This document shows, in pieces, positions 1 to 64,000 of a DNA stretch of 64,000 bases. The translations under genes were made by a program, and so were the position numbers. Source of the stretch: Methylotuvimicrobium buryatense 5G (GTDB taxonomy: Bacteria; Pseudomonadota; Gammaproteobacteria; Methylococcales; Methylomonadaceae). The stretch covers positions 1,332,619 through 1,396,618 of the forward strand of contig NZ_KB455575.1 in NCBI RefSeq assembly GCF_000341735.1. The letters run 5' to 3'. Each line of letters begins with the position of its first letter. The stretch's first letter is position 1. Below the pieces are notes generated by a model. It had not been told where the DNA came from. It did not search any database and was given only the letters and a program-made list of their open reading frames with translations.

Positions 1-22
1 ACTCTTACAGCCGATAATAATA

Positions 23-2260
23 ATGAACACCCCGTCACTCTCCTTACAAGACCGCAGGCTCTCGCTCATTCTGCTTTTCGCCGCGACGCTATTCACCAGC
101 GCCACATTGATGTTTAGCCTACAACCGATGTTCGGCAAGCTGATTTTGCCTAAATTGGGCGGTACGCCCGCGGTTTGGAATACCTGCATGGTGTTTTATC
201 AAAGCATCCTATTCCTAGGTTATATGTATGCGCACTTTTTATCGACACGCCAAGATACTCGGCGACAGCTTCAGATTCATGCCGCCGTCCTATTCATCAG
301 TCTGGTGATATTGCCGGTTGCCTTGCCGGATAATCTTTCGCCTCCAACCGAGAGCAACCCGACGTTATGGCTGCTTGGCACACTATTCCTTGCGATCGGC
401 CTGCCCTTCTTTGTCGTTTCGACCACAGCGCCGCTGTTGCAAAAATGGTTCGCGCAAGTCGGCCACCACACCAGTCACGACCCTTATTATCTTTATGCCG
501 CAAGCAATGCCGGCAGCCTGTTGGCCTTATTAAGCTACCCGTTTGTGATCGAACCGAATATCGGACTGGCTTCGCAACAAATCGCTTGGAGCGGAGGCTA
601 TGCAATCTTATGTTTGATGATTGCCGGTTGCGGTTGGCGCTTGTGGCAAAACAAGCCGCGAACGGACGCATCGGCACAGGAAGACATCCTGCTGTCCCCT
701 GAGCTCGACAACAAAACCCGCCTGCATTGGCTCGTCTTGGCCTTCGTTCCGTCGAGCTTGCTATTAGGCTTGACTAACTTTATCAGCACCGATATCGCAT
801 CGGTGCCGCTGCTGTGGATCATTCCGCTAACGCTCTATTTGCTGTCTTTCATCATCGTGTTTTCGAAATGGAACCTCAAAACACATCCGGTCATGACGGC
901 ACTGCAGCCGGTAATATTGCTGCCGTTTATCGCTTATTCGTTCATCAACCCGGCAATCTTGCCCTATTGGCTTGATTTAGCGCTGCATTCGACCGCCTTT
1001 TTCCTGGCAATCATGGTTTGTCACGGCGAACTAGCCAGACTCCGCCCACACACGCGCCATCTGACCGACTTTTATTTGATCATGTCGTTCGCCGGCATGC
1101 TCGGCGGCATGTTCAACACCTTTGTGGCGCCGTTCGTTTTCAACGCGGTTTACGAATATCCAATCATGATCATTGCGGCATTACTGCTGCGTCCCGGACT
1201 GGATATTTCGACCGGTTATCGCTGGGCTATGCAAGCCGTTTTTCCGGCCATCGTGATTGCCTGCGGATTGATCATCTATTTAACGGTCGACGATCTACTG
1301 CAATATCTGGACACGATCGGCACAGCCTTGATTCTATTGGCCGGTCTCACTTATGCGTTCAGAAATCAGCCTTTATCTTTGGCCTTGCTCGCGGGAACGT
1401 TAATCTTCTTCACGCAGGGTTTGCATGGTTTGGTGTCCAACACGATTTTTCAGGATAGAACCTTTTTTGGCGTACTGTCGGTGCGTGAAAATGTTTTACT
1501 CGATGAACAAAACCGTCCGGAAAAATACCGTGAGCTGTTTCATGGCACGACCAAGCACGGCGCGCAACGCTTAGCAGCTCATTTGGAAACCGTTCCGTTG
1601 ACCTATTACAGCCGCCCCGGACCGATGGGTCAGTTATTTAAAAGTTACGACGAACAAAACGGCGATTGGGTCGTCGGCGCGGTCGGCCTCGGCGCCGGCG
1701 CATTGGCTTGTTACGCCAAGGATAATCAGCAATGGACTTTTTACGAGATCGACCCGTTGGTCGTCGAAATTGCCGAAAACCCGGACTATTTCACTTATCT
1801 GAAACGTTGCGCCCGCAATTTGACCCATAATATCGGCGATGCTCGCCTATCGCTGGCGGAAGAACCGAACCACAAATTCGATTTGTTGATCATGGATGCA
1901 TTCAGCTCGGATGCCGTACCGACCCATCTATTGACACGCGAAGCACTCGATTTGTATTTCGAAAAACTTAAACCGAATGGTATTTTGGCGTTTCATATCA
2001 CCAATCGCCATTTGGCCTTGAAAAAAGTGCTGGCCGACCATGCCAAACAAATGCAATTAGCCGCATTGATCCAAGAATTTAAAACGGACGGCTCGATTCC
2101 ATTGGTCACGGCTACCGATTGGGTCGTGATGGCGAAAGACGAGAAGATATTGAACCCGCTCATCGCCAGTCGGCTCGGAAATTGGGAAAAAATGCCGTTG
2201 TATTTCGGCATGCGGCCCTGGACCGACGATTTCACGAATATCATCAGCATTTGGAAGTAA
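23..2260 (+). CDS. Membrane-embedded spermidine synthase-like protein (fused MFS/spermidine synthase family)
   Basis: 745 aa. The N-terminal ~480 residues form many hydrophobic helices and start in the style of this family (LMFSLQPMFGKLILPKLGG). The C-terminal ~200 residues resemble an SAM/decarboxy-SAM-binding aminopropyltransferase fold: a glycine-rich segment VGAVGLGAGALACY, the acidic YEIDPLVVEIA after the second strand, and LLIMDAFSSDAVPTHLLT. Proteins with this architecture are annotated as fused MFS transporter/spermidine synthase; true polyamine synthesis is rarely shown. The ATG at 23 is the only good start near the window edge. The next gene follows after one base, so the two are probably co-transcribed. 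Family assignment is firm, substrate unknown. Confidence 0.85.
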   Translation: MNTPSLSLQDRRLSLILLFAATLFTSATLMFSLQPMFGKLILPKLGGTPAVWNTCMVFYQSILFLGYMYAHFLSTRQDTRRQLQIHAAVLFISLVILPVALPDNLSPPTESNPTLWLLGTLFLAIGLPFFVVSTTAPLLQKWFAQVGHHTSHDPYYLYAASNAGSLLALLSYPFVIEPNIGLASQQIAWSGGYAILCLMIAGCGWRLWQNKPRTDASAQEDILLSPELDNKTRLHWLVLAFVPSSLLLGLTNFISTDIASVPLLWIIPLTLYLLSFIIVFSKWNLKTHPVMTALQPVILLPFIAYSFINPAILPYWLDLALHSTAFFLAIMVCHGELARLRPHTRHLTDFYLIMSFAGMLGGMFNTFVAPFVFNAVYEYPIMIIAALLLRPGLDISTGYRWAMQAVFPAIVIACGLIIYLTVDDLLQYLDTIGTALILLAGLTYAFRNQPLSLALLAGTLIFFTQGLHGLVSNTIFQDRTFFGVLSVRENVLLDEQNRPEKYRELFHGTTKHGAQRLAAHLETVPLTYYSRPGPMGQLFKSYDEQNGDWVVGAVGLGAGALACYAKDNQQWTFYEIDPLVVEIAENPDYFTYLKRCARNLTHNIGDARLSLAEEPNHKFDLLIMDAFSSDAVPTHLLTREALDLYFEKLKPNGILAFHITNRHLALKKVLADHAKQMQLAALIQEFKTDGSIPLVTATDWVVMAKDEKILNPLIASRLGNWEKMPLYFGMRPWTDDFTNIISIWK

Positions 2261-2261
2261 C

Positions 2262-3002
2262 ATGGCAAAAGCAGCAGCGCATTGGTCTGTGCTGCTACTT
2301 TGTTGCGCCCTGCCTGTTCACGCGATCGACTGGACTGCGAGCAATGTTCAGTTGTTGTATGGAGGAGATTTCGAATTCGGCGAGCCGAAACGCACGACGA
2401 TCACGGTCGAACATGCCCATGGCTGGCAATACGGAACCAATTTTTTCTTTGTCGACATCATGCCTCGCAACGATGTCGGCACCGAAGTCTATGCCGAAGT
2501 CTACACCTATTTAAGTTGGAATAAAGTAACCGGGCTCAATCTGACATTGGGTCCGATCAAGGACATTTCGTTGGCGCTAGGCCTTAACATCAGCAATCTA
2601 CCGGCACAAGACCACTTTAAAGCCTACATGTTCGGCTTGAGCTTCGACCTGGCGAACAGTCTATTCGATTATCTGCAATTCGACGTAACCGTCTATAAAG
2701 CGGACGATGTGAGCAGTCGCTATGGCTTGCAGTTTACACCGGTGTGGAGCCTGCCCTTTTCGATAGGCTGTGTGGACTTTAAATTTCGGGGTTTTACCGA
2801 CTTCAGAACCGGAAATACCAATACATCGGGAAACTTCAACATTCTGGCACAGCCGCAGTTATTGGTCGACATCGGCAATTTGGCCAATTGGAAAAAGGAC
2901 ACGGTTTACATCGGCACCGAATATTCGCATTGGTACAACAAATACGGCGTCAAGGGTGTCGATGAAAGAGCGATTCAGGCCATGATCATCGGATTTTTTT
3001 AA
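2262..3002 (+). CDS. Tsx/OmpK-like outer membrane channel protein
   Basis: 246 aa. An N-terminal signal peptide (hydrophobic LLLCCALPVHA, probable cleavage after A21) is followed by alternating amphipathic strands rich in aromatic residues, and the protein ends in a terminal Phe, typical of outer membrane beta-barrels recognised by the BAM machinery. The pattern of an early IDWTASNVQLLYGGDFE segment and a closing GTEYSHWYNKYGVKGVDERAIQAM segment resembles the nucleoside-specific channel Tsx/OmpK superfamily. It starts one base after the preceding stop, suggesting translational coupling. A nucleoside substrate is inferred from the family only. Confidence 0.7.
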   Translation: MAKAAAHWSVLLLCCALPVHAIDWTASNVQLLYGGDFEFGEPKRTTITVEHAHGWQYGTNFFFVDIMPRNDVGTEVYAEVYTYLSWNKVTGLNLTLGPIKDISLALGLNISNLPAQDHFKAYMFGLSFDLANSLFDYLQFDVTVYKADDVSSRYGLQFTPVWSLPFSIGCVDFKFRGFTDFRTGNTNTSGNFNILAQPQLLVDIGNLANWKKDTVYIGTEYSHWYNKYGVKGVDERAIQAMIIGFF

Positions 3003-3033
3003 TGCTTACTCCGGCAGAGATGCAAACCAAATG

Positions 3034-3551
3034 TATACCTTTCGCACTTCAAATTTCGGCAGTGCCTGAGGAGGCGCCGGGGTGCTCGGTCGATTTTCGC
3101 TCCTGCGCTGAAAATCTTGGAAACGGAGCGCTAGCGAAGTGAAGATTTTTAGTCCCCGATAGCCGTAGCGCCGGGTGTTTTGCCGGAGTCTGCGCGAATA
3201 GCGCAGGCGGAGGCAAAATACAAGGCATCGCGACACGGCGTAAAGCCATTTGCGGGAGTGCTACGGAGCCGCATCGAGTATACGAGGATGTGGCGTAGTG
3301 GCACGGACGCAGGGCGAATCGGGGCCGCCGAAGGCATTAGCAGTCGCGTAATTTTTGCTGATTTTTCAAGCAGGATGCCCGGAAAATTCTTTCGCAAAAA
3401 TAGCGACTCCCTGTCAAAATCGACATTCACGCCATCCATGGCGCTCGCAAAGGCTTTGCCAGCATGGAGCTGGCTAGAGCCTACAGGGGACGTATTCACG
3501 GCGTCCTTTGACGTGCATCCCGGTGCCGAATTTTGATCTACGATGGGTATA
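3034..3551. repeat. Family A dispersed element, long copy (A1)
   Basis: The element is bounded by TATACC...TTCGGC at the left and an inverted GCCG...GGGTATA at the right. It contains the conserved core CTACAGGGGACGTATTCACG and the inner arms GTCGATTTT/AAAATCGAC. Compared with other copies it carries about 270 extra bases between the inner arms. Open frames here on both strands have no protein-like features and are treated as chance. Confidence 0.8.
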
Positions 3552-3614
3552 GCGCGCTTAATGTGTCGAAGCGAAACAAAAGCGTTAGCTTGCATCTCTA
3601 AGGGAAACTATAGG

Positions 3615-5021
3615 TCAACCGTTAATCAGCATATGCGCGCCGATACTGGCCGCATAGCCTAATGCGATCGCGGGTGTCCATTTCAGATGACTGAAAAAGG
3701 TATAACTGCCGCGTGCCTGACCCATCAACGCAACACCTGCCGCCGAACCGATCGACAACAAACTGCCTCCGACACCAGCGGTCAACGTTACCAACAGCCA
3801 CTGCACTTCGGGCATGTCAGGGTTCATCGTCAATACCGCGAACATGACCGGAATGTTATCGACAATCGCAGACATCACGCCAACGATAATATTCGCGTAA
3901 GTCGCACCCAATTCACCGTAAATGAATTCCGAAGCGATGCTTAAATAACCGATGAAACCCAAGCCGCCGACGCACATGATGACGCCGTAGAAAAAGAACA
4001 GCGTATCCCACTCGGCTTTAGCGATCTGGCTGAACACATTAAAACCGCTGCCTTGCCCTTCGCTGCCCGGAACCGAATCGAAACTGGAAAACTCGCGGCG
4101 ATGCTTCATGCGCAGGTAATAACCGAAAAATTTCAGGTACCCAAGACCGGTCAACATGCCGAAAGCCGACGGCAAATGCAAAATCTGATGAAATAATACT
4201 GCTGTTAAGATAGTCATTAAGAACAAACCGACAATGACTAAGCCTCCATGTTTGATCTCGGCGCTATCTTCCTCGGGCAAGGCCGGCAAACCCACCGGAA
4301 TAAAATAGTGCATGATCGCGGCAGGCACGACAAAATTGATTACCGAAGGAATAAATAGCTTGAAGAATCCGGAAAATTCGATGATGCCTTTTTGCCAAAC
4401 CATCAGTGTCGTGATATCGCCAAACGGACTGAATGCGCCTCCGGCATTCGCTGCCACGACGATATTCACACAAGCTATCGCGACAAACTCCGGTCTGGTT
4501 GCGCCAACCGTCATCACCACGGTACACATAATCAGCGCGGTAGTCAGGTTATCGGCTATCGGCGAAATAAAGAAGGCCAGAATACCGGTCATCCAAAACA
4601 TTTGCCGATAACTGAAGCCTTTCGAAACCAACCAAAAATGCAGAGCCTGAAACACATCCCGCTCTATCATCGCGCTGATATAGGTCATCGCCACTAACAA
4701 AAAGAAAAATAGCTCGGCATATTCCAAAAAGTTATGGCGCAACGCTTCTTCGGTCGTTTCATTTAAACCGTGCGATGCATAAACGGCGGCGATCATCGCC
4801 CAAATAATACCTGCAGCCAGTAGAACCGGCTTGGATTTTTGTAAGTGTAATTGTTCCTCGAGAATCACCAGCGCATAAGCAAAAACAAAAATCAACAATG
4901 CAAAATAACCGACCCCATGATCGGTCAAATTGAGTATTTCGTGCCCTGCGGCCGAAGCGAATGCGGACACCGGCAATAAGAAAGAAAACAATAGTAAAGA
5001 GATAAATCGGATAGGCAACAT
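3615..5021 (-). CDS. nhaD: Na+/H+ antiporter NhaD
   Basis: 468 aa from the ATG at 5021; a TTG 23 codons upstream would add an unlikely leader, whereas MLPIRFISLLLFSFLLPVSA begins a typical hydrophobic N-terminus. About 12-13 hydrophobic helices follow. Family landmarks are the cluster ISPIADNLTTALIMCTV and the repeated-half segment NAGGAFSPFGDITTLMVWQKG, where polar residues within helices are thought to bind Na+. NhaD extrudes Na+/Li+ in exchange for protons at alkaline pH. It is monocistronic here; downstream is the A1 repeat. A second, unrelated antiporter of the CPA1 family lies at 8874-10961. Confidence 0.92.
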   Translation of the reverse strand: MLPIRFISLLLFSFLLPVSAFASAAGHEILNLTDHGVGYFALLIFVFAYALVILEEQLHLQKSKPVLLAAGIIWAMIAAVYASHGLNETTEEALRHNFLEYAELFFFLLVAMTYISAMIERDVFQALHFWLVSKGFSYRQMFWMTGILAFFISPIADNLTTALIMCTVVMTVGATRPEFVAIACVNIVVAANAGGAFSPFGDITTLMVWQKGIIEFSGFFKLFIPSVINFVVPAAIMHYFIPVGLPALPEEDSAEIKHGGLVIVGLFLMTILTAVLFHQILHLPSAFGMLTGLGYLKFFGYYLRMKHRREFSSFDSVPGSEGQGSGFNVFSQIAKAEWDTLFFFYGVIMCVGGLGFIGYLSIASEFIYGELGATYANIIVGVMSAIVDNIPVMFAVLTMNPDMPEVQWLLVTLTAGVGGSLLSIGSAAGVALMGQARGSYTFFSHLKWTPAIALGYAASIGAHMLING

Positions 5022-5284
5022 TTTCTTCACAGAATATATCCTAATTGACGAGAGGAGAATCGCAAGGAGAAATAGAGTTCGCTTGCACAAAAGCCGCCAT
5101 TATCCAATAAGTTGTAGAACGATGCAAAGCAATCGCCCCTAAAAACAAACTTAAAATACTCTTTAAAAAAATTATATTACTTATATTTCAACAACATAAT
5201 AAATATCAAAAAAGCATTGAATCGATACTTTTTATGCATTCATAACCTCGAATTCCGATTCTCCTAAAAAAATCAGTTGGGTTG

Positions 5285-5402
5285 TCAATATCCAGGACAC
5301 ATGAATGTGAAGCTACGCATTGCCATCCTTGGCACTGGATTCCGCCAATCCCTGACGGAATGACGCGTTCTTTCCTTAAGTTGGCGCTTATCCCTTTATA
5401 CT
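5285..5402 (-). repeat. Family D dispersed element, partial (D1)
   Basis: On the minus strand it reads ATAAGCGCCAACTTAAG, then ACGCGTCATTCC, GGCGGAATCCAGTGCCA and GGATGGCAAT, matching D4 (52079-52255) and D2 (35919-36083). The far end is degenerate, so the boundary near 5285 is approximate. Confidence 0.65.
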
Positions 5403-5454
5403 GAAAATCGTTCAAGCTTATTGAAGGTACTTTGTAGGCTTGAAGCATCCCCGC

Positions 5455-5559
5455 AAAGTTGAATAATATTTCAGTAAGAAGGAGGCATAATCGGCTCAAT
5501 GCCTTCGAACTCGGCGGTTGGATGGTGCTTTTTGATCAACAGCCTAATTTCATCAATTT
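5455..5559 (-). pseudogene. Duplicated 3' fragment of the neighbouring DUF1269-like gene
   Basis: From the segment TTCAGTAAGAAGGAGGCA to CATCAATTT this stretch is almost base-for-base the 3' end of the gene at 8128-8631 (compare 8121-8218). The match extends leftward through GCAAAGTTGAATAAT, which corresponds to the sequence flanking element B1. No start or other coding parts are present, so it is a non-functional remnant ending abruptly at a partial family B copy. Confidence 0.8.
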
Positions 5560-5735
5560 ATGCTTCAGCTTGCTGAAGCCAATTGTCCGAGCAGTGGACA
5601 TTCGTAGCCACTTCTGCGGGACGGGTTATTTAACCCGTCCCCAACGTTTCGGTTTGCCCTAAACATTTCGGCTAACTTCGGCCAAAGTCAAAACGTTTAG
5701 GACGGGGTTGCAAACCCCGTCCTGCTAGGGCCTGG
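5560..5735 (+). repeat. Family B element, left-truncated copy (B0)
   Basis: It matches B1 and B2 from ATGCTTCAGCTTGCTGAAGC through the two hairpins GACGGGTTATTTAACCCGTC and GACGGGGTTGCAAACCCCGT to GCTAGGG, but lacks the terminal CCTGATTAGCAAG and the right end. The sequence from 5736 to 5850 holds another GGTTTGC/GCAAACC hairpin remnant and no gene. Confidence 0.75.
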
Positions 5736-6038
5736 GAAAGAGCGGGATGCGGGTTGGCCATTTTTAGCTTGATGCATATGGATTGCAAACCCCGTTCTGC
5801 CGAGGCGCGGGGTTTGCTTACCGTTATCGAAGAATCCACGCAAAGCTGAACCTGATTAGCAAGATGCTTCAGCTTGCTGAAGCCAATTGTCCGAGCAGTG
5901 GCCAGTCGTAGCCACTTCTGCGGGACGGGTTATTTAACCCGTCCCCAACGTTTCGGTTTGCCCTAAACATTTCGGCTAACTTCGGCCAAAGTCAAAACCT
6001 TTAGGACGGGGTTGCAAACCCCGCCCTGCTAGGGATAT

Positions 6039-8070
6039 GTGTGAGTCGCAGGTACCAACGGCTCAGTCTTAAACGGTGCGACCTATCGTGACAGGAACGT
6101 TGCGATGTGTCTAATCCTACCTGTGCGAATCCGTATTTGTACAGAAATGCTTGCTCGAACTCGTCTTAGACGGGGTACGCAGTTAGGGTCACTCAGGTAA
6201 CTGGTGGCGTTGAAGGAGCCAGGCAAGCATAGTCAGGGAGGTGGCAGGTTTTCAGCCTCGAATCAGGTGTCAGGGTCTATGTCCGCCTGAAACACTGGGG
6301 AGTTTTTTTTTCTTCTCTCACTGGGATTTATACGGTTATTCTCAGTGGCTATTAGGGGTGCTTGCTGTTGTCGCCCAGACATAATGGTTATTGGTACTGA
6401 CCGATGAAAGTCCTACGGCGTCTCTTGATTTTAACCCCTTCAAGAGTAATGCCCGCCTATAAGTTTATGGCGAAATGGCGGGTTTATGCGCTGGTGTGTG
6501 AGATTCCCCAAACTGAGCACTTTAAGGATGGCAGCGTCTTCGGTGTAGCCACGCAATTGCGCGGTGATAGAAGACTCCGTTGTTAGAAATACGTTGTCAT
6601 GGTTTTTCCATGAAGAAAGTTAGTCCGTCGGCTACGACCCCAAAATGGTCTGTCCTTCCTCTTTTGGAAAACCCGACGGTCGCTAAGAAACGCCTTCCAC
6701 GGCACGACCGTTGGCAAGGTATTGGTTAGTGTATGAGGGGTAAATCAGGTTGTCTTTATGTTAGTGAAACCGCTTAAGATTAAACATCATTCTTTAACAG
6801 GCAGAATAACCATCGAACGGGTGCGCAAGGCATTTCTTAATGTCAAACGTAACCGGGGCGCTGCCGGCGTTGATAAGCAAAGCATTGTGATGTTCGAGGC
6901 GAATCTTGAACAGAATTTGCAAGCATTGTTGAGCGATTTAAAAACGCGGGGGACATTTTCTCCGCATCCGCTCAAACGTGTGCGTATCGACAAAGGGAAT
7001 GGGAAATTTCGCCCGTTGGGCATTCCCGTGGTCCGTGACAGGATTGCGCAGGATGTCTTGCGGCAACTGCTGGAACCGTTGTTCGAGCCTTTGTTCCATC
7101 CAAACTCGTGTGGGTTTCGGCCAAATAGGAACTGTCATCAGGCCATTGAACGGGTGCTGGACATCTGGCGCGAGGGCAATCGCTATGTGCTGGATGCGGA
7201 TATATCGGGATTTTTCGATAACATCCCGCACCATGTCATCATGACGGGGCTATCCAATGTGGTCGCTGATGGGAATATTCTGGGTATTATTGAACGGTTT
7301 CTTAGGTCTGGCGTCATGGAAGACGGCGTTTTTAAACCAACGACGATCGGCACGCCGCAAGGCGGTGTCATTTCGCCTTTGTTGGCAAATATTGCGCTGA
7401 ACTATCTGGATTGGCATCTGCATGAGCATGGCTTGAACTTTGTGCGTTTATGCGGATGACTTTGTCGTTCTATGCCCATCCGAGGAACAGGCAAAAGAGG
7501 CATTGGTTCTTGTCGGGGCGTTTTTAAACACGCATCTTGAGTTGAAACTCTGCCCTGAGAAATCGCAGGTCACCACATTTAGTGAGGGTTTTGCATTCTG
7601 GGGTTTGATATTAGCTCAAGGGCGGTCACGATGCGCCCAAAGTCCATAGAGAAATTCAAAGATAAAATCCGGGAGTTGACCTGTCGCTCCTATAACTTGG
7701 ATAGTTACCGCATCATGCGGGTTAATCAGGTGATACGAGGGACGGCAAATTATTTTGCAACGCCGTTCTCTCATAATCGTTATCTGTTTACGGAATTGGA
7801 CAAGTGGATTCGAGTTCGCTTACGGTGCATGAAGTTTAACAGGAAATGGAAGACCGATAACAGGCGTCTACGTCTGAAGCACTTTAAGAATAAAGGGTTG
7901 TTGAGTCTCAGGGCGTTCTATCATGAACCTGCATAGCAAATACAATGACTCCCTTTCGAGGGCAATCTAGGCGGAGCCGCCCATTGTCTGAAAGAGACAC
8001 GATGGTAAATAGAGGGAATTAACCTTCTTGCGGCAACGGGGGGCTGGTGGTGATCCTCCAGCCTACCCAC
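6039..8070 (+). mobile_element. Group II intron (degenerate), about 2.03 kb
   Basis: It starts with GTGTGAG, the 5' consensus of group II introns, directly after GGGATAT of the host element. It ends near CCTACCCAC, before GCTGGTTTTTGGGCTTTAGC; B2 shows the same sequence uninterrupted (GGGATATGCTGGTTTTTGGG), which fixes both junctions to within a base. A GAAA-capped hairpin (7981-8005) preceded by AGC is a plausible domain V, and GGCTGG...CCAGCC (8042-8063) a plausible domain VI. Positions 6039-6757 are non-coding ribozyme sequence. It encodes a broken reverse transcriptase/maturase. Confidence 0.85.
6758..7936 (+). pseudogene. ltrA: Group II intron reverse transcriptase/maturase, two frameshifts
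   Basis: Three overlapping frames together give a normal protein of about 390 aa. Frame one has RT blocks (KGNGKFRPLGIPVVRDRIAQ, GFRPNRNCHQAI, VLDADISGFFDNI, GTPQGGVISPLLANIALN) and ends just before the catalytic motif. YADDFVVLC is in the next frame because of an extra T near 7449. A second shift near 7597 (one T apparently missing) moves into the frame of the maturase domain (RPKSIEKFKDKIRELT ... RGTANYF). There is no HNH endonuclease domain at the C-terminus. Both shifts are in short T runs, so sequencing error is an alternative to decay. Confidence 0.85.
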
Positions 8071-8127
8071 TGCTGGTTTTTGGGCTTTAGCTGAAGAAAC
8101 TTGCTAATCAGGAAGCTGAATGATTTT

Positions 8128-8631
8128 TCAGTAAGAAGGAGGCAAAATTGGCTCAATGCCTTCGAACTCGGCGGTTGGATGGTGCTTTTTGATCAACAGC
8201 CTAATTTCATCAATTTCATTTTTATTAATATCGACCAACACTAACAATTGCCCTGCTTCGATAGCTTGCTCGAATTGCCTCAAGCGAGAATTACCCGAAT
8301 TCATCCCCGAAAGCCCTCCCATTAAAGAGCCAATGGTCGCGCCGGCCAAAAGTACGCCCAATAAAGGACCACCGGCAATCGCAAAACCGGCAAACCGCAA
8401 TGCCACCAACCCCGCCAGCACGCCTGTCGAACCGCCCAGCGCCGCGCCTCGTTCGACTGCCGCAAGAAAATCCGTTTTTATTGTCACGCCCGCTTCCGGC
8501 AACCCCTCGAGCGGCGTATCGCGTTTAGCCAAAATATGAATATGGCGCTCCTCGATGCCTTCGGACATAAGTTCATCGACAATTTTATGCGTGGTAGCAA
8601 TATCCGGAACCAAAAAATAGATTCGTCTCAT
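8128..8631 (-). CDS. DUF1269-like small membrane protein
   Basis: 167 aa from ATG 8631, preceded by the ribosome binding site GGAGAAG; a longer frame upstream lacks one. The N-terminal ~60 residues look like an alpha/beta domain (RRIYFLVPDIATTHKIVDEL). A glycine/alanine-rich hydrophobic hairpin follows (GVLAGLVALRFAGFAIAGGP, GVLLAGATIGSLMGGLSG). The C-terminus is a ferredoxin-like piece ending in ILPPSY. Such proteins are annotated as DUF1269 or hypothetical stress-related membrane proteins. Its last ~90 bases are duplicated at 5468-5559. Function is unknown. Confidence 0.75.
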   Translation of the reverse strand: MRRIYFLVPDIATTHKIVDELMSEGIEERHIHILAKRDTPLEGLPEAGVTIKTDFLAAVERGAALGGSTGVLAGLVALRFAGFAIAGGPLLGVLLAGATIGSLMGGLSGMNSGNSRLRQFEQAIEAGQLLVLVDINKNEIDEIRLLIKKHHPTAEFEGIEPILPPSY

Positions 8632-8792
8632 GATCTTCTCCGCAAAATTAGCTGGATAACATCCCAATCGATATAAAAACTCCCTTCTTTTCATTGATAC
8701 TAATTAACAAGGCTCGGTTCAACAATTATTCAAAGTTGACAATAGCGACCGATTAAGAATTACGGCCTGCTCCTAACTTAAATCTTAATTCG

Positions 8793-8872
8793 CTTCCCCT
8801 TTCCCCTTTCCCCTTTCCCCTTTCCCCTTTCCCCTTTCATCTTTCACCTTTCATCTTTCACCTTTCATCTCA
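8793..8872. repeat. Heptamer microsatellite (CCCTTTC / ACCTTTC)
   Basis: About eleven tandem 7-bp units, first CCCTTTC then mixed CATCTTT/CACCTTT, lie immediately downstream of the stop codon of the CPA1 antiporter gene (stop at 8874-8876, minus strand). The same heptamer type occurs at 59582-59652. Confidence 0.85.
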
Positions 8873-8873
8873 C

Positions 8874-10961
8874 CTATTTCCTCCCATCCCGTAATTCATT
8901 AAACAGCATGATGTAAAGCTTCGTGCTAATTATCTCGTTTTTACTCAACTTGGCCAGCGTCTCCATTTGCTGGGCGTCGAGCGTTTTTTGCCCGCTAATC
9001 GAATTGAAATCCGTCAACAATTCGTAATTCGACTCAATCATCTTATCGAGGTTTTGCTTTGTATTCGCAGCCAAGGCTTTGTATAGATCGATAGTTCGAC
9101 ACAATGCATCGGCGTCGTCGAAAATCTCGCCTAGACTGGTATTTTGTAAACCCTCCAACCTCCCGACCACCGTTTCGAGCATTTGATATTGAGTCCGGTA
9201 ATAAATATAAAGCTCTTGAGGCTGCAAATTCTGCGACGACAAAAATAACAATCTTCGCACGCCATTGATCAGATGCTCTATTCCGTCCACCGGAAACTTC
9301 TCGTCCAATTTATTTAACTGAGAATGCCCTTTTTCGATACGGGCCATTTGAATATCCAGCAAATTGAGAATTTTTTTATAAACTTTCTCATTAATGTCAC
9401 CGCGATGATAGATTTCTTTCAATTCGCTCTTTTCCATGCCCAACACAAAAATACGCAGTAACTTCTCAGTCAATTCCGCAGCATTCGGAAACTTGCCTTT
9501 ATATTCGCTCAAAGCCTTGTCATGTAACCGCTGATAACTGTCGCGCATCGTCCGGTATTGTTCCTCGCTGATTTTTCTATCTTGAAACAAACGTTCCAGA
9601 GAGCTCAAGACTTCATCATATATCAATGCCTTACCTTTGTAATAACTGACTTCTTCATAATCCGTCAAAGCGTCGATACCGAGCGCGTGCATCACTTTAC
9701 CGATCGTGGTCGCCTTGACCAACAAGGTAAAATAAATACAACCGATCGTGATTGCGGTAACGAAATCCTTAACCGAAAAGTCATAAGTCCAACCCGGCAA
9801 GGTCGCATCGTCAGGAATCAATAAGACCATGATGACCGCTAACGACCCTCTTAAACTACCCCAGGACAACAAATGCATCCAGGAAACGGGAATCGGCTCT
9901 TCCTTCCGAGTCAGATTCAACAAACCCAGCAACGGATAAATCGACAACGCGCGCCCCAGCATCACGACAACAATCGCCAGTAATATAGGCAGAATAGCAA
10001 CATGCAAATCGATCGATTGTTTGACGAACAATAAACCCATTAATATGAAAACCAGAGAATTCGTTACGAACCCGAAATAACTCCAAAACTTTTCCATGTA
10101 TTCTTCGACGCCGTGCGACATTTTGAATCGGCCGAAATTACCGATCACCATCGACGCGACCAAGGTTGCGATAATCGATGAGAAGCGAAGCTGCTGACCG
10201 AATAACACAATATGCTCGGAGATCACCTCGGTCAAAATGAACGTAAAATGCGCAACCAGCAACGTCAGCGTAATTTCTAAATGCTCATGACCTTTGACCC
10301 ATTCGATCAGTTTCGCGAATACAAAACCCATTAACAAGCCGAACAAAATTCCGCCGAACAGCATGATAAAAAAATTCAAAAAACCGTTCGCAATCGAAGT
10401 CGATCCGGCAAAACCATGCAGTAAAATTTCAAGAAAAACCAAAAAAATAGCGAACGCGGTACCGTCGTTAAACAAGCTTTCGCCTTCGAAAATCAACGTG
10501 AGCCTTTTCGGCGCTCCGTAATCTTTGAATAAAGACAATACGGCGACCGGATCGGTCGAAGATATGATCGCGCCGAATAACAAGGTCACGATAATCGGCA
10601 CTTCAAAGCCAATCCATCTGAACACATAAAAACCGGCGATACCGATAAAAAAAGTCGACACCAACATGCCCGGTATCGCCAGCAAACTGATCGCCCGGAT
10701 ATTGTTAATCATGTCGCCGATTTTGATGTTATAAGCCGATTCGAAAATCAAAATCGGTAAAAATACGAAAAACAACAACTCGGGCGTCAGCTCGAAACTA
10801 TTGATAAACGCGAAGGCTTCGACCCGCGACAAGGGCACCAATAACGAACCGACGATCACCAACAGCACGGTATAAGGGATGCGGGCCTTTTGCGCCGCCA
10901 TGTATACACCCAACGAAATTAGCATCAAGCTAAACAACGCTAAAAATACTTCAAGATTCAT
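8874..10961 (-). CDS. Na+/H+ (cation/proton) antiporter, CPA1 family
   Basis: 695 aa. The N-terminal ~430 residues form about 12 membrane helices with CPA1 landmarks: FLPILIFESAYNI, FGAIISSTDPVAVLSLFKD (the conserved Asp pair region) and EGESLFNDGTAFAIF, which carries the ND ion-binding residues. The last ~260 residues are hydrophilic and helical, comparable to the regulatory cytoplasmic tail of NhaP/NHE-type exchangers. It would exchange Na+ or K+ for H+ across the inner membrane. It is divergent from the membrane protein at 11315. The stop codon abuts a heptamer repeat. Confidence 0.9.
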   Translation of the reverse strand: MNLEVFLALFSLMLISLGVYMAAQKARIPYTVLLVIVGSLLVPLSRVEAFAFINSFELTPELLFFVFLPILIFESAYNIKIGDMINNIRAISLLAIPGMLVSTFFIGIAGFYVFRWIGFEVPIIVTLLFGAIISSTDPVAVLSLFKDYGAPKRLTLIFEGESLFNDGTAFAIFLVFLEILLHGFAGSTSIANGFLNFFIMLFGGILFGLLMGFVFAKLIEWVKGHEHLEITLTLLVAHFTFILTEVISEHIVLFGQQLRFSSIIATLVASMVIGNFGRFKMSHGVEEYMEKFWSYFGFVTNSLVFILMGLLFVKQSIDLHVAILPILLAIVVVMLGRALSIYPLLGLLNLTRKEEPIPVSWMHLLSWGSLRGSLAVIMVLLIPDDATLPGWTYDFSVKDFVTAITIGCIYFTLLVKATTIGKVMHALGIDALTDYEEVSYYKGKALIYDEVLSSLERLFQDRKISEEQYRTMRDSYQRLHDKALSEYKGKFPNAAELTEKLLRIFVLGMEKSELKEIYHRGDINEKVYKKILNLLDIQMARIEKGHSQLNKLDEKFPVDGIEHLINGVRRLLFLSSQNLQPQELYIYYRTQYQMLETVVGRLEGLQNTSLGEIFDDADALCRTIDLYKALAANTKQNLDKMIESNYELLTDFNSISGQKTLDAQQMETLAKLSKNEIISTKLYIMLFNELRDGRK

Positions 10962-11314
10962 TCAGAGGCCTCGAATAGAGAAGAACGGCAAATGCCGGTG
11001 AGCAGCTTTTCACAAACGATTTCGGACCGGCCGGCCATTTTAACGCCCAATCGGCTTTTTACATATACTTCGCGCGGTCATGTTTGCGGATTTTATGACA
11101 AGGCCATTTTGTTCGACGCTTACTGGGAAGTCAGAGTTAGACTGTGCGAAAACTGACAGTCGACAATATCCGCAACTGTCGAACAAATGATCACATCAAA
11201 TTGCTCGATGGTAAAAGTCAGCTATGTTGACTATTACCGCTATCGCAGACAATGTTTTTAAAAACCCTATTTTGCCGTATATTAGCGACTACTCTAATCG
11301 TTAGGAACGCACTT
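10962..11314. other. Intergenic region between divergent genes, nothing recognised
   Basis: This region must hold the promoters of the CPA1 antiporter (minus) and the membrane protein at 11315 (plus). I see no RNA gene, dispersed element or convincing promoter hexamers. Confidence 0.5.
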
Positions 11315-11911
11315 ATGAGCCGACATAAAAACCCTTGGAATATTGACGGCATTATCCGGAATATCTATCTCAATGAAATTATTTTTCTAGGCCTAATCGG
11401 ATTGTGTTTTATCGGCGACCTGATCGGCTACTTATCCGAACGAGCGGTGCTTTTTTACTGGTTGACGATGACGCCGATTTTTTTTATTAGCTCTGTTATT
11501 AGCGAAAAAGCCGCCGCACTGCAAAGCGGAAGAGATACACCGCATTTTCTAAAATACGAAGCGATTTTTTGGCTGAGTGCTTTCATTGCGGTAATGCTAA
11601 TCATGCTACTTTGGCATGCCAGCATTATCGAAACCGAAGCAACCGGTTTGATTATTCATATCATTCTTGCTCATACCATGCTCCTAACCGGAACGCTACT
11701 CGGAATTCGCTTCTATTTAATCGGTTTTTTTCTATTTTTAACGGCAGGGTTAACGATTGCAGTGGAAGGCGAAGTCGGACGCTCGGTATTCATCGCGGTA
11801 CCCGTTATTATTTTAGGACTCTATTACGAAAAATATTTTTTGTTTCCTTCCATCCGAAACAAAATCGAACAGGCTTATCGAGGCGATGAAATTTACGAAG
11901 ATGAAGAGTAA
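11315..11911 (+). CDS. Unrecognised integral membrane protein
   Basis: 198 aa from ATG 11315, which has a TAGGAAC Shine-Dalgarno-like sequence; an upstream ATG at 11252 would add 21 residues without a clear binding site. About six hydrophobic segments (for example EIIFLGLIGLCFIGDLIGYL and VFIAVPVIILGLYY) are followed by an acidic tail GDEIYEDEE. The pattern of two central helices with WHAS between them is not one I can assign to a family. It stands alone, divergent from the CPA1 antiporter. Confidence 0.65.
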   Translation: MSRHKNPWNIDGIIRNIYLNEIIFLGLIGLCFIGDLIGYLSERAVLFYWLTMTPIFFISSVISEKAAALQSGRDTPHFLKYEAIFWLSAFIAVMLIMLLWHASIIETEATGLIIHIILAHTMLLTGTLLGIRFYLIGFFLFLTAGLTIAVEGEVGRSVFIAVPVIILGLYYEKYFLFPSIRNKIEQAYRGDEIYEDEE

Positions 11912-12041
11912 ACCCTGTTCGACTTCGGCAAATTTTATTTGTCGACCGCCATCTTAAAAGGCAGTCCTCTAATAATAGGCCAACATAAGTTCTGTTTTGC
12001 GAGAATGCCGGTAACATTCAAACTAACGCCAAGCCTCCAAC

Positions 12042-12250
12042 TATACCCATCGTAGATCAAAATTCGGTACCGGGGTGCACGTCAAAGGACGCCGTGAATA
12101 CGTCTCTGTAGGCTCTATGCCAGCTCCATGCTGGCAAAGCCTTTGCAATCGCCAAGGATGGCGTGAATGTCGATTTTGCAGGAGCAAAAATCGACCTAAC
12201 ACCCCGGCGTCCCCTTAAACAATACCGAAATTTGAAGTGTGAAAGGTATA
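12042..12250 (-). repeat. Family A dispersed element (A2)
   Basis: It is bounded by TATACCCATCGTAGATC and an inverted TTGAAGTGTGAAAGGTATA. It contains the core GACGCCGTGAATACGTC and inner arms GTCGATTTTGC/GCAAAAATCGAC with a short loop. It lies about 95 bp upstream of the transporter gene at 12346. Confidence 0.85.
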
Positions 12251-12345
12251 ACTATAAAAATTTATTAAATAGGCTCCTCGCCTGTCACACCCCATGCCTT
12301 TAACCGATTTTTTAGTCAAGCATTTAAGGGAGTCATTCGTTTTCT

Positions 12346-14007
12346 ATGAATTGGTTTATCGAGCTCATCAGCGAGGAATCGGTCCCGCACAGCCTAATCG
12401 TCATCAGTCTGGTTTCCGCGTCGGGGCTAGCCCTAGGCCGGCTCAAACTATTCAACTTTAACCTAGGAATTGCAGGCGTATTGTTTACCGGATTGGCTTT
12501 CGGCCATTTCGAGGTCACCATTTCCTCCGAAATCCTGTATTTTTTGAGAGAATTCGGCCTTATTCTGTTCGTTTATGCAATCGGACTTCAAGTCGGTCCC
12601 GGCTTTATTCATGCGTTTTATCATCACGGCATATTGTTAAACATCTTGGCCGCGACGATCGTGCTGCTTGGCGCCCTAACGGCCGTGTCGATCGGGCTGA
12701 TCGAAAATATTCCGATTGCCGCGATAGTCGGTTTATTTTCGGGCGCGACGACCAATACACCGTCCCTTGCTGCGGCTCAAGAAGTCTTAGGCGGTTTACC
12801 GATGATCGACGCCGAAACCTTAAAACTCCCCGGCATGGGCTATGCGGTCGCCTATCCGTTCGGAATTATCGGCATCATTTTATCCATGCTTCTGATCAAG
12901 CGGGTTTTCAACGTGATGATTCAGCACGAAGCCGATGTGTTCTCGCGTATTCAACGGGCCAATGCTCAAGCACCGGTCTGGAAAGATCTAACGGTCGAAA
13001 ATCCGAATCTTAATAATATCGCGATCGGCGAGATTTCATTTTTCGAAGCAATGGGCGTCGTGGTAACTCGAATACTTCATGACGGGCAAGTCCATGTTGC
13101 CTCAATTGACAGCAGACTGCATACCGGCGACTCGATTCGTCTAGTCGGCAGCCCGAAACAATTGGCAAAACTAAAAATGTTGATCGGCCCGGAGGCTATC
13201 GTCAATCTTCATGATATAAGCAGTAACCTTCACACCGGCCGTTTCGTCGTCACTAACAAAAAGGCCGTCGGACAATCGATCGCTCAACTTCGCGCTTTAT
13301 TCGGCGTCACGATATCGAGAATACATCGGCCTGATGTGGAATTTACGCCGACCGGCGCGATGCACGTCCATTTCGGCGACGAGTTGCTGGCTGTCGGCAG
13401 CAAGGAAGGCCTGGCAGGCCTCGAGGAACTGCTGGGCAATTCGCTCGAAACTTTGAATCATCCGCAAATCGTGCCGATCTTCATCGGCATCGGCCTTGGT
13501 ATCTTACTCGGCAGTTGGCCGATCTGGATTCCCGGCATGCCTTCGGCGGTCAAATTAGGCCTGGCCGGGGGACCTTTGATTATCGCGATTATATTGAGCC
13601 GCATCGGCAATTGGGGCACGATGACTTGGCATTTGCCGAAAAGCTCGAACATTATTCTCAAAGATATGGGAATCGTTTTATTTCTCGCCGCAGTGGGCCT
13701 TCATTCCGGCGACAGATTCATCGAAACGCTCATTCATGGCGACGGTTTCTATTGGATGGCCTGCGCGGCATTGATTACGCTATTGCCGTTGCTGCTCGTC
13801 GGTTTTTTTGCACGATTGTTTTTTAAGCTGAATTATCTATCGCTATGCGGCTTGTTGGCCGGCAGCATGACCGATCCGCCGGCCCTGGCTTTCGCTAACG
13901 GACTTAGCCCTTCTCCGGCTGTCTCGATCGCCTATGCAACCGTTTATCCGTTAGTCATGATTCTCAGAATCATTGCCGCACAATTGATGATCATCTTGTT
14001 AATTTAA
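12346..14007 (+). CDS. AspT/YidE/YbjL-family transporter with two RCK_C domains
   Basis: 553 aa. Two membrane blocks (roughly residues 1-190 and 375-553) flank a cytoplasmic region of about 180 residues with two TrkA-C (RCK_C) domains; the segments GEISFFEAMGVVVTRI...GDSIRLVG and HFGDELLAVGSKEGLAGLEE are typical. The membrane blocks carry the family repeat motifs: SGATTNTPSLAAAQ in the first and AGSMTDPPALAFAN in the second, both followed by AYP. Relatives include the aspartate:alanine exchanger AspT and uncharacterised YidE. The substrate here is unknown; RCK_C domains suggest gating by a small ligand or nucleotide. Confidence 0.88.
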   Translation: MNWFIELISEESVPHSLIVISLVSASGLALGRLKLFNFNLGIAGVLFTGLAFGHFEVTISSEILYFLREFGLILFVYAIGLQVGPGFIHAFYHHGILLNILAATIVLLGALTAVSIGLIENIPIAAIVGLFSGATTNTPSLAAAQEVLGGLPMIDAETLKLPGMGYAVAYPFGIIGIILSMLLIKRVFNVMIQHEADVFSRIQRANAQAPVWKDLTVENPNLNNIAIGEISFFEAMGVVVTRILHDGQVHVASIDSRLHTGDSIRLVGSPKQLAKLKMLIGPEAIVNLHDISSNLHTGRFVVTNKKAVGQSIAQLRALFGVTISRIHRPDVEFTPTGAMHVHFGDELLAVGSKEGLAGLEELLGNSLETLNHPQIVPIFIGIGLGILLGSWPIWIPGMPSAVKLGLAGGPLIIAIILSRIGNWGTMTWHLPKSSNIILKDMGIVLFLAAVGLHSGDRFIETLIHGDGFYWMACAALITLLPLLLVGFFARLFFKLNYLSLCGLLAGSMTDPPALAFANGLSPSPAVSIAYATVYPLVMILRIIAAQLMIILLI

Positions 14008-14077
14008 GAATTTGCGTGTTTCATGGGCAAATTACTTAGGAACGAGCATGAAATAACTTCGACAACTTCTGGGAGGG

Positions 14078-14183
14078 GGTTCGGTGGCTCGATTGACAGG
14101 TGTCGGCGGCAGGGAAAGCCGCCGTCAAGCCTACAGGGACGTATTCACGGCGTCCTGTCAAGCGAGTCACCGAATCGCCGCAA
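14078..14183. repeat. Family F inverted-repeat element (F1)
   Basis: An imperfect long hairpin: GGTTCGGTGGCTCGATTGAC at the left pairs with GTCAAGCGAGTCACCGAATC at the right. A GGCGGC/GCCGCC inner hairpin and the core ACGTATTCACGGCGTCCTG, shared with family A, lie between. It resembles F2 at 36199-36304. Confidence 0.75.
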
Positions 14184-14231
14184 AGCCTACTACTTGTAGC
14201 AGTTATTTTGGGCATATTCCTTACTTGAAAT

Positions 14232-14978
14232 TCAAGGCTTATTCGAATCGAGTACTTGTTCCTGCATTAAAGCGCGTATCACGACCGATGCGCAGACCCC
14301 GCCGAAAGCCGCCGGCAAATACGAGATCGTTCCGTAGGCGGATTTTTTATACTGACTACCTTCGGTCATCATCAACGATTCCTTGATCACGGCTTCTGGC
14401 GAAAACACGGTTTTAACGCCGTTTCGGATGCCCATTTTTCGCAAGCGAATCCGAATGAACTGTGCAAACGGACAATGATAGGTCTTGGAAATATCGACTA
14501 CTTTGATTTGTGTCGGATCAAGCTTGCCCCCCGCTCCCATCGAACTAACGATCTTCATTTTGCGTCGCTTGGCCGCCTGTATCAACGTAATTTTCGGCTT
14601 CAAACTATCGATTGCATCGACCACATAGTCGTATGGCGTGTTCAATATCTCGGGCGCGGTATCGGGCGTGATGAATTCATGCCTGACGTGCAGTTTCAAA
14701 TCGGGGTTGATCGCAAGCAGGCGCTCGCCCATGATATCGGCTTTCGATTGACCATGCGTCGTCGCCAACGCCGGCAATTGGCGATTACGGTTACTCGGCT
14801 CGACCACGTCGCCGTCTACGATGGTCATTTCGCCGACACCGGCACGGCATATGAATTCGGCCGCGAACGAGCCGACTCCGCCCATACCTACCACTAAAAC
14901 ATGGGCCTTCTGCAAACTCTCCAGTTTGGCAGGTCCGATTAATAATTCGGTACGGGACAGCCAGCTTAAATCAGTCAT
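14232..14978 (-). CDS. tcdA: tRNA threonylcarbamoyladenosine dehydratase (TcdA)
   Basis: 248 aa from ATG 14978 (MTDLSWLSRTELLIG); the longer open frame upstream lies over the tatD gene. ThiF/E1-like fold: nucleotide-binding GMGGVGSFAAEFICRAGVG, VDGDVVEPSNRNRQ, and VVDAIDSLKPK. TcdA uses ATP to convert t6A at tRNA position 37 into the cyclic ct6A form. Slightly shorter than E. coli TcdA (268 aa). The start overlaps the tatD stop by 8 bp (ATGACTGA), so the two are translationally coupled. Confidence 0.9.
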   Translation of the reverse strand: MTDLSWLSRTELLIGPAKLESLQKAHVLVVGMGGVGSFAAEFICRAGVGEMTIVDGDVVEPSNRNRQLPALATTHGQSKADIMGERLLAINPDLKLHVRHEFITPDTAPEILNTPYDYVVDAIDSLKPKITLIQAAKRRKMKIVSSMGAGGKLDPTQIKVVDISKTYHCPFAQFIRIRLRKMGIRNGVKTVFSPEAVIKESLMMTEGSQYKKSAYGTISYLPAAFGGVCASVVIRALMQEQVLDSNKP

Positions 14979-15633
14979 GTAAAAAAACTCGGTTAAAATT
15001 ATTTTCGAGGTGTTGTTGAAGTTCGGGCAAATCGATTTGCAAAATAGCCGCCGCAGCCCGGTATATACTATCGATAGCCAGACCGGAATCGTCGGTTTCC
15101 AAAAAAAACCGGTCTCTGGACACGGAGGGCAATACCTTAGCGGCATTACTATTAGGATGCAACAAAGCCTTACCGAACGACAGATAACACCCTCGCTCAA
15201 TCAAGCTCGCTGCGATTGAAGACTTATTGTTGAAGCCATGCACGACCCAAGGCACAGAGGGTTTTCGTGTCGATTTGATACGGAGTAATTCGTTGAAGGC
15301 GCGAACGCAATGAATCACAACCGGTTTCCCGGATTGCTCAGCGAGCTCAAGCTGCGCAATGAAGATCGATTCTTGCTCGGAAAAAGGCGCGCCGGTCAGT
15401 CTATCGAGACCGCATTCGCCGAGTGCCAGTAAATTCGTATCGGCTAATGCGGACTCTAGAGTTTGCAGGGCAGCCCTACAATTCTGCTGTTCGATAAACC
15501 ACGGATGAATTCCTAATGAATAATAACCGGTTCGCGGTTCTTGGCCGGCCCATTCCGAGGTATCGAAATTGACAATGACCCTGCCCTCGCCTTTGCCATG
15601 CCTGTGAATATCGATAAAAACACCGGGCGGCAT
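14971..15633 (-). CDS. TatD-family metal-dependent hydrolase
   Basis: 220 aa. Metallo-hydrolase landmarks: N-terminal FIDIHRHG (HxH), YSLGIHPW, LALGECGLD (metal-binding Glu), VIHCVRAFNELL, VVHGF and LETDDSG. Family members are 3'-5' exonucleases or other phosphodiesterases. It is shorter than E. coli TatD (260 aa) and the segment between HxH and GIHPW is compact, so this is a TatD-like protein rather than the canonical enzyme. It is the first gene of a pair with tcdA; cysK lies 24 bp upstream on the same strand and may be in the same transcript. Confidence 0.85.
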   Translation of the reverse strand: MPPGVFIDIHRHGKGEGRVIVNFDTSEWAGQEPRTGYYSLGIHPWFIEQQNCRAALQTLESALADTNLLALGECGLDRLTGAPFSEQESIFIAQLELAEQSGKPVVIHCVRAFNELLRIKSTRKPSVPWVVHGFNNKSSIAASLIERGCYLSFGKALLHPNSNAAKVLPSVSRDRFFLETDDSGLAIDSIYRAAAAILQIDLPELQQHLENNFNRVFLHD

Positions 15634-15657
15634 CGATAGACTGGATTCAAACGTGAT

Positions 15658-16608
15658 TTAGTGGAGGGAATCGAACAACACCGAACTCAAATAGCGTTCG
15701 CCGGAATCGGGCAGGATCACGACGATGGTTTTACCCGCAAATTCGTCTTGTTCGGCTAACCGAATCGCCGCGACCATAGCCGCGCCGCAGGATATACCGC
15801 AAAGAATGCCTTCCTCTTGCGCTAATCGTCTAGCCATCTCAACCGCCTCCATACTTTCGACTTGTTCGACCCGATCGACGACGGACAAATCGAGCGTATC
15901 CGGAATGAAACCGGCGCCGATACCTTGAATTTTGTGCGGTCCCGGTTGCAATTCCTGACCGGCTAATTTTTGCGAAATCACCGGACTTTCCTTCGGCTCG
16001 ACCGCGACGGACAAGATATTTTTGCCTTGGGTCTGTTTGATATAGCGCGACACACCGGTGATCGTTCCACCGGTACCGACACCGCTAACTAGTACATCGA
16101 CACTGCCGTCGGTATCGTTCCAAATTTCAGGACCGGTGGTTTTTTCATGAATCGCGGGATTGGCCGGATTTTTAAATTGCTGCGGCATAAAATAACGATC
16201 CGGATCGCTTTGCACGATTTCTTCGGCGCGCTGAATCGCGCCCTTCATGCCTTCGGCGCCCGGCGTCAAAAATAATTGGGCGCCGAACGCGGCCAAGACT
16301 TTACGCCGCTCGATACTCATCGTGTCGGGCATCGTCAAGGTCAATGAATAACCGCGCGCCGCGGCGACATAAGCTAGGGCAATACCGGTATTGCCGCTGG
16401 TCGGTTCGACGATTTCGATGCCGGGTTTCAAGATACCTCGTTGTTCGGCATCCCAAATCATCGCCGCGCCTATTCTGCATTTAACCGAATATGCCGGGTT
16501 CCGGCCTTCGATCTTGGCCAATACCGTAGCCTTGTCGCCGGCGATACGGTTTAGTTTCACTAATGGCGTACGGCCTATCGATAATGAATTGTCATCGAAA
16601 ATATTCAT
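15658..16608 (-). CDS. cysK: Cysteine synthase A (O-acetylserine sulfhydrylase)
   Basis: 316 aa, the usual length. PLP-binding Lys43 is in [13 protein letters not shown], the substrate loop is [11 protein letters not shown] (70-80), and the phosphate-binding loop is [19 protein letters not shown] closes the active site near the C-terminus. It makes cysteine from O-acetylserine and sulfide. The [12 protein letters not shown] context fits CysK rather than CysM. A Shine-Dalgarno GGAGGG precedes ATG 16608. Downstream tatD and tcdA follow on the same strand. Confidence 0.93.
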
Positions 16609-16738
16609 ATCCCCCTCCTGTTTTTGTTAACTTGACGAGGGCCTGATGATTTCATTATTGGTCCTAACCTGGCAAGTTTTTTCTTGCCGGTCGAATTCTG
16701 ACAACTTGACATCATGCGAAAAGTTTATTGCGAACCCA

Positions 16739-17077
16739 TCACCCCGGTGGCCAGCGCATCGAACGTCCGCCGAGCAAATGCAAATGCAGATGATACACCG
16801 CTTGGCCGCCATGCTCGTTGCAGTTAATGACGGTCCGGTAACCGTCCTCGGCCAAGCCTTCCTGAGCCGCCAACTTCGATGCGGTCAGCAATAAATGACC
16901 GGCCAAGCCGGCATCGTCGAGCTCGTTCAACGTGGCGATATGAATTTTCGGAATGATCAAGATATGAACCGGCGCTTGCGGATGAATATCCCTGAACGCC
17001 AAGACTTTATCGTCTTCATAAACCGTATCCGGCTTGATCTCGCCGCTCACCATTTTGCAAAACAAACAATCTGTCAT
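16739..17077 (-). CDS. hinT: HIT-family purine nucleoside phosphoramidase (HinT-like)
   Basis: 112 aa from ATG 17077, preceded by GAGGAG; an upstream extension in the same frame overlaps recR and is rejected. The N-terminal CLFCKMVSGEI is typical. The catalytic histidine triad is in YHLHLHLLGG near the C-terminus, with NEHGGQAV upstream. HinT hydrolyses AMP-lysine and similar phosphoramidates. It begins 10 bp after recR stops and is the last gene of the dnaX-ybaB-recR-hinT cluster. Confidence 0.92.
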   Translation of the reverse strand: MTDCLFCKMVSGEIKPDTVYEDDKVLAFRDIHPQAPVHILIIPKIHIATLNELDDAGLAGHLLLTASKLAAQEGLAEDGYRTVINCNEHGGQAVYHLHLHLLGGRSMRWPPG

Positions 17078-17087
17078 CGTAAACTCC

Positions 17088-17684
17088 TCAAACTTGCCGG
17101 CGTCCGTTAAACGCGTGCGATAACGTGCCGCTGTCGATATATTCCAATTCGCCGCCCATCGGCACGCCGTGTGCGATACGCGTGGCCTTGACTTGATATT
17201 TCTTCGCCATCTCGGCAATCAGGTGCGCGGTCGCTTCGCCTTCAACGGTAGAATTGGTCGCTAAAATAATTTCGCCGACATCGCCTGCCGCCAATCTATT
17301 CTCTAGCAAATTCAATCCGATTTCTTCGGGGCCAATGCCATCGAGCGGAGAGAGGTGTCCATGCAACACAAAATAAACGCCCTTAAAAGTTGCGGCTTGC
17401 TCGACCGCCCAAACATCGGCCGGACTTTCAACGACGCAAACCATCGATGAATCGCGAGATTTATCGGCACACAACCGGCACAGCTTATCCTCGGTCAAGG
17501 TTCTGCATTGCTCGCAATAAGCGATTTTTTTGCTGGCCGATAACAACGTTTCGGCCAAGCGTATAGCGCCCCCCCTGTCTCGCTGCAACAAATAAAACGC
17601 CATTCGCTGCGCCGATTTAGGACCGACTCCAGGCAAGGCGCATAAATCCGAAATCAATTGCCCGAGCAATCCCTGCCTGATCAT
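17088..17684 (-). CDS. recR: Recombination protein RecR
   Basis: 198 aa, canonical length. The N-terminal helix-hairpin-helix is [19 protein letters not shown]. The four-cysteine zinc site is CEQC...CRLC (about residues 57-72). The Toprim domain has [12 protein letters not shown], and [11 protein letters not shown] lies nearer the C-terminus. With RecO and RecF it loads RecA at gapped DNA. It begins one base after ybaB ends, the standard dnaX-ybaB-recR arrangement. Confidence 0.96.
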
Positions 17685-17685
17685 A

Positions 17686-18009
17686 TCAGAACGGCATTTG
17701 AAAACCGGGAGGCATCGGAAAACCGGAAGTGAATGCGGACATTTTTTCTTCCTTCATTTTAGCGACTTTATGAACTGCATCATTAATCGCTGCCGCCACT
17801 AAATCTTCCAGCATATCCTTGTCGTCGCCGACCAACGAGTCATCGATGCTGATTTTTCTCACTTCCCGTTTACCGGTCATCACCACTGTTACGAGGCCGC
17901 CGCCGGATTCGCCCTGCACTTGCATCAGCGCAAGTTCTTCCTGGGCTTTTTTCAATTCTTCCTGCACTTTTTGGGCTTGTTGCATTAATGAGCCTAAGGC
18001 ATTTTTCAT
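17686..18009 (-). CDS. ybaB: YbaB/EbfC nucleoid-associated protein
   Basis: 107 aa. N-terminal coiled coil ([20 protein letters not shown]), a central beta-sheet with [19 protein letters not shown], and a C-terminal helix ending in a methionine/proline-rich tail ([12 protein letters not shown]). It binds DNA as a dimer. The ATG overlaps the dnaX stop (ATGA), giving tight translational coupling. Confidence 0.95.
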
Positions 18010-19634
18010 GTGTTTCTCCTATCTTGTTGAGCGACCGGTTCTATCGTTCCGGGCAAAATTCTTGCGTCGAATCGTTCTTTAAGCGCATGTACCGTCTCGT
18101 CGTTTTCAATAGCCTCGACCGCCGAACGCTGCAATTCTTCACGGTCTTTTTGCAATTGTACCGCAGGCGTATCGACTTCGGCTTTCTCGGTAATAATGTT
18201 CAGCTTTATCGGTTTACCGCAAAAGTCTTGCAACGATTTTTGTAATTTCTCTACCGTTCGGGCGCCGCTTAATTGCTTATGTCCCGGGTCCAGCAGCAAT
18301 GTACAGACTTTATCATCAATACTTTGCAGCACACAATTATTCGCCAATTCGCGGGTCATACCGCCGATTCTCATTGCGGCTATCATGTCAGCCCACTGAC
18401 TTGTTTCCGATCCGGACGGACCGGACTCAAAAGCGTCCACCGGTTTTATAGTGTGTTCGGTACTCTTGAGCGATGCAACGGATTTGTTCGTAGTGTTTTT
18501 TACCGGCTCGCTGTTTGCCGGTTGCGGGACCGACGAAGTTGGCGTCTGCAACGAGGAAGGCTTAAAAGCAAGCATTCTCAGCATGACCATTTCAAAACCG
18601 CTTTTAGGATCGGGAGCCAAATCCAAATCGCGCCGGCCGATCAATGCGATTTGATAATAAAGCTGAATATCCTCGGGGCTGAAAAGTTTAGCCAACTCGA
18701 CAATCATATCCGCATCGAACTCGTGTTCGATCGAGGAAGGCACTGCTTGATAAAGCGCGATCCTGTGCAACGCTTGCAAAATTTGTTGCAATACATCGCC
18801 GAAGTCGGGAGTCAAATCGGCCATTTCGCCTATCACTTTAAGCATTTCCTGCGCATTGGCAGCCGCCAAGGCGGTCAGCAAATCATTGACGGGATGTTGT
18901 GCAATGGTTCCAAGCATCAAACACACATCGTCGAGGCCAACCTTACCGTTGCCGTAAACAATCGCTTGGTCGAGCAAACTCAAGCCGTCGCGCATACTCC
19001 CGTCAGCCGCGCGCGCAAGCAATCTCAGCGCCGCCGATTCCGACTCGATGCCTTCTTGCTGAAGAATAAATTCCATTTGCTTAAATACCTGCTCCGGCAG
19101 CATTCTTTTCAAATTGAACTGCAGGCAGCGGGATAGTACGGTTACCGGAATTTTATGGGGATCGGTCGTAGCCAGCAAAAACTTGACGTGCGGAGGGGGT
19201 TCTTCGAGCGTTTTCAATAAGGCGTTAAAGCTATGCCCCGACAGCATATGGACTTCGTCGATCAGATAGACTTTGTAACGACCGCTATTCGGCGCATATT
19301 GCGCATTTTCGAGCAAATCTCGGGTATCTTCGACTTTGGTTCGGGAAGCGGCATCGACTTCGATTAAATCCAGAAAGCGGCCCTGGTCGAGTTGAGTGCA
19401 GACATTACATTCGCCGCAAGGATTATGACCTTGAAGGTTTTCGCAGTTGATGGCCTTGGCGAGAATTCGGGCTATCGTGGTTTTACCCACGCCGCGCGTA
19501 CCGGTGAATAAATAGGCATGATGTAGACGATCATGTTGCAATGCATTGATCAGCGATTTGACAACATGTTCTTGACCAACAATTTCGGAGAAATTATGAG
19601 GCCGCCATTTTCTGGCGAGAACCTGGTAAGTCAT
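18006..19634 (-). CDS. dnaX: DNA polymerase III subunit gamma/tau
   Basis: 542 aa. AAA+ clamp-loader domain with Walker [18 protein letters not shown] (about 45-60), zinc-binding cysteines CGECNVC, Walker [11 protein letters not shown], and sensor 1 [19 protein letters not shown]. The collar domain extends to about residue 365. A low-complexity linker follows, and then a C-terminal tau region (residues ~410-542), which contacts the polymerase. I did not find an obvious slippery A-run to produce gamma by frameshift. The 4.5S RNA gene is just upstream. Confidence 0.96.
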
Positions 19635-19670
19635 TACAGACTCGGGGAGAAGGTTACTTTAAGATTGGGC

Positions 19671-19780
<110 letters not shown>

Positions 19781-19889
19781 ATAATTACTTAACAGCCTGC
19801 TTGGCTGAGAACGAGCATTATCCTTGAATCATTCGTTTAATTCAACCGTAATTTTGAATTTATTTTACTTTGCCGAACTAAATTCAATG

Positions 19890-20145
19890 TATACCTTTCG
19901 CACTTCAAATTTCGGCAATGCCGGAGGAGGACTCGGGGTGCTAGGTCGATTTTTGCTCCTCGGCAATTGCTCCTGCATTGCCCTAATACACGCCATCCGT
20001 GGCGTAATGCAAAATCGACATTCACGCCATCCATAGCGTTCATAAAGGCTTTGCCAGCATGGAGCTGGCATAGAGCCTACATGGACGTATTTACGGCGTC
20101 CTTTAACGGGCACCCCGAGGCCGAATTTTCATCTACGATGGTATA
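19890..20145 (+). repeat. Family A dispersed element (A3)
   Basis: Starts TATACCTTTCGCACTTC and ends with inverted ATCTACGATGGTATA. It has inner arms GTCGATTTTTGC/GCAAAATCGAC around a CATCCGTGG hairpin and the core ACATGGACGTATTTACGGCG. It occupies most of the gap between the 4.5S RNA gene and the small gene at 20224. Confidence 0.85.
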
Positions 20146-20223
20146 CTTGTCTCGCCACCTTATTCCTTCATCACATTCAATTATCGAAAAAGCATTATCG
20201 CCAAGAAGGGTAATGATGCAAAC

Positions 20224-20559
20224 TTAGCGGTCTTTCAACAATTGCTCGATCAACTTCCTTTGTAAATCGATAATTTCATCTTTAGCCGCAATGGTTTTAT
20301 CTTTTTCCAGCAACAATTCGTTCAGCAATTTTTCTTTTTCATTCATTTCAGGAACAGCATATTCTTTCCAATCGACCGACTTGGCCTCAACTGCCGATGT
20401 GGACGGTTCTTTTTTTAAAAACCCCGTAATATCGACCGGATTTTTATCCCAATTCATTTGCGGCTCTTTTTTAAGTCTCGAGTAAACCCCGCCGCTCCAT
20501 TCCGGTTCATTGTCATTTTCAGTTAATTCATTAGGAAATGATAATTTAGGTTCGCTCAT
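20224..20559 (-). CDS. Small hypothetical protein with C-terminal coiled coil
   Basis: 111 aa, no signal peptide or membrane segment. The N-terminal half is polar and proline/tryptophan-containing (NEPEWSGGVYSRLKKEPQ). The C-terminal ~45 residues (NEKEKLLNELLLEKDKTIAA onward) form a regular heptad pattern suggesting a coiled coil. Codon use and the clean start support a real gene. No family recognised. It lies between the A3 repeat and the histidine kinase gene. Confidence 0.6.
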   Translation of the reverse strand: MSEPKLSFPNELTENDNEPEWSGGVYSRLKKEPQMNWDKNPVDITGFLKKEPSTSAVEAKSVDWKEYAVPEMNEKEKLLNELLLEKDKTIAAKDEIIDLQRKLIEQLLKDR

Positions 20560-20663
20560 GGATACATCCCCGAAGAAGCATTAATTTAGCCAAAAAACAT
20601 AAAAATTGTTTAAAGAAGTTTCGCTAACAGTATAAATTATTAACTGAAAACCACATATAAATT

Positions 20664-22007
20664 TTACGGCAAATAAACCTGCCAGCGCATGCCGCCCAGA
20701 CTTTGACTTTTATCGCCCAACAATTGCCCCCCCAACAAATCGATAATTTCATTGACCACCGCCATGCCTATCCCATGCCCGTCGGTATTTTGATCGGCCC
20801 GGACACCCCGTTTAAGAATATCGTTCAGATGGTCGACAGGAATCCCCGGACCGTCGTCTTCGATTTGCAATAAAAACGAAAATCCTTCCTGCTTGATTTG
20901 ATTTTTATTCAGAATACTGACCTTGACTTTTTTATCACACCATTTACAAGCATTGTCGATCAAATTACCGGCGATTTCGTAAAAATCCCCTTGTTCGCAA
21001 TAAATCTTGAATTTATCGGGCTTTTTGATCTCGAACACAATCGGTTTATCCGCATGTACTTTTTTCATTGACGCAATAATTTTATCAACTCCCAGAGAGG
21101 CATCCATCGTGCCGGTTATCTTTTTTTCGCCCTTAGCCGCGGCCCGTTGAAGTTGATATTCAACGATTTCGTCCATCCGAGAAATCTGATCATGCACGGT
21201 CTTTTTATTCAACACAGGCGAATCAATACTCCCCCTTAGAATTGCTAGCGGCGTTTTTAAACTATGCGCCAAATCCGCCAAAGTATTACGATAACGCTCA
21301 AGATGCGCCCGCTCGCTACTGATCAATGCATTAAGGTTTCTAGCCAATCCTCGCAATTCCGTCGCATAACTACCATCAAGTAAAGACTTTTCTCCTCGCT
21401 CGATTGCTTCCAGATCTCTCACGATCAAACGAAGCGGACTCAAACCCCAGCGCAGAACTAAAAATTGAATCAGAATTAAAATCAAGCCCATCGCCAACAA
21501 CCAAGAACCTAATGCAGTTTTAAATCGATCGACTTGCTTAGCGACAAACAAACTTTCCTCGGCTACGCTGAAAATATATTCTTGCTCCTTGCCTCGGTGA
21601 TTTTCCCAAATCACTTTGTAATGCAAAACATAACGACCTTGTTCGTCGAGCAAAAATACAAATTTACCGGACTCCATCTCCGGTGCTGAAGAGGCATTCA
21701 AACCGATTGCCGAAGGGGAAAACCACACGACATCCCCATCGACCGGCTGTATCCAAGCATAAAGGCCGGAACCCGGATTAGAAAAGCGCGGCTCTCGTAA
21801 CTCTTTGGGCATCTTGATTTGCCCGGCTCGAGTCAGCTCAGCTGCCGACAACAGCGAGTAAACTTGAATTTTTAAGTTTTCCCGGAGCGTTTGCTCGGCG
21901 CTTTCTCGATAACCTTGCTCCAAGACAATGGCAACCAATATAAAAAACGAGGCCAAAACGACGCCGGCGGAAACCAATAAACGAAAACTGAGCGATTTAG
22001 AATTCAA
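20664..22007 (-). CDS. PhoQ-like sensor histidine kinase, no adjacent regulator
   Basis: 447 aa. Two membrane helices (about 10-30 and 165-190) bracket a ~135-residue periplasmic sensor domain. A HAMP-like region follows. The dimerisation box LADLAHSLKTPLAIL holds the phospho-accepting His. The ATPase domain shows N box NLIDNACKWC, G1 EDDGPGIP and G2 GHGIGMAVV. The H-box with SLKTPLA and NACKWC is typical of PhoQ. No response regulator gene is next to it; flanks are an unrelated small gene and a repeat-rich gap. Confidence 0.88.
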   Translation of the reverse strand: MNSKSLSFRLLVSAGVVLASFFILVAIVLEQGYRESAEQTLRENLKIQVYSLLSAAELTRAGQIKMPKELREPRFSNPGSGLYAWIQPVDGDVVWFSPSAIGLNASSAPEMESGKFVFLLDEQGRYVLHYKVIWENHRGKEQEYIFSVAEESLFVAKQVDRFKTALGSWLLAMGLILILIQFLVLRWGLSPLRLIVRDLEAIERGEKSLLDGSYATELRGLARNLNALISSERAHLERYRNTLADLAHSLKTPLAILRGSIDSPVLNKKTVHDQISRMDEIVEYQLQRAAAKGEKKITGTMDASLGVDKIIASMKKVHADKPIVFEIKKPDKFKIYCEQGDFYEIAGNLIDNACKWCDKKVKVSILNKNQIKQEGFSFLLQIEDDGPGIPVDHLNDILKRGVRADQNTDGHGIGMAVVNEIIDLLGGQLLGDKSQSLGGMRWQVYLP

Positions 22008-22034
22008 AGCAGACCACAGTAGTAAGTGACAAAA

Positions 22035-22222
22035 AGAAAGGTTTTATCCTAAATTCGGCAGTTCAACCATGAAGCTCATGAAAGATTTCAATAAATTACC
22101 AAAACATTCTCGCTAACCTTTTTGGTGAACGAAAGCTCTATAGAGACGTATAACAAGTTATTGAATTGACTTCTTATTCTTCATGACGCTCATGGTAAAA
22201 CGCTTTTTCTAGGTTTATTCTG
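22035..22222 (+). repeat. Family E dispersed repeat (E1)
   Basis: About 190 bp homologous, in inverted orientation, to 33125-33725 (E3). Shared blocks include CCTAAATTCGGCAG, GAACGAAAGCTCTATA, ACAAGTTATTGAATT and TTCTTATTCTTCATGA. It has no family A insertion, so it represents the uninterrupted form of E3. Confidence 0.75.
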
Positions 22223-22285
22223 ACGATCATGAAGTCGGAAGTTTCACCTCTGATCAAGAAAATAGTCGTTCAGGGCATATTATTT

Positions 22286-22329
22286 CCTGATTAGCAAGAT
22301 GCTTTAGCTGAAGAAACTTATTAATTAGG
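22286..22329 (+). repeat. Minimal family B element (B3), 44 bp
   Basis: It consists of little more than the two ends: CCTGATTAGCAAGATGCTTT and GAAACTTATTAATTAGG. It is flanked on both sides by the direct repeat TATTATTT (22278-22285 and 22330-22337). The 8-bp duplication matches the length seen for B1 and B2. Confidence 0.85.
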
Positions 22330-22483
22330 TATTATTTTGTATTTTGGGAACTCATTATCGCCCCTATTCTCACTCAAAAGTCATATTCACAAATATTACC
22401 CAATCTCTGTGAACATGACTTGTTCCGATTACCGACCACTGAGAAAGTAAAAAATTAACCCATCGAATTGCATGAAGAAATCA

Positions 22484-22706
22484 TACTCCCTTATGATTGA
22501 AAAACCGTCTAAGAATAAAAGGCATGGGATATGTCTATCGAGGACCGCCGTAAACCCATCCATGGGGGCTTGACGGCAGCGCTCGAACGCCAAGGATGGC
22601 GTGAATGCAGATTTTGCAGGAGCAAAAATCTGCCCTGCCGCCGACATCCTCGCTAGCCACCTCGTACCCTCATAAAGCAAACCATTTTTTTAGTATAAAG
22701 GGAGTA
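22484..22706 (+). repeat. Family C dispersed element (C1)
   Basis: Begins TACTCCCTTATGATTGAAAA and ends AGTATAAAGGGAGTA. Internal hairpins are CCCATCCATGGGG, CGCCAAGGATGGCG and CAGATTTTGC/GCAAAAATCTG. Copies occur at 53024-53199 and 55327-55505. The rest of 22008-22848 holds no gene. Confidence 0.8.
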
Positions 22707-22848
22707 ACTCGTACCCTATATCGTCATTCGCAGGTATAATCGAAACAAATTAATCCACGCATCCAAGCCGATCGTAAGCGCTCCTAAACGCTCGAGCCAA
22801 CACGTAGGCAAATCTTATGCCAGAGATTAATTAAGGAATCAGGCAAAA

Positions 22849-23496
22849 GTGGCACATATTATTATTTCATCCGAAACTCCAAATCAAGCCGAACGCTGGG
22901 CAAGCATCCTCAGCGAGGAACATAAAACCAAAGTTTTGCATGATCTGAACAAAGTTTCTGAAAATACCGCTCACGATACTGTTAACTTGGTCGTTATCGA
23001 TGCGAAACTTCTCGATTCGAGTTTTTCCTCCTTAGTTTCACTAGCGCAATTAAACCTTAAAGTACTTGTCATAGGTCAAAATTGGTCCGACGACAATCAA
23101 ATCGAAGCCCTGGTTTCCGGATGCTCCGGTTACTGCGAAATGGATACCGTCGATCAATTACTCCTGAAAGCTGCGAACCACCTTCTGACAGGAGATATCT
23201 GGATACAAAGACACTTAATCCCTCGCTTAATCAATGCGCTGTCAGAGTTAAGTGGAGACTTAAGAAAAAATCGACATCACCAACAAGACATTGAAAATAA
23301 ATTAACCCTGCTTTCTAAACGCGAATTAGATGTAGCCGAGCTTATCAAAACCGGCGAAAGCAACAAAGCAATCGCAGCCAAGCTCAACATATCCGAAAGA
23401 ACGGTCAAAGCCCATTTAACCTCTATTTTCAATAAATTAGAAATACAGGACCGACTACATCTAGCATTATTTCTAAAAGAAATGAGTTCGCCATAA
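22849..23496 (+). CDS. LuxR-family transcriptional regulator with receiver-like N-terminus
   Basis: 215 aa, GTG start at 22849. The N-terminal ~120 residues have the length and strand pattern of a receiver domain (LVVIDAKLLDSSFSS; D at about position 51), but the acidic pocket at the start (ISSETPNQAE) is not the usual DD, so phosphorylation is doubtful. The C-terminus is a LuxR/GerE helix-turn-helix: LSKRELDVAELIKTGESNK, then AIAAKLNISERTVKAHLTSI. It is most like a NarL-type regulator with an atypical receiver. No kinase is adjacent on the same strand. Confidence 0.85.
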   Translation: MAHIIISSETPNQAERWASILSEEHKTKVLHDLNKVSENTAHDTVNLVVIDAKLLDSSFSSLVSLAQLNLKVLVIGQNWSDDNQIEALVSGCSGYCEMDTVDQLLLKAANHLLTGDIWIQRHLIPRLINALSELSGDLRKNRHHQQDIENKLTLLSKRELDVAELIKTGESNKAIAAKLNISERTVKAHLTSIFNKLEIQDRLHLALFLKEMSSP

Positions 23497-23568
23497 TAAA
23501 CGCTTAAGAAACTAACCTTGCCTATCCATTGGCGTCAATGCCATCAAGTTAGGCTATGTTCGCATTAA

Positions 23569-23637
23569 TATACCCTTTGCTAGTCAAATTTCGGCAGTCC
23601 CTTAGGAGGCGCCGAATTTTGATCTACGACGGGTATA
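23569..23637 (+). repeat. Minimal family A element (A8), 69 bp
   Basis: Only the two terminal regions remain: TATACCCTTTGCTAGTCAAA through TTCGGCAG, then GGCGCCGAATTTTGATCTAC ending GGGTATA. The core hairpins of the larger copies are missing. Confidence 0.85.
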
Positions 23638-23706
23638 ACTCGTAACAAGTTATTGAGTTAACTTCTTACTCTTCATGATCTTCATGGTGAAATACTTTTC
23701 TAGGAT
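23638..23706 (-). repeat. Family E repeat, partial (E2)
   Basis: Matches E1 from AACAAGTTATTGAGTTAACT through TTCATGGTGAAATACTTTT to CTAGG. It directly adjoins the minimal A8 element. Confidence 0.7.
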
Positions 23707-23720
23707 AATATCCTCTTTAA

Positions 23721-23739
23721 AAACTAAACCGTTTAGTTT
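23721..23739. promoter_or_regulatory. Putative TetR operator palindrome
   Basis: A perfect inverted repeat AAACTAAA-CCG-TTTAGTTT, 36 bp before the tetR start. Position and symmetry fit autoregulation of the efflux operon. The overlap of the palindrome with a promoter is inferred, not seen as clear hexamers. Confidence 0.7.
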
Positions 23740-23775
23740 AGTATTGCCTCAAACAAACAATCGCTCAGTCTATCT

Positions 23776-24390
23776 ATGTCATCGGAATCTTGCGAACCTA
23801 AACGAGAAGCCATCATCGAAGGCGCGACACGCATGTTTATAAAACATGGCTTCCATCAAGTCAGCATGGACAGAATCGCTAAAGAAGCACCGGTTTCCAA
23901 AGCGACTCTCTACCAATATTTCGAAAATAAAAACGCGCTTTTTTCTGCGGTCATTTTTGAATTATGCCGATCCTTACTGGACACCATGGCCGAAATCACC
24001 CCCGATTCGAACGATATCAAAAAAAATCTTCGTGAAATCGCCCAAGCATTCATCGATTTAATCTATACCGAGGAAGCCTTGGCGATATATCGGCTCGTAA
24101 TCGCTGAATGCCGAGATTTTCCTGAGTTGGGAGAAGTCGTTTACGACAGCGCTCCCAAAATAGCATTGACTCAATTGGAGCGTTATCTCGATAACTTGAA
24201 AGCCGGCGGACGCATCGATATTCCCGATATTGAATTTGCCGCCGATGCTTTTTTCAGCCTTCTCAAAGGCGATTTGCATTTTCAATGCTTGCTTGGCATC
24301 AGTGCACCGCCCTCCCCCGAACAAAAACGTCTCTTGATCGACCAAGTTATTGAGTTTTACCTGCGAGGTGTTTTGAATGCGACCAATTAG
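23776..24390 (+). CDS. TetR/AcrR-family repressor of the efflux operon
   Basis: 204 aa. N-terminal helix-turn-helix: REAIIEGATRMFIKHGFHQV, then SMDRIAKEAPVSKATLYQYF with the family's YxYF signature. The C-terminal ligand-binding domain is helical and resembles the AefR-like group (SLLKGDLHFQCLLG). The gene overlaps the downstream tolC-like gene by 14 bp, so regulator and pump share one transcript. A 19-bp palindrome 36 bp upstream is the likely operator. The inducer is unknown. Confidence 0.9.
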   Translation: MSSESCEPKREAIIEGATRMFIKHGFHQVSMDRIAKEAPVSKATLYQYFENKNALFSAVIFELCRSLLDTMAEITPDSNDIKKNLREIAQAFIDLIYTEEALAIYRLVIAECRDFPELGEVVYDSAPKIALTQLERYLDNLKAGGRIDIPDIEFAADAFFSLLKGDLHFQCLLGISAPPSPEQKRLLIDQVIEFYLRGVLNATN

Positions 24391-25654
24391 CATTAAACAA
24401 TACAGCGCATTGTTGGCAATATTGCCGGTTTTTTGCGCTCAAGCCGAAACACTAGAAGAAGCTTTCGAACATGCATTGAATCAAAATCACCTAATTAAAT
24501 CGGCCAAAGCCGATACCGAGGCATCCGAACAACAACTATACTCGGCGCAAAATCAACGTTTGCCATCGCTCAACATCAAAGGGGGCTACACTCAATTGAG
24601 CGAAACCCCCGCCGCGAAAACCGAGATCGAAGGTCAAGCCGCACAATTTCCGATGTCACAAGCCGGTAGCGGCCAAGCCGAAGTGATTGCGTCGGTTCCG
24701 ATCTTCACTAGCGGGCGCATCAGTCATGGTATCGATGCGGCCGAAGCCGCCCTATCGGCGACACAGCAGAATGAAGTCGCAACCGCATTGACGATTAAAT
24801 TACAGATAGCCGAAGCCTTTCTGGCAGTATTACGTGCGCAAAGCGCGCTGCAAGTAACGGAAAGTCACGCCGAAACACTGAAAGCTAACGCCGTCGATGT
24901 TGAGCGCTTGCATAGCCAAGGCATGGTTTCGAAAAACGACCGACTAGCCGCCGAAGTCGAATACGCCAATGCCCGGCAACTCGTCGTGCAAAACGACAAT
25001 CGGCTTGATATCGCCAAAGCGCAATACAACCGGTTACTGAATCGCCGACTCGACGACCCTGTCGAACTGGAAGAACGCTTTCCGAGTTCCCCCGACGGCG
25101 CACCGGACGAATTATCCACCGAGGCACTCGCCCAACGCCCTGAACTTAACGCATTAAACAGCCAAATTACCGCCTTGCAAGAACAAGCCAGAAGCATTCA
25201 ATCCGGCCTATTACCGCAAGTCGCTGTCAACGGCGGCTATCAATACCAGGAAAACCGTTACATGGCATTCGAAGGCATGTGGATGGTCAATGTCGGCATG
25301 GAATGGAAACTCGACGGCGGCACGCACCATCAGAGTCAATCGCTCAACAGACAGGCGTTGGCCTTGCAGGCACAGCGGGATGACATGGCTAGCATGATCG
25401 GACTTGAAGTCCGGCGCGCCTGGCTGGACATTCAGGAAACCGAAAAGCGTATCGAGGTCAGCCAACAAGCGATCGCCCAAGCCGATGAAAATTTGCGGGT
25501 CAACCGCGAACGCTATCGGCAGGGCTTATCCACGCAGACCGAAGTGCTGAAGGCCGAAGAACTCAGAATCACGACGCACAACAACTTCAATAATGCCCGT
25601 TACGATGCGGCGTTGGCGAAATTGAATTTGCGCCGTGCGCTCGGGATTTTGTAA
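24377..25654 (+). CDS. TolC-family outer membrane efflux protein
   Basis: 425 aa. Signal peptide ending near AQA|E (residue 24). Two OEP repeats follow, each a long helical hairpin (QIAEAFLAVLRAQSALQVTE; EVRRAWLDIQETEKRIEVSQ) with strand pairs, the architecture of TolC trimers. The tail ARYDAALAKLNLRRALGIL is typical. It starts inside tetR and precedes the adaptor gene, separated from it by repeat element A4. It would connect the RND pump to the outer membrane. Confidence 0.92.
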   Translation: MRPISIKQYSALLAILPVFCAQAETLEEAFEHALNQNHLIKSAKADTEASEQQLYSAQNQRLPSLNIKGGYTQLSETPAAKTEIEGQAAQFPMSQAGSGQAEVIASVPIFTSGRISHGIDAAEAALSATQQNEVATALTIKLQIAEAFLAVLRAQSALQVTESHAETLKANAVDVERLHSQGMVSKNDRLAAEVEYANARQLVVQNDNRLDIAKAQYNRLLNRRLDDPVELEERFPSSPDGAPDELSTEALAQRPELNALNSQITALQEQARSIQSGLLPQVAVNGGYQYQENRYMAFEGMWMVNVGMEWKLDGGTHHQSQSLNRQALALQAQRDDMASMIGLEVRRAWLDIQETEKRIEVSQQAIAQADENLRVNRERYRQGLSTQTEVLKAEELRITTHNNFNNARYDAALAKLNLRRALGIL

Positions 25655-25675
25655 TCCGCCCAACGCATCTCGAAA

Positions 25676-25909
25676 TATACCTTTCGCACTTCAAATTTCG
25701 GCAGTGCCTAAGGAGGCGCCGGGGTGCTCGGTCGATTTTTGCTCCTCGGCAATTGCTCCTGCATTGCCCTAATACACGCCATCCATGGCGTAATGCAAAA
25801 TCGACATTCACGACATCCATGTCGATCGCAAAGGCTTTGCCTACATGGATGTATTCACGGCGTCCTTTGACGGGCCCCCGGCGCCGAATTTTGATCTACG
25901 ATGAGTACA
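25676..25909 (+). repeat. Family A element inside the efflux operon (A4)
   Basis: Starts TATACCTTTCGCACTTC, contains inner arms GTCGATTTTTGC/GCAAAATCGAC, and ends in a degenerate CTACGATGAGTACA. It fills almost the whole gap between the tolC-like and adaptor genes. Confidence 0.85.
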
Positions 25910-25954
25910 ATCATTATCTTGACACTCTACCTATCTTTGCAAAGGAATCGTAAC

Positions 25955-27022
25955 ATGGGGAAATCCAAATCGACCGGACAAGCGGTTTTATTACTTGTTA
26001 TCACGGCGTTGCTCAGCGCCTGCGGCAATAACGACGGAGAACCTGAACAAGAAATCGTCCGCACCGTGCGTATCGAAACGGTCAAGGTTACCGAGGCGCT
26101 TGCGCAACGCCGCTTCGTCGGCCGCGTGGACGCGTTAAAAACGGTCGATCTCTCGTTTCAAGTCGGCGGACGCCTGGCCGAATTGCCGGTACAACAAGGT
26201 ACCGTGGTTGCCAAGGGCGGCTTGATTGCTGCGCTCGATCCGACCGATTTTCGACTGAACGAACAAGAAGCCAAAACACAATACGCCTTCGCACAACTCG
26301 ATCTCGGTCGCAAACGCAATCTCGCGGCCTCGGATACGATACCGAAGATCATGCTGGACGAAGCCGAAACCGCCTTTAAACTGCGCCAAGTCGCACTGGA
26401 CAATGCCCGCCGTAACCTATCGTATGCCCGTATCGCCGCACCATTCGATGCGTTAATTACGCGCCGTTTGTTGGATATCCATACCCATGTTGCGCCGCAC
26501 CAAGCCGTAGTCAGGCTTCAGGACGTCAGTGCTTTACACGTCAAGATTAATGTACCGGAAGATCTAATCAGACTAATCGGCCTTGCCGACGCAATGAGTA
26601 TCGAGGCGGAGTTTCCGGGTCAGCCCGGTAAACGCCTGCCGCTACGCTATCTGGAACATGCCACTGAAGCCGATGCGGTCGCGCAGACCTACGAAGTGAC
26701 ACTGGAATTGCAACGCCCGCACGATATGAAGATATTACCGGGCATGACCGTCAGCGTCTCGGTCGGCAGCCCTTTCGTCAACGGATCGACCGAAATCACG
26801 ATCCCGCTCTCTGCGATCGATACCGATGAACATGGAAAGACCCGAGTTTGGCTATTTGATACGCAGACCGAAACCGTCTCGCCGCACGTTATCGAAATCG
26901 GCGCCGTCGCCGCCAGCCGCGTACCGGTATTATCAGGCTTGAGCGGCGGTGAACATATCATCACGGCCGGCGGACATTTGCTGCATGACGGCATGACGGT
27001 ACGCCTTTTTACCGGATTTTAA
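25955..27022 (+). CDS. RND efflux periplasmic adaptor (membrane fusion) lipoprotein
   Basis: 355 aa from ATG 25955, with AAAGGA upstream; the earlier in-frame ATG at 25901 lies in repeat A4. Lipobox LLSAC at about residues 20-24 predicts lipid anchoring. The biotinyl/lipoyl-like half-motifs (FQVGGRLAELPVQQGTVVAK and SYARIAAPFDALITRR) flank a short alpha-hairpin. Beta-barrel and membrane-proximal domains follow. It bridges the RND pump and the TolC-like protein. The next gene starts 11 bp downstream. Confidence 0.92.
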   Translation: MGKSKSTGQAVLLLVITALLSACGNNDGEPEQEIVRTVRIETVKVTEALAQRRFVGRVDALKTVDLSFQVGGRLAELPVQQGTVVAKGGLIAALDPTDFRLNEQEAKTQYAFAQLDLGRKRNLAASDTIPKIMLDEAETAFKLRQVALDNARRNLSYARIAAPFDALITRRLLDIHTHVAPHQAVVRLQDVSALHVKINVPEDLIRLIGLADAMSIEAEFPGQPGKRLPLRYLEHATEADAVAQTYEVTLELQRPHDMKILPGMTVSVSVGSPFVNGSTEITIPLSAIDTDEHGKTRVWLFDTQTETVSPHVIEIGAVAASRVPVLSGLSGGEHIITAGGHLLHDGMTVRLFTGF

Positions 27023-27033
27023 GGACTATCGCC

Positions 27034-30000
27034 ATGTCTATCGATATCGCACGCGCGGCCATCGAACGCCCGGTCAATACCTGGCTGATCATCCTGACTT
27101 GCCTGATCGGAGGCCTGTGGGGCCTATCCACGGTCGGGCGCCTCGAAGACCCTGCCTTTACCATTAAACAAGCCTTAGTCATTACGCCGTATCCTGGCGC
27201 GACGGCCGAAGAGGTCGAACTGGAAGTCACGGAACCCTTGGAATCGGCGATTCAACAATTACCGCAAATCAAACACATCACCTCGCGATCCAAACCCGGC
27301 ATTTCCGAAATCGAAGTCGAAATCAAGGACACCTACGATGGCAATACGATGCCGCAGGTCTGGGACGAGCTGAGGCGCAAAGTCGGCGATGCTCAAAAAA
27401 CCTTGCCGGAAGGCGCGAACCCATCGACCGTCAACGACGACTTCGGCGATGTATTCGGTATTTTTTATGCAATCACCGCACCGGGATTTTCGGATCGGGA
27501 AATCTTAGATCTGGCTAAATTTTTACGCCGCGAGCTGCTGACCGTGACCAATGTAGCAAAAGTCGAAACCGCCGGCATGCGCACCGAAACCATCTATGTC
27601 GAGGTATCGAATGCCAGGCTCGCGCGTTTCGGGCTACCGATGGCTCAGGTCTTAAATACCATTTCTTCGGAAAACAGGATCGCCGATGCCGGCGCGGTCA
27701 CGATCGACGACCGGCGCATCCGCATTACCACTTCCGCCGGCTTCGATTCAGTCTCCGCGATCGAAGCGTTGCGCATCGGTCGTCCCGGAAGCACGGAACA
27801 AATCAGCTTGATCGATCTTGCCGAGATCCGCCGCGAACCGACCGAAATCCCGGACCATCTCGTGCACTTCAACGGCATGCCGGCCTTTACGTTGGCGATT
27901 TCTGGCGTCACCGACGCCAACATCGTCACGATCGGCCAGGCGGTCGAGGCGCGCCTGGCCGAACTGGCGCCGCGCATTCCTTTAGGGATCGAGATTCATC
28001 CGATTTACGAGCAACACAAAGTCGTTGACCAATCGATCGATGACTTCATCGTCAATCTAATCGTATCGGTCTCGATCGTGATTCTGTCGCTGTGCCTAAT
28101 GATGGGCTGGCGCGTCGGTTTGATAGTCGGCGCGACGCTGCTGCTAACCGTGCTCGGTACGGTGTTCTTGATGCGTGTTTTTCATATCGATATGGAGCGC
28201 ATTTCGCTCGGCGCGTTGATTATCGCGATGGGCATGCTGGTCGATAACGCGATCGTGGTTGCCGAAGGCATGCTGATTAACATGCAGCACGGCATGAACG
28301 GCAAGGACGCCGCGACCATATCGGTCAAACGCACGCAACTGCCGCTGCTCGGCGCGACCGTGATCGGCATCATGGCCTTTTCCGGCATAGGGCTGTCGCC
28401 GGACGTCACCGGTGAATTTTTGTTTTCGCTGTTTGCGGTAATCGGGATGTCGCTGCTGTTAAGCTGGATCTTAGCGATCACGGTAACTCCTTTGTTCGGT
28501 CATTTATTCTTGAAAGTCGAGCAAACCGGTGAGGACCCCTACCGTGCGTGGGTCTATCAAGCCTACCGCAAAACGCTAACCGCTACCTTAAAAGCCAGAG
28601 CCTTGACCGCTTTGATCATGGTCCTGTTGACTGCGGCCTGCTTCGCCGGTTTCGGCATGGTCAAGCAAGCCTTTTTTCCCGACGCCAACACGCCGTTGTT
28701 CTACATTCATTATCAACTGCCGCAAGGCAGCGATATCCGCTCGACCGAACGCGATATCGGCGAAATCGACGCAATTATCCGCGCCAAACCGGACGTTGTG
28801 TCAGTGGCAAGCTTCATCGGCCGCGGCGCCAGCCGCTATATGCTGACTTACGCGCCGGAACAACCGAACAGCTCCTATGGACTGTTTATTGTCCGTACAG
28901 AAAATCTCGACCCCATTCCCGCCTTGGCCGCGGAATTGAAAAACGAACTGAACGCCGCCTATCCCAATGCCGAAATCCGCACCGAACGACTGATGTTCGG
29001 TCCCGGCGGCGGCGCGAAAATCGAAGCGCGTTTTTCAGGTCCCGACTCCGCCGTGCTGCGCCGGCTCGGCAACGAAGCTTTGGATATCATGCGCGCCGAC
29101 GGCAATCTCATCGATCTGCGCACGAATTGGCGGCAAAAGGAACTGGTGATGAAACCTGTCTATAGTCCCGAACGCGCGCGTATTGCCGGCATCGGTTTGA
29201 GCGACTTGGCGCAGGCCCTGCAATTCGCCAGCACCGGCATCCAAGCCGGTACTTACCGCGAGGACGACAAACAAATCCCCATCGTCGTTCGCCCGCCGGA
29301 TGCCGAGCGGCGCGATGCCAAACAATTGCGCGACCGCTTGGTTTGGAGCAATGCCGACCAATCTTATATCCCGATCGCGCAAATCGCCGAACATTTCGAA
29401 ACGGTCAGCGAGGATACCTTAATACACCGGCGCAACCGGGTGCGTACATTGATCGCGCAGGCCGACCCGTTACCGGAACTGACCGCCGATCAAGCCTTCC
29501 GCCGCATCCGCGCGCAAATCGAAGCCATTCCGCTACCGTCCGGTTATCGTTTCGAATGGGGCGGCGAATACGAAAGCTCGACCGACGCACAAACCGCGCT
29601 CAACGCCCAGATACCGGTCGGCTTCGTCGTCATGCTAGTCATCAGTATTTTGTTGTTCGGCAAAGTGCGTCAACCGCTGATCATCTGGCTGGTCGTGCCG
29701 ATGTCGGTCTGCGGCGTCGTGATCGGTCTGCTGATTTCCAATCAGCCGTTCAGCTTCATGGCCCTACTCGGTCTGTTGAGCCTGTCCGGCATGCTAATGA
29801 AAAATGCGATCGTGCTGGTCGACGAAATCGACGCGCAAATCGACGAAGGTAAACACGGCCATGCCGCGATCGTCGACGCCGGCGTTAGCCGTCTACGCCC
29901 GGTATTCCTTGCCGCCGGCACGACGATACTCGGTATGATCCCATTGTTAACCGATGCCTTTTTTGCCAGCATGGCGGTCACGATCATGGGAGGACTGGCC

Positions 30001-30084
30001 TTCGCGACTGTGTTGACCCTGATCGCCGTGCCGGTGTTGTATGCGTTGTTTTTTGGGGTAAAAGCCGAAGCTGCGGCGAAATAG
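27034..30084 (+). CDS. RND-family multidrug efflux permease (HAE1 type)
   Basis: 1016 aa, standard length. Twelve membrane helices in a 1+5+1+5 pattern with two large periplasmic loops. The proton-relay helix 4 reads GMLVDNAIVVAEG around residue 400: the first Asp of the AcrB pair is kept, the second is Asn. The relay Lys in helix 10 is in GMLMKNAIVLVDE. The N-terminal helix is followed by ALVITPYPGATAEEVELEVT, a common HAE motif. It forms a tripartite pump with the two upstream gene products. Substrate cannot be read from sequence. Confidence 0.93.
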   Translation: MSIDIARAAIERPVNTWLIILTCLIGGLWGLSTVGRLEDPAFTIKQALVITPYPGATAEEVELEVTEPLESAIQQLPQIKHITSRSKPGISEIEVEIKDTYDGNTMPQVWDELRRKVGDAQKTLPEGANPSTVNDDFGDVFGIFYAITAPGFSDREILDLAKFLRRELLTVTNVAKVETAGMRTETIYVEVSNARLARFGLPMAQVLNTISSENRIADAGAVTIDDRRIRITTSAGFDSVSAIEALRIGRPGSTEQISLIDLAEIRREPTEIPDHLVHFNGMPAFTLAISGVTDANIVTIGQAVEARLAELAPRIPLGIEIHPIYEQHKVVDQSIDDFIVNLIVSVSIVILSLCLMMGWRVGLIVGATLLLTVLGTVFLMRVFHIDMERISLGALIIAMGMLVDNAIVVAEGMLINMQHGMNGKDAATISVKRTQLPLLGATVIGIMAFSGIGLSPDVTGEFLFSLFAVIGMSLLLSWILAITVTPLFGHLFLKVEQTGEDPYRAWVYQAYRKTLTATLKARALTALIMVLLTAACFAGFGMVKQAFFPDANTPLFYIHYQLPQGSDIRSTERDIGEIDAIIRAKPDVVSVASFIGRGASRYMLTYAPEQPNSSYGLFIVRTENLDPIPALAAELKNELNAAYPNAEIRTERLMFGPGGGAKIEARFSGPDSAVLRRLGNEALDIMRADGNLIDLRTNWRQKELVMKPVYSPERARIAGIGLSDLAQALQFASTGIQAGTYREDDKQIPIVVRPPDAERRDAKQLRDRLVWSNADQSYIPIAQIAEHFETVSEDTLIHRRNRVRTLIAQADPLPELTADQAFRRIRAQIEAIPLPSGYRFEWGGEYESSTDAQTALNAQIPVGFVVMLVISILLFGKVRQPLIIWLVVPMSVCGVVIGLLISNQPFSFMALLGLLSLSGMLMKNAIVLVDEIDAQIDEGKHGHAAIVDAGVSRLRPVFLAAGTTILGMIPLLTDAFFASMAVTIMGGLAFATVLTLIAVPVLYALFFGVKAEAAAK

Positions 30085-30100
30085 CTCTCTGCGGGACGGT

Positions 30101-30965
30101 TACAGACTTCGAAAATGGACAACGGCAACTTGAACGACGCCGGCCTCGACATCGCGACGAAGGCATCGCTCCTACAGCGACTGAAAGCCTTTGTGGGAGC
30201 GATCCCCTGATCGCGATCGTCGAAGTCGATACGACCGAAAACCGCACAACGGTATCGAAGTCGCAACGCCAAAGCCCCGAAAAAAACGGCTAAACGTTAC
30301 AGACTTCGAAAAAGGACAACGACAACTTGAACGACGCCGGCCTCGACATCGCGACGAAGGCGTCGCTCCCACAGCGACGGGAAGCCTTTGTAGGAGCGAT
30401 CCCCTGATCGCGATCGTCGAACTCGATACGACCGAAAAACGCACAACGGTATCGAAGTCGCAACGCCAAAGCCCCGAAAAAAACGCCTAAACGTTACAGA
30501 CTTCGAAAAAGGACAACGACAACTTGAACGACGCCGGCCTCGACATCGCGACGAAGGCGTCGCTCCCACAGCGACGGGAAGCCTTTGTGGGAGCGATCCC
30601 CTGATCGCGATCGTCGAACTCGATACGACCGAAAAACGCACAACGGTATCGAAGTCGTAGCGCCAAAGCCCCGAAAAAAACGGCTAAACGTTACAGACTT
30701 CGAAAAAAGACAACGACAACTTGAACGACGCCGGCCTCGACATCGCGACGAAGGCGTCGCTACCACAGCGACGGGAAGCCTTTGTGGGAGCGATCCCCTG
30801 ATCGCGATCGTCGAACTCGATACGACCGAAAAACGCACAACGGTATCGAAGTCGCAACGCCAAAGCCCCGAAATAAACGGCTAAACGTTACAGACTTCGA
30901 AAAAGGACAACGGCAACTTGAACGACGCCGGCCTCGACATCGCGACGAAGGCGTCGCTCCCACAA
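30101..30965. repeat. Tandem array of 197-bp REPIN-like units
   Basis: Units start with TACAGACTTCGAAAA at 30101, 30298, 30495, 30692 and 30889: four full copies at an exact 197-bp period and one partial. Each contains two inverted REP-like arms, CGACGAAGGCGTCGCTCCCA and TGTGGGAGCGATCCCCTGAT, followed by CGCGATCGTCGA. A few substitutions distinguish units. Open frames crossing the array on both strands repeat with it and are not genes. From 30966 to 31172 there is a GCGGGACGGAGTTGCAAACC hairpin and the leader of the next gene. Confidence 0.9.
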
Positions 30966-31172
30966 AAGATTTTTCTCCTGCGGGACGGAGTTGCAAACCC
31001 CGTCCCGCCAATGAACAAAAATCGTGGAGTCGGGTGCGTTCCTTATTCAGCAGAGATTAAGCGTCAAATGCGACAATCTCTCAAGTGCGGGAAAATTGAC
31101 CGACGCCGATATCCGACGATCGCATGCCTTTCCTGCCTAACCCGCCAAGGCCCAAGCCTGGAGGCAAATACG

Positions 31173-33101
31173 ATGAAAACGATTATCATGCTGCTTGTCG
31201 CGTTGATATCTTACGTGCCGACCGCATCCGCTCAACAAGAGAATCCGGCTTTCAGTCAAGCCGAACTCGATCAAATGCTGGCGCCGATCGCGTTGTATCC
31301 CGACGCACTATTGTCGCAAATACTGGTGGCGGCCACCTACCCTTTAGAAGTCGTCGAAGCGGCCCGTTGGTCGGTAGACAATCCGGGCCTCGAAGGCGAA
31401 CAGGCTGCAAATGCCGCCGAACATCAACCCTGGGACCCCAGCGTCAAAGCCTTGGTTGCATTTCCGGGCGTCCTGAACCGGATGAACGACGACCTGAACT
31501 GGACTCGCGCGCTCGGCGACGCGTTTTTATTTCAAGAAGCGCAAGTCATGGATAGCGTTCAGAACCTGCGGCAACGAGCCTATGAGGCGGGCAACCTCAA
31601 TTCGACGGAAAACGCGCGAGTCGTACGAGAAAATCAAGTTATCGTTATCGAACCGGCCAACCCTCAAGTCGTCTATGTGCCTTATTATAATCCACAGATC
31701 GTTTACGGCTCATGGTGGTGGCCCGGTTACGCCCCCATTTACTGGGGGCCGCCGCCCGGCATTCATTTGAACTTGGGCTTTAATTGGGGCTGGGGACGCG
31801 GCATCTTCGTATCGCCGGGTTTTTTCTTCAGCAGCTTCGACTGGTATCGACGCCAGACCGTAGTTGTCCATCGCCATCATATTTATCAACACAGACCTCA
31901 TTTTTATTCGGGACGACACGTACGCTATGCAGACTTTCCTAGATGGCAGCATAATTCGAATCACCGCAGAGGTGTTGCCTATCGCCATGATTCGCTGCAG
32001 CGTCAATTCGGAACGTCAAGACGTTTCGGTGCCGACTATGCCAATACTCGCCGAAATAAATTCGATCGCACCGATAACATAAACCGGTCTCAATCGGGAC
32101 GGCGCAACCAAGGCTGGAGCGGTTATGCCTCCACGCGAAATAATGACGATCGATCAACGGCCAAAAGCACCGGGCGGAGAGATAATCGCTCCGACACCGA
32201 CAGAATGACAACAAGAGATCGTTGGCGCACTAATAGCACCAACTGGCCCCAATCCGACCAGCGCAATCGAGGCTGGAGCAATAATGCCGCCACGCAAAGT
32301 CATGACGATCGATCAACGGCCCAAAGCTCCGGACGCAGAGATAATCGCTCCGACACCGACAGAATGACAACAAGAGATCGTTGGCGCACTAATAGCACCA
32401 ACCGGCCCCAATCCGACCAGCGCAATCGAGATCGGAGCAGTTATGCCACCACGCAAAGTCATGACGATCGATCAACGGCCCAAAGCTCCGGACGCAGAGA
32501 TAATCGCTCCGACACCGACAGAATGTCGACAAGAGATCGTTGGCGCCAATCCAGCGGAATTTCGTCAAGCGGTTTGTCAAACGATTTAGGTTCGCGCAAT
32601 TCCAGCACAAACGCTCAAAGCGCTTCATTCGGCAATACCCGGAGGCAAAGCAGTACCTATAATCGTGGCAACGCGCAACGGCGAGAAATTTCTTCGCAGC
32701 GAACGGCCTCCGATTTATCTTCAAACCGCGAAGCCGGGAGTCTTCCTGCGCAACGACGCTCTAGCGCCCCTAACCGAGAAACTAATCGAAACCAAGATTT
32801 TCATCGTCAAATTTCTAGTGGAGCAACTATTCAAAATAGACGCGCCAGCTCATACGGACCAACGTCTCCAGCTTTTTCACCAGAACGTCAACAAACCCGC
32901 CCCTCCACTAATGCGCGCGTAACAAGAACCGAAAACCGACTTCAGACTCCGTCTTCCTCGACGACCGTTAGTCGCGATAGAGGCGGCTCATCGACAGGTG
33001 TGCGTTATCGACCCTCAAACAGTAACAATAGTCGCGGCGACTCAGGCGGTTATTCCTCCGGCAGGTCATTCAATCGAAGAGAGTCATCAAATTCACGCTG
33101 A
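31173..33101 (+). CDS. DUF3300 protein with Arg/Ser-rich repeat tail
   Basis: 642 aa from ATG 31173, with CTGGAGG upstream; the longer frame begins inside the REPIN array and is rejected. Signal peptide ends near ASA|QQ. Residues ~28-175 are the DUF3300 domain (LDQMLAPIALYPDALLSQIL, LVAFPGVLNRMN, VVYVPYYNPQIVYG). A Gly/Trp/Pro-rich membrane-like stretch (WWWPGYAPIYWGPPPG) follows, and the last ~350 residues are hydrophilic and rich in Arg, Ser, Asn and Asp, with 53-residue repeats. Likely envelope or exported; function unknown. Confidence 0.82.
   Translation: MKTIIMLLVALISYVPTASAQQENPAFSQAELDQMLAPIALYPDALLSQILVAATYPLEVVEAARWSVDNPGLEGEQAANAAEHQPWDPSVKALVAFPGVLNRMNDDLNWTRALGDAFLFQEAQVMDSVQNLRQRAYEAGNLNSTENARVVRENQVIVIEPANPQVVYVPYYNPQIVYGSWWWPGYAPIYWGPPPGIHLNLGFNWGWGRGIFVSPGFFFSSFDWYRRQTVVVHRHHIYQHRPHFYSGRHVRYADFPRWQHNSNHRRGVAYRHDSLQRQFGTSRRFGADYANTRRNKFDRTDNINRSQSGRRNQGWSGYASTRNNDDRSTAKSTGRRDNRSDTDRMTTRDRWRTNSTNWPQSDQRNRGWSNNAATQSHDDRSTAQSSGRRDNRSDTDRMTTRDRWRTNSTNRPQSDQRNRDRSSYATTQSHDDRSTAQSSGRRDNRSDTDRMSTRDRWRQSSGISSSGLSNDLGSRNSSTNAQSASFGNTRRQSSTYNRGNAQRREISSQRTASDLSSNREAGSLPAQRRSSAPNRETNRNQDFHRQISSGATIQNRRASSYGPTSPAFSPERQQTRPSTNARVTRTENRLQTPSSSTTVSRDRGGSSTGVRYRPSNSNNSRGDSGGYSSGRSFNRRESSNSR
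32046..32540 (+). repeat. Intragenic 159-bp (53-codon) tandem repeats
   Basis: The codons for M(T/S)TRDRWR start at 32205, 32364 and 32523, exactly 159 bp apart. A more diverged unit precedes 32205. Each unit ends in SGRRDNRSDTDR. The repeat is in frame, so copy changes would lengthen or shorten the tail of the DUF3300 protein. Confidence 0.9.
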
Positions 33102-33172
33102 CATACTTCGTGAGTAAAATCTCGCATTTAGGTTTATTCTAAAGTAGCATTTCACCATGAAGAATAAGAAGT

Positions 33173-33588
33173 TATAACTTTCGCACTTCAAATTTCGGCA
33201 TTAGCCAACCTGATTAGCAAGATACCTCAGCTTGCCGAAGCCAAGTGTCCGAGCAGGGGCCAGTCGTAGTCGAAAAAACTAAAATATGCCTTCTGCGGGA
33301 CGGGTTATTTAACCCGTCCCCAACGTTTCGGTTTGCCCTAAACATTTCGGCTGACTTCGGCCAAAGTCAAAACGTTTAGGACGGGGTTGCAAACCCCGTC
33401 TTGCTAGGGATATGCTGGTTTTTGGGCTTTAGCTGAAGAAACTTGCTAATCAGGTTAGCCAATGGAGGTGCCGGGGTGTTCGGCAAAGGCTTTGATAGCA
33501 TGGATGCTATCATAGAGCCTACATGGACGTATTTACGGCGTCCTTTGACGGGCACCCCGGCACCGAAATTTGACAAGCAAAGGGTATA
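33173..33588 (+). repeat. Family A element (A5) carrying a family B insertion
   Basis: Begins TATAACTTTCGCACTTC and ends GACAAGCAAAGGGTATA. It contains the core ACATGGACGTATTTACGGCG. Element B2 (33209-33454) sits after TTCGGCATTAGCCAA with a duplicated TTAGCCAA. Confidence 0.85.
33209..33454 (+). mobile_element. Family B MITE-like element (B2), 246 bp
   Basis: Ends are CCTGATTAGCAAG and CTTGCTAATCAGG, flanked by the 8-bp direct repeat TTAGCCAA (33201-33208, 33455-33462). It contains the hairpins GACGGGTTATTTAACCCGTC and GACGGGGTTGCAAACCCCGT, and the uninterrupted target GGGATATGCTGGTTTTTGGG of the group II intron found in B1. Confidence 0.88.
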
Positions 33589-33759
33589 ATACAATAACGT
33601 GTTATTCGTTTGTATAGAGCTTTCGTTCACGCAAGAGGTTAGCAGGAATGTTCAGATAATCTCTTAAAATACGTCAACTGCTTCATGGTTAAACTACCGA
33701 ATTTAGGTTTATGCCCAACAATTCATTGCTTGGCATAAACCTAATCCGTAAAAATCAAC

Positions 33760-35145
33760 CTACTTCTCAGTCGACGTTTGCTTAAACACCACATCGGCTT
33801 TCGTCCCACCCTTGCCTGGCGAAGTGCCGAGAACTAGCTCCGCTTGATGTAAGTCGGCAATTTCCTTGACAATCGGAAGTCCTAATCCGCAGCCATCCCC
33901 AGGACTTCCCGGAATTCGATAAAAGCGCTCGAAGATTTTATCCATTTCGGATACCGGTATGCCCGGCCCATCGTCCTCGACAGTCAACGTAGGCGAAGAA
34001 CCCGGCTTTAACCTTACGATTATGCTACCGTTCTCTCGTCCGTAACAAATCGCGTTATCGAGAAGATTGACCAATAACTCGCGAATTAAAATTTCGTTGC
34101 CATTGATATAAACCGCATGTTTAGGGCCTTCGAAACTGAGCTCGATATTATTCTGCAAGGCCTTAGGAACCCATTCGCTGCTGACCTCCCTCACCAGCGC
34201 CAATAAATCGAACTTTTCCAAAAGCAGCCCGCTTTCAATTGCACCCGATTTAGCTAATGCCAAAAGTTGAGAGATGATATGAGAAACCCTGTCGGCACTG
34301 CTTTGAATTTGCAGTAAGGCCGGCTTCATTGCCGCCATGTTATCTTCCCGTAACGCTCTCTCCGATTGCAATTTCAGCCCCGCTAGCGGCGTACGAAGTT
34401 GATGCGCGGCATTAGCGATAAAGCGTTGCTGAGAAGCAATCGCGCCATCCAAGCGCTTCAACAAGCCATTAATGGTATCGGTCAAAATCCGTACTTCCGC
34501 AAAAACATGCGCTTCAGGGATCGGACTTAAGTCTTTCGGGGAGCGCATCGCAATTTCATCGGCCAATCCGCGTAAAGGACTCAAGCCTCGATAAACGGCC
34601 TTGCGCATATAGAAACCAATAAAAATCGCTAAAACAATCGGCGGAATCAAATCGGCCAATAAAATATCCATCATCATGTTGCGGCGCTTGTTGAGCGTCT
34701 CGGCAACATGCACGAATACGATTTCCGGAAGATCTTCCCGCGCGACAAGGATAGAGACTCCTCGGACAGACTCGCCTCGAACCGTATCATTGAAAAAAAC
34801 CGGCGTCGACCAATCGGTCGATTCATCGAAAGGTTCGGGAACGAAGCTATCTCCGGCGATCATGCCTTGGTTTTCAGCGATGATTTTGAAATAAGTCTTG
34901 TCTAATTCATCCCATTTGAAAATGGTCAACGCAGCCGGGGGTAATTCCGCAATAATCCGATTGTCATTCACTTTGATTTCCTGCACCAAAGAACCTGCCG
35001 AATCCAATAGCCATCGATCGTAAGCTTCATCGACATAATGCCGCGTAACATAATAGGAACTAACGGCTTCAAACACGACAAACAGCAAAACCGGCGTGAT
35101 TAACCGAATCAGTATTTCGGTTCTTAGCGTTCTATTTTGCTCCAT
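33760..35145 (-). CDS. Sensor histidine kinase (TctE/QseC type)
   Basis: 461 aa. First membrane helix at ~15-30 (ITPVLLFVVFEAVSSYYV), a periplasmic domain to ~165, a second helix (DLIPPIVLAIFIGFYM), and a HAMP-like linker. H-box RFIANAAHQLRTPLAGLK, N box LLVNLLDNAICYG, G1 VEDDGPGIPV, and G2 GCGLGLPIVKEI. The gene overlaps the upstream response regulator gene by 14 bp, making a standard two-component pair. The stimulus is unknown. Confidence 0.92.
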   Translation of the reverse strand: MEQNRTLRTEILIRLITPVLLFVVFEAVSSYYVTRHYVDEAYDRWLLDSAGSLVQEIKVNDNRIIAELPPAALTIFKWDELDKTYFKIIAENQGMIAGDSFVPEPFDESTDWSTPVFFNDTVRGESVRGVSILVAREDLPEIVFVHVAETLNKRRNMMMDILLADLIPPIVLAIFIGFYMRKAVYRGLSPLRGLADEIAMRSPKDLSPIPEAHVFAEVRILTDTINGLLKRLDGAIASQQRFIANAAHQLRTPLAGLKLQSERALREDNMAAMKPALLQIQSSADRVSHIISQLLALAKSGAIESGLLLEKFDLLALVREVSSEWVPKALQNNIELSFEGPKHAVYINGNEILIRELLVNLLDNAICYGRENGSIIVRLKPGSSPTLTVEDDGPGIPVSEMDKIFERFYRIPGSPGDGCGLGLPIVKEIADLHQAELVLGTSPGKGGTKADVVFKQTSTEK

Positions 35146-35812
35146 CGCTACCCGTCTCCAGCAAGTAACCTAAACCCCGTACTGTCCGTATAACGGCGTC
35201 GTAAGGTTCGATGCGCTTTCGAACGCGGTGCACATATACTTCGATCGCATTATCGGCCAATGCATCGCCGTCCGCCGACAAACGCTGCGCGATACGATCC
35301 TTGCAAACCACTTTGCCTGCTTGTAACAGCAAAATTTCGAGAACCGCCGCTTCACGAGCCGATAACACCAATAACTGCCCATCCGCGGAAACTTGGTTAT
35401 TTTGAGTATCGAGCGAAAGACGACCCACTTCGATGGTATAGCTGAAGCCCCCATAACAACGCCTGATCAAAGCGTGAATACGCGCTTCCAACTCCATTAG
35501 CTCGAAAGGTTTGGTCATGTAGTCGTCCGCACCTTGACGAATACCCTCGATGCGGTCGTTCATACTTTCCCGTGCCGTCAAAATCAATATTGGCAATGAA
35601 ACCTTGCGGTTACGAAATTTGCGCAATAATTCTAAACCGTCCATATCGGGCAACCCCAAGTCGAGCACAATCAAATCGAAATCTTGTGCTTCTACCAATT
35701 GCTCGGCATAACGCCCGCTTTTGGTGGCGGTAACAACGTAACCGGTTTTTTTAAGCGTATGAATCAATCCATCGGTAAGAACGGAATCATCTTCGATCAA
35801 TAAAATATTCAT
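35132..35812 (-). CDS. OmpR-family response regulator
   Basis: 226 aa. Receiver domain with the acidic pair IEDD (7-9), phospho-acceptor Asp51 in LIVLDLGLPDMDG, switch Thr in ILILTARES, and Lys in MTKPFELMELEARI. The winged-helix domain covers ~125-220 (LLVLSAREAAVLEILLLQ; NAIEVYVHRVRKRIEPYDA; RTVRGLGYLLE). It is partner of the overlapping kinase gene. DNA targets are unknown. Confidence 0.94.
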   Translation of the reverse strand: MNILLIEDDSVLTDGLIHTLKKTGYVVTATKSGRYAEQLVEAQDFDLIVLDLGLPDMDGLELLRKFRNRKVSLPILILTARESMNDRIEGIRQGADDYMTKPFELMELEARIHALIRRCYGGFSYTIEVGRLSLDTQNNQVSADGQLLVLSAREAAVLEILLLQAGKVVCKDRIAQRLSADGDALADNAIEVYVHRVRKRIEPYDAVIRTVRGLGYLLETGSDGAK

Positions 35813-35918
35813 AATAGTTAAAGCATAAACAAAACGATAAACCTAAAAAATCAGTCGGAGCGCTTGGAATTCGTTCGTGTTGGGCAAAGAGAGCCCCTCA
35901 TGGACGGGTTCACCCCGC

Positions 35919-36083
35919 ATAGGCGCCAACTTAAGGAAAAACGCGCCATTCCGCCAGGTTGGCGGAATCCAGGGCCAGGGATGGCAATGCTTAGCTTCAC
36001 ACTCATGTAGACAATCCATGCCGATATGACGAATAAAGCCACAAATACACCATAGTATAGGCACTAAGTTGGCGATTATGGGG
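35919..36083 (+). repeat. Family D dispersed element (D2)
   Basis: Starts ATAGGCGCCAACTTAAGG and ends CACTAAGTTGGCGATTATG. It is flanked by the 9-bp direct repeat TCACCCCGC (35910-35918, 36084-36092). Interior matches D4, including GCCATTCCGCCAGG and GGCGGAATCCAGGGCCA. Confidence 0.75.
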
Positions 36084-36198
36084 TCACCCCGCACCAAAAA
36101 TTATCTAAATAGTCATTTACTGTGAAAGTCCGCAAATCCGAAGTCCTTATCTAATTTTTCGATATGCAAAGCTCAGCAACGAAAATGCCGGTTCCGAA

Positions 36199-36304
36199 GA
36201 GGGTGCGGTTACTCGTCCGACAGGCGTCGGCGGCAAGGATAGCCGCCGTCGAGACTACATGGACGTATTCAAGGCGTCCTGTCGGGCGAGTGACCGCACC
36301 CTCC
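36199..36304. repeat. Family F inverted-repeat element (F2)
   Basis: A long imperfect hairpin: GAGGGTGCGGTTACTCGTCC pairs with GGCGAGTGACCGCACCCTC. Inner arms are GTCGGCGGC/GCCGCCGTCG. It contains ACATGGACGTATTCAAGGCG, the core also present in family A. Confidence 0.8.
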
Positions 36305-36497
36305 CCAACGCCCCGCACTTTCATTTACTGGGGCGATTGCCAGGCTTTCATGAACTTTAGGCTATCGAACATTGATACTGAGTTCATAACGTTCCGTAAT
36401 AAGCATACCTCATACCTAACAAAATTGAACGATTATTAAGTAAGAATGGACCAGAAATCAATGCCTAATACTAAACTGCATACTCAGGCTAAATAGT

Positions 36498-36659
36498 TAT
36501 ACCCATCGCACTTCAAATTTCGGCATTGACGTATGGAGGCGCCGGGGTGTTCGGCAAAGGCTTTGACAGCAGGGATGCTGTCACAGAGCCTACATGGACG
36601 TATTCACGGCGTCCTTTGACGGACACCCCTGCGCCGAAATTTGACCAGCAAAGGGTATA
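36498..36659 (+). repeat. Family A element, 162-bp form (A6)
   Basis: Starts TATACCCATCGCACTTC and ends GACCAGCAAAGGGTATA, with GACAGCAGGGATGCTGTC as inner hairpin and the ACATGGACGTATTCACGGCG core. Nearly identical to A7 at 49390-49551. Confidence 0.88.
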
Positions 36660-37126
36660 CAATCCGGTTAAAAATAAACATCGTTGAATTGAAAGCATTT
36701 TGAAAGGTAGTATCGATACAATACCTTCCAAACCAAACTATCGGTCCTCATTAGATTCGATAATCGCTAATTGATGCGATTGGTTTAAACCAAACAAAAT
36801 TAATTTGTAACAATTCGGTTTTTTGCCGGACTGGTCTAGTGTATTGATTTAACAGGAAGCGTTTCACTGACACATAAATTCTTTTTCACTGTATCGAACT
36901 TTAAGAATTTAAGCGTCCGTTGTACCTCCCTTTGAAAACTCTAAAACATGGACTCGCAGGTCACCGCCTCGAACAAAACGAAACGAAGACCAGTGAAGAG
37001 TATATGAAGAAAATCTGTCTTGCCGTTGTAAAGCCGACAAATCAATAAGCTATAACATCCAGATTAAACAGATCGAAACGTTACGATTTTCAACTATAGA
37101 AAATTGCAAACAGCAAGGCGGAAACT
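36660..37126. other. Intergenic leader region of the carbonic anhydrase gene
   Basis: About 470 bp, AT-rich, without recognisable gene, element or RNA. It presumably contains the promoter for the carbonic anhydrase-SulP pair. No confident hexamers identified. Confidence 0.4.
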
Positions 37127-37771
37127 ATGAAATCATTCGAAAAGCTGTTAATGGAAAACAAAAAATGGGCCTCTGACAAGCAAAGCATAGACCCCAATTT
37201 TTTTAAACATCTTGCAAAAGAGCAAAGACCCGAATTCCTTTGGATCGGATGTTCGGATAGCCGTGTTCCGGCAGAACTCATCGTAAATGCCGAACCCGGC
37301 GAAATTTTCATTCATCGCAACATTGCTAATCAGATGGTGGCGACCGACTTCAATTGCTTAAGCGTCTTGCAATATGCGGTAGCTGTGTTGAAAGTCAAGC
37401 ACATTATCGTTTGCGGTCATTACAACTGCGGCGGAGTTAAAGCCGCTTTATCCAAACAACACCCGAAATTGGTGCTGACCAATAAATGGCTCATGCATAT
37501 CAAGGACGTCTATCGCTTAAATAAAGATGAAATCGACAGCCTTCCCACCGAAGAACAGCGCGTTAACCGGCTGGTAGAGCTCAATATTCTCGAGCAAGTC
37601 CAAACTCTCGCGCATACATCGATTATTCAACAAGCCTGGCATCAAGAACAGCGACCGATCATTCACGGCTGGGTCTATGGCCTGGAGAACGGCTTATTAA
37701 ACTCGCTAGCGACGATTTATCCGGATGCCGAAATTGACCCGATATTCAAATACGATTATCAATATGCATGA
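37127..37771 (+). CDS. can: Beta-class carbonic anhydrase
   Basis: 214 aa. Zinc ligands Cys42 and Asp44 (IGCSDSRVPAE), His98 and Cys101 (VCGHYNCGGV). The spacing is that of the Can/type I proteobacterial beta-class. ERPIIHGW-like IIHGWVYGLENGLL near the C-terminus is characteristic. It interconverts CO2 and bicarbonate in the cytoplasm. The SulP transporter gene follows after 43 bp on the same strand, indicating a bicarbonate-handling unit. Confidence 0.95.
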   Translation: MKSFEKLLMENKKWASDKQSIDPNFFKHLAKEQRPEFLWIGCSDSRVPAELIVNAEPGEIFIHRNIANQMVATDFNCLSVLQYAVAVLKVKHIIVCGHYNCGGVKAALSKQHPKLVLTNKWLMHIKDVYRLNKDEIDSLPTEEQRVNRLVELNILEQVQTLAHTSIIQQAWHQEQRPIIHGWVYGLENGLLNSLATIYPDAEIDPIFKYDYQYA

Positions 37772-37814
37772 ATATAGAGCGGACAATACGTCCCAAATCA
37801 CGAGGAAATGAACG

Positions 37815-40130
37815 ATGATTTTGCAACGTTTACGACTATTTAACACATTTTTCGACAGTCGCTGGGAGGACCTGACCCGCGACACTTGGATGCAAACGAC
37901 CTATCGAGATTTCAGCGCCGGCTTGATCGTGGCACTGACAGCAATCCCGATGGCCATGGGCTTTGCAATGGCCATGGGCTTGCGTCCCGAACAAGGCATT
38001 ATCGCCGGAGCGTTAGCTTGTGCAGTCGGGCGAACCTGGGGCGGCTCAAAATATCAAGTTTACGGCCCTACCGCAGCCTTTATTCCCTTAATTGCCGCAC
38101 TGATGATGAAGTACGGCGAAACCAATGGGGGCAGCGCTCAGGAAGCCCACGGCTTTCTCGTATTAGTCTCGATCATAGCCGGCGTGATATTGATGCTAAT
38201 GGGCGTCTTCGGTCTCGGCAAATACGCCAAGCTGGTCCCGAACTCGATTGTCGTCGGCTTTACGGTCGGCATCGCAATCGTGATTGCGCTCACCAATGTC
38301 GAAGATATCCTAGGCGTGGAAAACTTCAAGGATATGCTCGGCCAAGATGAGGGAATCACCGGAGGTTTGACTCATAATATTGCAGCCGCGTTTAACAATC
38401 TCCACATGATCAATGGCTGGTCTGTCGCAATAGGCTTGGGTACGTTTGTCCTGACGAAGTTTTTGCTGCGCATCTCGATTTTTATTCCGGCACCGCTGAT
38501 TGCGATCGCTGCCTCGACTATCGTGACCGCGACACTGCTGAAAGATAAAGGTATTATTTTAGTTGGCGATATTTACGGTTCCATTCCCAACAATTTCTTC
38601 GTCTTCACCCCGCCGGTGATGCCGACGATGACTTCGGGTGTTATGGTCGATATCGTTTATTTCACACTAGCCATCGTTTTCGTATCGGGCGTCGAAAGCT
38701 TGCTGTGTTCGTCGATGGCCGACCGCCTTGCCGATAATCGTAAAACCCCGTTCAATCCCGATAAGGAATTTTGGGGACAAGGCTTGGTACAAGTTCTGGT
38801 CCCGATGGTAAACGGCTTTCCTTGCACCGGCGCCTTGGCGAGAACCGCGACCAGCATCAAGGCCGGCGCGGTGACGCCTTTGGCCGGTTATTTCAAAGCC
38901 GTTCTCAAATTGGCGTTGGCTTATTACATCGCCAGCTATCTGGAAGCCGTACCCATGGCTTGCATCGGCGGTATTTTATTATGGGTGGCCACCAACATGG
39001 TTAAACCATCCGAAATGAAGGAAGTGCTGGGACACAATAAATTCCATGCCGGATTGATGATTTACACTGCGGTAATGGTGCCGATGACCGACTTTTTGAC
39101 CGGCGTACTTTCCGCTTTAGTTATTTATGTCTTGTTGTTTAAATTTCTGGACAAGCCCGTCAAGCGCGAAGAAGAGCACGTTGCCGAGGTGGTCGGCGCG
39201 GATCAAGCCATTATTTCCGCCCCAGGCCGTTTTAACAGGGTAACGATTCCTTTGGCGATGACCGCCGAAGACGCGGAATTACTGCATTACGCCGCCAAAT
39301 TGGCGGAACGCGATATTGCCAAGGAATTTCATTTCGTCCATGTCATTCCTCCGCAAAAACAACCTATTAAACCGAATCAAGAAGCATCGATCAAACAAAG
39401 TATACGCGACGAAGTCGAGAAGTATTTCGATACCGATATCGAGCATGTGACTTTTATGTCGCATGTACTGAGCGGTCCATCGCGTCTCGATAAGTTGATT
39501 GAATATACTGTCGCCTCCAATTCGGACCTGATCCTATTAGGTCACCGGAAAAACCGTACCGGACAACGCTCGTTGGGCCGCCGTCTGGCAATGGTAACCA
39601 AGGCATCTGTTTGGATGGTTCCCGAAGGCACGAGCCGGGATATCAAGCGCATTATCGCTCCGGTGGATTTCTCGCAGCCTTCGGCCGATAGCTTATCTCA
39701 TGCGACTGCAATAGCTAAATTGCATGGCCTGAATGAAGTTACAGCCTTGCATGTTTATTTCGATCCGTCGACGATTCGCTATGATGAACATATCGATGAA
39801 GTCAAGTGGCACGAACAACAAGCTTTCGAAGAGTTTTTAGCTAAAATAGAAACTCACGGCATCACCGTAAAACCGGAATTTGTCGAAAGCAGTATTCCGA
39901 GCAACGCGATTCTGCATAGAGCCAAGGAACTGGATGGCGACTTGATCGTAATGAGTACCCGCGGGCGAAGCAACACCGCGACTATTCTACTCGGCAGTGC
40001 AACATCGCAAATCATGATGGACTCTCCGATTCCGATTGTTGCGATTAAGCATTACGGGGATCAATTAGATTTGCTCGATGCCTTAATCGCCAGTCGATTC
40101 TGGGAGCGCTCAGACCCGAAAACGAACTAA
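37815..40130 (+). CDS. SulP-family anion (probable bicarbonate) transporter fused to two UspA-like domains
   Basis: 771 aa. Residues 1 to ~450 form a SulP transport domain (LIVALTAIPMAMGFAMAMGL at the start; VYGPTAAFIPLIAA; NGFPCTGALARTATSIKAGA). No STAS domain follows. Instead two universal-stress-protein-like domains occupy about 470-600 (RVTIPLAMTAEDAELLHYAA) and 610-760 (RIIAPVDFSQPSADSLSHA), the second ending in the nucleotide-binding type signature STRGRSNTATILLGS. Adjacency to carbonic anhydrase suggests bicarbonate as substrate; sulfate cannot be excluded. The Usp domains may regulate the transporter in response to ATP level; that is inference. Confidence 0.9.
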   Translation: MILQRLRLFNTFFDSRWEDLTRDTWMQTTYRDFSAGLIVALTAIPMAMGFAMAMGLRPEQGIIAGALACAVGRTWGGSKYQVYGPTAAFIPLIAALMMKYGETNGGSAQEAHGFLVLVSIIAGVILMLMGVFGLGKYAKLVPNSIVVGFTVGIAIVIALTNVEDILGVENFKDMLGQDEGITGGLTHNIAAAFNNLHMINGWSVAIGLGTFVLTKFLLRISIFIPAPLIAIAASTIVTATLLKDKGIILVGDIYGSIPNNFFVFTPPVMPTMTSGVMVDIVYFTLAIVFVSGVESLLCSSMADRLADNRKTPFNPDKEFWGQGLVQVLVPMVNGFPCTGALARTATSIKAGAVTPLAGYFKAVLKLALAYYIASYLEAVPMACIGGILLWVATNMVKPSEMKEVLGHNKFHAGLMIYTAVMVPMTDFLTGVLSALVIYVLLFKFLDKPVKREEEHVAEVVGADQAIISAPGRFNRVTIPLAMTAEDAELLHYAAKLAERDIAKEFHFVHVIPPQKQPIKPNQEASIKQSIRDEVEKYFDTDIEHVTFMSHVLSGPSRLDKLIEYTVASNSDLILLGHRKNRTGQRSLGRRLAMVTKASVWMVPEGTSRDIKRIIAPVDFSQPSADSLSHATAIAKLHGLNEVTALHVYFDPSTIRYDEHIDEVKWHEQQAFEEFLAKIETHGITVKPEFVESSIPSNAILHRAKELDGDLIVMSTRGRSNTATILLGSATSQIMMDSPIPIVAIKHYGDQLDLLDALIASRFWERSDPKTN

Positions 40131-40138
40131 CTATTCGT

Positions 40139-40178
40139 CACAACCGGTCTGCAACTCCTTCGTTGCAGGCCGGTTGTG
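40139..40178 (+). terminator. Strong hairpin after the SulP gene
   Basis: CACAACCGGTCTGCAAC pairs with GTTGCAGGCCGGTTGTG over 17 bp with one G-U pair and a short loop. There is no T-run after it, so it may be a rho-type or stabilising hairpin rather than a classic intrinsic terminator. Confidence 0.5.
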
Positions 40179-40414
40179 CAATTGAACCAAGTCGCCGAAA
40201 CCAAACCATGACCTTGGTTTCCGCCCCCCAAAAATAGATATTTCCTCTATCGCTTATACAAGCTCGCAATACTTGACCGCACAGTTGCCCGTTTCACTGT
40301 TATAATCTTTAACAGGACTTGAGTTATCAAACTTCCTGATCGCCGCCTGATACGACCATCATACAAAGACTTAGGATTTCGCGATAAATAACTCCCTGGA
40401 GCTACCAGCTTTGT

Positions 40415-40500
40415 CGAGAATTCGATTACTCGTTTGACAGGATTACGTCCTTGTACACTTCCCTGCGGCCGATACCAGTTAATCGAGCAACCGAACCCTC
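40415..40500. repeat. Degenerate family F element (F3)
   Basis: GATTACTCGTTTGACAGG at the left and TCGAGCAACCGAACCCTCC at the right resemble the arms of F1, but the interior is different. Rest of the 40179-40590 gap: no gene seen. Confidence 0.45.
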
Positions 40501-40590
40501 CATAAAATAGGGAAATTGTTGATGACCAAATCCTTACGCGTCTATTGAAATGATATTGTCAGCATAAAATCAACCATAAAGGAGCTTTAT

Positions 40591-43344
40591 ATGGGCAAAT
40601 CAAAGCAAAAAGTCGAGAAAATAGCGAAGATCGATTGGCACGCATCATCGACCGAGAAAGTTCTCAAACAACTCGGCGGCAACCCGGACGGACTTTCCGG
40701 ACAAGAAGCCGTATCCCGTCTGCAAAAATATGGCGCAAATCGTTTGCCCCCGGCCAAAACCCGAGGTCCGTTACTGCGCTTTTTTTCCCAATTTCATAAC
40801 TTATTAATCTACGTCTTGATAGGTGCAGCAGTCGTCACGGCATTGCTCGATCATTGGATCGATACTTACGTGATCATCGCCGTCGTGTTTGTCAATTCGA
40901 TTATCGGTTTCGTTCAAGAAGGCAAGGCTGAAAAATCGCTCGAAGCAATTCGACATATGTTGGCGCCACGCGCGACGGCATTGCGCGACGGTAATCGAAT
41001 AGGGATTCCGGCCGAAGAATTGGTTCCCGGCGATATCGTGATTCTCGAACCGGGCGATAAAGTTCCCGCCGACCTGCGCTTAATTTCGGCAAAGGGCCTG
41101 CAAATCCAAGAGGCCGTCCTGACCGGCGAATCGGTCGCTGTCGAAAAAACAACCCAAGCGGTCGAAGCAAATGCCGACTTAGGGGACCGTTTTCCGATGG
41201 CCTATTCCGGAACGATGGTTGCAGCCGGACACGGCAAAGCGATCGTCGTAGCGACCGGTGCCGATACCGAAATCGGCCGCATCAGCGGCATGATTTCTAG
41301 TATCGAAGAGTTGACTACTCCGCTGCTTAAACAAATCGCGATTTTTTCCCGCTGGCTGACCTTGGCGATCATCCTGATTGCCGCAAGCGTCTTTGCTTTC
41401 GGTTTTTATATCCAGGGAACCGATCCCTCGGAAATGTTCATGACCGTGGTCGGCCTCGCTGTAGCGGCCATTCCTGAAGGTTTACCGGCAATCCTAACGG
41501 TAACATTGGCCATCGGCGTCCAGCGCATGGCCTCCCGCAATGCCATTATCCGCCGACTGCCGGCAGTCGAAACACTCGGCGCCGTATCGATCATTTGTTC
41601 GGACAAAACCGGCACACTGACGCGTAACGAAATGACCGTCAAATCCATCGTAACGTCATCCAAACTCTATGAAATCAGCGGCGTCGGCTATGAGCCTTCC
41701 GGCGACTTTTTCTCGGGCGGCGAACATGTCGCTATCGACAAGCGCCCTATTTTGCAGCAAATCGTTAAATACGGCGCCTTATGTAACGATTCGTCCCTGC
41801 GCCAAAAAGACGATCAATGGATTGTCGACGGCGACCCGATGGAAGGCGCCTTATTAACCGTTGCCATGAAAGGCGGTTTCGAACCTACCGACCTGCACCG
41901 CAAAAATACTCGAGGCGATGTGATTCCGTTCGATGCCCAACACCGCTTCATGGCTACCTTGAATCACGACCATGAAAACCATCAGTATATTATCGTCAAA
42001 GGCGCACCGGAACGTTTGATCGAACTATGCACCTTAGAACGTCAAAAAGACGGCGATGTTGCTATCAATCCTGCTTATTGGACCGGCTGGATCGATGAGG
42101 TCGCCTCACTCGGACAACGCGTTTTGGCCATCGCTTTCAAACCGGTCGAAGAAGGTAAAACCGAGCTTAATTTTTCGGACCTGGATGACGGTTTGATACT
42201 GTTGGGACTTATCGGCCTAATCGACCCGCCGCGCGAGGAAGCGATACAAGCCGTCAAGGAATGCCGCGCGGCCGGTATCCGCGTCAAAATGATCACTGGC
42301 GATCACGCCGCGACTGCCCGCGCGATTGCCGCGCAATTACACCTTGAAAATCACGATGAAGTCATGACCGGCCAAGACCTGTCTTCGATCGGCGACGATG
42401 AATTGATCGAAGTCGCCGCGCGCGTCGATATCTTCGCCCGAACATCGCCGGAACACAAATTGCGACTGGTTACCGCCATGCAGGCAGGCGGCAATGTCAT
42501 TGCCATGACCGGAGATGGGGTTAACGATGCTCCAGCTTTGAAACGAGCCGATGTTGGTATCGCAATGGGTCGGACCGGAACCGAAGCCGCCAAGGAAGCT
42601 TCGGAAATGGTGCTGGCGGACGACAATTTCGCATCGATCGCACGCGCAGTCCGCGAAGGCCGTACCGTCTACGATAATTTAAAGAAAGCCATCATTTTTT
42701 TATTGCCGGTCAACGGCGGCGAATCGATGAGCATCATCGCCGCGGTATTGACCGGCCTGACTTTGCCGATCACGCCGCTACAAGTCCTTTGGGTCAATAT
42801 GGTCAGCTCGGTCGCCTTGGCAATGGCGCTGGCCTTCGAGCCGTCCGAGCCTAGCGTCATGCAGCGTCCTCCGAGACCTAAAGACGAAGCGATGTTGTCC
42901 GGCTTTTTATTGTGGCGCATCACCTTCGTTTCGCTGCTGTTTTTTGCCGGCATTTACGGTATTTTCCTCTGGAGCCAACTGCACGGCTCGACGCTCGAAG
43001 AAGCACGAACTTATGCGGTCAATACGTTGGTTATGCTGGAAGTCTTTTACCTTTTAAATGTACGTTACCTAAGCAGTTCCTCTCTATCGTTCAAACACTT
43101 ATTCAGCTCTAAAGCCGTTTTAATCGCAATTTTTGTCGTTATTACGCTTCAAGCCATATTTACTTATGCACCGTTCATGGAACACTTTTTCGACACCCGT
43201 CCGGTCGACTTCATCCATGGCATGGAAATCGTCGGAATCGGCCTGTTCTTGTTCATCATACTGGAATTGGAAAAATTGATTAGACGCCTATTTTCTAACC
43301 GTCGGGCTAAAAACCTTAAAGCCCAACCGAAAGCCAAGAGGTAA
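40591..43344 (+). CDS. P2-type cation-transporting ATPase
   Basis: 917 aa. N-terminal cation-ATPase region (ANRLPPAKTRGPLLRFFSQF), actuator domain with VLTGESVAVEK, helix-4 motif VAAIPEGLPAILTVTLA typical of P2 ATPases, and phosphorylated Asp338 in CSDKTGTLTRNE. The nucleotide-binding domain (KGAPERLIELC) and hinge MTGDGVNDAPALKRADVGIA follow, then six C-terminal helices. PEGLPA with this layout fits Ca2+-type (P2A) or bacterial Na+/Ca2+ pumps; the ion is not certain. It has a good GGAG binding site and no operon partner. Confidence 0.92.
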   Translation: MGKSKQKVEKIAKIDWHASSTEKVLKQLGGNPDGLSGQEAVSRLQKYGANRLPPAKTRGPLLRFFSQFHNLLIYVLIGAAVVTALLDHWIDTYVIIAVVFVNSIIGFVQEGKAEKSLEAIRHMLAPRATALRDGNRIGIPAEELVPGDIVILEPGDKVPADLRLISAKGLQIQEAVLTGESVAVEKTTQAVEANADLGDRFPMAYSGTMVAAGHGKAIVVATGADTEIGRISGMISSIEELTTPLLKQIAIFSRWLTLAIILIAASVFAFGFYIQGTDPSEMFMTVVGLAVAAIPEGLPAILTVTLAIGVQRMASRNAIIRRLPAVETLGAVSIICSDKTGTLTRNEMTVKSIVTSSKLYEISGVGYEPSGDFFSGGEHVAIDKRPILQQIVKYGALCNDSSLRQKDDQWIVDGDPMEGALLTVAMKGGFEPTDLHRKNTRGDVIPFDAQHRFMATLNHDHENHQYIIVKGAPERLIELCTLERQKDGDVAINPAYWTGWIDEVASLGQRVLAIAFKPVEEGKTELNFSDLDDGLILLGLIGLIDPPREEAIQAVKECRAAGIRVKMITGDHAATARAIAAQLHLENHDEVMTGQDLSSIGDDELIEVAARVDIFARTSPEHKLRLVTAMQAGGNVIAMTGDGVNDAPALKRADVGIAMGRTGTEAAKEASEMVLADDNFASIARAVREGRTVYDNLKKAIIFLLPVNGGESMSIIAAVLTGLTLPITPLQVLWVNMVSSVALAMALAFEPSEPSVMQRPPRPKDEAMLSGFLLWRITFVSLLFFAGIYGIFLWSQLHGSTLEEARTYAVNTLVMLEVFYLLNVRYLSSSSLSFKHLFSSKAVLIAIFVVITLQAIFTYAPFMEHFFDTRPVDFIHGMEIVGIGLFLFIILELEKLIRRLFSNRRAKNLKAQPKAKR

Positions 43345-43396
43345 ATCTTAAGGAACGTGCATTTTCCTCAAACAGTTTCTATGCAGAGCATCACTG

Positions 43397-43530
43397 CTAT
43401 TAAGTTAACGGAAACTCGTCATTCCGACATGGACTGGCGGAATCCAGTGCCATGGATGGCAAGCTTTTGAGGTGTATTAGAGCCTGAATGCAAGCATTAT
43501 TTATTTCTGTGATGGCTTAACTTAATGGCA
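43397..43530 (+). repeat. Family D-related element (D3)
   Basis: Ends are GCTATTAAGTTAACG and an inverted GCTTAACTTAATGGC. The interior CGTCATTCCGACATGGACTG and GCGGAATCCAGTGCCATGG match D4, but the termini differ from those of D1, D2 and D4. Confidence 0.65.
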
Positions 43531-43634
43531 TTGATGTAGAGACTGGGAACCATAGACAACGCCCATGACGCTCGGACCACATTCTCGTTTACATTTGGGT
43601 ATAATACCTTTTTGTTTTCAATAGAATCAGCTCA

Positions 43635-44597
43635 TTGAACGTGCAATACTCTAAAGTTAGCGTGATAGCCCCCGCCCGTCTGCATATGGGCTTTATCGAT
43701 TTGAGCGGCGCGCTGGGGCGCCACTTCGGCAGCATCGGCGTCGCGCTGAATGAAATCAACACCCGCTTAAGTATTAGACCGGCCGATCATTTGACCGTAA
43801 CCGGGATGTCCGCTTCTCGAGCCGAAAAATGTGCGCGCAAACTCTGTGCGGCACTCAATCTTCCCGAGTCATTTAGCATCGATGTCGAAACGTCGATCCC
43901 GGAACATGTCGGATTAGGCTCCGGTACGCAAATGTCGCTGGCGGTCGGCATGGGCTTGAACCATTATTTCGGCTTAAATCTAACGGTTCGCGATATCGCG
44001 CGATTAACCGATAGAGGCATGCGTTCGGGTATCGGCATCGGTGTATTTGAACGAGGAGGATTGGTTGTCGATGGCGGACGGGGCGAGCGAACGGTGACCC
44101 CCCCGGTATTGGCGCACATGCAAATTCCCGACGATTGGCGCATTATTTTAGTGTTCGACAAGCGCGGACAAGGCTTGCATGGTAAGCAAGAAATTCAGGC
44201 TTTCGAAGCGCTACCCCCATTTCCGCAACAAGAAGCGGCTCGGCTTTGTTATTTATTGATGATGCAAGGATTACCCGCAGTTGCCGAACACGATATTGTC
44301 AGATTCGGCGAAGTCGTTACGCAATTGCAGCGCTCGGTCGGCGAACATTTCGCTCCGGCACAGGGCGGCATTTTCACCAGCCCGGAAGTTGCCGAATCCA
44401 TGGCATGGTTGGAAGCGCAAGGCTGCGTCGCGATCGGCCAGACCTCCTGGGGGCCGACCGGCTTTTGCGCTTTGCTGGGAGCCGAGCAAGCCGAAGCGAT
44501 CACCGAACAAGCGCGCCGACAATTTTCACGCCATCCTCATTTGAGTTTTGTCACGGTCGGCGTCAGTAACAGCGGCGGCCAAGTATCGGCCGTCTAA
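43635..44597 (+). CDS. Beta-ribofuranosylaminobenzene 5'-phosphate synthase (beta-RFAP synthase)
   Basis: 320 aa with TTG start at 43635 (GTG at 43641 is an alternative two codons later). GHMP-kinase-like fold: APARLHMGFIDLSG at the N-terminus and PEHVGLGSGTQMSLAVGMG as the phosphate-binding loop. The enzyme joins PRPP and p-aminobenzoate with CO2 release, the first committed step of methanopterin synthesis; outside archaea it is essentially confined to H4MPT-using methylotrophs. A TATAAT-like sequence (43602-43607) upstream could be the -10 of the operon. First gene of the H4MPT cluster. Confidence 0.92.
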   Translation: MNVQYSKVSVIAPARLHMGFIDLSGALGRHFGSIGVALNEINTRLSIRPADHLTVTGMSASRAEKCARKLCAALNLPESFSIDVETSIPEHVGLGSGTQMSLAVGMGLNHYFGLNLTVRDIARLTDRGMRSGIGIGVFERGGLVVDGGRGERTVTPPVLAHMQIPDDWRIILVFDKRGQGLHGKQEIQAFEALPPFPQQEAARLCYLLMMQGLPAVAEHDIVRFGEVVTQLQRSVGEHFAPAQGGIFTSPEVAESMAWLEAQGCVAIGQTSWGPTGFCALLGAEQAEAITEQARRQFSRHPHLSFVTVGVSNSGGQVSAV

Positions 44598-44670
44598 TTC
44601 GCTTATTGATTCCTAAAGCCGGCACATACTCGCTTAAGCGATAGACTTTTAACATCATAAACTGCCATTT

Positions 44671-45765
44671 TTGAATCCCAGCATTAACAACCCTATTTTG
44701 ATTATTGCCAACTCCGGCCGCATGCTGGCCGAGGCAGCCTTCCAGTCGGGGTTCATGCCGTGGGTAATCGATTTGTTTGCCGACCAAGATACCCTGAAAT
44801 ATTCCGAACGGTTATTTCGAATCGAAGCATTGGACGAACCCTTTTTAAAAGCCATTATTGCCGGTTTCAGCTCCCTGCACCCGATGTCTCCAGCGGTATA
44901 TGGCAGCGGCCTCGAGCATTATCCCAAGGCGCTCGAGCTCATTAGCCGCGAATGCGAATTAGTCGGCAACGATATAAAAACCATTCGACTGATTCAGCAA
45001 AAAAAATGTTTTTTCGAATTACTCGATCATTTGGAAATAGACTATCCTCACGTCTCCTTTACCGAACCGAAAGGGACTGAACAATGGTTGGTCAAACCCG
45101 AAACCGGTGAAGGCGGCCTGGGTATTCGTCTGTTTCGAGCCGGCATGCCGACCCAACGAAACCTCTACTGGCAAGAATTTATCGAAGGGACGGCCTGTTC
45201 CGCTTTATTTCTTGCAGACGGAAGAAATATTCGCATTATCGGTTTCCATACGCAATGGTGCGAAAACCTGAATGCCGACCAACCCTTCCTATTTGCCGGC
45301 GTCATCAATCGCTGCCCCCTGTCCGCCGAGCAAGCCGATATCATTCATTCGTGGATCACCGCCATTGTGCGAGCAATCCCGCTTAAAGGCCTCAACACCC
45401 TCGATTTCATTATCCAAAGTGAGCGAATTTATGTATTGGAGATCAATCCCCGCCCATCGGCTAGCATGCAATTATATGATGCCGATTTATTCCGAGCGCA
45501 TCTCAATGCCTGTCGGGGCAACTTAGACAATACGAACTTTACGAGTCGTACGGTTTGCGCTTATCGAATCATTTACGCCGACAGAAGCATCACTATTCCC
45601 GATGCCTTTTGCTGGCCGAAAGCCTGCCGGGATTTACCGATTGCCGGCTCGATAATTCGCAAAGGACAGCCTATATGCAGTATCATTGCCCGCGATATAA
45701 ACGTTCGGAACGTTCAGCGGCAATTGAACGAAATCCGGCAAACCATTTTTCAATCATTCAATTAA
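44671..45765 (+). CDS. ATP-grasp domain protein of the H4MPT cluster
   Basis: 364 aa, TTG start at 44671, needed to include the first strand NPILIIANSGRMLAEAA. The ATP-grasp core is at about 100-290 (WLVKPETGEGGLGIRLF, YWQEFIEGTACSALFLADGR, VLEINPRPSASMQLYD). The last strand's EINPRP carries the metal-binding residues. ATP-grasp enzymes ligate carboxylates to amines. Homologous genes accompany mch and fae in methylotrophs and are needed for H4MPT-linked oxidation, but their exact reaction is unassigned to my knowledge. It starts 73 bp after RFAP synthase and ends 14 bp before mch. Confidence 0.82.
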   Translation: MNPSINNPILIIANSGRMLAEAAFQSGFMPWVIDLFADQDTLKYSERLFRIEALDEPFLKAIIAGFSSLHPMSPAVYGSGLEHYPKALELISRECELVGNDIKTIRLIQQKKCFFELLDHLEIDYPHVSFTEPKGTEQWLVKPETGEGGLGIRLFRAGMPTQRNLYWQEFIEGTACSALFLADGRNIRIIGFHTQWCENLNADQPFLFAGVINRCPLSAEQADIIHSWITAIVRAIPLKGLNTLDFIIQSERIYVLEINPRPSASMQLYDADLFRAHLNACRGNLDNTNFTSRTVCAYRIIYADRSITIPDAFCWPKACRDLPIAGSIIRKGQPICSIIARDINVRNVQRQLNEIRQTIFQSFN

Positions 45766-45779
45766 AGGTGTTTTAGGTC

Positions 45780-46763
45780 ATGGCATCAAAAGCGAGCGTT
45801 AATAGACTAGCGCAGCCTCTGGTTAGAGAACTCATCGAAAATGCGGCTAAATTACGAGTCGGCGTAGAAAAGTTGGCGAACGGCTGCACCATCATCGACG
45901 CCGGCATCGACATGCCGGGCGGTTTGGAAGCAGGCCGAATCATTGCCGAAATTTGTTTGGGCGGCATGGGCTCGGTCTCTATCTCGCACAGTTGTTACAC
46001 CGCGAATTGGCCATTGACAGTCAATGTGCATACCGGTAACCCGGTCTTGGCCTGTCTCGGCAGCCAATACGCCGGCTGGAGTTTGTCGCATGAAAAATAT
46101 TACGCGCTCGGCTCCGGTCCTGCACGGGCCATGGCGGTCAAAATCAAGGATGGCCAACAAGAGCCTGTCGAGGAGCTATACAAAGAATTGGCCTATCGCG
46201 ACGATGCGGAAAACACCGTATTGGTGATCGAAAACGATGCGATCCCGCCGCTCGAAATCGTCGAAAAAGTAGCAAACGCTTGTCAAGTAGACCCTTGCAA
46301 CTTAACCATCATCGTCACGCCGACCAGCAGCCTGGCAGGCGGCGTTCAGGTCGTCGCGCGGGTTTTGGAAGTTGCGATGCATAAGGCGCATGCCTTGCAT
46401 TTTCCGCTGGAAAACATCGTCGACGGTAGCGGCAGCGCGCCAATCTGCCCGCCGCATCCGGATTTTATCAAGGCGATGGGGCGCACCAACGATGCGATAT
46501 TGTTCGCGGGGCAAGTTCATATTTTCGTCAAAGGCAGCGACGAAGCAGCCGAGAAGCTCGCAAAAGAGTTGCCTAGCTCGACTTCGAAGGATTACGGCAA
46601 ACCGTTCGCGCAAGTCTTCAAAGAATACAATTACGACTTTTTCAAGGTCGATGCAATGCTGTTCAGCCCGGCAAGTGTCATCGTGACCGCAGTCGAATCC
46701 GGCAAGAGTTTCCGCGCCGGCAAACTCGACAATGCGTTGCTCGATCAATCGTTCGGCGCTTAA
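45780..46763 (+). CDS. mch: Methenyltetrahydromethanopterin cyclohydrolase
   Basis: 327 aa, family length. Recognisable blocks: [40 protein letters not shown] and [11 protein letters not shown]-like [35 protein letters not shown] follows, then the closing [15 protein letters not shown]. It hydrolyses N5,N10-methenyl-H4MPT to N5-formyl-H4MPT in the oxidation of formaldehyde to formate. The gene lies inside a tight operon. Confidence 0.96.
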
Positions 46764-46775
46764 GAGTTTCGACAC

Positions 46776-47696
46776 ATGGGTAGAATTGCCGTTTTCACAG
46801 ACGATCCGGGTTGGCACGGCAAAGCATTGCGTCTTGCATTCGCCGCTCGCGGCTATTCGGCGGACTATGTATCGTTAACTGAGTGCCGCTTGAATCTGGT
46901 TTCGGAAGGACTTCCTGTTTCGATTCCGGGTTTCGAGCATGCCCTGCCCGACGCCGTGTTTGTACGCGGCGTACCGGGCGGCTCCCTCGAGGAAGTCGTG
47001 TTTTATCTCGACATCCTCCATGCGCTGAAGATCATCGGCGTTCCGGTGTACAACGACGCCGGAGCAATCGAACGCAGCGTCGACAAGGCGATGACCAGCT
47101 TCCTGCTTCGGCAAAACGATTTGCCGACGCCTCCGACCTGGGTTTTACGCGATAGAAAAGAAGCATTAACCATCGCCGAATGCGAACTCGCGCAAGGCCG
47201 CATGATCATCAGCAAACCTTTATTCGGCTCGCAAGGCGAAGGCGTCCGACGCATCGAAAAAATGCTGGATTTGTTTTGGTTAACCGGCAGCCGCGGCATC
47301 TATTATTTGCAACGCTTTGTCGATTGTTACGGCGAAGGCTATTCCGATACGCGAGTATTCGTTATCAACGGCCGCGCGGTCGCCGCGATGCGGAGGAAAG
47401 GTACATTTTGGTTGAATAATGTTGCCAAAGGCGCTAGTTGCGAACGGGTCCAATTGGAATCCGAATTATCGAAATTAGCTATCAAGACAGCGGAAGTCGT
47501 CAAAATGGACTATGCCGGCGTCGATATCATTCGCGAAAAAAACGGCGATTACACCGTGATCGAGGTCAACAGTATTCCCGCATGGAAGGGCCTGCAAAGC
47601 GTTTGTGATATCAATATCGCCGAATTACTCGTCGCGGATTTACTGGACAGGCTTGTCGGCGATCATCGCCCCGAATTGCAAACGGTTGCCTCATGA
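46776..47696 (+). CDS. RimK-type ATP-grasp ligase of the H4MPT cluster
   Basis: 306 aa. RimK/MptN-like ATP-grasp: VYNDAGAIERSVDKAMTSFL, ISKPLFGSQGEGVRRIE (ATP-binding loop), YYLQRFVDCYGEGYSDTRVF, and the metal site VIEVNSIPAWKGLQ. RimK relatives include the H4MPT:glutamate ligase MptN, so addition of glutamate to a C1 carrier is a reasonable guess. Known in methylotrophs as a conserved H4MPT-cluster gene. It overlaps the next gene by 4 bp (ATGA) and starts 12 bp after mch. Confidence 0.85.
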   Translation: MGRIAVFTDDPGWHGKALRLAFAARGYSADYVSLTECRLNLVSEGLPVSIPGFEHALPDAVFVRGVPGGSLEEVVFYLDILHALKIIGVPVYNDAGAIERSVDKAMTSFLLRQNDLPTPPTWVLRDRKEALTIAECELAQGRMIISKPLFGSQGEGVRRIEKMLDLFWLTGSRGIYYLQRFVDCYGEGYSDTRVFVINGRAVAAMRRKGTFWLNNVAKGASCERVQLESELSKLAIKTAEVVKMDYAGVDIIREKNGDYTVIEVNSIPAWKGLQSVCDINIAELLVADLLDRLVGDHRPELQTVAS

Positions 47697-48553
47697 TGAC
47701 TATCGAAACGCTTGAAGATTTGTACCGACAAGCTTGCGAGATCGAATTACAGGCTTTTAAGCCGGGCAACGTCAGTGTTCATGCAGACGGGCACGACATG
47801 TCCGTCGATGATTTCAGAATCAGCGCAAAGGTCAGCGCACCGCATATCGCAAATCCAAATTACTCGCTTGGCGAAAAAATTTATTATGCGATCAAGGCCA
47901 CGCGCGATGCAGTCGGCTGTAATACCAATCTGGGCATTGTTTTATTATGCGCGCCACTTCTTCAAGCCGCATTATTACGAAAACCGAATTCGACGTTAAG
48001 ACAAGCTTTACACGACGTATTAAATAATACGTCAGTCGACGATGCCGACTGGGTCTTCAAAGCGATCGTTTTAGCCTCTCCGGGCGGTTTAGGCCACTCA
48101 TCCGAACAAGACGTTTCAGAGCGGCCGGCCGTCAATTTGACTGAAGCGATGCGAATCGCGGCCGACAAGGATCGCATCGCTTTACAGTACTGCTCGGATT
48201 ATAAAGATATTTTTGATTTCGGAGTTTTAAGGTATAATGCTTGGCTAACTCGATGGGCTGAAGCTAATTGGGCGGCTGTAGCAGTCTATGTCGGGTTGCT
48301 GAGCCTTTATCCCGATAGTCATATCGAGCGGAAATACGGCAATCGCTTTACGCTTTCGGTGACATCCAAAATGGACATGGTTAACCAAGCCCTGCAAGAT
48401 TCTGATAATCCGAAAGAAATCGAACCTTTACTGCGTAGGATTGACGCGGAATTTAAATCCGAAGGCATCAATCCGGGCACGACGGCCGATTTAACAGTAG
48501 CGACGATTTTAGCGGTATTTCTGGAGGATCATATTAGCAATTCGAATTGCTAA
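47693..48553 (+). CDS. Triphosphoribosyl-dephospho-CoA synthase (CitG)-like protein
   Basis: 286 aa. CitG-family landmarks: QACEIELQAFKPGNVSVHAD, NTNLGIVLLCAPLLQA, SPGGLGHSSEQDV and NPGTTADLTVATILAVFL. True CitG makes a prosthetic-group precursor for citrate or malonate lyase, but no such lyase genes are here. A CitG-like gene is a regular member of H4MPT clusters in methylotrophs, with unknown activity; a role in transferring a phosphoribosyl group during cofactor assembly is possible. Coupled to the preceding gene by ATGA overlap. Confidence 0.85.
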   Translation: MMTIETLEDLYRQACEIELQAFKPGNVSVHADGHDMSVDDFRISAKVSAPHIANPNYSLGEKIYYAIKATRDAVGCNTNLGIVLLCAPLLQAALLRKPNSTLRQALHDVLNNTSVDDADWVFKAIVLASPGGLGHSSEQDVSERPAVNLTEAMRIAADKDRIALQYCSDYKDIFDFGVLRYNAWLTRWAEANWAAVAVYVGLLSLYPDSHIERKYGNRFTLSVTSKMDMVNQALQDSDNPKEIEPLLRRIDAEFKSEGINPGTTADLTVATILAVFLEDHISNSNC

Positions 48554-48570
48554 TGGGTCTTCAAAACGGA

Positions 48571-48599
48571 TTTACACTTAAAGTAAATAAATTAATTCT
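48571..48599 (+). promoter_or_regulatory. Candidate fae promoter
   Basis: TTTACA at 48571 resembles a -35 box. A 17-bp AT-rich spacer leads to AATTCT, a weak -10. The location between the operon end and fae, plus a strong site AAAGGAGA before the ATG, suggests fae is transcribed separately at high level. Confidence 0.35.
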
Positions 48600-48635
48600 C
48601 ACTGTTCATATTATTCTTCAAAGGAGACAACTAGC

Positions 48636-49145
48636 ATGGCTAAAATCAACAACCTGCGCGTAGGCGAATCATTGGTAGGTGACGGCAACGAAGTTGCGCA
48701 CATCGACTTGATCATCGGCCCACGCGGCTCGGCTGCCGAAACCGCTTTCGCTAACTGCTTGACTAACAACAAAGACGGTTTCTCCAGCTTGTTGGCTGTT
48801 GTTGCACCTAACCTGATGGTTAAACCTGCAACTGTTATGTTCAACAAAGTAACCATCAAAGGCTCGAAACAAGCCGTTCAAATGTTCGGCCCTGCGCAAC
48901 GCGGCGTAGCCATGGCTGTTGCGGATTCAGTTGAAAACGGCACCATTCCTGCCGATGAAGCTGACAACCTGTTCATTTCTGTTGGTGTTTTCATTCACTG
49001 GATGGCTGAAGACGACGCAAAAATTCAACAATACAACTACGAAGCAACTAAAGAAGCTATCGAACGCGCTGTTGCCGGCTCTCCAACAGCTCAAGAAGTT
49101 GTTGCTGCTAAAGCCACTGCAACACACCCATTCGCTGCCAACTAA
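48636..49145 (+). CDS. fae: Formaldehyde-activating enzyme
   Basis: 169 aa, usual length. The N-terminus [19 protein letters not shown] includes the conserved catalytic His (residue 22 here), followed by [51 protein letters not shown] and the closing THPFAAN. It catalyses condensation of formaldehyde with H4MPT to methylene-H4MPT. Codon use differs from neighbours, favouring GTT, GCT, AAC and CTG, as expected for a very highly expressed gene. A strong terminator follows at 49170. Confidence 0.97.
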
Positions 49146-49169
49146 AATTTAGCTCGGCATAGAATGACC

Positions 49170-49199
49170 AAAAACCCCGGCTAGCCCGGGGTTTTTTTT
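49170..49199 (+). terminator. Intrinsic terminator after fae
   Basis: AACCCCGG-CTAG-CCCGGGGTT forms a stable hairpin followed by eight T, 25 bp after the fae stop. Confidence 0.92.
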
Positions 49200-49267
49200 G
49201 CCTAAAAGAAATTGGATAGCGGTGAGTAGTAAGCGGCCGAATCCGGGCTTTTATCCTAGAATGGGCA

Positions 49268-49350
49268 GATATATATCTTTCGCACGTCAAATTTCGGCAG
49301 TGCCTGAAGAGTGCCGCCGCGCTGCCGACATCTTAGCCGAACACGTACCC
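49268..49350 (+). repeat. Chimeric family A / family C fragment (A9)
   Basis: The left part (ATCTTTCGCACGTCAAATTT, CGGCAGTGCCTGA) is the family A left end. The right part (GCTGCCGACATCTTAGCC ... GTACCC) resembles the right half of family C copy C1. Confidence 0.55.
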
Positions 49351-49389
49351 TACCTTCAATGCAGCTTAACTATTTTCAGTAAAATACGT

Positions 49390-49551
49390 TATACCCATCG
49401 CACTTCAAATTTCGGCATTGATGCGTGGAGGTGCCGGGGTGTTCGGCAAAGGCTTTGACAGCAGGGATGCTGTCACAGAGCCTACATGGACGTATTCACG
49501 GCGTCCTTTGACGGACACTCCGGCGCCGAAATTTGACCAGCAAAGGGTATA
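49390..49551 (+). repeat. Family A element, 162-bp form (A7)
   Basis: Same length and ends as A6: TATACCCATCGCACTTC to GACCAGCAAAGGGTATA, with GACAGCAGGGATGCTGTC inside. Only a few substitutions separate the two. Confidence 0.88.
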
Positions 49552-49625
49552 TAACAATAGGAGCCGTGCTTCAGCTGGCTCGTTCTCAATGGAACATAAG
49601 CCCAATACAAAAGAACTAACAGAAT

Positions 49626-52028
49626 ATGAAAAAGATAAGAAGCATCGCGCTTTATTTCACAGCGTTTGCGTCACTGACGTTTTTGATAGGACTGGGCGGC
49701 ACTTATTGGTTACTGCAAGAATCGATGCCGAAACTGGACGGCGAAATCGAATTAACCGGTCTTGTCGAACCCGTTACAGTCGACTCCGATGAATTCGGAA
49801 TACCCGCCGTACACGCCGAAAATCGCCTCGACGCGATTCGAGCACTCGGCTATCTAAGCGCGCGCGACCGCTTATTTCAAATGGACTTGATGAGACGAAA
49901 AACCGCAGGACGTCTAGCAGAAATATTCGGCGAAATGGCCGTCAGTAGCGACACCAGAGCCCGAACGCTCGGTTTCAATCAAGTTGCCGAAAAAACGGTA
50001 ACACAACTGCCGCGACGCCATAAGCACTTCCTCGATGCCTATGCCGAAGGCGTCAACAGCTATATCGAGCAAACTAATGCCTTAACCTTTGAGTTTAGCG
50101 TATTGAATTATCGCCCCTCCCCTTGGCAAGCCGAAGACAGCATTCTGGTCATGCTCGGCATGTTCGATACGCTCACGGGTTGGACCGAAAGAGAGGAACG
50201 CATGTTGTCCGTGATGGAAAAAACCTTGCCTCCCGATCTGATTGCATTTTTGACACCGGACACCGACCGATTTACCGAGCAATTACAAGATTATCGCGAA
50301 TCATCGCGACCGGCTCGGCCTATCCCTTTAGCCTCGATGACGGCGGCCCTTGATCAATACTCCTCGGATGCCCTGAGAGTAGCCGACGCCGTGCAATTAC
50401 ACGACACTCTGCCGGGATCCAATGCGTGGGCCGTCAGCGGCAAGAAAACCCAGGACGGACGCGCGATACTTGCCAACGATATGCACTTAGGCATTACCGT
50501 GCCCAATTTATGGTATCGAATCGAAGTTCATTATACCGAAACTCATGCAAGCGGCGTGATGCTACCCGGCGTACCGATAATAATTGCCGGCAGCAACAAG
50601 CATTTAGCTTGGGGTGCAACCAATCTTTCCGGTGATTTTCTGGATCTGGTCAGCCTTGAAATCAATCCTGACAACTCAAATGAATATCGTGTTGACGGAG
50701 GCTGGCAACGGTTTGAGCAACGGCGTGAAATCATCGCCGTGAAAGGAGGGGATTCTCGAGAAATAACAGTCAAACAAACGGAGTGGGGCCCGGTTGCCTC
50801 CGAACCTCTGATGGATAACTTAGTGGCCGTCCGCTGGACCGCATTGGACCCTAACGCCATCAATATCGAATTGATCGACTTGGAGCAAAATCGAACGTTG
50901 GAACAAGCCATTCCGACGATCAACCAAAGCGGCGGGCCGCAATTGAATTTTTTACTGGCCGATAAGACAGGCCGAATCGCCTGGACGCTGATGGGACGCA
51001 TACCTAAGCGGTACGGCAACGACGGCTCGGTAAGCCGATCTTGGGCTGACGGTTCCGCGGGCTGGAACGGTTATTTGGCTCCTGAGACATTGCCCCACAT
51101 AATCGATCCGCCGGAAGGTATTTTAGTTTCGGCCAATGATCGTCGCTTCGACAAAAACTACCCCTATATCATCGGACGACAGTTTGCCAACGGCTATCGA
51201 GCTTACCGAATTACTGAGCGGCTTGGACAAATTGAGATACTGAACGAACAAACGATGTTCGCATTACAACTCGATAGCAAGAGCGAGTTTTATCAGTTTT
51301 ACCAGCAATTGGCGTTATCGGTTCTGACGCCGAAAAATTTCGAGCAAGAACCGGAGTTAACCGAATTGCGAGGCTACATTCAATCCTGGAACGGTAATGC
51401 GGATCGAGACAGTTTGGGGTTTGCGTTATTGGTGGAATTTCGCAAGCAATTGGCAAAATCGGTATTCGAGCCTTTTTTATCGGCATGCCGCAAATCGGAT
51501 AGGAATTTCAACTATTCCTGGACATACATCGACACGCCATTACAACGGCTTTTGACTGAAAAACCGGCCGAACTATTACCTGACCCGGCGCGCTTTCAAA
51601 ATTGGGATGCGTTCATTCTAAACCAATTAAAAAAAAGCCTCAGTCGACTCAAAAACCTACGCCCCGAAGCGAGCTTTCCGGAGCTGACTTGGGGAAAAAT
51701 CAACCAAGCGCAATTTCGTCATCCATTCTCAAGGGTTTTGCCATGGGCCGGACGTTTCCTTGATATGCCGGAGGACCCATTATCGGGCTGTTCTTATTGC
51801 ATTCGAGTGGCCGGACCCGATTTCGGCGCCAGCGAACGACTTGTGGTTTCTCCGCGTCATATCGATGCAGGAATACTGCACATGCCAGGCGGCCAATCGA
51901 ATCATCCTTTATCGCCTCATTACCGCGACCAACAAGCATACTGGGTGGAAGGTTTACCGATACCGCTCCAGGTAAGACAACCCGAGCATCGATTGGTTTT
52001 GCAGCCGCGGAGGGATAGTGAACAGTAA
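49626..52028 (+). CDS. Penicillin acylase-family (Ntn) hydrolase
   Basis: 800 aa. An N-terminal hydrophobic segment (IALYFTAFASLTFLIGLGG) exports the protein. The alpha chain has VDEFGIPAVHA-like SDEFGIPAVHAENRLDAIRA and LSARDRLFQMDLMRR. The autocleavage site and nucleophile Ser265 are in GSNAWAVSGKKT. The oxyanion region includes ANDMHLGITVPNLWY, and the C-terminal beta chain ends PEHRLVLQPRRD. Relatives hydrolyse amides such as penicillin G or acyl-homoserine lactones; substrate here is unknown. It lies between fae and the HisA-like gene but has its own repeat-containing upstream region. Confidence 0.9.
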   Translation: MKKIRSIALYFTAFASLTFLIGLGGTYWLLQESMPKLDGEIELTGLVEPVTVDSDEFGIPAVHAENRLDAIRALGYLSARDRLFQMDLMRRKTAGRLAEIFGEMAVSSDTRARTLGFNQVAEKTVTQLPRRHKHFLDAYAEGVNSYIEQTNALTFEFSVLNYRPSPWQAEDSILVMLGMFDTLTGWTEREERMLSVMEKTLPPDLIAFLTPDTDRFTEQLQDYRESSRPARPIPLASMTAALDQYSSDALRVADAVQLHDTLPGSNAWAVSGKKTQDGRAILANDMHLGITVPNLWYRIEVHYTETHASGVMLPGVPIIIAGSNKHLAWGATNLSGDFLDLVSLEINPDNSNEYRVDGGWQRFEQRREIIAVKGGDSREITVKQTEWGPVASEPLMDNLVAVRWTALDPNAINIELIDLEQNRTLEQAIPTINQSGGPQLNFLLADKTGRIAWTLMGRIPKRYGNDGSVSRSWADGSAGWNGYLAPETLPHIIDPPEGILVSANDRRFDKNYPYIIGRQFANGYRAYRITERLGQIEILNEQTMFALQLDSKSEFYQFYQQLALSVLTPKNFEQEPELTELRGYIQSWNGNADRDSLGFALLVEFRKQLAKSVFEPFLSACRKSDRNFNYSWTYIDTPLQRLLTEKPAELLPDPARFQNWDAFILNQLKKSLSRLKNLRPEASFPELTWGKINQAQFRHPFSRVLPWAGRFLDMPEDPLSGCSYCIRVAGPDFGASERLVVSPRHIDAGILHMPGGQSNHPLSPHYRDQQAYWVEGLPIPLQVRQPEHRLVLQPRRDSEQ

Positions 52029-52078
52029 ATAGTTAGCGGTAAGCAGTTAGCCGTAAATAGCGAATGAAGCGATATACC

Positions 52079-52255
52079 CCTATAAGCGCCAACTTAAGAA
52101 AATAACGCGTCATTCCGCCAGGGATTGGCGGAATCCAGTGCCATGGATGGCAATACATAGCCTCCCCCCATGTAACTTGAATATCGGCAATCCATGCCGA
52201 TATGACGAATAATGCAGTAAATACACTATAGAGTGGGTGCTAAGTTAGCGCCTAT
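52079..52255 (+). repeat. Family D dispersed element (D4)
   Basis: Starts CCTATAAGCGCCAACTTAAG and ends CTAAGTTAGCGCCTAT. It is flanked by the 10-bp direct repeat GCGATATACC (52069-52078, 52256-52265). The internal order GTCATTCCGCC, GGCGGAATCCAGTGCCATGG matches D1 and D2. Confidence 0.8.
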
Positions 52256-52313
52256 GCGATATACCACTGTGTCGAACAAATTGACAGAATCTTCTACAGA
52301 ATTAACAAACAAT

Positions 52314-53021
52314 TTATTCGAATTCATTGTTAGCGATTTGTTTAATGTCGTTCTCCGACAATGCGCCGGAATGTAAGGCGCTGGCTATCAAGACATCGTT
52401 CACGCCGATTTTTTGTAGCTCGACTAGGTCTTGTTTGTGCCGAATACCGCCGGCGGCGATGATCCGTTTTTCAGGAAACTCTCGACAATAATAGTCCAGC
52501 TTCGCGAAATCCGGACCGAGCTCGCTACCGACTTGCGCTAGCGTCATGATAATAATTGCGTTCGGCCATAACTTAGGATTGTCAAAAATCAACGACGAGC
52601 CGAGCCGGCCGTTTGCCGAATAATCGAGCGATAGCACAAAATCATCCGGTAATCGTTCGATATGCTCGACATCGTCATCGATCAACGACTCGGAGCCGAT
52701 AACCGGCAAATAATTTGCACAACCTTGGTAATGCCGCTGGACCCCATGATTTCCCGAGTCGACCCAAAACCGTCTATCCGGATAGCGGCTGAATACATCG
52801 AGTAAAAGGCTTTGATGAACCGACTCGCAAGCGGTAATGGCATTCAGATCGGCGATATAAAACACTTTAAAATCGTATAGCGACAAAAAAGCCTCGATTA
52901 CGCGATCGATGCTCGGCTCTTTGCATAATGAAGAACAAACCGGCGCGTATTCGGCCCGATTACCTCTGACGGCATGAACGACATGATGGTCTTTGAGATC
53001 GATGACCGGAATAATTTGCAT
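52314..53021 (-). CDS. HisA/HisF-related TIM-barrel protein of the C1 region
   Basis: 235 aa. HisA-like start QIIPVIDLKDHHVVHAVRGN, second-half strand FVLSLDYSANGRLG, and phosphate-binding end RIIAAGGIRHKQDLVELQ with VLIASALHSG. It is not the histidine-pathway enzyme by context: no his genes are near, while an ATP-grasp ligase and an MfnF-like gene lie just across the gap. HisA-like genes recur in methylotroph H4MPT/methylofuran loci. The ribosome binding site AGGGAG four bases before the ATG lies within the inverted end of repeat C2. Confidence 0.82.
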   Translation of the reverse strand: MQIIPVIDLKDHHVVHAVRGNRAEYAPVCSSLCKEPSIDRVIEAFLSLYDFKVFYIADLNAITACESVHQSLLLDVFSRYPDRRFWVDSGNHGVQRHYQGCANYLPVIGSESLIDDDVEHIERLPDDFVLSLDYSANGRLGSSLIFDNPKLWPNAIIIMTLAQVGSELGPDFAKLDYYCREFPEKRIIAAGGIRHKQDLVELQKIGVNDVLIASALHSGALSENDIKQIANNEFE

Positions 53022-53023
53022 AT

Positions 53024-53199
53024 TACTCCCTTTATACTCAAAAAATGGTTAGCTTTATGAAGGTATGGGATGTGACCAGCGAGGATGTCGGCAGCTGGGA
53101 GAGCTGCCGTCAAGCCCCCATGGATGGGTTTACGGCGGTCCTCGATAGACATATCCCATACCTTTTATTCTTAGGCGGTTTTTCAATCAAAAGGGAGTA
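53024..53199 (-). repeat. Family C dispersed element (C2)
   Basis: Starts TACTCCCTTTATACTC and ends CAAAAGGGAGTA. It contains the CCCCCATGGATGGG hairpin and GGAGAGCTGCC, and is homologous to C1 in inverted orientation. It starts two bases before the HisA-like start codon and separates two divergent C1 genes. Confidence 0.85.
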
Positions 53200-53251
53200 C
53201 GAAACCAACCCTCTGAATTTTTAAGAAATGATATGTATTATACTGTGCGCA

Positions 53252-54262
53252 ATGAAAATACTCGTTTTTGAATATGTCACCGGCGGCGGCTTTAACCGTG
53301 AACGCATTCCCGATACACTCGCCACGGAAGGCCTGTTGATGCTGAAGGCTTTATTACAGGATTTATCGGAAATAGCCGATATCAAGTTGATAGTGATGCT
53401 CGATACTCGATTTGCCGACTCAATATCGGAATATGCCGGAACTATCGAAATTGTGCCGATTGATGCGCACCAATCGGTACTCGAAACATTTCAAAAACAA
53501 GTCGTGCGTTGCGATGCGGTTTGGTCGGTCGCTCCCGAAATAAACAATATTTTGTTCGATTTAACGCGCATGATCGAACGCCTTGGGAAAAGACTGCTGT
53601 CATCTTCGTCCGAAGCCGTCGCAATCACCTCGAATAAGCTCGAAACATTTCGTTATCTGACACAACACCGGATCGAAACCGTGCCATCGGAACCATTCAT
53701 TCCGCATCGCTTCCAACCGATCGGTAGACAAGTGATCAAACCGGTAGACGGCATGGGTTGCGAACGAACATTCCGAGTCGATAACGCCGAGGATTGGGCG
53801 CTCGTCAGACCGCAACTCGGTGAAGAACCTTATATTGTTCAGCCTTACATCGACGGGACGCCGGCTAGTTTGAGTTGTTTATTCAACCATGGCAAGGGGT
53901 GGCTCTTGTGCCATAATGTGCAACGAATCGAAATCAAGGACTGCCGATTTAAGTTGAACGCTTGCCGAGTCAACGAACCCGGCGTGAATGCTAATTATAA
54001 AGCCCTGGTCGACCGTGTCGCCCATGCATTACCAGGCTTATCCGGTTATGCCGGAATCGATATCATCGAAACACCTGAATACATTACAGTATTAGAAATC
54101 AATCCGCGTTTGACAACGTCTTACGCGGGAATACGAGAGGCCTTGGGGATTAATGTCGCGGCAGAGGTTTTGCGAATGCCGCAAAACCGACCAAGCGTGA
54201 ATCCCATTATCAATCGAAGCATCAATCTACTCATCGACGGAGACGAAACCTATGCAAACTAA
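53252..54262 (+). CDS. ATP-grasp ligase, MfnD-like (C1 cofactor biosynthesis)
   Basis: 336 aa from ATG 53252 (MKILVFEYVTGGGFNRERIP); the frame opens 8 codons earlier without a better site. ATP-grasp domain at about 110-300: ITSNKLETFRYLTQHRI, IKPVDGMGCERTFRV, YIVQPYIDGTPASLSCLF, and metal site VLEINPRLTTSYAG. The start and size resemble tyramine/tyrosine-glutamate ligases of the methanofuran pathway (MfnD). With the MfnF-like gene next door, a methylofuran role is the best inference. It overlaps that gene by 11 bp. Confidence 0.82.
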   Translation: MKILVFEYVTGGGFNRERIPDTLATEGLLMLKALLQDLSEIADIKLIVMLDTRFADSISEYAGTIEIVPIDAHQSVLETFQKQVVRCDAVWSVAPEINNILFDLTRMIERLGKRLLSSSSEAVAITSNKLETFRYLTQHRIETVPSEPFIPHRFQPIGRQVIKPVDGMGCERTFRVDNAEDWALVRPQLGEEPYIVQPYIDGTPASLSCLFNHGKGWLLCHNVQRIEIKDCRFKLNACRVNEPGVNANYKALVDRVAHALPGLSGYAGIDIIETPEYITVLEINPRLTTSYAGIREALGINVAAEVLRMPQNRPSVNPIINRSINLLIDGDETYAN

Positions 54263-55301
54263 CATTATCGGCTGGGATATCGGCGGCGCCCATTTAAAAG
54301 CGGCGCTGATTAACGAATTGGGCGAAGCTCTGGCAATCGTTCAACGACCCTGCGCGTTATGGCAAGGCATCGAACAATTGCAACAAGCCGTACAAGCCGT
54401 TACCGCCGAACTGCCGGAAGCCCGATACCGGCATGCGATTACGATGACGGGGGAATTAGTCGATCATTTCGAGAGCCGAGAGCAAGGCGTTCAACGTATC
54501 GTCGAAGCCATGTCGGTTTACTTTCCAGGCGATCCACTGTGGATTTATGCCGGCTTGTCCGGATTCATTCGAGCCGGTTCGGTGCTGCCTGAGCATAGCG
54601 AAAGCATCGCGTCGGCGAACTGGTTGGCGAGCGCATCTTTTGCCGCACGCAACATAGACAGCGGATTATTTATCGACATCGGCAGCACCACAACCGATAT
54701 CATTGCGATGGCAAACGGAAAAATTAATGCCAAAGGTTTTACCGATTATAAGCGGCTCATTTCCGAAGAGTTAGTTTATACCGGCGTCGTGCGCACCCCG
54801 GTAATGGCCATCGCGCAAACAGCCATATTCAAAGGCGTCAAAATCGGCTTGATGGCCGAGTATTTCGCGACGATGGCCGATGTATACCGCATAACCGGCG
54901 AACTGGACGAAGCCCATGATCAAAACGATACCGCCGATGGCGGCGAAAAAACCGTTACGGCCAGCGCCAGGCGTTTATCGCGTATGATCGGTCATGAAGT
55001 CGAACACGAGTTGCCGGAATGCTGGCGCCATTTCGCGCTTTATCTTCGCAACCAACAATTGCACAAAATACAAATGGGCTGCGAAAGGCAAATATCCAGA
55101 ATTCGTTTACCTTCAGATCAGCCTTTTGTCGGCGCCGGTGTTGGCCGCTTTTTGGTCAAACAATTAGCCGCCAACTTAGGTCACCCTTATCTGGATTTCA
55201 ACGATTTATTCGAACAGTCTTTAGTCTCCTCGCCAATGTCCGCTGCCGATTGCGCACCGGCCATCGCAGTAGCCTATTTAGCGTTGGCGCAATTCAAATA
55301 A
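54252..55301 (+). CDS. H4MPT-linked C1 transfer pathway protein, MfnF-like
   Basis: 349 aa. ASKHA/hydantoinase-oxoprolinase-like fold: GWDIGGAHLKAALINELGEA (phosphate 1), SGLFIDIGSTTTDIIAMANG (phosphate 2), and VGAGVGRFLVKQLA near the end. This is the family long annotated as an H4MPT-linked C1 transfer protein; its archaeal member MfnF couples the furan and tyramine-glutamate units of methanofuran. In methylotrophs a methylofuran role is likely. It is translationally coupled to the upstream ATP-grasp gene by an 11-bp overlap. Confidence 0.87.
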   Translation: MQTNIIGWDIGGAHLKAALINELGEALAIVQRPCALWQGIEQLQQAVQAVTAELPEARYRHAITMTGELVDHFESREQGVQRIVEAMSVYFPGDPLWIYAGLSGFIRAGSVLPEHSESIASANWLASASFAARNIDSGLFIDIGSTTTDIIAMANGKINAKGFTDYKRLISEELVYTGVVRTPVMAIAQTAIFKGVKIGLMAEYFATMADVYRITGELDEAHDQNDTADGGEKTVTASARRLSRMIGHEVEHELPECWRHFALYLRNQQLHKIQMGCERQISRIRLPSDQPFVGAGVGRFLVKQLAANLGHPYLDFNDLFEQSLVSSPMSAADCAPAIAVAYLALAQFK

Positions 55302-55326
55302 GGGAAACAAGGGGCAATTCCCAATT

Positions 55327-55505
55327 TACTCCCTTTTGATCGAAAAACCGTCTAAAAATAAAAGGTATGGGGTGTGTCTATCGAGGACCGCCGTGAACCC
55401 ATCCATGGGGGCTTGACGGCAGCAATCGAACGCCAAGGATGGCGTGAATGCAGATTTTGCATGGAGCAAAAATCTGCCCTGCTGCCGACATCCTTGTCGA
55501 ATACG
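55327..55505 (+). repeat. Family C element, right-truncated (C3)
   Basis: Begins TACTCCCTTTTGATCGAAAA and runs parallel to C1 through CCCATCCATGGGG and CGCCAAGGATGGCG to GCCGACATCCTTG. The AAAGGGAGTA right end is missing. Confidence 0.8.
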
Positions 55506-55569
55506 TCAGCATCCTCCGTGATATTCCTAGAGAATGTTGAGTTTCGGGCGCCGAAGAGGCGCCCGGTAT

Positions 55570-56217
55570 TTATTTTGCCTGGTAATATTGAGCCAATTCC
55601 TTGATTTCCTCGGCAGTCAATTGCTTACTGAGAATTCTCATACGGCCGAAAATATCGTTACGCCGCTCGTCTTTTTGGTAGGCCTCAAGGGTCTGCACGA
55701 AATAGTCCGCTTGTTGACCGGCTAACGCCGGAATATCCATTTTTTCTCCTTTTCCTTCGACCCCATGACATACCGCACAAGGCGGCAGAGTCCGTTTGCC
55801 GTCGCCCTTCTTGACTAAAAATTCGGCTTTAGCCAGCGATTGGCGACTTCCCTGGGGTTTGGGAGTAGGTAACGTACTAAACCAAACGGCAAGATCGGCC
55901 ATATCCTGATTGCTCAACCCGGTCACCATCGACCCCATCAGCTCATGCTTTCGATGACCGGTTTTATAATCCTGTAACTGTTTATAAGTATACGTCGCCA
56001 ACTGTCCCGCCAAAGACGGATAATTCGGCACCTGACTCACGCCTTGCTCTCCATGACAACCCGTACAGGTCGCGGATAATTCCTTGCCTTTGGCGGCGCT
56101 GCCTTTTTTGACGAAGTTCAACTGCTCCGGCGTCCAGGCGACTTTTGACGCCGGCTCGGCCTGGGCGGCAGTCGAAACGAGAAGACCCGTAAGGGCCGCG
56201 ACAACCATTTTATTCAT
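55570..56217 (-). CDS. Di-heme cytochrome c4
   Basis: 215 aa from ATG 56217; a GTG five codons upstream overlaps the oxidase gene. Signal peptide ending near AQA|E. Two heme c sites, CTGCH and CAVCH, each followed by PxLAGQ (NYPSLAGQLATY; DIPALAGQQADYF) and a Met ligand region (MGSMV; GRMRIL). It is a periplasmic electron carrier. Position two bases after the oxidase subunit I stop strongly suggests it donates electrons to that oxidase. Confidence 0.93.
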   Translation of the reverse strand: MNKMVVAALTGLLVSTAAQAEPASKVAWTPEQLNFVKKGSAAKGKELSATCTGCHGEQGVSQVPNYPSLAGQLATYTYKQLQDYKTGHRKHELMGSMVTGLSNQDMADLAVWFSTLPTPKPQGSRQSLAKAEFLVKKGDGKRTLPPCAVCHGVEGKGEKMDIPALAGQQADYFVQTLEAYQKDERRNDIFGRMRILSKQLTAEEIKELAQYYQAK

Positions 56218-56219
56218 GT

Positions 56220-57839
56220 TCAAAATCCCCACGCGCTTGAGCCGAATGTTTTCATAAAAAAGAATTGCAGAATCGGTACGCCGAAACTCACAGCCATCAA
56301 ACCGGCAATGACTTTATTCCATAGCGTAAAATCGTTCAGGTATTCAGGCAGATCGGTAACCGGGTGAATCGGCTCGGCATATTCGATTTCGGCTTCGAAT
56401 ACCTCTTGCGAACGGTGCGTCATCGCTAAATTGTAAACAAACAAACACGCGGAACCGAGCATCACCAAACCGCCGAAGATCATCGCCAGCTCATAAGGAT
56501 CCCAGGCCAGCGTCAACAGCGAGTTATATTCGACACCGGAAATGCGCCTTGGCTGCCCCAACAAACCGAGCACATGCCAAGGCGTGGTTAAAATCGTCAT
56601 GCCGATAAACCAGGTCCATAATTGCACCAGCGCCATATCTTTGGAAAATAGCGGCTTACCGGCCATGATCGGCCAAAGATAATAAGCAATCGCAAAATAC
56701 ATGATCACTGTCGTACCGGCGAAGATCAAATGAAAATGTCCCGGCACCCAAGCCGTGTTATGAATCATTGCATTCATTGCATAACTGGCATTGACTAGGC
56801 CGCCGAAGCCGCCGAGAATCAGCATTAACAAAGCCAGAATAACCGACAGCACCATCGGATTACGCCAGGGCAGCGAACCGATCCAACCGAACAACCCCTT
56901 GCCGCCGCGCAACCGGCCGGCGATTTCGAGCGATGCAATCACGGTAAAACCGGTAATGAAGGTCGGAAGCGAAACAACGAAAGTCCCGACGCCATGCAGC
57001 AATTTCCACCCCTTGGCTTGCTCGGGGTCCATATATAAATGATGAAAACCGATCGGCAACGCAAAGACGATCAAGACCACGAAGGCGGCACGGGCAATTT
57101 CATCGCTGAACAAATAACCGCCGGCCTGTTTCGGAACGAAGACATAAAAGGCGGTATATGCCGGTATCAACCAGAAATAAACGATCGGATGCAAGGTCCA
57201 TGCAAACAAAGTGCGCGCGAGGCCCGGATCGAGCGTATCCATCCAGCCGAGTGCCATCGGAATCAATTGGAAGAGCACTTCCAGCGCGACACCGGCACTA
57301 GTCCAAAGCCACAATAGCGCATTGCCGGCGGTTGCAAACATCGCGAGCGGCACCGGCGCGCCGGGATTGGCCTTCTTCCATTCGCGCATCATCATGATCA
57401 TGATGACGCACCACAACCAGGAACCGACAATCAATAATGTCGCACCGACATAAAACATCCAATGCCCGATAATCGGCGGATAAAACGTATATAAAACCGA
57501 GGCTTTACCGGTCAATAGCGGTATTGCCGCCAGCACGGTGCCGAACGACGATATTCCGAATCCGGCCCAGGCCCATTGAGGATTCCAAATAGGTTGCTTC
57601 AGACTAGTCGTCGCGACGACATAACCGAAACCCATGATGAAAAATGTCGTTAGCACGAAAGCCATCAATACGCCGTGCGTACTGACCGATGCAAAATACA
57701 CCGACGGCGATTCGATTGCCGGAATGAAACCGCTCCGTTCCAAGACTTGATACTCGCCCATGAAACAGGCCAAAAGAAACGCGCCGAAGGCGACCCACAG
57801 ATGGCAGAACGCCAGTTTTTTGGTGACCGCATCAATCAT
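56220..57839 (-). CDS. ba3-type cytochrome c oxidase subunit I
   Basis: 539 aa from ATG 57839. Heme-copper oxidase with ~13 helices. The Cu-B/Tyr motif HPIVYFWLIPAYTAFY is characteristic of the B (ba3) class. Other heme/copper ligands are in THGVLMAFV, FHHLYMDP and VPGHFHLIFAG. It lacks the K/D-channel pattern of A-type enzymes as far as can be judged. The start overlaps the subunit II stop by 8 bp (ATGATTGA). A high-affinity O2 role is typical for the class and would suit a microaerobic methanotroph. Confidence 0.92.
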   Translation of the reverse strand: MIDAVTKKLAFCHLWVAFGAFLLACFMGEYQVLERSGFIPAIESPSVYFASVSTHGVLMAFVLTTFFIMGFGYVVATTSLKQPIWNPQWAWAGFGISSFGTVLAAIPLLTGKASVLYTFYPPIIGHWMFYVGATLLIVGSWLWCVIMIMMMREWKKANPGAPVPLAMFATAGNALLWLWTSAGVALEVLFQLIPMALGWMDTLDPGLARTLFAWTLHPIVYFWLIPAYTAFYVFVPKQAGGYLFSDEIARAAFVVLIVFALPIGFHHLYMDPEQAKGWKLLHGVGTFVVSLPTFITGFTVIASLEIAGRLRGGKGLFGWIGSLPWRNPMVLSVILALLMLILGGFGGLVNASYAMNAMIHNTAWVPGHFHLIFAGTTVIMYFAIAYYLWPIMAGKPLFSKDMALVQLWTWFIGMTILTTPWHVLGLLGQPRRISGVEYNSLLTLAWDPYELAMIFGGLVMLGSACLFVYNLAMTHRSQEVFEAEIEYAEPIHPVTDLPEYLNDFTLWNKVIAGLMAVSFGVPILQFFFMKTFGSSAWGF

Positions 57840-58365
57840 TGTCTTTTCCTCCTTTTGAAGGGGCTTTTCCCGGCGCGGCCCAATGTTCTTTTGCGACAAC
57901 CGAAACATTGCTCCACATGTGGTCGTGCCCTATGCCGCAATATTCATTACATAGCAGCGGATATTCGCCGGGTTTCGGCAAGGTTGTCGTCACTTGCGCG
58001 ACATAGCCCGGTACGATCATCGTGCTCATATTCGTCATCGGCATATGCACGCCATGAAGTACGTCCATGCTGACCCAGCGGAATGTCAAAGAAGTATCCG
58101 CAGGGACGGTAATGTGTTTCGGATAAAAACCGTAGCGCCCGGCAACCATTCGGATGGTTATATTGCCGCTTTCGTCGACTTGCACGCCCAGGTTATCTTC
58201 GTCGAATTCCTCGCTCAGATGCAGACTCGCCGAGTCGATGGTCTCGACATGACTCGGAGCATTAATGCCGTGAAATAATGCGTCGATCAAGATAATGCCG
58301 ACAAAAAGACCGGCGATGCCGACCGCCGCATAGGCCCATTTTTTTTCAAGAGGATCTATATGCAT
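57832..58365 (-). CDS. ba3-type cytochrome c oxidase subunit II
   Basis: 177 aa from ATG 58365 (MHIDPLEKKWAYAAVG); the upstream frame extends into the small subunit gene. One membrane helix near the N-terminus (GIAGLFVGIILIDALF) and a periplasmic cupredoxin domain. The Cu-A site is LLCNEYCGIGHDHM with the upstream His in VLHGVHMPM. The single helix and short length are features of ba3-type subunit II. Coupled to subunit I downstream. Confidence 0.92.
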   Translation of the reverse strand: MHIDPLEKKWAYAAVGIAGLFVGIILIDALFHGINAPSHVETIDSASLHLSEEFDEDNLGVQVDESGNITIRMVAGRYGFYPKHITVPADTSLTFRWVSMDVLHGVHMPMTNMSTMIVPGYVAQVTTTLPKPGEYPLLCNEYCGIGHDHMWSNVSVVAKEHWAAPGKAPSKGGKDND

Positions 58366-58375
58366 AAACTCACCA

Positions 58376-58528
58376 CTAATTGATCGCGCCGCGCGGCAAG
58401 AATACCCCGTAGTAAAGGAACAGCCATGCGACAACCATGCTTGCGCCGACAGCGATCATCAACGCCCAAGTGCCGACCGGCGAGCTGTTCAGGATTTTTT
58501 CACGTTCATCTTCACTTAATGGTTTCAT
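58376..58528 (-). CDS. Small ba3-oxidase subunit (CbaD/subunit IIa-like), 50 aa
   Basis: 50 aa, start ATG 58528 with GAGGAAG upstream, stop TAG 58376-58378, 10 bases before the subunit II start. The N-terminus MKPLSEDEREKILNSSPVG is polar. One membrane helix follows (TWALMIAVGASMVVAWLFLY), then a short tail FLPRGAIN. Size, single helix and position match the tiny subunit IIa of ba3 oxidases. It would be missed by gene finders with a 60-codon cut-off. Confidence 0.85.
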   Translation of the reverse strand: MKPLSEDEREKILNSSPVGTWALMIAVGASMVVAWLFLYYGVFLPRGAIN

Positions 58529-58621
58529 GGCTTCCTCTTAATTTATTTTTATTAATTTGGTATGAATCGTACGGATATTAGCGGCAAGTAAACGCGAAGG
58601 AAACGTTAGCGTCAAGCAGTT

Positions 58622-59320
58622 TTACAAGTCCCGCGCCGCCCATAAAGCCGCGACCTCGCCCAAATCGCGGCATTGTAGGTGTGATAATTCGCTGGTATAA
58701 AGGTCGGCCGGCAATACCGACGGAATATAGACGGTAAAAGCACCGGACGCAGACGCCGCCATCACACCGGCAGTGGAATCTTCCAATGCTAGACAACGTG
58801 AAATAGGAATCGACAAACGTTCGGCCGCATTCAAGAAAATATCGGGCGCCGGCTTGCCTAGCTCAACATGATCGCGAGCGACAATCGTCTCAAAAACATT
58901 GCCGAGACCGGCAAAATCGAGACACTCGAGTGCATTATTCAGGCGACTGTTAGTCGCAAGACCGTAGGGAATGCCGGAATCCTGCAATAACCTAAGCAAC
59001 GTCAAAAAACCCTTTTTTATGCCGATGCCTTGTTTTTCGACGATGCGATACCAACACACACCGCTCAGACGGTTAAATTCCTGAAGATCGAAAGCATTCC
59101 CGCAAAATTCGAGCAAGCGCATTTCGACATCGCGATAATGAAGTCCCGACAAAGACAAACAAAAAGCACTCGGCAGCTGATATCCCATGTGCTCGGCAGC
59201 TTGACGCCACGCCATAAAATAAGTGCTCTCGGTATCCAACACCAAGCCATCCAGATCGAATATCACCCCCTCGACAGCCCTCAAAGCCTGCCGAACGGCA
59301 TCCGCCTCACCGTTCACCAT
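58622..59320 (-). CDS. HAD-superfamily phosphatase (subfamily IA)
   Basis: 232 aa. Nucleophile Asp in VIFDLDGLVLDTESTYF, a helical cap, then motif II (GLATNSR), Lys in LGKPAPDIFLNAA, and acidic motif LALEDSTAGVMAA. Closest in style to beta-phosphoglucomutase/YcjU-like sugar phosphatases. Substrate unknown. It lies upstream of the oxidase genes on the same strand with a 93-bp gap, so co-transcription is uncertain. Confidence 0.88.
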   Translation of the reverse strand: MVNGEADAVRQALRAVEGVIFDLDGLVLDTESTYFMAWRQAAEHMGYQLPSAFCLSLSGLHYRDVEMRLLEFCGNAFDLQEFNRLSGVCWYRIVEKQGIGIKKGFLTLLRLLQDSGIPYGLATNSRLNNALECLDFAGLGNVFETIVARDHVELGKPAPDIFLNAAERLSIPISRCLALEDSTAGVMAASASGAFTVYIPSVLPADLYTSELSHLQCRDLGEVAALWAARDL

Positions 59321-59529
59321 TCACCTTTACTAAGGAATATGCACAAAATAACTTCTACAAATAGTCGGCTTTTTCGCCATTGTGATAAATCGCGGGCTTG
59401 ATTAATGGCGGCATTACCGCAACCGTACCTGCGCTCAAAAAAAAACGATGGGTTTCCGCTTCGCTGCTACCCATCCTACGGCGCTTAACCAATGTGACTT
59501 CGATACCAAATTAGTGTTATCCAAGCTTA

Positions 59530-59572
59530 TCGACTCCGAAATCGCGATCTGGGGATCGCTCCCACAAAGACC
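59530..59572 (-). repeat. Single REP-like sequence
   Basis: On the minus strand it reads TTTGTGGGAGCGATCCCCAG then ATCGCGATTTC, matching the REP arm repeated in the array at 30101-30965. Confidence 0.7.
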
Positions 59573-59581
59573 TCCATTCAC

Positions 59582-59652
59582 CCCCCTTTCACCTTTCACC
59601 TTTCACCTTTCACCTTTCACCTTTCACCTTTCACCTTTCACCTTTCACCTTT
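59582..59652. repeat. Heptamer microsatellite (ACCTTTC)n overlapping a gene end
   Basis: About nine and a half exact 7-bp units. Seven is not a multiple of three, so the minus-strand gene running into it meets a stop codon within the repeat. Its last residues (VKGER) are encoded by it. Confidence 0.9.
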
Positions 59653-60560
59653 ATATACTCCCCTTTCGCCTCGCGGCTCGAACCGACGATAATACGCTTC
59701 AAACCGCTCTGTGACTCTTCCAACAAACCGCAAACCTCGATTTCTTCTCCGTTTTGCGCTTGACCGGTATAAGTCGCGGTAAAAACGACAATCTCATCGA
59801 TAGTCGGATCATTGCACTTAAACAGCGCCGGATAATCGAAAGCCCGGCTATCGTCTATCACGACGCAACGCAATAAGATTTCGCCGCATTTGCGGTAAGT
59901 CTCGGTAGCAAACGACTCTGGATCGATGAAATTCAAATCGAATTTACGATCATTGACCAAAGCCTTATTGAATTTGCGCTGTTCATGCCAAACATAATCA
60001 TCGAAATCGATATGACAATCCCGGCGACGGAAACTCTCTTGCCAATGCCTCAGGTCGAGCTCATGCAGCAAGCCGGCTTGAATCAACTCACGGTTAATCG
60101 CTCTGGCCTGATGAAACAGATCCCTGTCATAAAAAACCAAATCGATATCCGATAACTTGCCTTGAGCGCCGATTAGCAAAGAGCCGGTCACGCCCATTTG
60201 CTTAACATCCAACCCCCGACTTTGATACAGATTCGATAATCGAAGCAAATCTTGTTCGACCGGGTCTAGCCGCGCCGCCGATAATAGCTCGCTCAAGCGT
60301 TGTCGCGGCTGATAATGCCTAATCACTCGTTCTTCTGGAACGGCATGAACACGGACATCCCGCATCGGGCAATAATACAAATATTCAGGATGATTTCGGC
60401 TCAATAAGTCGTCCGCTTGCCGGGTGGATTGCTTTTGCCAGCCGTCTGCGCTTCGCCGATAACGTAAAAAACACAACACCCTGCCCTGCTCGATACCGTG
60501 CTCCACTACGGCAAAAACCAGCCCTTCAGCAGTCTCAATGAAATCTTTCGCTAAATACAT
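59631..60560 (-). CDS. Nucleotidyltransferase-fold protein
   Basis: 309 aa. The central motif GVTGSLLIGAQGKLSDIDLV (Gly-Ser with the two Asp) is the pol-beta-type nucleotidyltransferase active site, with a third acidic position probably in HIDFDDYVW. The C-terminal third is a beta-rich domain (DEIVVFTATYTGQAQNGEEI). Function unknown; relatives are annotated as predicted nucleotidyltransferases. The end of the gene lies in the heptamer microsatellite. Confidence 0.8.
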   Translation of the reverse strand: MYLAKDFIETAEGLVFAVVEHGIEQGRVLCFLRYRRSADGWQKQSTRQADDLLSRNHPEYLYYCPMRDVRVHAVPEERVIRHYQPRQRLSELLSAARLDPVEQDLLRLSNLYQSRGLDVKQMGVTGSLLIGAQGKLSDIDLVFYDRDLFHQARAINRELIQAGLLHELDLRHWQESFRRRDCHIDFDDYVWHEQRKFNKALVNDRKFDLNFIDPESFATETYRKCGEILLRCVVIDDSRAFDYPALFKCNDPTIDEIVVFTATYTGQAQNGEEIEVCGLLEESQSGLKRIIVGSSREAKGEYIKVKGER

Positions 60561-60632
60561 AATAATTACTAAATTCCGATAAAAACATTCGTTTAAATCG
60601 TTTTATTCGACACATCCTGGCCTACTAAATGC

Positions 60633-61562
60633 TCAGACACTCTCGAGCCGGTTTCGGCCTTTTTCCTTGGCTCGATAGAGCGCGTCGTCGGATGCTTTCA
60701 TCAATTCATCAATGTTTTTAAACTGACCGTTGTAGGTTGCAAGACCCAAACTCAGCGAAACATAACTATCGGCTTTCGACCCTTCATGAGGAATTTGCCG
60801 AGCGGACACGGCCGACCTAATTTTTTCGGCTAAACCCCTGCCTACCTGCCAGTCCGTATTCGGCATGATCACAGCAAATTCCTCGCCGCCGTAACGGCAG
60901 GCCAAATCGGTCGCGCGCTGAGGCACCGAAGCGATCGCCTCGGCGACTTTTTTCAAGCAGTCATCGCCCGCCATATGCCCATACCGATCGTTATAAACTT
61001 TAAAATAATCGATATCGCACATCAACAACGAAAGCGGTTGCTTGTCTCGTCTGGCATGATTAAATTCCCTTGACAAGGTAGTATCGAAATTGCGTCGATT
61101 CGCGATACCGGTCAGTTGGTCGTGTAGCGATGCAAAACTGAGCGCTTCATTGGCATGCATCAAATCCCGTTGGACGGCATGCAGTTTTCGCCGCATTTCA
61201 TAAATGCGCTCCATCGCAACGATTTGCATTTCCAAACGCTTCGGACTAATCGGCTTGGCCAGATACGCATCGCCGCCCGCTCTGATACATGCGGCATAGG
61301 AGTCGTCATCGGTTTTGATCGTTAAAAAAATAATCGGAAACCAATCGTCGCCTTTCAAAGACCGGATCGCTTGTGTCGTCTCGAATCCGTTCAAACCGGG
61401 CATTTCAATATCCATCATGACCAAATCGACATCGTTCGATCGAATAAATTCAAGCCCCTCTGCTCCGTTTTCGGCATGAATCACATGATGTCCAAGCTCC
61501 TTGACACACTCCGCAACCAGCATTCGAATGGCTTTACTATCGTCTATTACCAATATTTTCAT
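60633..61562 (-). CDS. Response-regulator diguanylate cyclase (REC-GGDEF)
   Basis: 309 aa from ATG 61562; the longer frame upstream lacks a good start. Receiver domain with Asp51 (LVMMDIEMPGLNG), LTIKTDD and Lys in LAKPISPKRLEM. A helical linker leads to a GGDEF domain (LHDQLTGIANRRNFDTTL) with active site RYGGEEFAVIM. An inhibitory I-site RATD lies five residues before GGEEF. It makes cyclic di-GMP on phosphorylation, like PleD/WspR types. No kinase is adjacent. Confidence 0.93.
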   Translation of the reverse strand: MKILVIDDSKAIRMLVAECVKELGHHVIHAENGAEGLEFIRSNDVDLVMMDIEMPGLNGFETTQAIRSLKGDDWFPIIFLTIKTDDDSYAACIRAGGDAYLAKPISPKRLEMQIVAMERIYEMRRKLHAVQRDLMHANEALSFASLHDQLTGIANRRNFDTTLSREFNHARRDKQPLSLLMCDIDYFKVYNDRYGHMAGDDCLKKVAEAIASVPQRATDLACRYGGEEFAVIMPNTDWQVGRGLAEKIRSAVSARQIPHEGSKADSYVSLSLGLATYNGQFKNIDELMKASDDALYRAKEKGRNRLESV

Positions 61563-61743
61563 AAGAATTTCTTTACTATAAACCCGATTTCCAATACTAA
61601 TTTTCCCGAAAAAGCGCCCTTTAAAATAGACTATGTTCGCGTTAATAGTTGAAATTAATACCACACCAATTTCAAAACTTGAAGACTGTAGGTACGCACA
61701 GCGTAACCTACAATTCACATTGAATTGTAATTATTCCCCCCCC

Positions 61744-61846
61744 TATCGTTCCCACGCTCTGCGTGGGAATGAAGACCGAGACGCTCTAGCGTCTCGTACC
61801 GCTGGAGCGGTTCTCAGGCATTCCCACGCAGAGCGTGGGAACGATA
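61744..61846. repeat. Perfect 28-bp inverted repeat element
   Basis: Arms 61744-61771 and 61819-61846 are exact reverse complements (containing CGTTCCCACGCTCTGCGTGG). Each arm is itself palindromic. The 47-bp centre holds two more hairpins, GAGACGCTAGCGTCTC-type and CCGCTGGAGCGG. The flanks 61563-61743 and 61847-62082 contain no gene. Confidence 0.9.
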
Positions 61847-62082
61847 ATTGTCGGGGGACTGAATAGTTACATTGAATTTTAAGTGCGTCCGGTAATGGCG
61901 CGTGTTTTCAACTATTAACGCATACATAGCCATAAAATAACGCTTATCCAGATATCCGGAATAAATGTTGTTTGCGAAATCTAAAATAACGTCTCTTTAC
62001 ACATCCAAGAATTAGCCGATCAGTGCTTAATACTAGCACTCCTTAAAATAAATATGGGAGTTCGTCACCAGCCTCTCATTGG

Positions 62083-63757
62083 GTAATCGTTTAGCCCCCC
62101 CCTGTTCCTATCACGCCAAAACCGGCATAGGCAAACGAGGGACGGGTTGGTTTTTACGGCGTTCGGCCAGTGTTTGAGCAATAAACTCCCAAGGATTCAG
62201 GTCTCTCAAACGCGCGGTATCAATCACGCTCGCCAGCAAGGCAACCACGCGACTGCCTTGTGCCGTCCGCGAACCGAAGGTGATTTTGCGCAGCAATACC
62301 CAGTGCCGCAAACTGCGTTCCGCCACGTTGTTGGTCAATGGATGCGCCGGCGTTTCGACCACGCGCACGATGGCCTCCCAATCGTTGAGAAATTCGCCGG
62401 CTAATTGTCGGCTGTCAACATGCGCGATGTCTCGGTGCGTCTCGCAGAGCGAGCGCAGCAAGGTCAGCAACTGTTGATTCTGCGCCCATAAGGATTCGGC
62501 ATCCGGCGGCGATTCGCGGAGTCGGTGGATGTTGCGCATCAACAGGATCATGGCCAATAACAAGGCTTCGCCGAAAGCTTGTCCTTCGCTATCCAGGCAC
62601 TGATACAGTGCTCGGGCCTTGCGCACCAAGTGCGCCCAACAGCGCAAGCGCCTAGGAAAGATGCGATAGACGCTTAGCCGTCGGTCATCAGTAAGCCGCA
62701 AAACGCTTCCCCTAAGAGCTGGTTCACGACGAGACGATGGCGTTTGCCCACTTGATAAATCACCGTCTGTGCGCTGACAAAGACCCAGAGCCAAAATAAC
62801 TGCCCGGCTTCTTTCCAGGGTGTTTCATCGATATGTAAGAGGCCGGCGGCCTTGAGTTCCGCGATCAACTGCTCGTCGACGACCGGCGCAACGGCACGTC
62901 CCGCTTCATGAATGCATTGATTGATGGTGCTGGTGCTGAGGTAGATTCCCAGCCAATCGCGCAAATAGGCTTGGATTCTGCTGCGCGATGCCCGTAGGGA
63001 CAATGAGAGATAAACCAAAAAGCTAACCAACCGAGGGCCGCACAGATGCCATTCGCTCAGGGCTACGCTCCAGCCATCTTCGTCGGCGCCTCGCCCGGGC
63101 TCGGCGCGGGTTTGATGACCGCAGGGACAGGTCGCCGAGAAGTAGTCATGTCGGCTATGTTCGATTTGTAATTTCGGCGATTCGGCGTTGCCGATTTCAA
63201 GCTCCAGTTCGAACCGGGCGTTCCAGGGTCGGTAGTCGGTGTTGTCGGCAAACGATTGCCTACACGCGGCGCAGCAATCCGGGCGATGCTCAATTGTCCG
63301 TGTCACCGGTAAGGTCAGGTTGCGGCTATAGCCTGGGCTACCGACTTGGCGCCCGGCTTTTTTAGGCTTTCCGCTATCACCGGTCGCCGCCGGAGGTGTT
63401 GCCGAGTCCTGGCTAGGTAAGTCATCTGACGAAGACTCAGACGAATCCAGTGCCGACAAGTCGTCCGTTGCCGGCGCTTCTTCCGACGGTTCGGCGCTGG
63501 ATTGATTCGATTGCCAAGGCTCCCGGGATGACGGCGGACGCGAACTCGTATCCGGGGATTGTTTGAGTCGTTCTCGGGCTTCTTTGAGATCCGCCAACAG
63601 TTGCTTACTCAATGGACGCAACTCACCCTCCGGCAAATCATCCAGATAGTCCGTGTCCATTTGGCTAAGGTCTCGGTCGCTCAACGTCATGTCCTATAGC
63701 TTTTCATGTTTTAACGGGAGATGCTACTTTTTTAGTGATGGGGGGCTAAACGATTAC
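62083..63757 (-). mobile_element. IS66-family insertion sequence (tnpC only), 1675 bp
   Basis: Terminal inverted repeats GTAATCGTTTAGCCCCCC (62083-62100) and its exact complement (63740-63757). An 8-bp target duplication CTCATTGG lies at 62075-62082 and 63758-63765. GTAA ends and 8-bp duplications are hallmarks of IS66. Only one transposase gene, without tnpA/tnpB, points to the ISBst12-like subgroup. The perfect ends and duplication suggest a recent insertion. Confidence 0.92.
62111..63690 (-). pseudogene. IS66 transposase (TnpC), frameshifted
   Basis: Frame one (62674-63690) holds the coiled N-terminus, a zinc-binding region (CCAACRQSF, CPCGHQ) and the first catalytic segment LLHIDETPWK. 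It ends at GLLMTDG. The rest continues in another frame from RLSVYRIFPRRLRCWAHL to NNVAERSLRHWVLLRKITFG (the C-terminal catalytic Glu region). The shift is near 62680, just after the second conserved Asp. Together the two parts give a normal ~520-aa protein. Programmed frameshifting is not usual for TnpC, so this is probably an inactivating mutation or a sequencing error. Confidence 0.85.
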
Positions 63758-63834
63758 CTCATTGGTTTTATTAATACCCCAAAATTATGAGGTAGGGAAT
63801 TTTTTATAAATCGTCCACTTTCGAGTTGATTCGT

Positions 63835-63840
63835 TATAAT
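63835..63840 (+). promoter_or_regulatory. Candidate -10 box of the NADH dehydrogenase-like gene
   Basis: A perfect TATAAT 52 bp before the ATG. The -35 region is weak (CGTCCA at 17-bp spacing). The IS66 element ends 77 bp upstream of it, so the promoter itself is not interrupted. Confidence 0.4.
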
Positions 63841-63892
63841 ACGTTGCTAAAAAACAATTACCGCGACAAGCGGAAAATAAGCTGGGGGATGC

Positions 63893-64000
63893 ATGAGTGA
63901 TAGCAACAACGAACTTCATAAGATTCTGATTGTCGGCGGCGGCGCGGCCGGACTGGAGTTGGCAACGACACTGGGTAATAAACTAGGCAAAGCGGGGTTG
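63893..64000 (+). CDS. NAD(P)/FAD-dependent oxidoreductase, type II NADH dehydrogenase-like (5' end only)
   Basis: The first 36 codons are present; the gene runs off the window. After a short polar start (MSDSNNELHKI) comes the dinucleotide-binding fold ILIVGGGAAGLELATTLG (GxGxxG), where Ndh and similar flavoproteins bind FAD. Start ATG with GGGGGA upstream. A type II NADH:quinone oxidoreductase is the likeliest identity, but the visible part fits other FAD enzymes too. Confidence 0.7.
   Translation, partial: MSDSNNELHKILIVGGGAAGLELATTLGNKLGKAGL

Follow-up and report, generated by a model that had tools for sequence, protein, structure and literature searches.

A group II intron with an apparent hairpin insertion in domain V, lodged in a MITE copy of Methylotuvimicrobium buryatense 5G

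The intron, its MITE host and the order of insertions

The window, i.e., the whole stretch of 64,000 nucleotides that was analyzed, contains a group II intron inside the MITE copy B1, as the earlier note had proposed from the sequence. The intron bounds and the other features of the locus are listed in Table 1. RVT_1 and GIIM domains were recognized in the window, and the intact reverse transcriptase (RT) of copy L013 reached 374.5 bits against the NCBIfam group II RT/maturase model (group_II_RT_mat, TIGR04416; cut-off 300). The best solved relative of the RT is the group II RT/maturase 7uim, which we take to belong to an E. rectale-type class C intron, and no endonuclease domain was found in the intron RT. 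The RT of the window copy is frameshifted, which had been overlooked.

Table 1. Features of the intron locus and of domain V (DV) in window coordinates
Feature	Position	Strand	Remarks
Group II intron	6039..8071	+	2033 bases, 5' GTGTGAG, 3' CCCACT; bounds based on the B2 empty site and the copies in L009 and L013
Ribozyme 5' part: D1, D2, D3, base of D4	6039..6757	+	consensus fold, L013 and four relatives
RT/maturase gene	6758..7936	+	RVT_1 and GIIM; frame broken here, 392-aa open frame in L009 and L013
Putative domain V with inserted hairpin	7976..8034	+	
DV triad strand GCCGC	7976-7980		triad CGC 7978-7980
DV lower helix	7981-7985/8001-8005		
DV upper helix	7986-7989/7995-7998		loop GAAAG
DV bulge AC	7999-8000		
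24-nt DV insertion	8006..8029	+	TAAAT, 6-bp hairpin (8011-8016/8023-8028), T
DV triad partner strand GCGGC	8030-8034		
Domain VI	8038..8068	+	bulged A8065, seventh base from the intron 3' end
B1 MITE, 5' part (5' exon side)	5851..6038	+	target duplication AAGCTGAA at 5843-5850
B1 MITE, 3' part (3' exon side)	8072..8112	+	followed by target duplication AAGCTGAA at 8113-8120
B2 MITE	33209..33454	+	carries the empty intron target at 33413/33414
B0, MITE B copy truncated at 5' and 3' ends	5560..5730	+	97.7% identity to B1 over 171 bases
Junction paralogue and gene 3' end without B1 ("empty" copy)	5456..5559	.	same layout as sister genome G002
Host gene, 3' end duplicated at 5456-5559	8128..8694	-	

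B1 as a whole spans 5851-8112 and its 8-bp target duplication is exact. With the intron removed, B1 reads GGGATAT-GCTGG, the same as B2 across its empty target, so that the uninterrupted site seen in B2 was borne out; the target duplication of B2 is TTAGCCAA. The diverged junction copy without B1, also described from the sequence alone, was located upstream and differs from 8113-8216 at 5 of 104 bases. The host gene gave a weak YflT-domain match below the cut-off (profile test on 8128-8640). Directly after the duplicated gene end lies B0, a third B copy in the window that had been missed and that further complicates the order of events.

At least 43 matches to B were found in the genome (40 of 207 candidates scored). 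Both ends were recognized in 28 of the 30 loci fetched, and 22 of these 28 have an exact 8-bp duplication, the same duplication length as in MITEs with 8-bp target duplications. A typical B copy is 229 bp long with the terminal inverted repeats CCTGATTAGCAAG.., and its stem GACGGGG...CCCCGTC ends 12 bases upstream of the intron insertion site. The empty-target pattern matched 27 times exactly, 46 times with at most one mismatch and 59 times with at most two, and its reversed control gave no match.

Between the two B copies that host the intron, B1 and that of L009, 5 of 229 bases differ, whereas their introns show no substitution in 2030 bases compared, with 4 gap positions in addition (Fisher P = 1e-5 for substitutions). 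The intron therefore entered two already diverged B copies independently, which supports B1 being older than its intron. In the proposed order of duplication, B insertion and intron insertion, the last step stands, whereas a duplication preceding B1 is less certain in view of B0 and of the alleles of the sister genomes G002 and G003. In G002, the junction GCAAAGTTGAATAATATTTCAG is uninterrupted, runs on into the gene and reads like the 5456 copy; the site is empty there, and the B1-bearing copy looks like a different allele. Just upstream of B1, positions 5804-5850 resemble the G003 allele (89% over 47 bases), and all 5 differences between the two junction copies of the window are confined to the first part of the repeat. 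From these three observations, the B1-bearing copy may be an imported allele and not a local duplicate.

Domain V with an inserted hairpin

Of the domains I to VI, for which the earlier note had suggested a folding check, four closed 5' domains and domain VI (DVI) with its bulged A were predicted, while DV proved non-canonical. The D1-D4 consensus fold of five sequences comprises 179 pairs, and for 93 of them at least one sequence has both bases exchanged with the pairing preserved; the Rfam D1-D4 models did not match this intron, and D1 is tentatively assigned from the five-sequence fold. The bulged A of group II DVI is expected 7-8 nt from the 3' end, and the DVI helix covaries and keeps this base. 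In agreement with the group II start GUGYG, the intron starts with GUGUG in the window, L013, L084, L087 and L140, and with the variant GCGUG in L082, L083, L132, L136 and L150. It ends in CU, not in the usual AY, in the window and most aligned members, the exceptions being L102 (AU), L124 (UU) and L161 (GU). In B and in several genes, the joint can also be placed one base further left, so that the intron would end in AC or GC; the frame of L150 is open only if the intron ends in CU.

A second hairpin interrupts the usual one-piece DV hairpin; it is inserted into the 3' strand, after the lower helix and before the bases that pair with the triad. DV is otherwise canonical, with the CGC triad, the AC bulge and a GAAA-type cap all there. 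The insert aside, the hairpin DV of L085 (UCGC-CCGGU-GCGG-GAAAG-CCGC-AC-GCCGG-[24 nt]-GCGA) can be aligned base for base with the canonical DV of L066 (GAGC-CGUGU-GCGG-GAAAA-CCGC-AC-GCACG-GUUC).

In an alignment of 17 distinct sequences that was fitted to the model, 97.2% of the cells of 32 pairs were paired and 14 pairs showed two-sided changes, a number reached by 1 of 500 shuffles; the covariation score was reached by none. For the inserted helix alone, the values were 98.0% paired, a score reached by 0 of 500 shuffles and two-sided change in 3 of 6 pairs, the last not beyond the shuffles (118 of 500). A free MAFFT alignment of 8 sequences gave 98.8% paired with 13 of 32 pairs two-sided, and the longer hairpin of subfamily 2 (6 distinct sequences) gave 95.0% with 3 of 10, which was likewise not counted as beyond the shuffles (11 of 500). 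The number of pair types did not exceed the shuffles in any of these sets (138 of 500 for the 17 sequences, 339 for the inserted helix, 142 for MAFFT and 240 for subfamily 2). L014, which is without one DV strand, the near-identical L010, and L161-L163, read afterwards, were left out of the counts; the partly degenerate L006, L119 and L127 (A5) were retained. In L006 and L124, the insert or DV is degenerate. Covariation supports the predicted DV insertion.

A home-made DV scanner was dropped as too strict, since it recognized a canonical DV in just 3 of 35 loci, and the four insert types it reported (L060, L065, L066 and L067) were ordinary DVs according to Rfam coordinates and folding. The insertion is not a general trait of the relatives: all 14 canonical relatives examined, of 15 with an Rfam DV match, have a continuous DV.

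Spread and mobility of the family

In all, 22 genomes belonging to at least four phyla were read as carrying the inserted-hairpin DV. By their RTs, the elements fall into two subfamilies whose hairpins differ, the insert being 23-25 nt long in subfamily 1 and 33-37 nt in subfamily 2. Within one Planctomycetota order, the family model matched 12 of 62 genomes, and the hairpin was read in 8 of these 12. The membership count leaves out R1 matches without the hairpin (L096-L098, L100 and L113-L116), the unclear L099, the truncated copy L104, and L125 and L129 (truncated or unclear).

Rfam group II models gave no match to the window intron at E up to 10. At the gathering threshold, none of 13 hairpin-DV loci was found by them, whereas DV or D1-D4 models found 22 of 22 canonical relatives, 15 of them by the DV model RF00029. 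These relatives have an RT about 35-43% identical to that of the window (L144: 30% over part), and the rows L072-L076, L078-L080 and L088-L092, labeled as canonical DV, lay outside this comparison. RF02001, which we take to stand for class C, was the commonest D1-D4 model among the relatives (13 of 22, versus 0 of 13 hairpin-DV loci). In an RT tree without a reference set of named classes, the hairpin-DV RTs form their own separate branches; support for grouping the two subfamilies in one clade is weak (64/65), and the DV insertion may therefore have arisen twice. DNA pattern scans for the insert found none in viral contigs, where RT relatives are just 25-39% identical, and among the plasmid and phage records listed, RT relatives were at about 40% identity or less. 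PADLOC matches reflected general RT similarity. No comparable split or hairpin-bearing DV was found in the portions of the open-licence PMC literature searched, and this family of group II introns is apparently undescribed.

Three full, near-identical intron copies occur in the genome at different sites, with 0-1 substitutions in about 2030 bases. Two are independent hits on the same site of MITE B (B1 and L009) and the third lies outside B. Genome G1258 has five copies with 6-9 substitutions relative to L140 in about 2030 bases and with differing flanks, and in both pairs compared, the flanks break off abruptly at the intron start. Precise retromobility is shown by the empty target in B2 and the near-identical copies in unrelated flanks. 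Judged by eye, subfamily 1 copies lie directly 3' of a stem-loop in six 5' flanks (the B site, L011, L082, L083, L084 and L087); none was seen upstream in L002 and L017, nor in subfamily 2 flanks.

Proposed working, alternatives and known systems

The element is very probably a group II intron that is retromobile and belongs to a distinct family, with an RT near class C and an extra DV hairpin that makes DV a three-way junction; for its splicing and for the hairpin we propose the following. The intron RNA would fold together with its own RT/maturase, and the CGC triad and AC bulge would be brought into contact in the manner of an ordinary DV, since the inserted hairpin would find room outside the triad pairs. 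The hairpin may dock on the maturase or D1. Lariat splicing would start from the bulged A of DVI, and the intron RNP would then enter DNA by reverse splicing, for subfamily 1 mostly at positions immediately 3' of a stem-loop; the abundant MITE B would offer dozens of such stem-loop targets in this genome.

An unlikely alternative is a retroelement that retrotransposes without splicing any longer, its RNA serving as a target-recognition device and not as a ribozyme. It agrees with the subfamily 1 copies whose flanks were read, which often lie behind stem-loops, where splicing is under no obvious selection, and with the 4 of 7 subfamily 2 junctions lacking a continuous sense frame (L140, L146, L147 and L136). 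However, the other 3 of 7 lie in sense within genes, one for a DNA polymerase IV (dinB, L148), one for a transposase (L150) and a third that less clearly encodes a nucleotidyltransferase, and exact joining of the exons leaves an open frame in each. The catalytic core of the DNA polymerase IV in L148, its IMS domain, is complete over the joint (profile 1-148 of 148). A control shift of one base left its own open frame in L136 and L149. DVI, moreover, keeps its bulged A and covaries. We read these elements as an active group II intron family with a three-way-junction DV, whose splicing we infer.

It is rather improbable that the upper hairpin is merely DV-like and DV itself open, with the triad partner coming from another domain or in trans instead of from the strand behind the extra hairpin. 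Compensation is seen in just 1 of the 5 lower pairs (UA 8, CG 7), the three triad pairs hardly vary and are uninformative, and subfamily 2 has lost the first pair above the triad. Yet 96.5% of the cells of the lower helix are paired, and the window folded alone yields the same helix.

The frameshifted RT of the window and intron fragments in related genomes could suggest an ordinary group II intron with a DV decayed or hit by a small insertion in one copy or species, the odd 3' end being pseudogene noise. Conservation and covariation rule against this highly improbable reading: the insert has the same position and compensatory changes in 22 genomes and at least four phyla, it occurs also in multi-copy genomes, and the RT stretches beside hairpin DVs are stop-free in 9 of 10 loci checked (including L084, whose DV lies beyond its contig), L140 having one stop. 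Composite transposition of B with the intron as cargo is in line with the position of two of the three full copies in B at the same site, but the divergence of hosts and introns rules it out, the third copy and those read in other genomes lie outside B, and it has the least chance of all.

DV is regarded as nearly intolerant of change and corresponds to the spliceosome core. As the most conserved group II part, it also serves as a detector in some surveys; in PMC8919778, an intron is called only with an Rfam DV match (>24 bits) near an RT or D1-D4. The hairpin-DV family escapes such detection, with its RT recognized as group II and its RNA unmatched by Rfam. A retromobile intron of this kind provides a natural, covariation-backed insert beside the catalytic triad. 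The position of the insert presumably corresponds to the U2/U6 break, for which we assume the exact strand order of U2/U6, and the need for a continuous DV strand in catalysis thus becomes directly testable. Whether this is a phylum-crossing active intron lineage, with DV as a natural three-way junction split at the spliceosomal U6/U2 break position and the hairpin as the place where the maturase or another factor docks, we consider evenly balanced. If true, continuity between the triad-pairing strand and the U6-like hairpin would be dispensable, and the family would be a living model for a one-piece ribozyme core parting into two snRNAs.

Among known systems, bacterial class C (group IIC) introns share with this family an RT that lacks an endonuclease domain (7uim is the best solved match), the CGC triad, as in the canonical-DV relatives L061, L063 and L113 (= L143), and, by eye in subfamily 1 flanks, the insertion just 3' of stem-loops, a rule described for IIC in PMC4424553. 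The present family differs from them by the DV insert, the lack of Rfam matches, the separate RT branches and the CU end. Class B introns with domain VII, a 3' extension after DVI that shifts the 3' splice site (PMC4424553), are likewise mobile bacterial introns with additional structure close to the 3' end; in the present family the addition lies inside DV. Ulva mitochondrial introns also carry a lineage-specific added stem-loop, DIIIa between DIII and DIV, while their DV is highly conserved in length and sequence, as stated in PMC13026550; here the addition is within DV. In the spliceosome, according to PMC4424553, the triad and bulge structure is made by U2-U6 pairing, i.e., by two molecules, whereas in the hairpin-DV introns the same triad and bulge would be formed by a strand that is continuous in cis and interrupted by a hairpin at the presumed matching place.

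The intron and its MITE hosts

The intron is a 2033-base insertion in B1, a copy of the mostly 229-bp element B, which reads GGGATAT/GTGTGAG...CCCACT/GCTGG across the insertion (slashes at the intron ends); the copy B2 is uninterrupted and reads GGGATATGCTGG at the matching place. An intron splitting B1 and an intact target in B2, both proposed earlier from the sequence alone, were thus confirmed. B1 is bordered on both sides by AAGCTGAA and B2 by TTAGCCAA. Thirty copies of B were fetched, both ends were recognized in 28, and 22 of these 28 carry an exact 8-bp duplication, which makes B a MITE-like element. The genome contains at least 43 matches to B (40 of 207 candidates scored). Its empty intron targets number 27 exact, 46 with at most one mismatch and 59 with at most two; 11 of the 13 two-mismatch places carry one common variant, at least one of them inside a listed B copy. 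In the window, B terminal repeats also form a short palindromic pair, perhaps a remnant copy.

Three near-identical full intron copies are present in the genome, namely, the window copy, L009, which occupies the corresponding site of a different B copy, and L013 outside B. In L019, a third B copy, this site is occupied by just the intron's first 48 nt, and locus L016 is a 5'-truncated intron with an internal deletion. In sister genome G003, an intron copy is interrupted by an inserted element (about 2.5 kb; 5-base overlap).

The B hosts of the window copy and L009 differ at 5 of 229 bases, whereas their introns, over 2030 compared bases, show no substitution and 4 gap positions (P = 1e-5, substitutions only). 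Since the hosts diverged and the introns are alike, the intron entered separately into two already diverged B copies, after B1 was in place. The diverged copy of the B1 junction without B1, described previously, was found nearby, with 5 differences from 8113-8216 in 104 bases, all in the first part of this paralogue; a third, truncated B copy is situated in between. In sister genome G002 the junction is intact, runs on into the gene and has the letters of the paralogue, and the 47 bases 5' of B1 instead show an 89% match to the G003 allele. The full order of duplication, B and intron read in the earlier note is possible, but a B1-bearing second allele brought in from elsewhere would fit these sequences as well or better.

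Positions of the features in the window and at other loci
Feature	Location	Strand	Remark
'Empty' paralogue of the junction	5456-5559		
Truncated B copy	5560-5730		
B1	5851-8112		
Intron	6039-8071		
RT frame	6758-7936		
Domain V and VI region	7937-8069		
Counterpart of the paralogue	8113-8216		
Gene	8128-8694	minus	
CCCCTTT- and TTTCACC-type short repeats	~8797-8875		run between gene 8128-8694 (beyond its 5' end) and next gene
Small bacterial SRP RNA gene	19676-19772	minus	Rfam cmscan
Palindromic pair	22284-22329		
B2	33209-33454		
L019	G000:C1:3994181		window's genome
L016	G000:C1:1968914		window's genome
L002/L010	G003:C1:3374378-3378900		interrupted intron
L136	G1387:C1:1646600-1650400	reverse	nested intron
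Acido-Lenti-1 RNA	L132:3200-3245		RF01687, 58.7 bits

Group II identity and domain V with an inserted hairpin

L009 and L013 keep an uninterrupted RT frame of 392 aa, which single-base differences from these two break in the window copy; the break may be decay or an assembly error, and ambiguous bases are present in the other copies. The intact protein passes the NCBIfam group II RT/maturase model, RVT_1 and GIIM domains were found in the window, and among solved structures the nearest chain is that of a group II RT/maturase. With Rfam cmscan, the window gave no group II hit at the gathering threshold, and 5400-8250 gave none with E up to 10. In two control sets of RT relatives with ordinary domain V (DV), a group II Rfam model matched 12 of 12 and 10 of 10, the DV model itself matching 10 of 12 and 5 of 10. 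None of the 13 hairpin-DV loci tested (L009, L013, L006, L131, L132, L134, L136, L140, L142, L150, L082, L083, and L085) was matched by Rfam group II models; L052, outside the 13, was also unmatched, but its contig stops before DV.

The region following the RT frame, folded alone, forms a hairpin resembling DV, whose 3' strand contains a second hairpin, and also a domain VI with a bulged A (z = -2.67; an equal or better fold in 3 of 200 shuffles). The consensus fold of the 5' part in five relatives has four closed domains with compensatory changes in 93 of 179 pairs, as would be expected for domains D1 to D4.

One GTDB contig scan with the RT alignment yielded 8 loci, including full or long relatives with 59 to 89% identity in MAGs of Methylococcaceae, Planctomycetota, Desulfobacterales, and Chloroflexota. 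The four with the 3' end on the contig (L081, L082, L083, and L085) show the same DV form in different letters. In a MAFFT alignment of 8 sequences, 98.8% of the cells for the 32 proposed pairs hold a standard pair, and 13 of these pairs have two-sided changes; 0 of 500 shuffles reached the paired share, two-sided count or covariation score, and standard pairing fell to 47 to 53% when partners were slid. Seventeen sequences found by covariance model gave 97.2% standard pairing and two-sided changes in 14 of 32 pairs. The inserted helix alone is 98.0% paired with two-sided changes in 3 of 6 pairs, a count reached by 118 of 500 shuffles and a covariation score reached by none of 500. The number of pair types was not above shuffles in the 8-sequence, 17-sequence or inserted-helix counts.

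A base-by-base comparison with the canonical DVs of relatives puts the insertion after base 5 of the lower 3' strand, before the partner of the last triad nucleotide. In the window-type introns (subfamily 1) the insert has 24 nt (23 to 25): TAAAT is followed by a 6-bp stem, whose loop is mostly AAUURA, and by 1 to 2 nt. The available parts of PMC4424553, PMC8919778, and PMC13026550 deal with extra intron elements at places other than DV or with DV-based detection and contain no description of a hairpin inserted in DV. No paper on such a hairpin was found in open-licence literature, and an earlier description may exist.

Distribution, mobility and exon junctions

The hairpin-DV covariance model R1 matched 7 of 369 genomes of the window's class at E 0.01, with hairpin forms only in G000, the window's genome, and G565, one match being unclear. 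It matched 6 of 7 genomes of RT relatives, 3 of 297 and 3 of 301 genomes in two phyla (hairpin in the seed only in each), and 10 of 294 in the phylum of the Planctomycetota MAG (9 hairpin forms by alignment, seed counted). In the order of genome G1258, 12 of 62 genomes matched and the hairpin was read in 8. The hairpin form was read in 22 genomes in all (18, then four more). Several Planctomycetota members are multi-copy, with up to 8 matches per genome, and represent subfamily 2, whose RT is about 44 to 45% identical to the window's. Its insert is longer (33 to 37 nt), has a 10- or 11-pair stem, and shows two-sided changes in 3 of 10 pairs (11 of 500 shuffles). Both subfamilies are solid in the RT tree (support 100/99 and 100/100) and a weakly supported branch (64/65) separates the two together from the other RTs; their single origin appears likely from these sequences.

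Five intron copies in G1258 have identical ends, differing flanks and 6 to 9 substitutions relative to L140 over ~2030 bases. Similarity falls abruptly at the intron start in both pairs that were compared, L140/L149 and L136/L150. Three of seven subfamily 2 copies tested sit within genes: flanks joined exactly at the predicted ends gave an open sense frame in L148, L149, and L150. The joined L148 encodes DNA polymerase IV; its IMS domain (profile 1-148 of 148) is complete and spans the joint, which falls at residue 119. The joined L150 encodes a transposase open over 497 residues, with two Pfam matches, one on each side of the joint; this frame places the intron 3' end at CU, not the usual AY. 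The joined L149 encodes a short nucleotidyltransferase, with a Polbeta match (39-116 of 122) that spans the joint at residue 93. This is the least convincing of the three junctions because the control shifted by one base was also open and longer. No sense-strand continuity was seen across the joint in L136, L140, L146, and L147, and the shifted control frame of L136 was open. L136 lies inside the RT gene of a same-family copy, a nested, twintron-like arrangement.

The Acido-Lenti-1 motif has been reported near group II introns. At L132 it lies 46 bases beyond the hairpin-DV intron, on the 3' side; no paper linking the two was found in open-licence literature.

Comparison with class C introns and the spliceosome

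A stem-loop was seen by eye 5' of six subfamily 1 sites (B, L011, L082, L083, L084, and L087) and not upstream of L002 or L017; class C introns likewise have a stem-loop upstream of the insertion site. In the hairpin-DV introns, the triad, bulge and lower helix would assemble as in other introns, with the extra hairpin presumably sticking out from the triad-partner strand. In U6, a hairpin comes directly after the triad, so that the U2 strand would enter at the position of the inserted DV hairpin. By analogy, the site of this hairpin may correspond to the U2 strand entry in the spliceosome, whose corresponding structure is built between two molecules, U6 and U2, according to the available part of PMC4424553.
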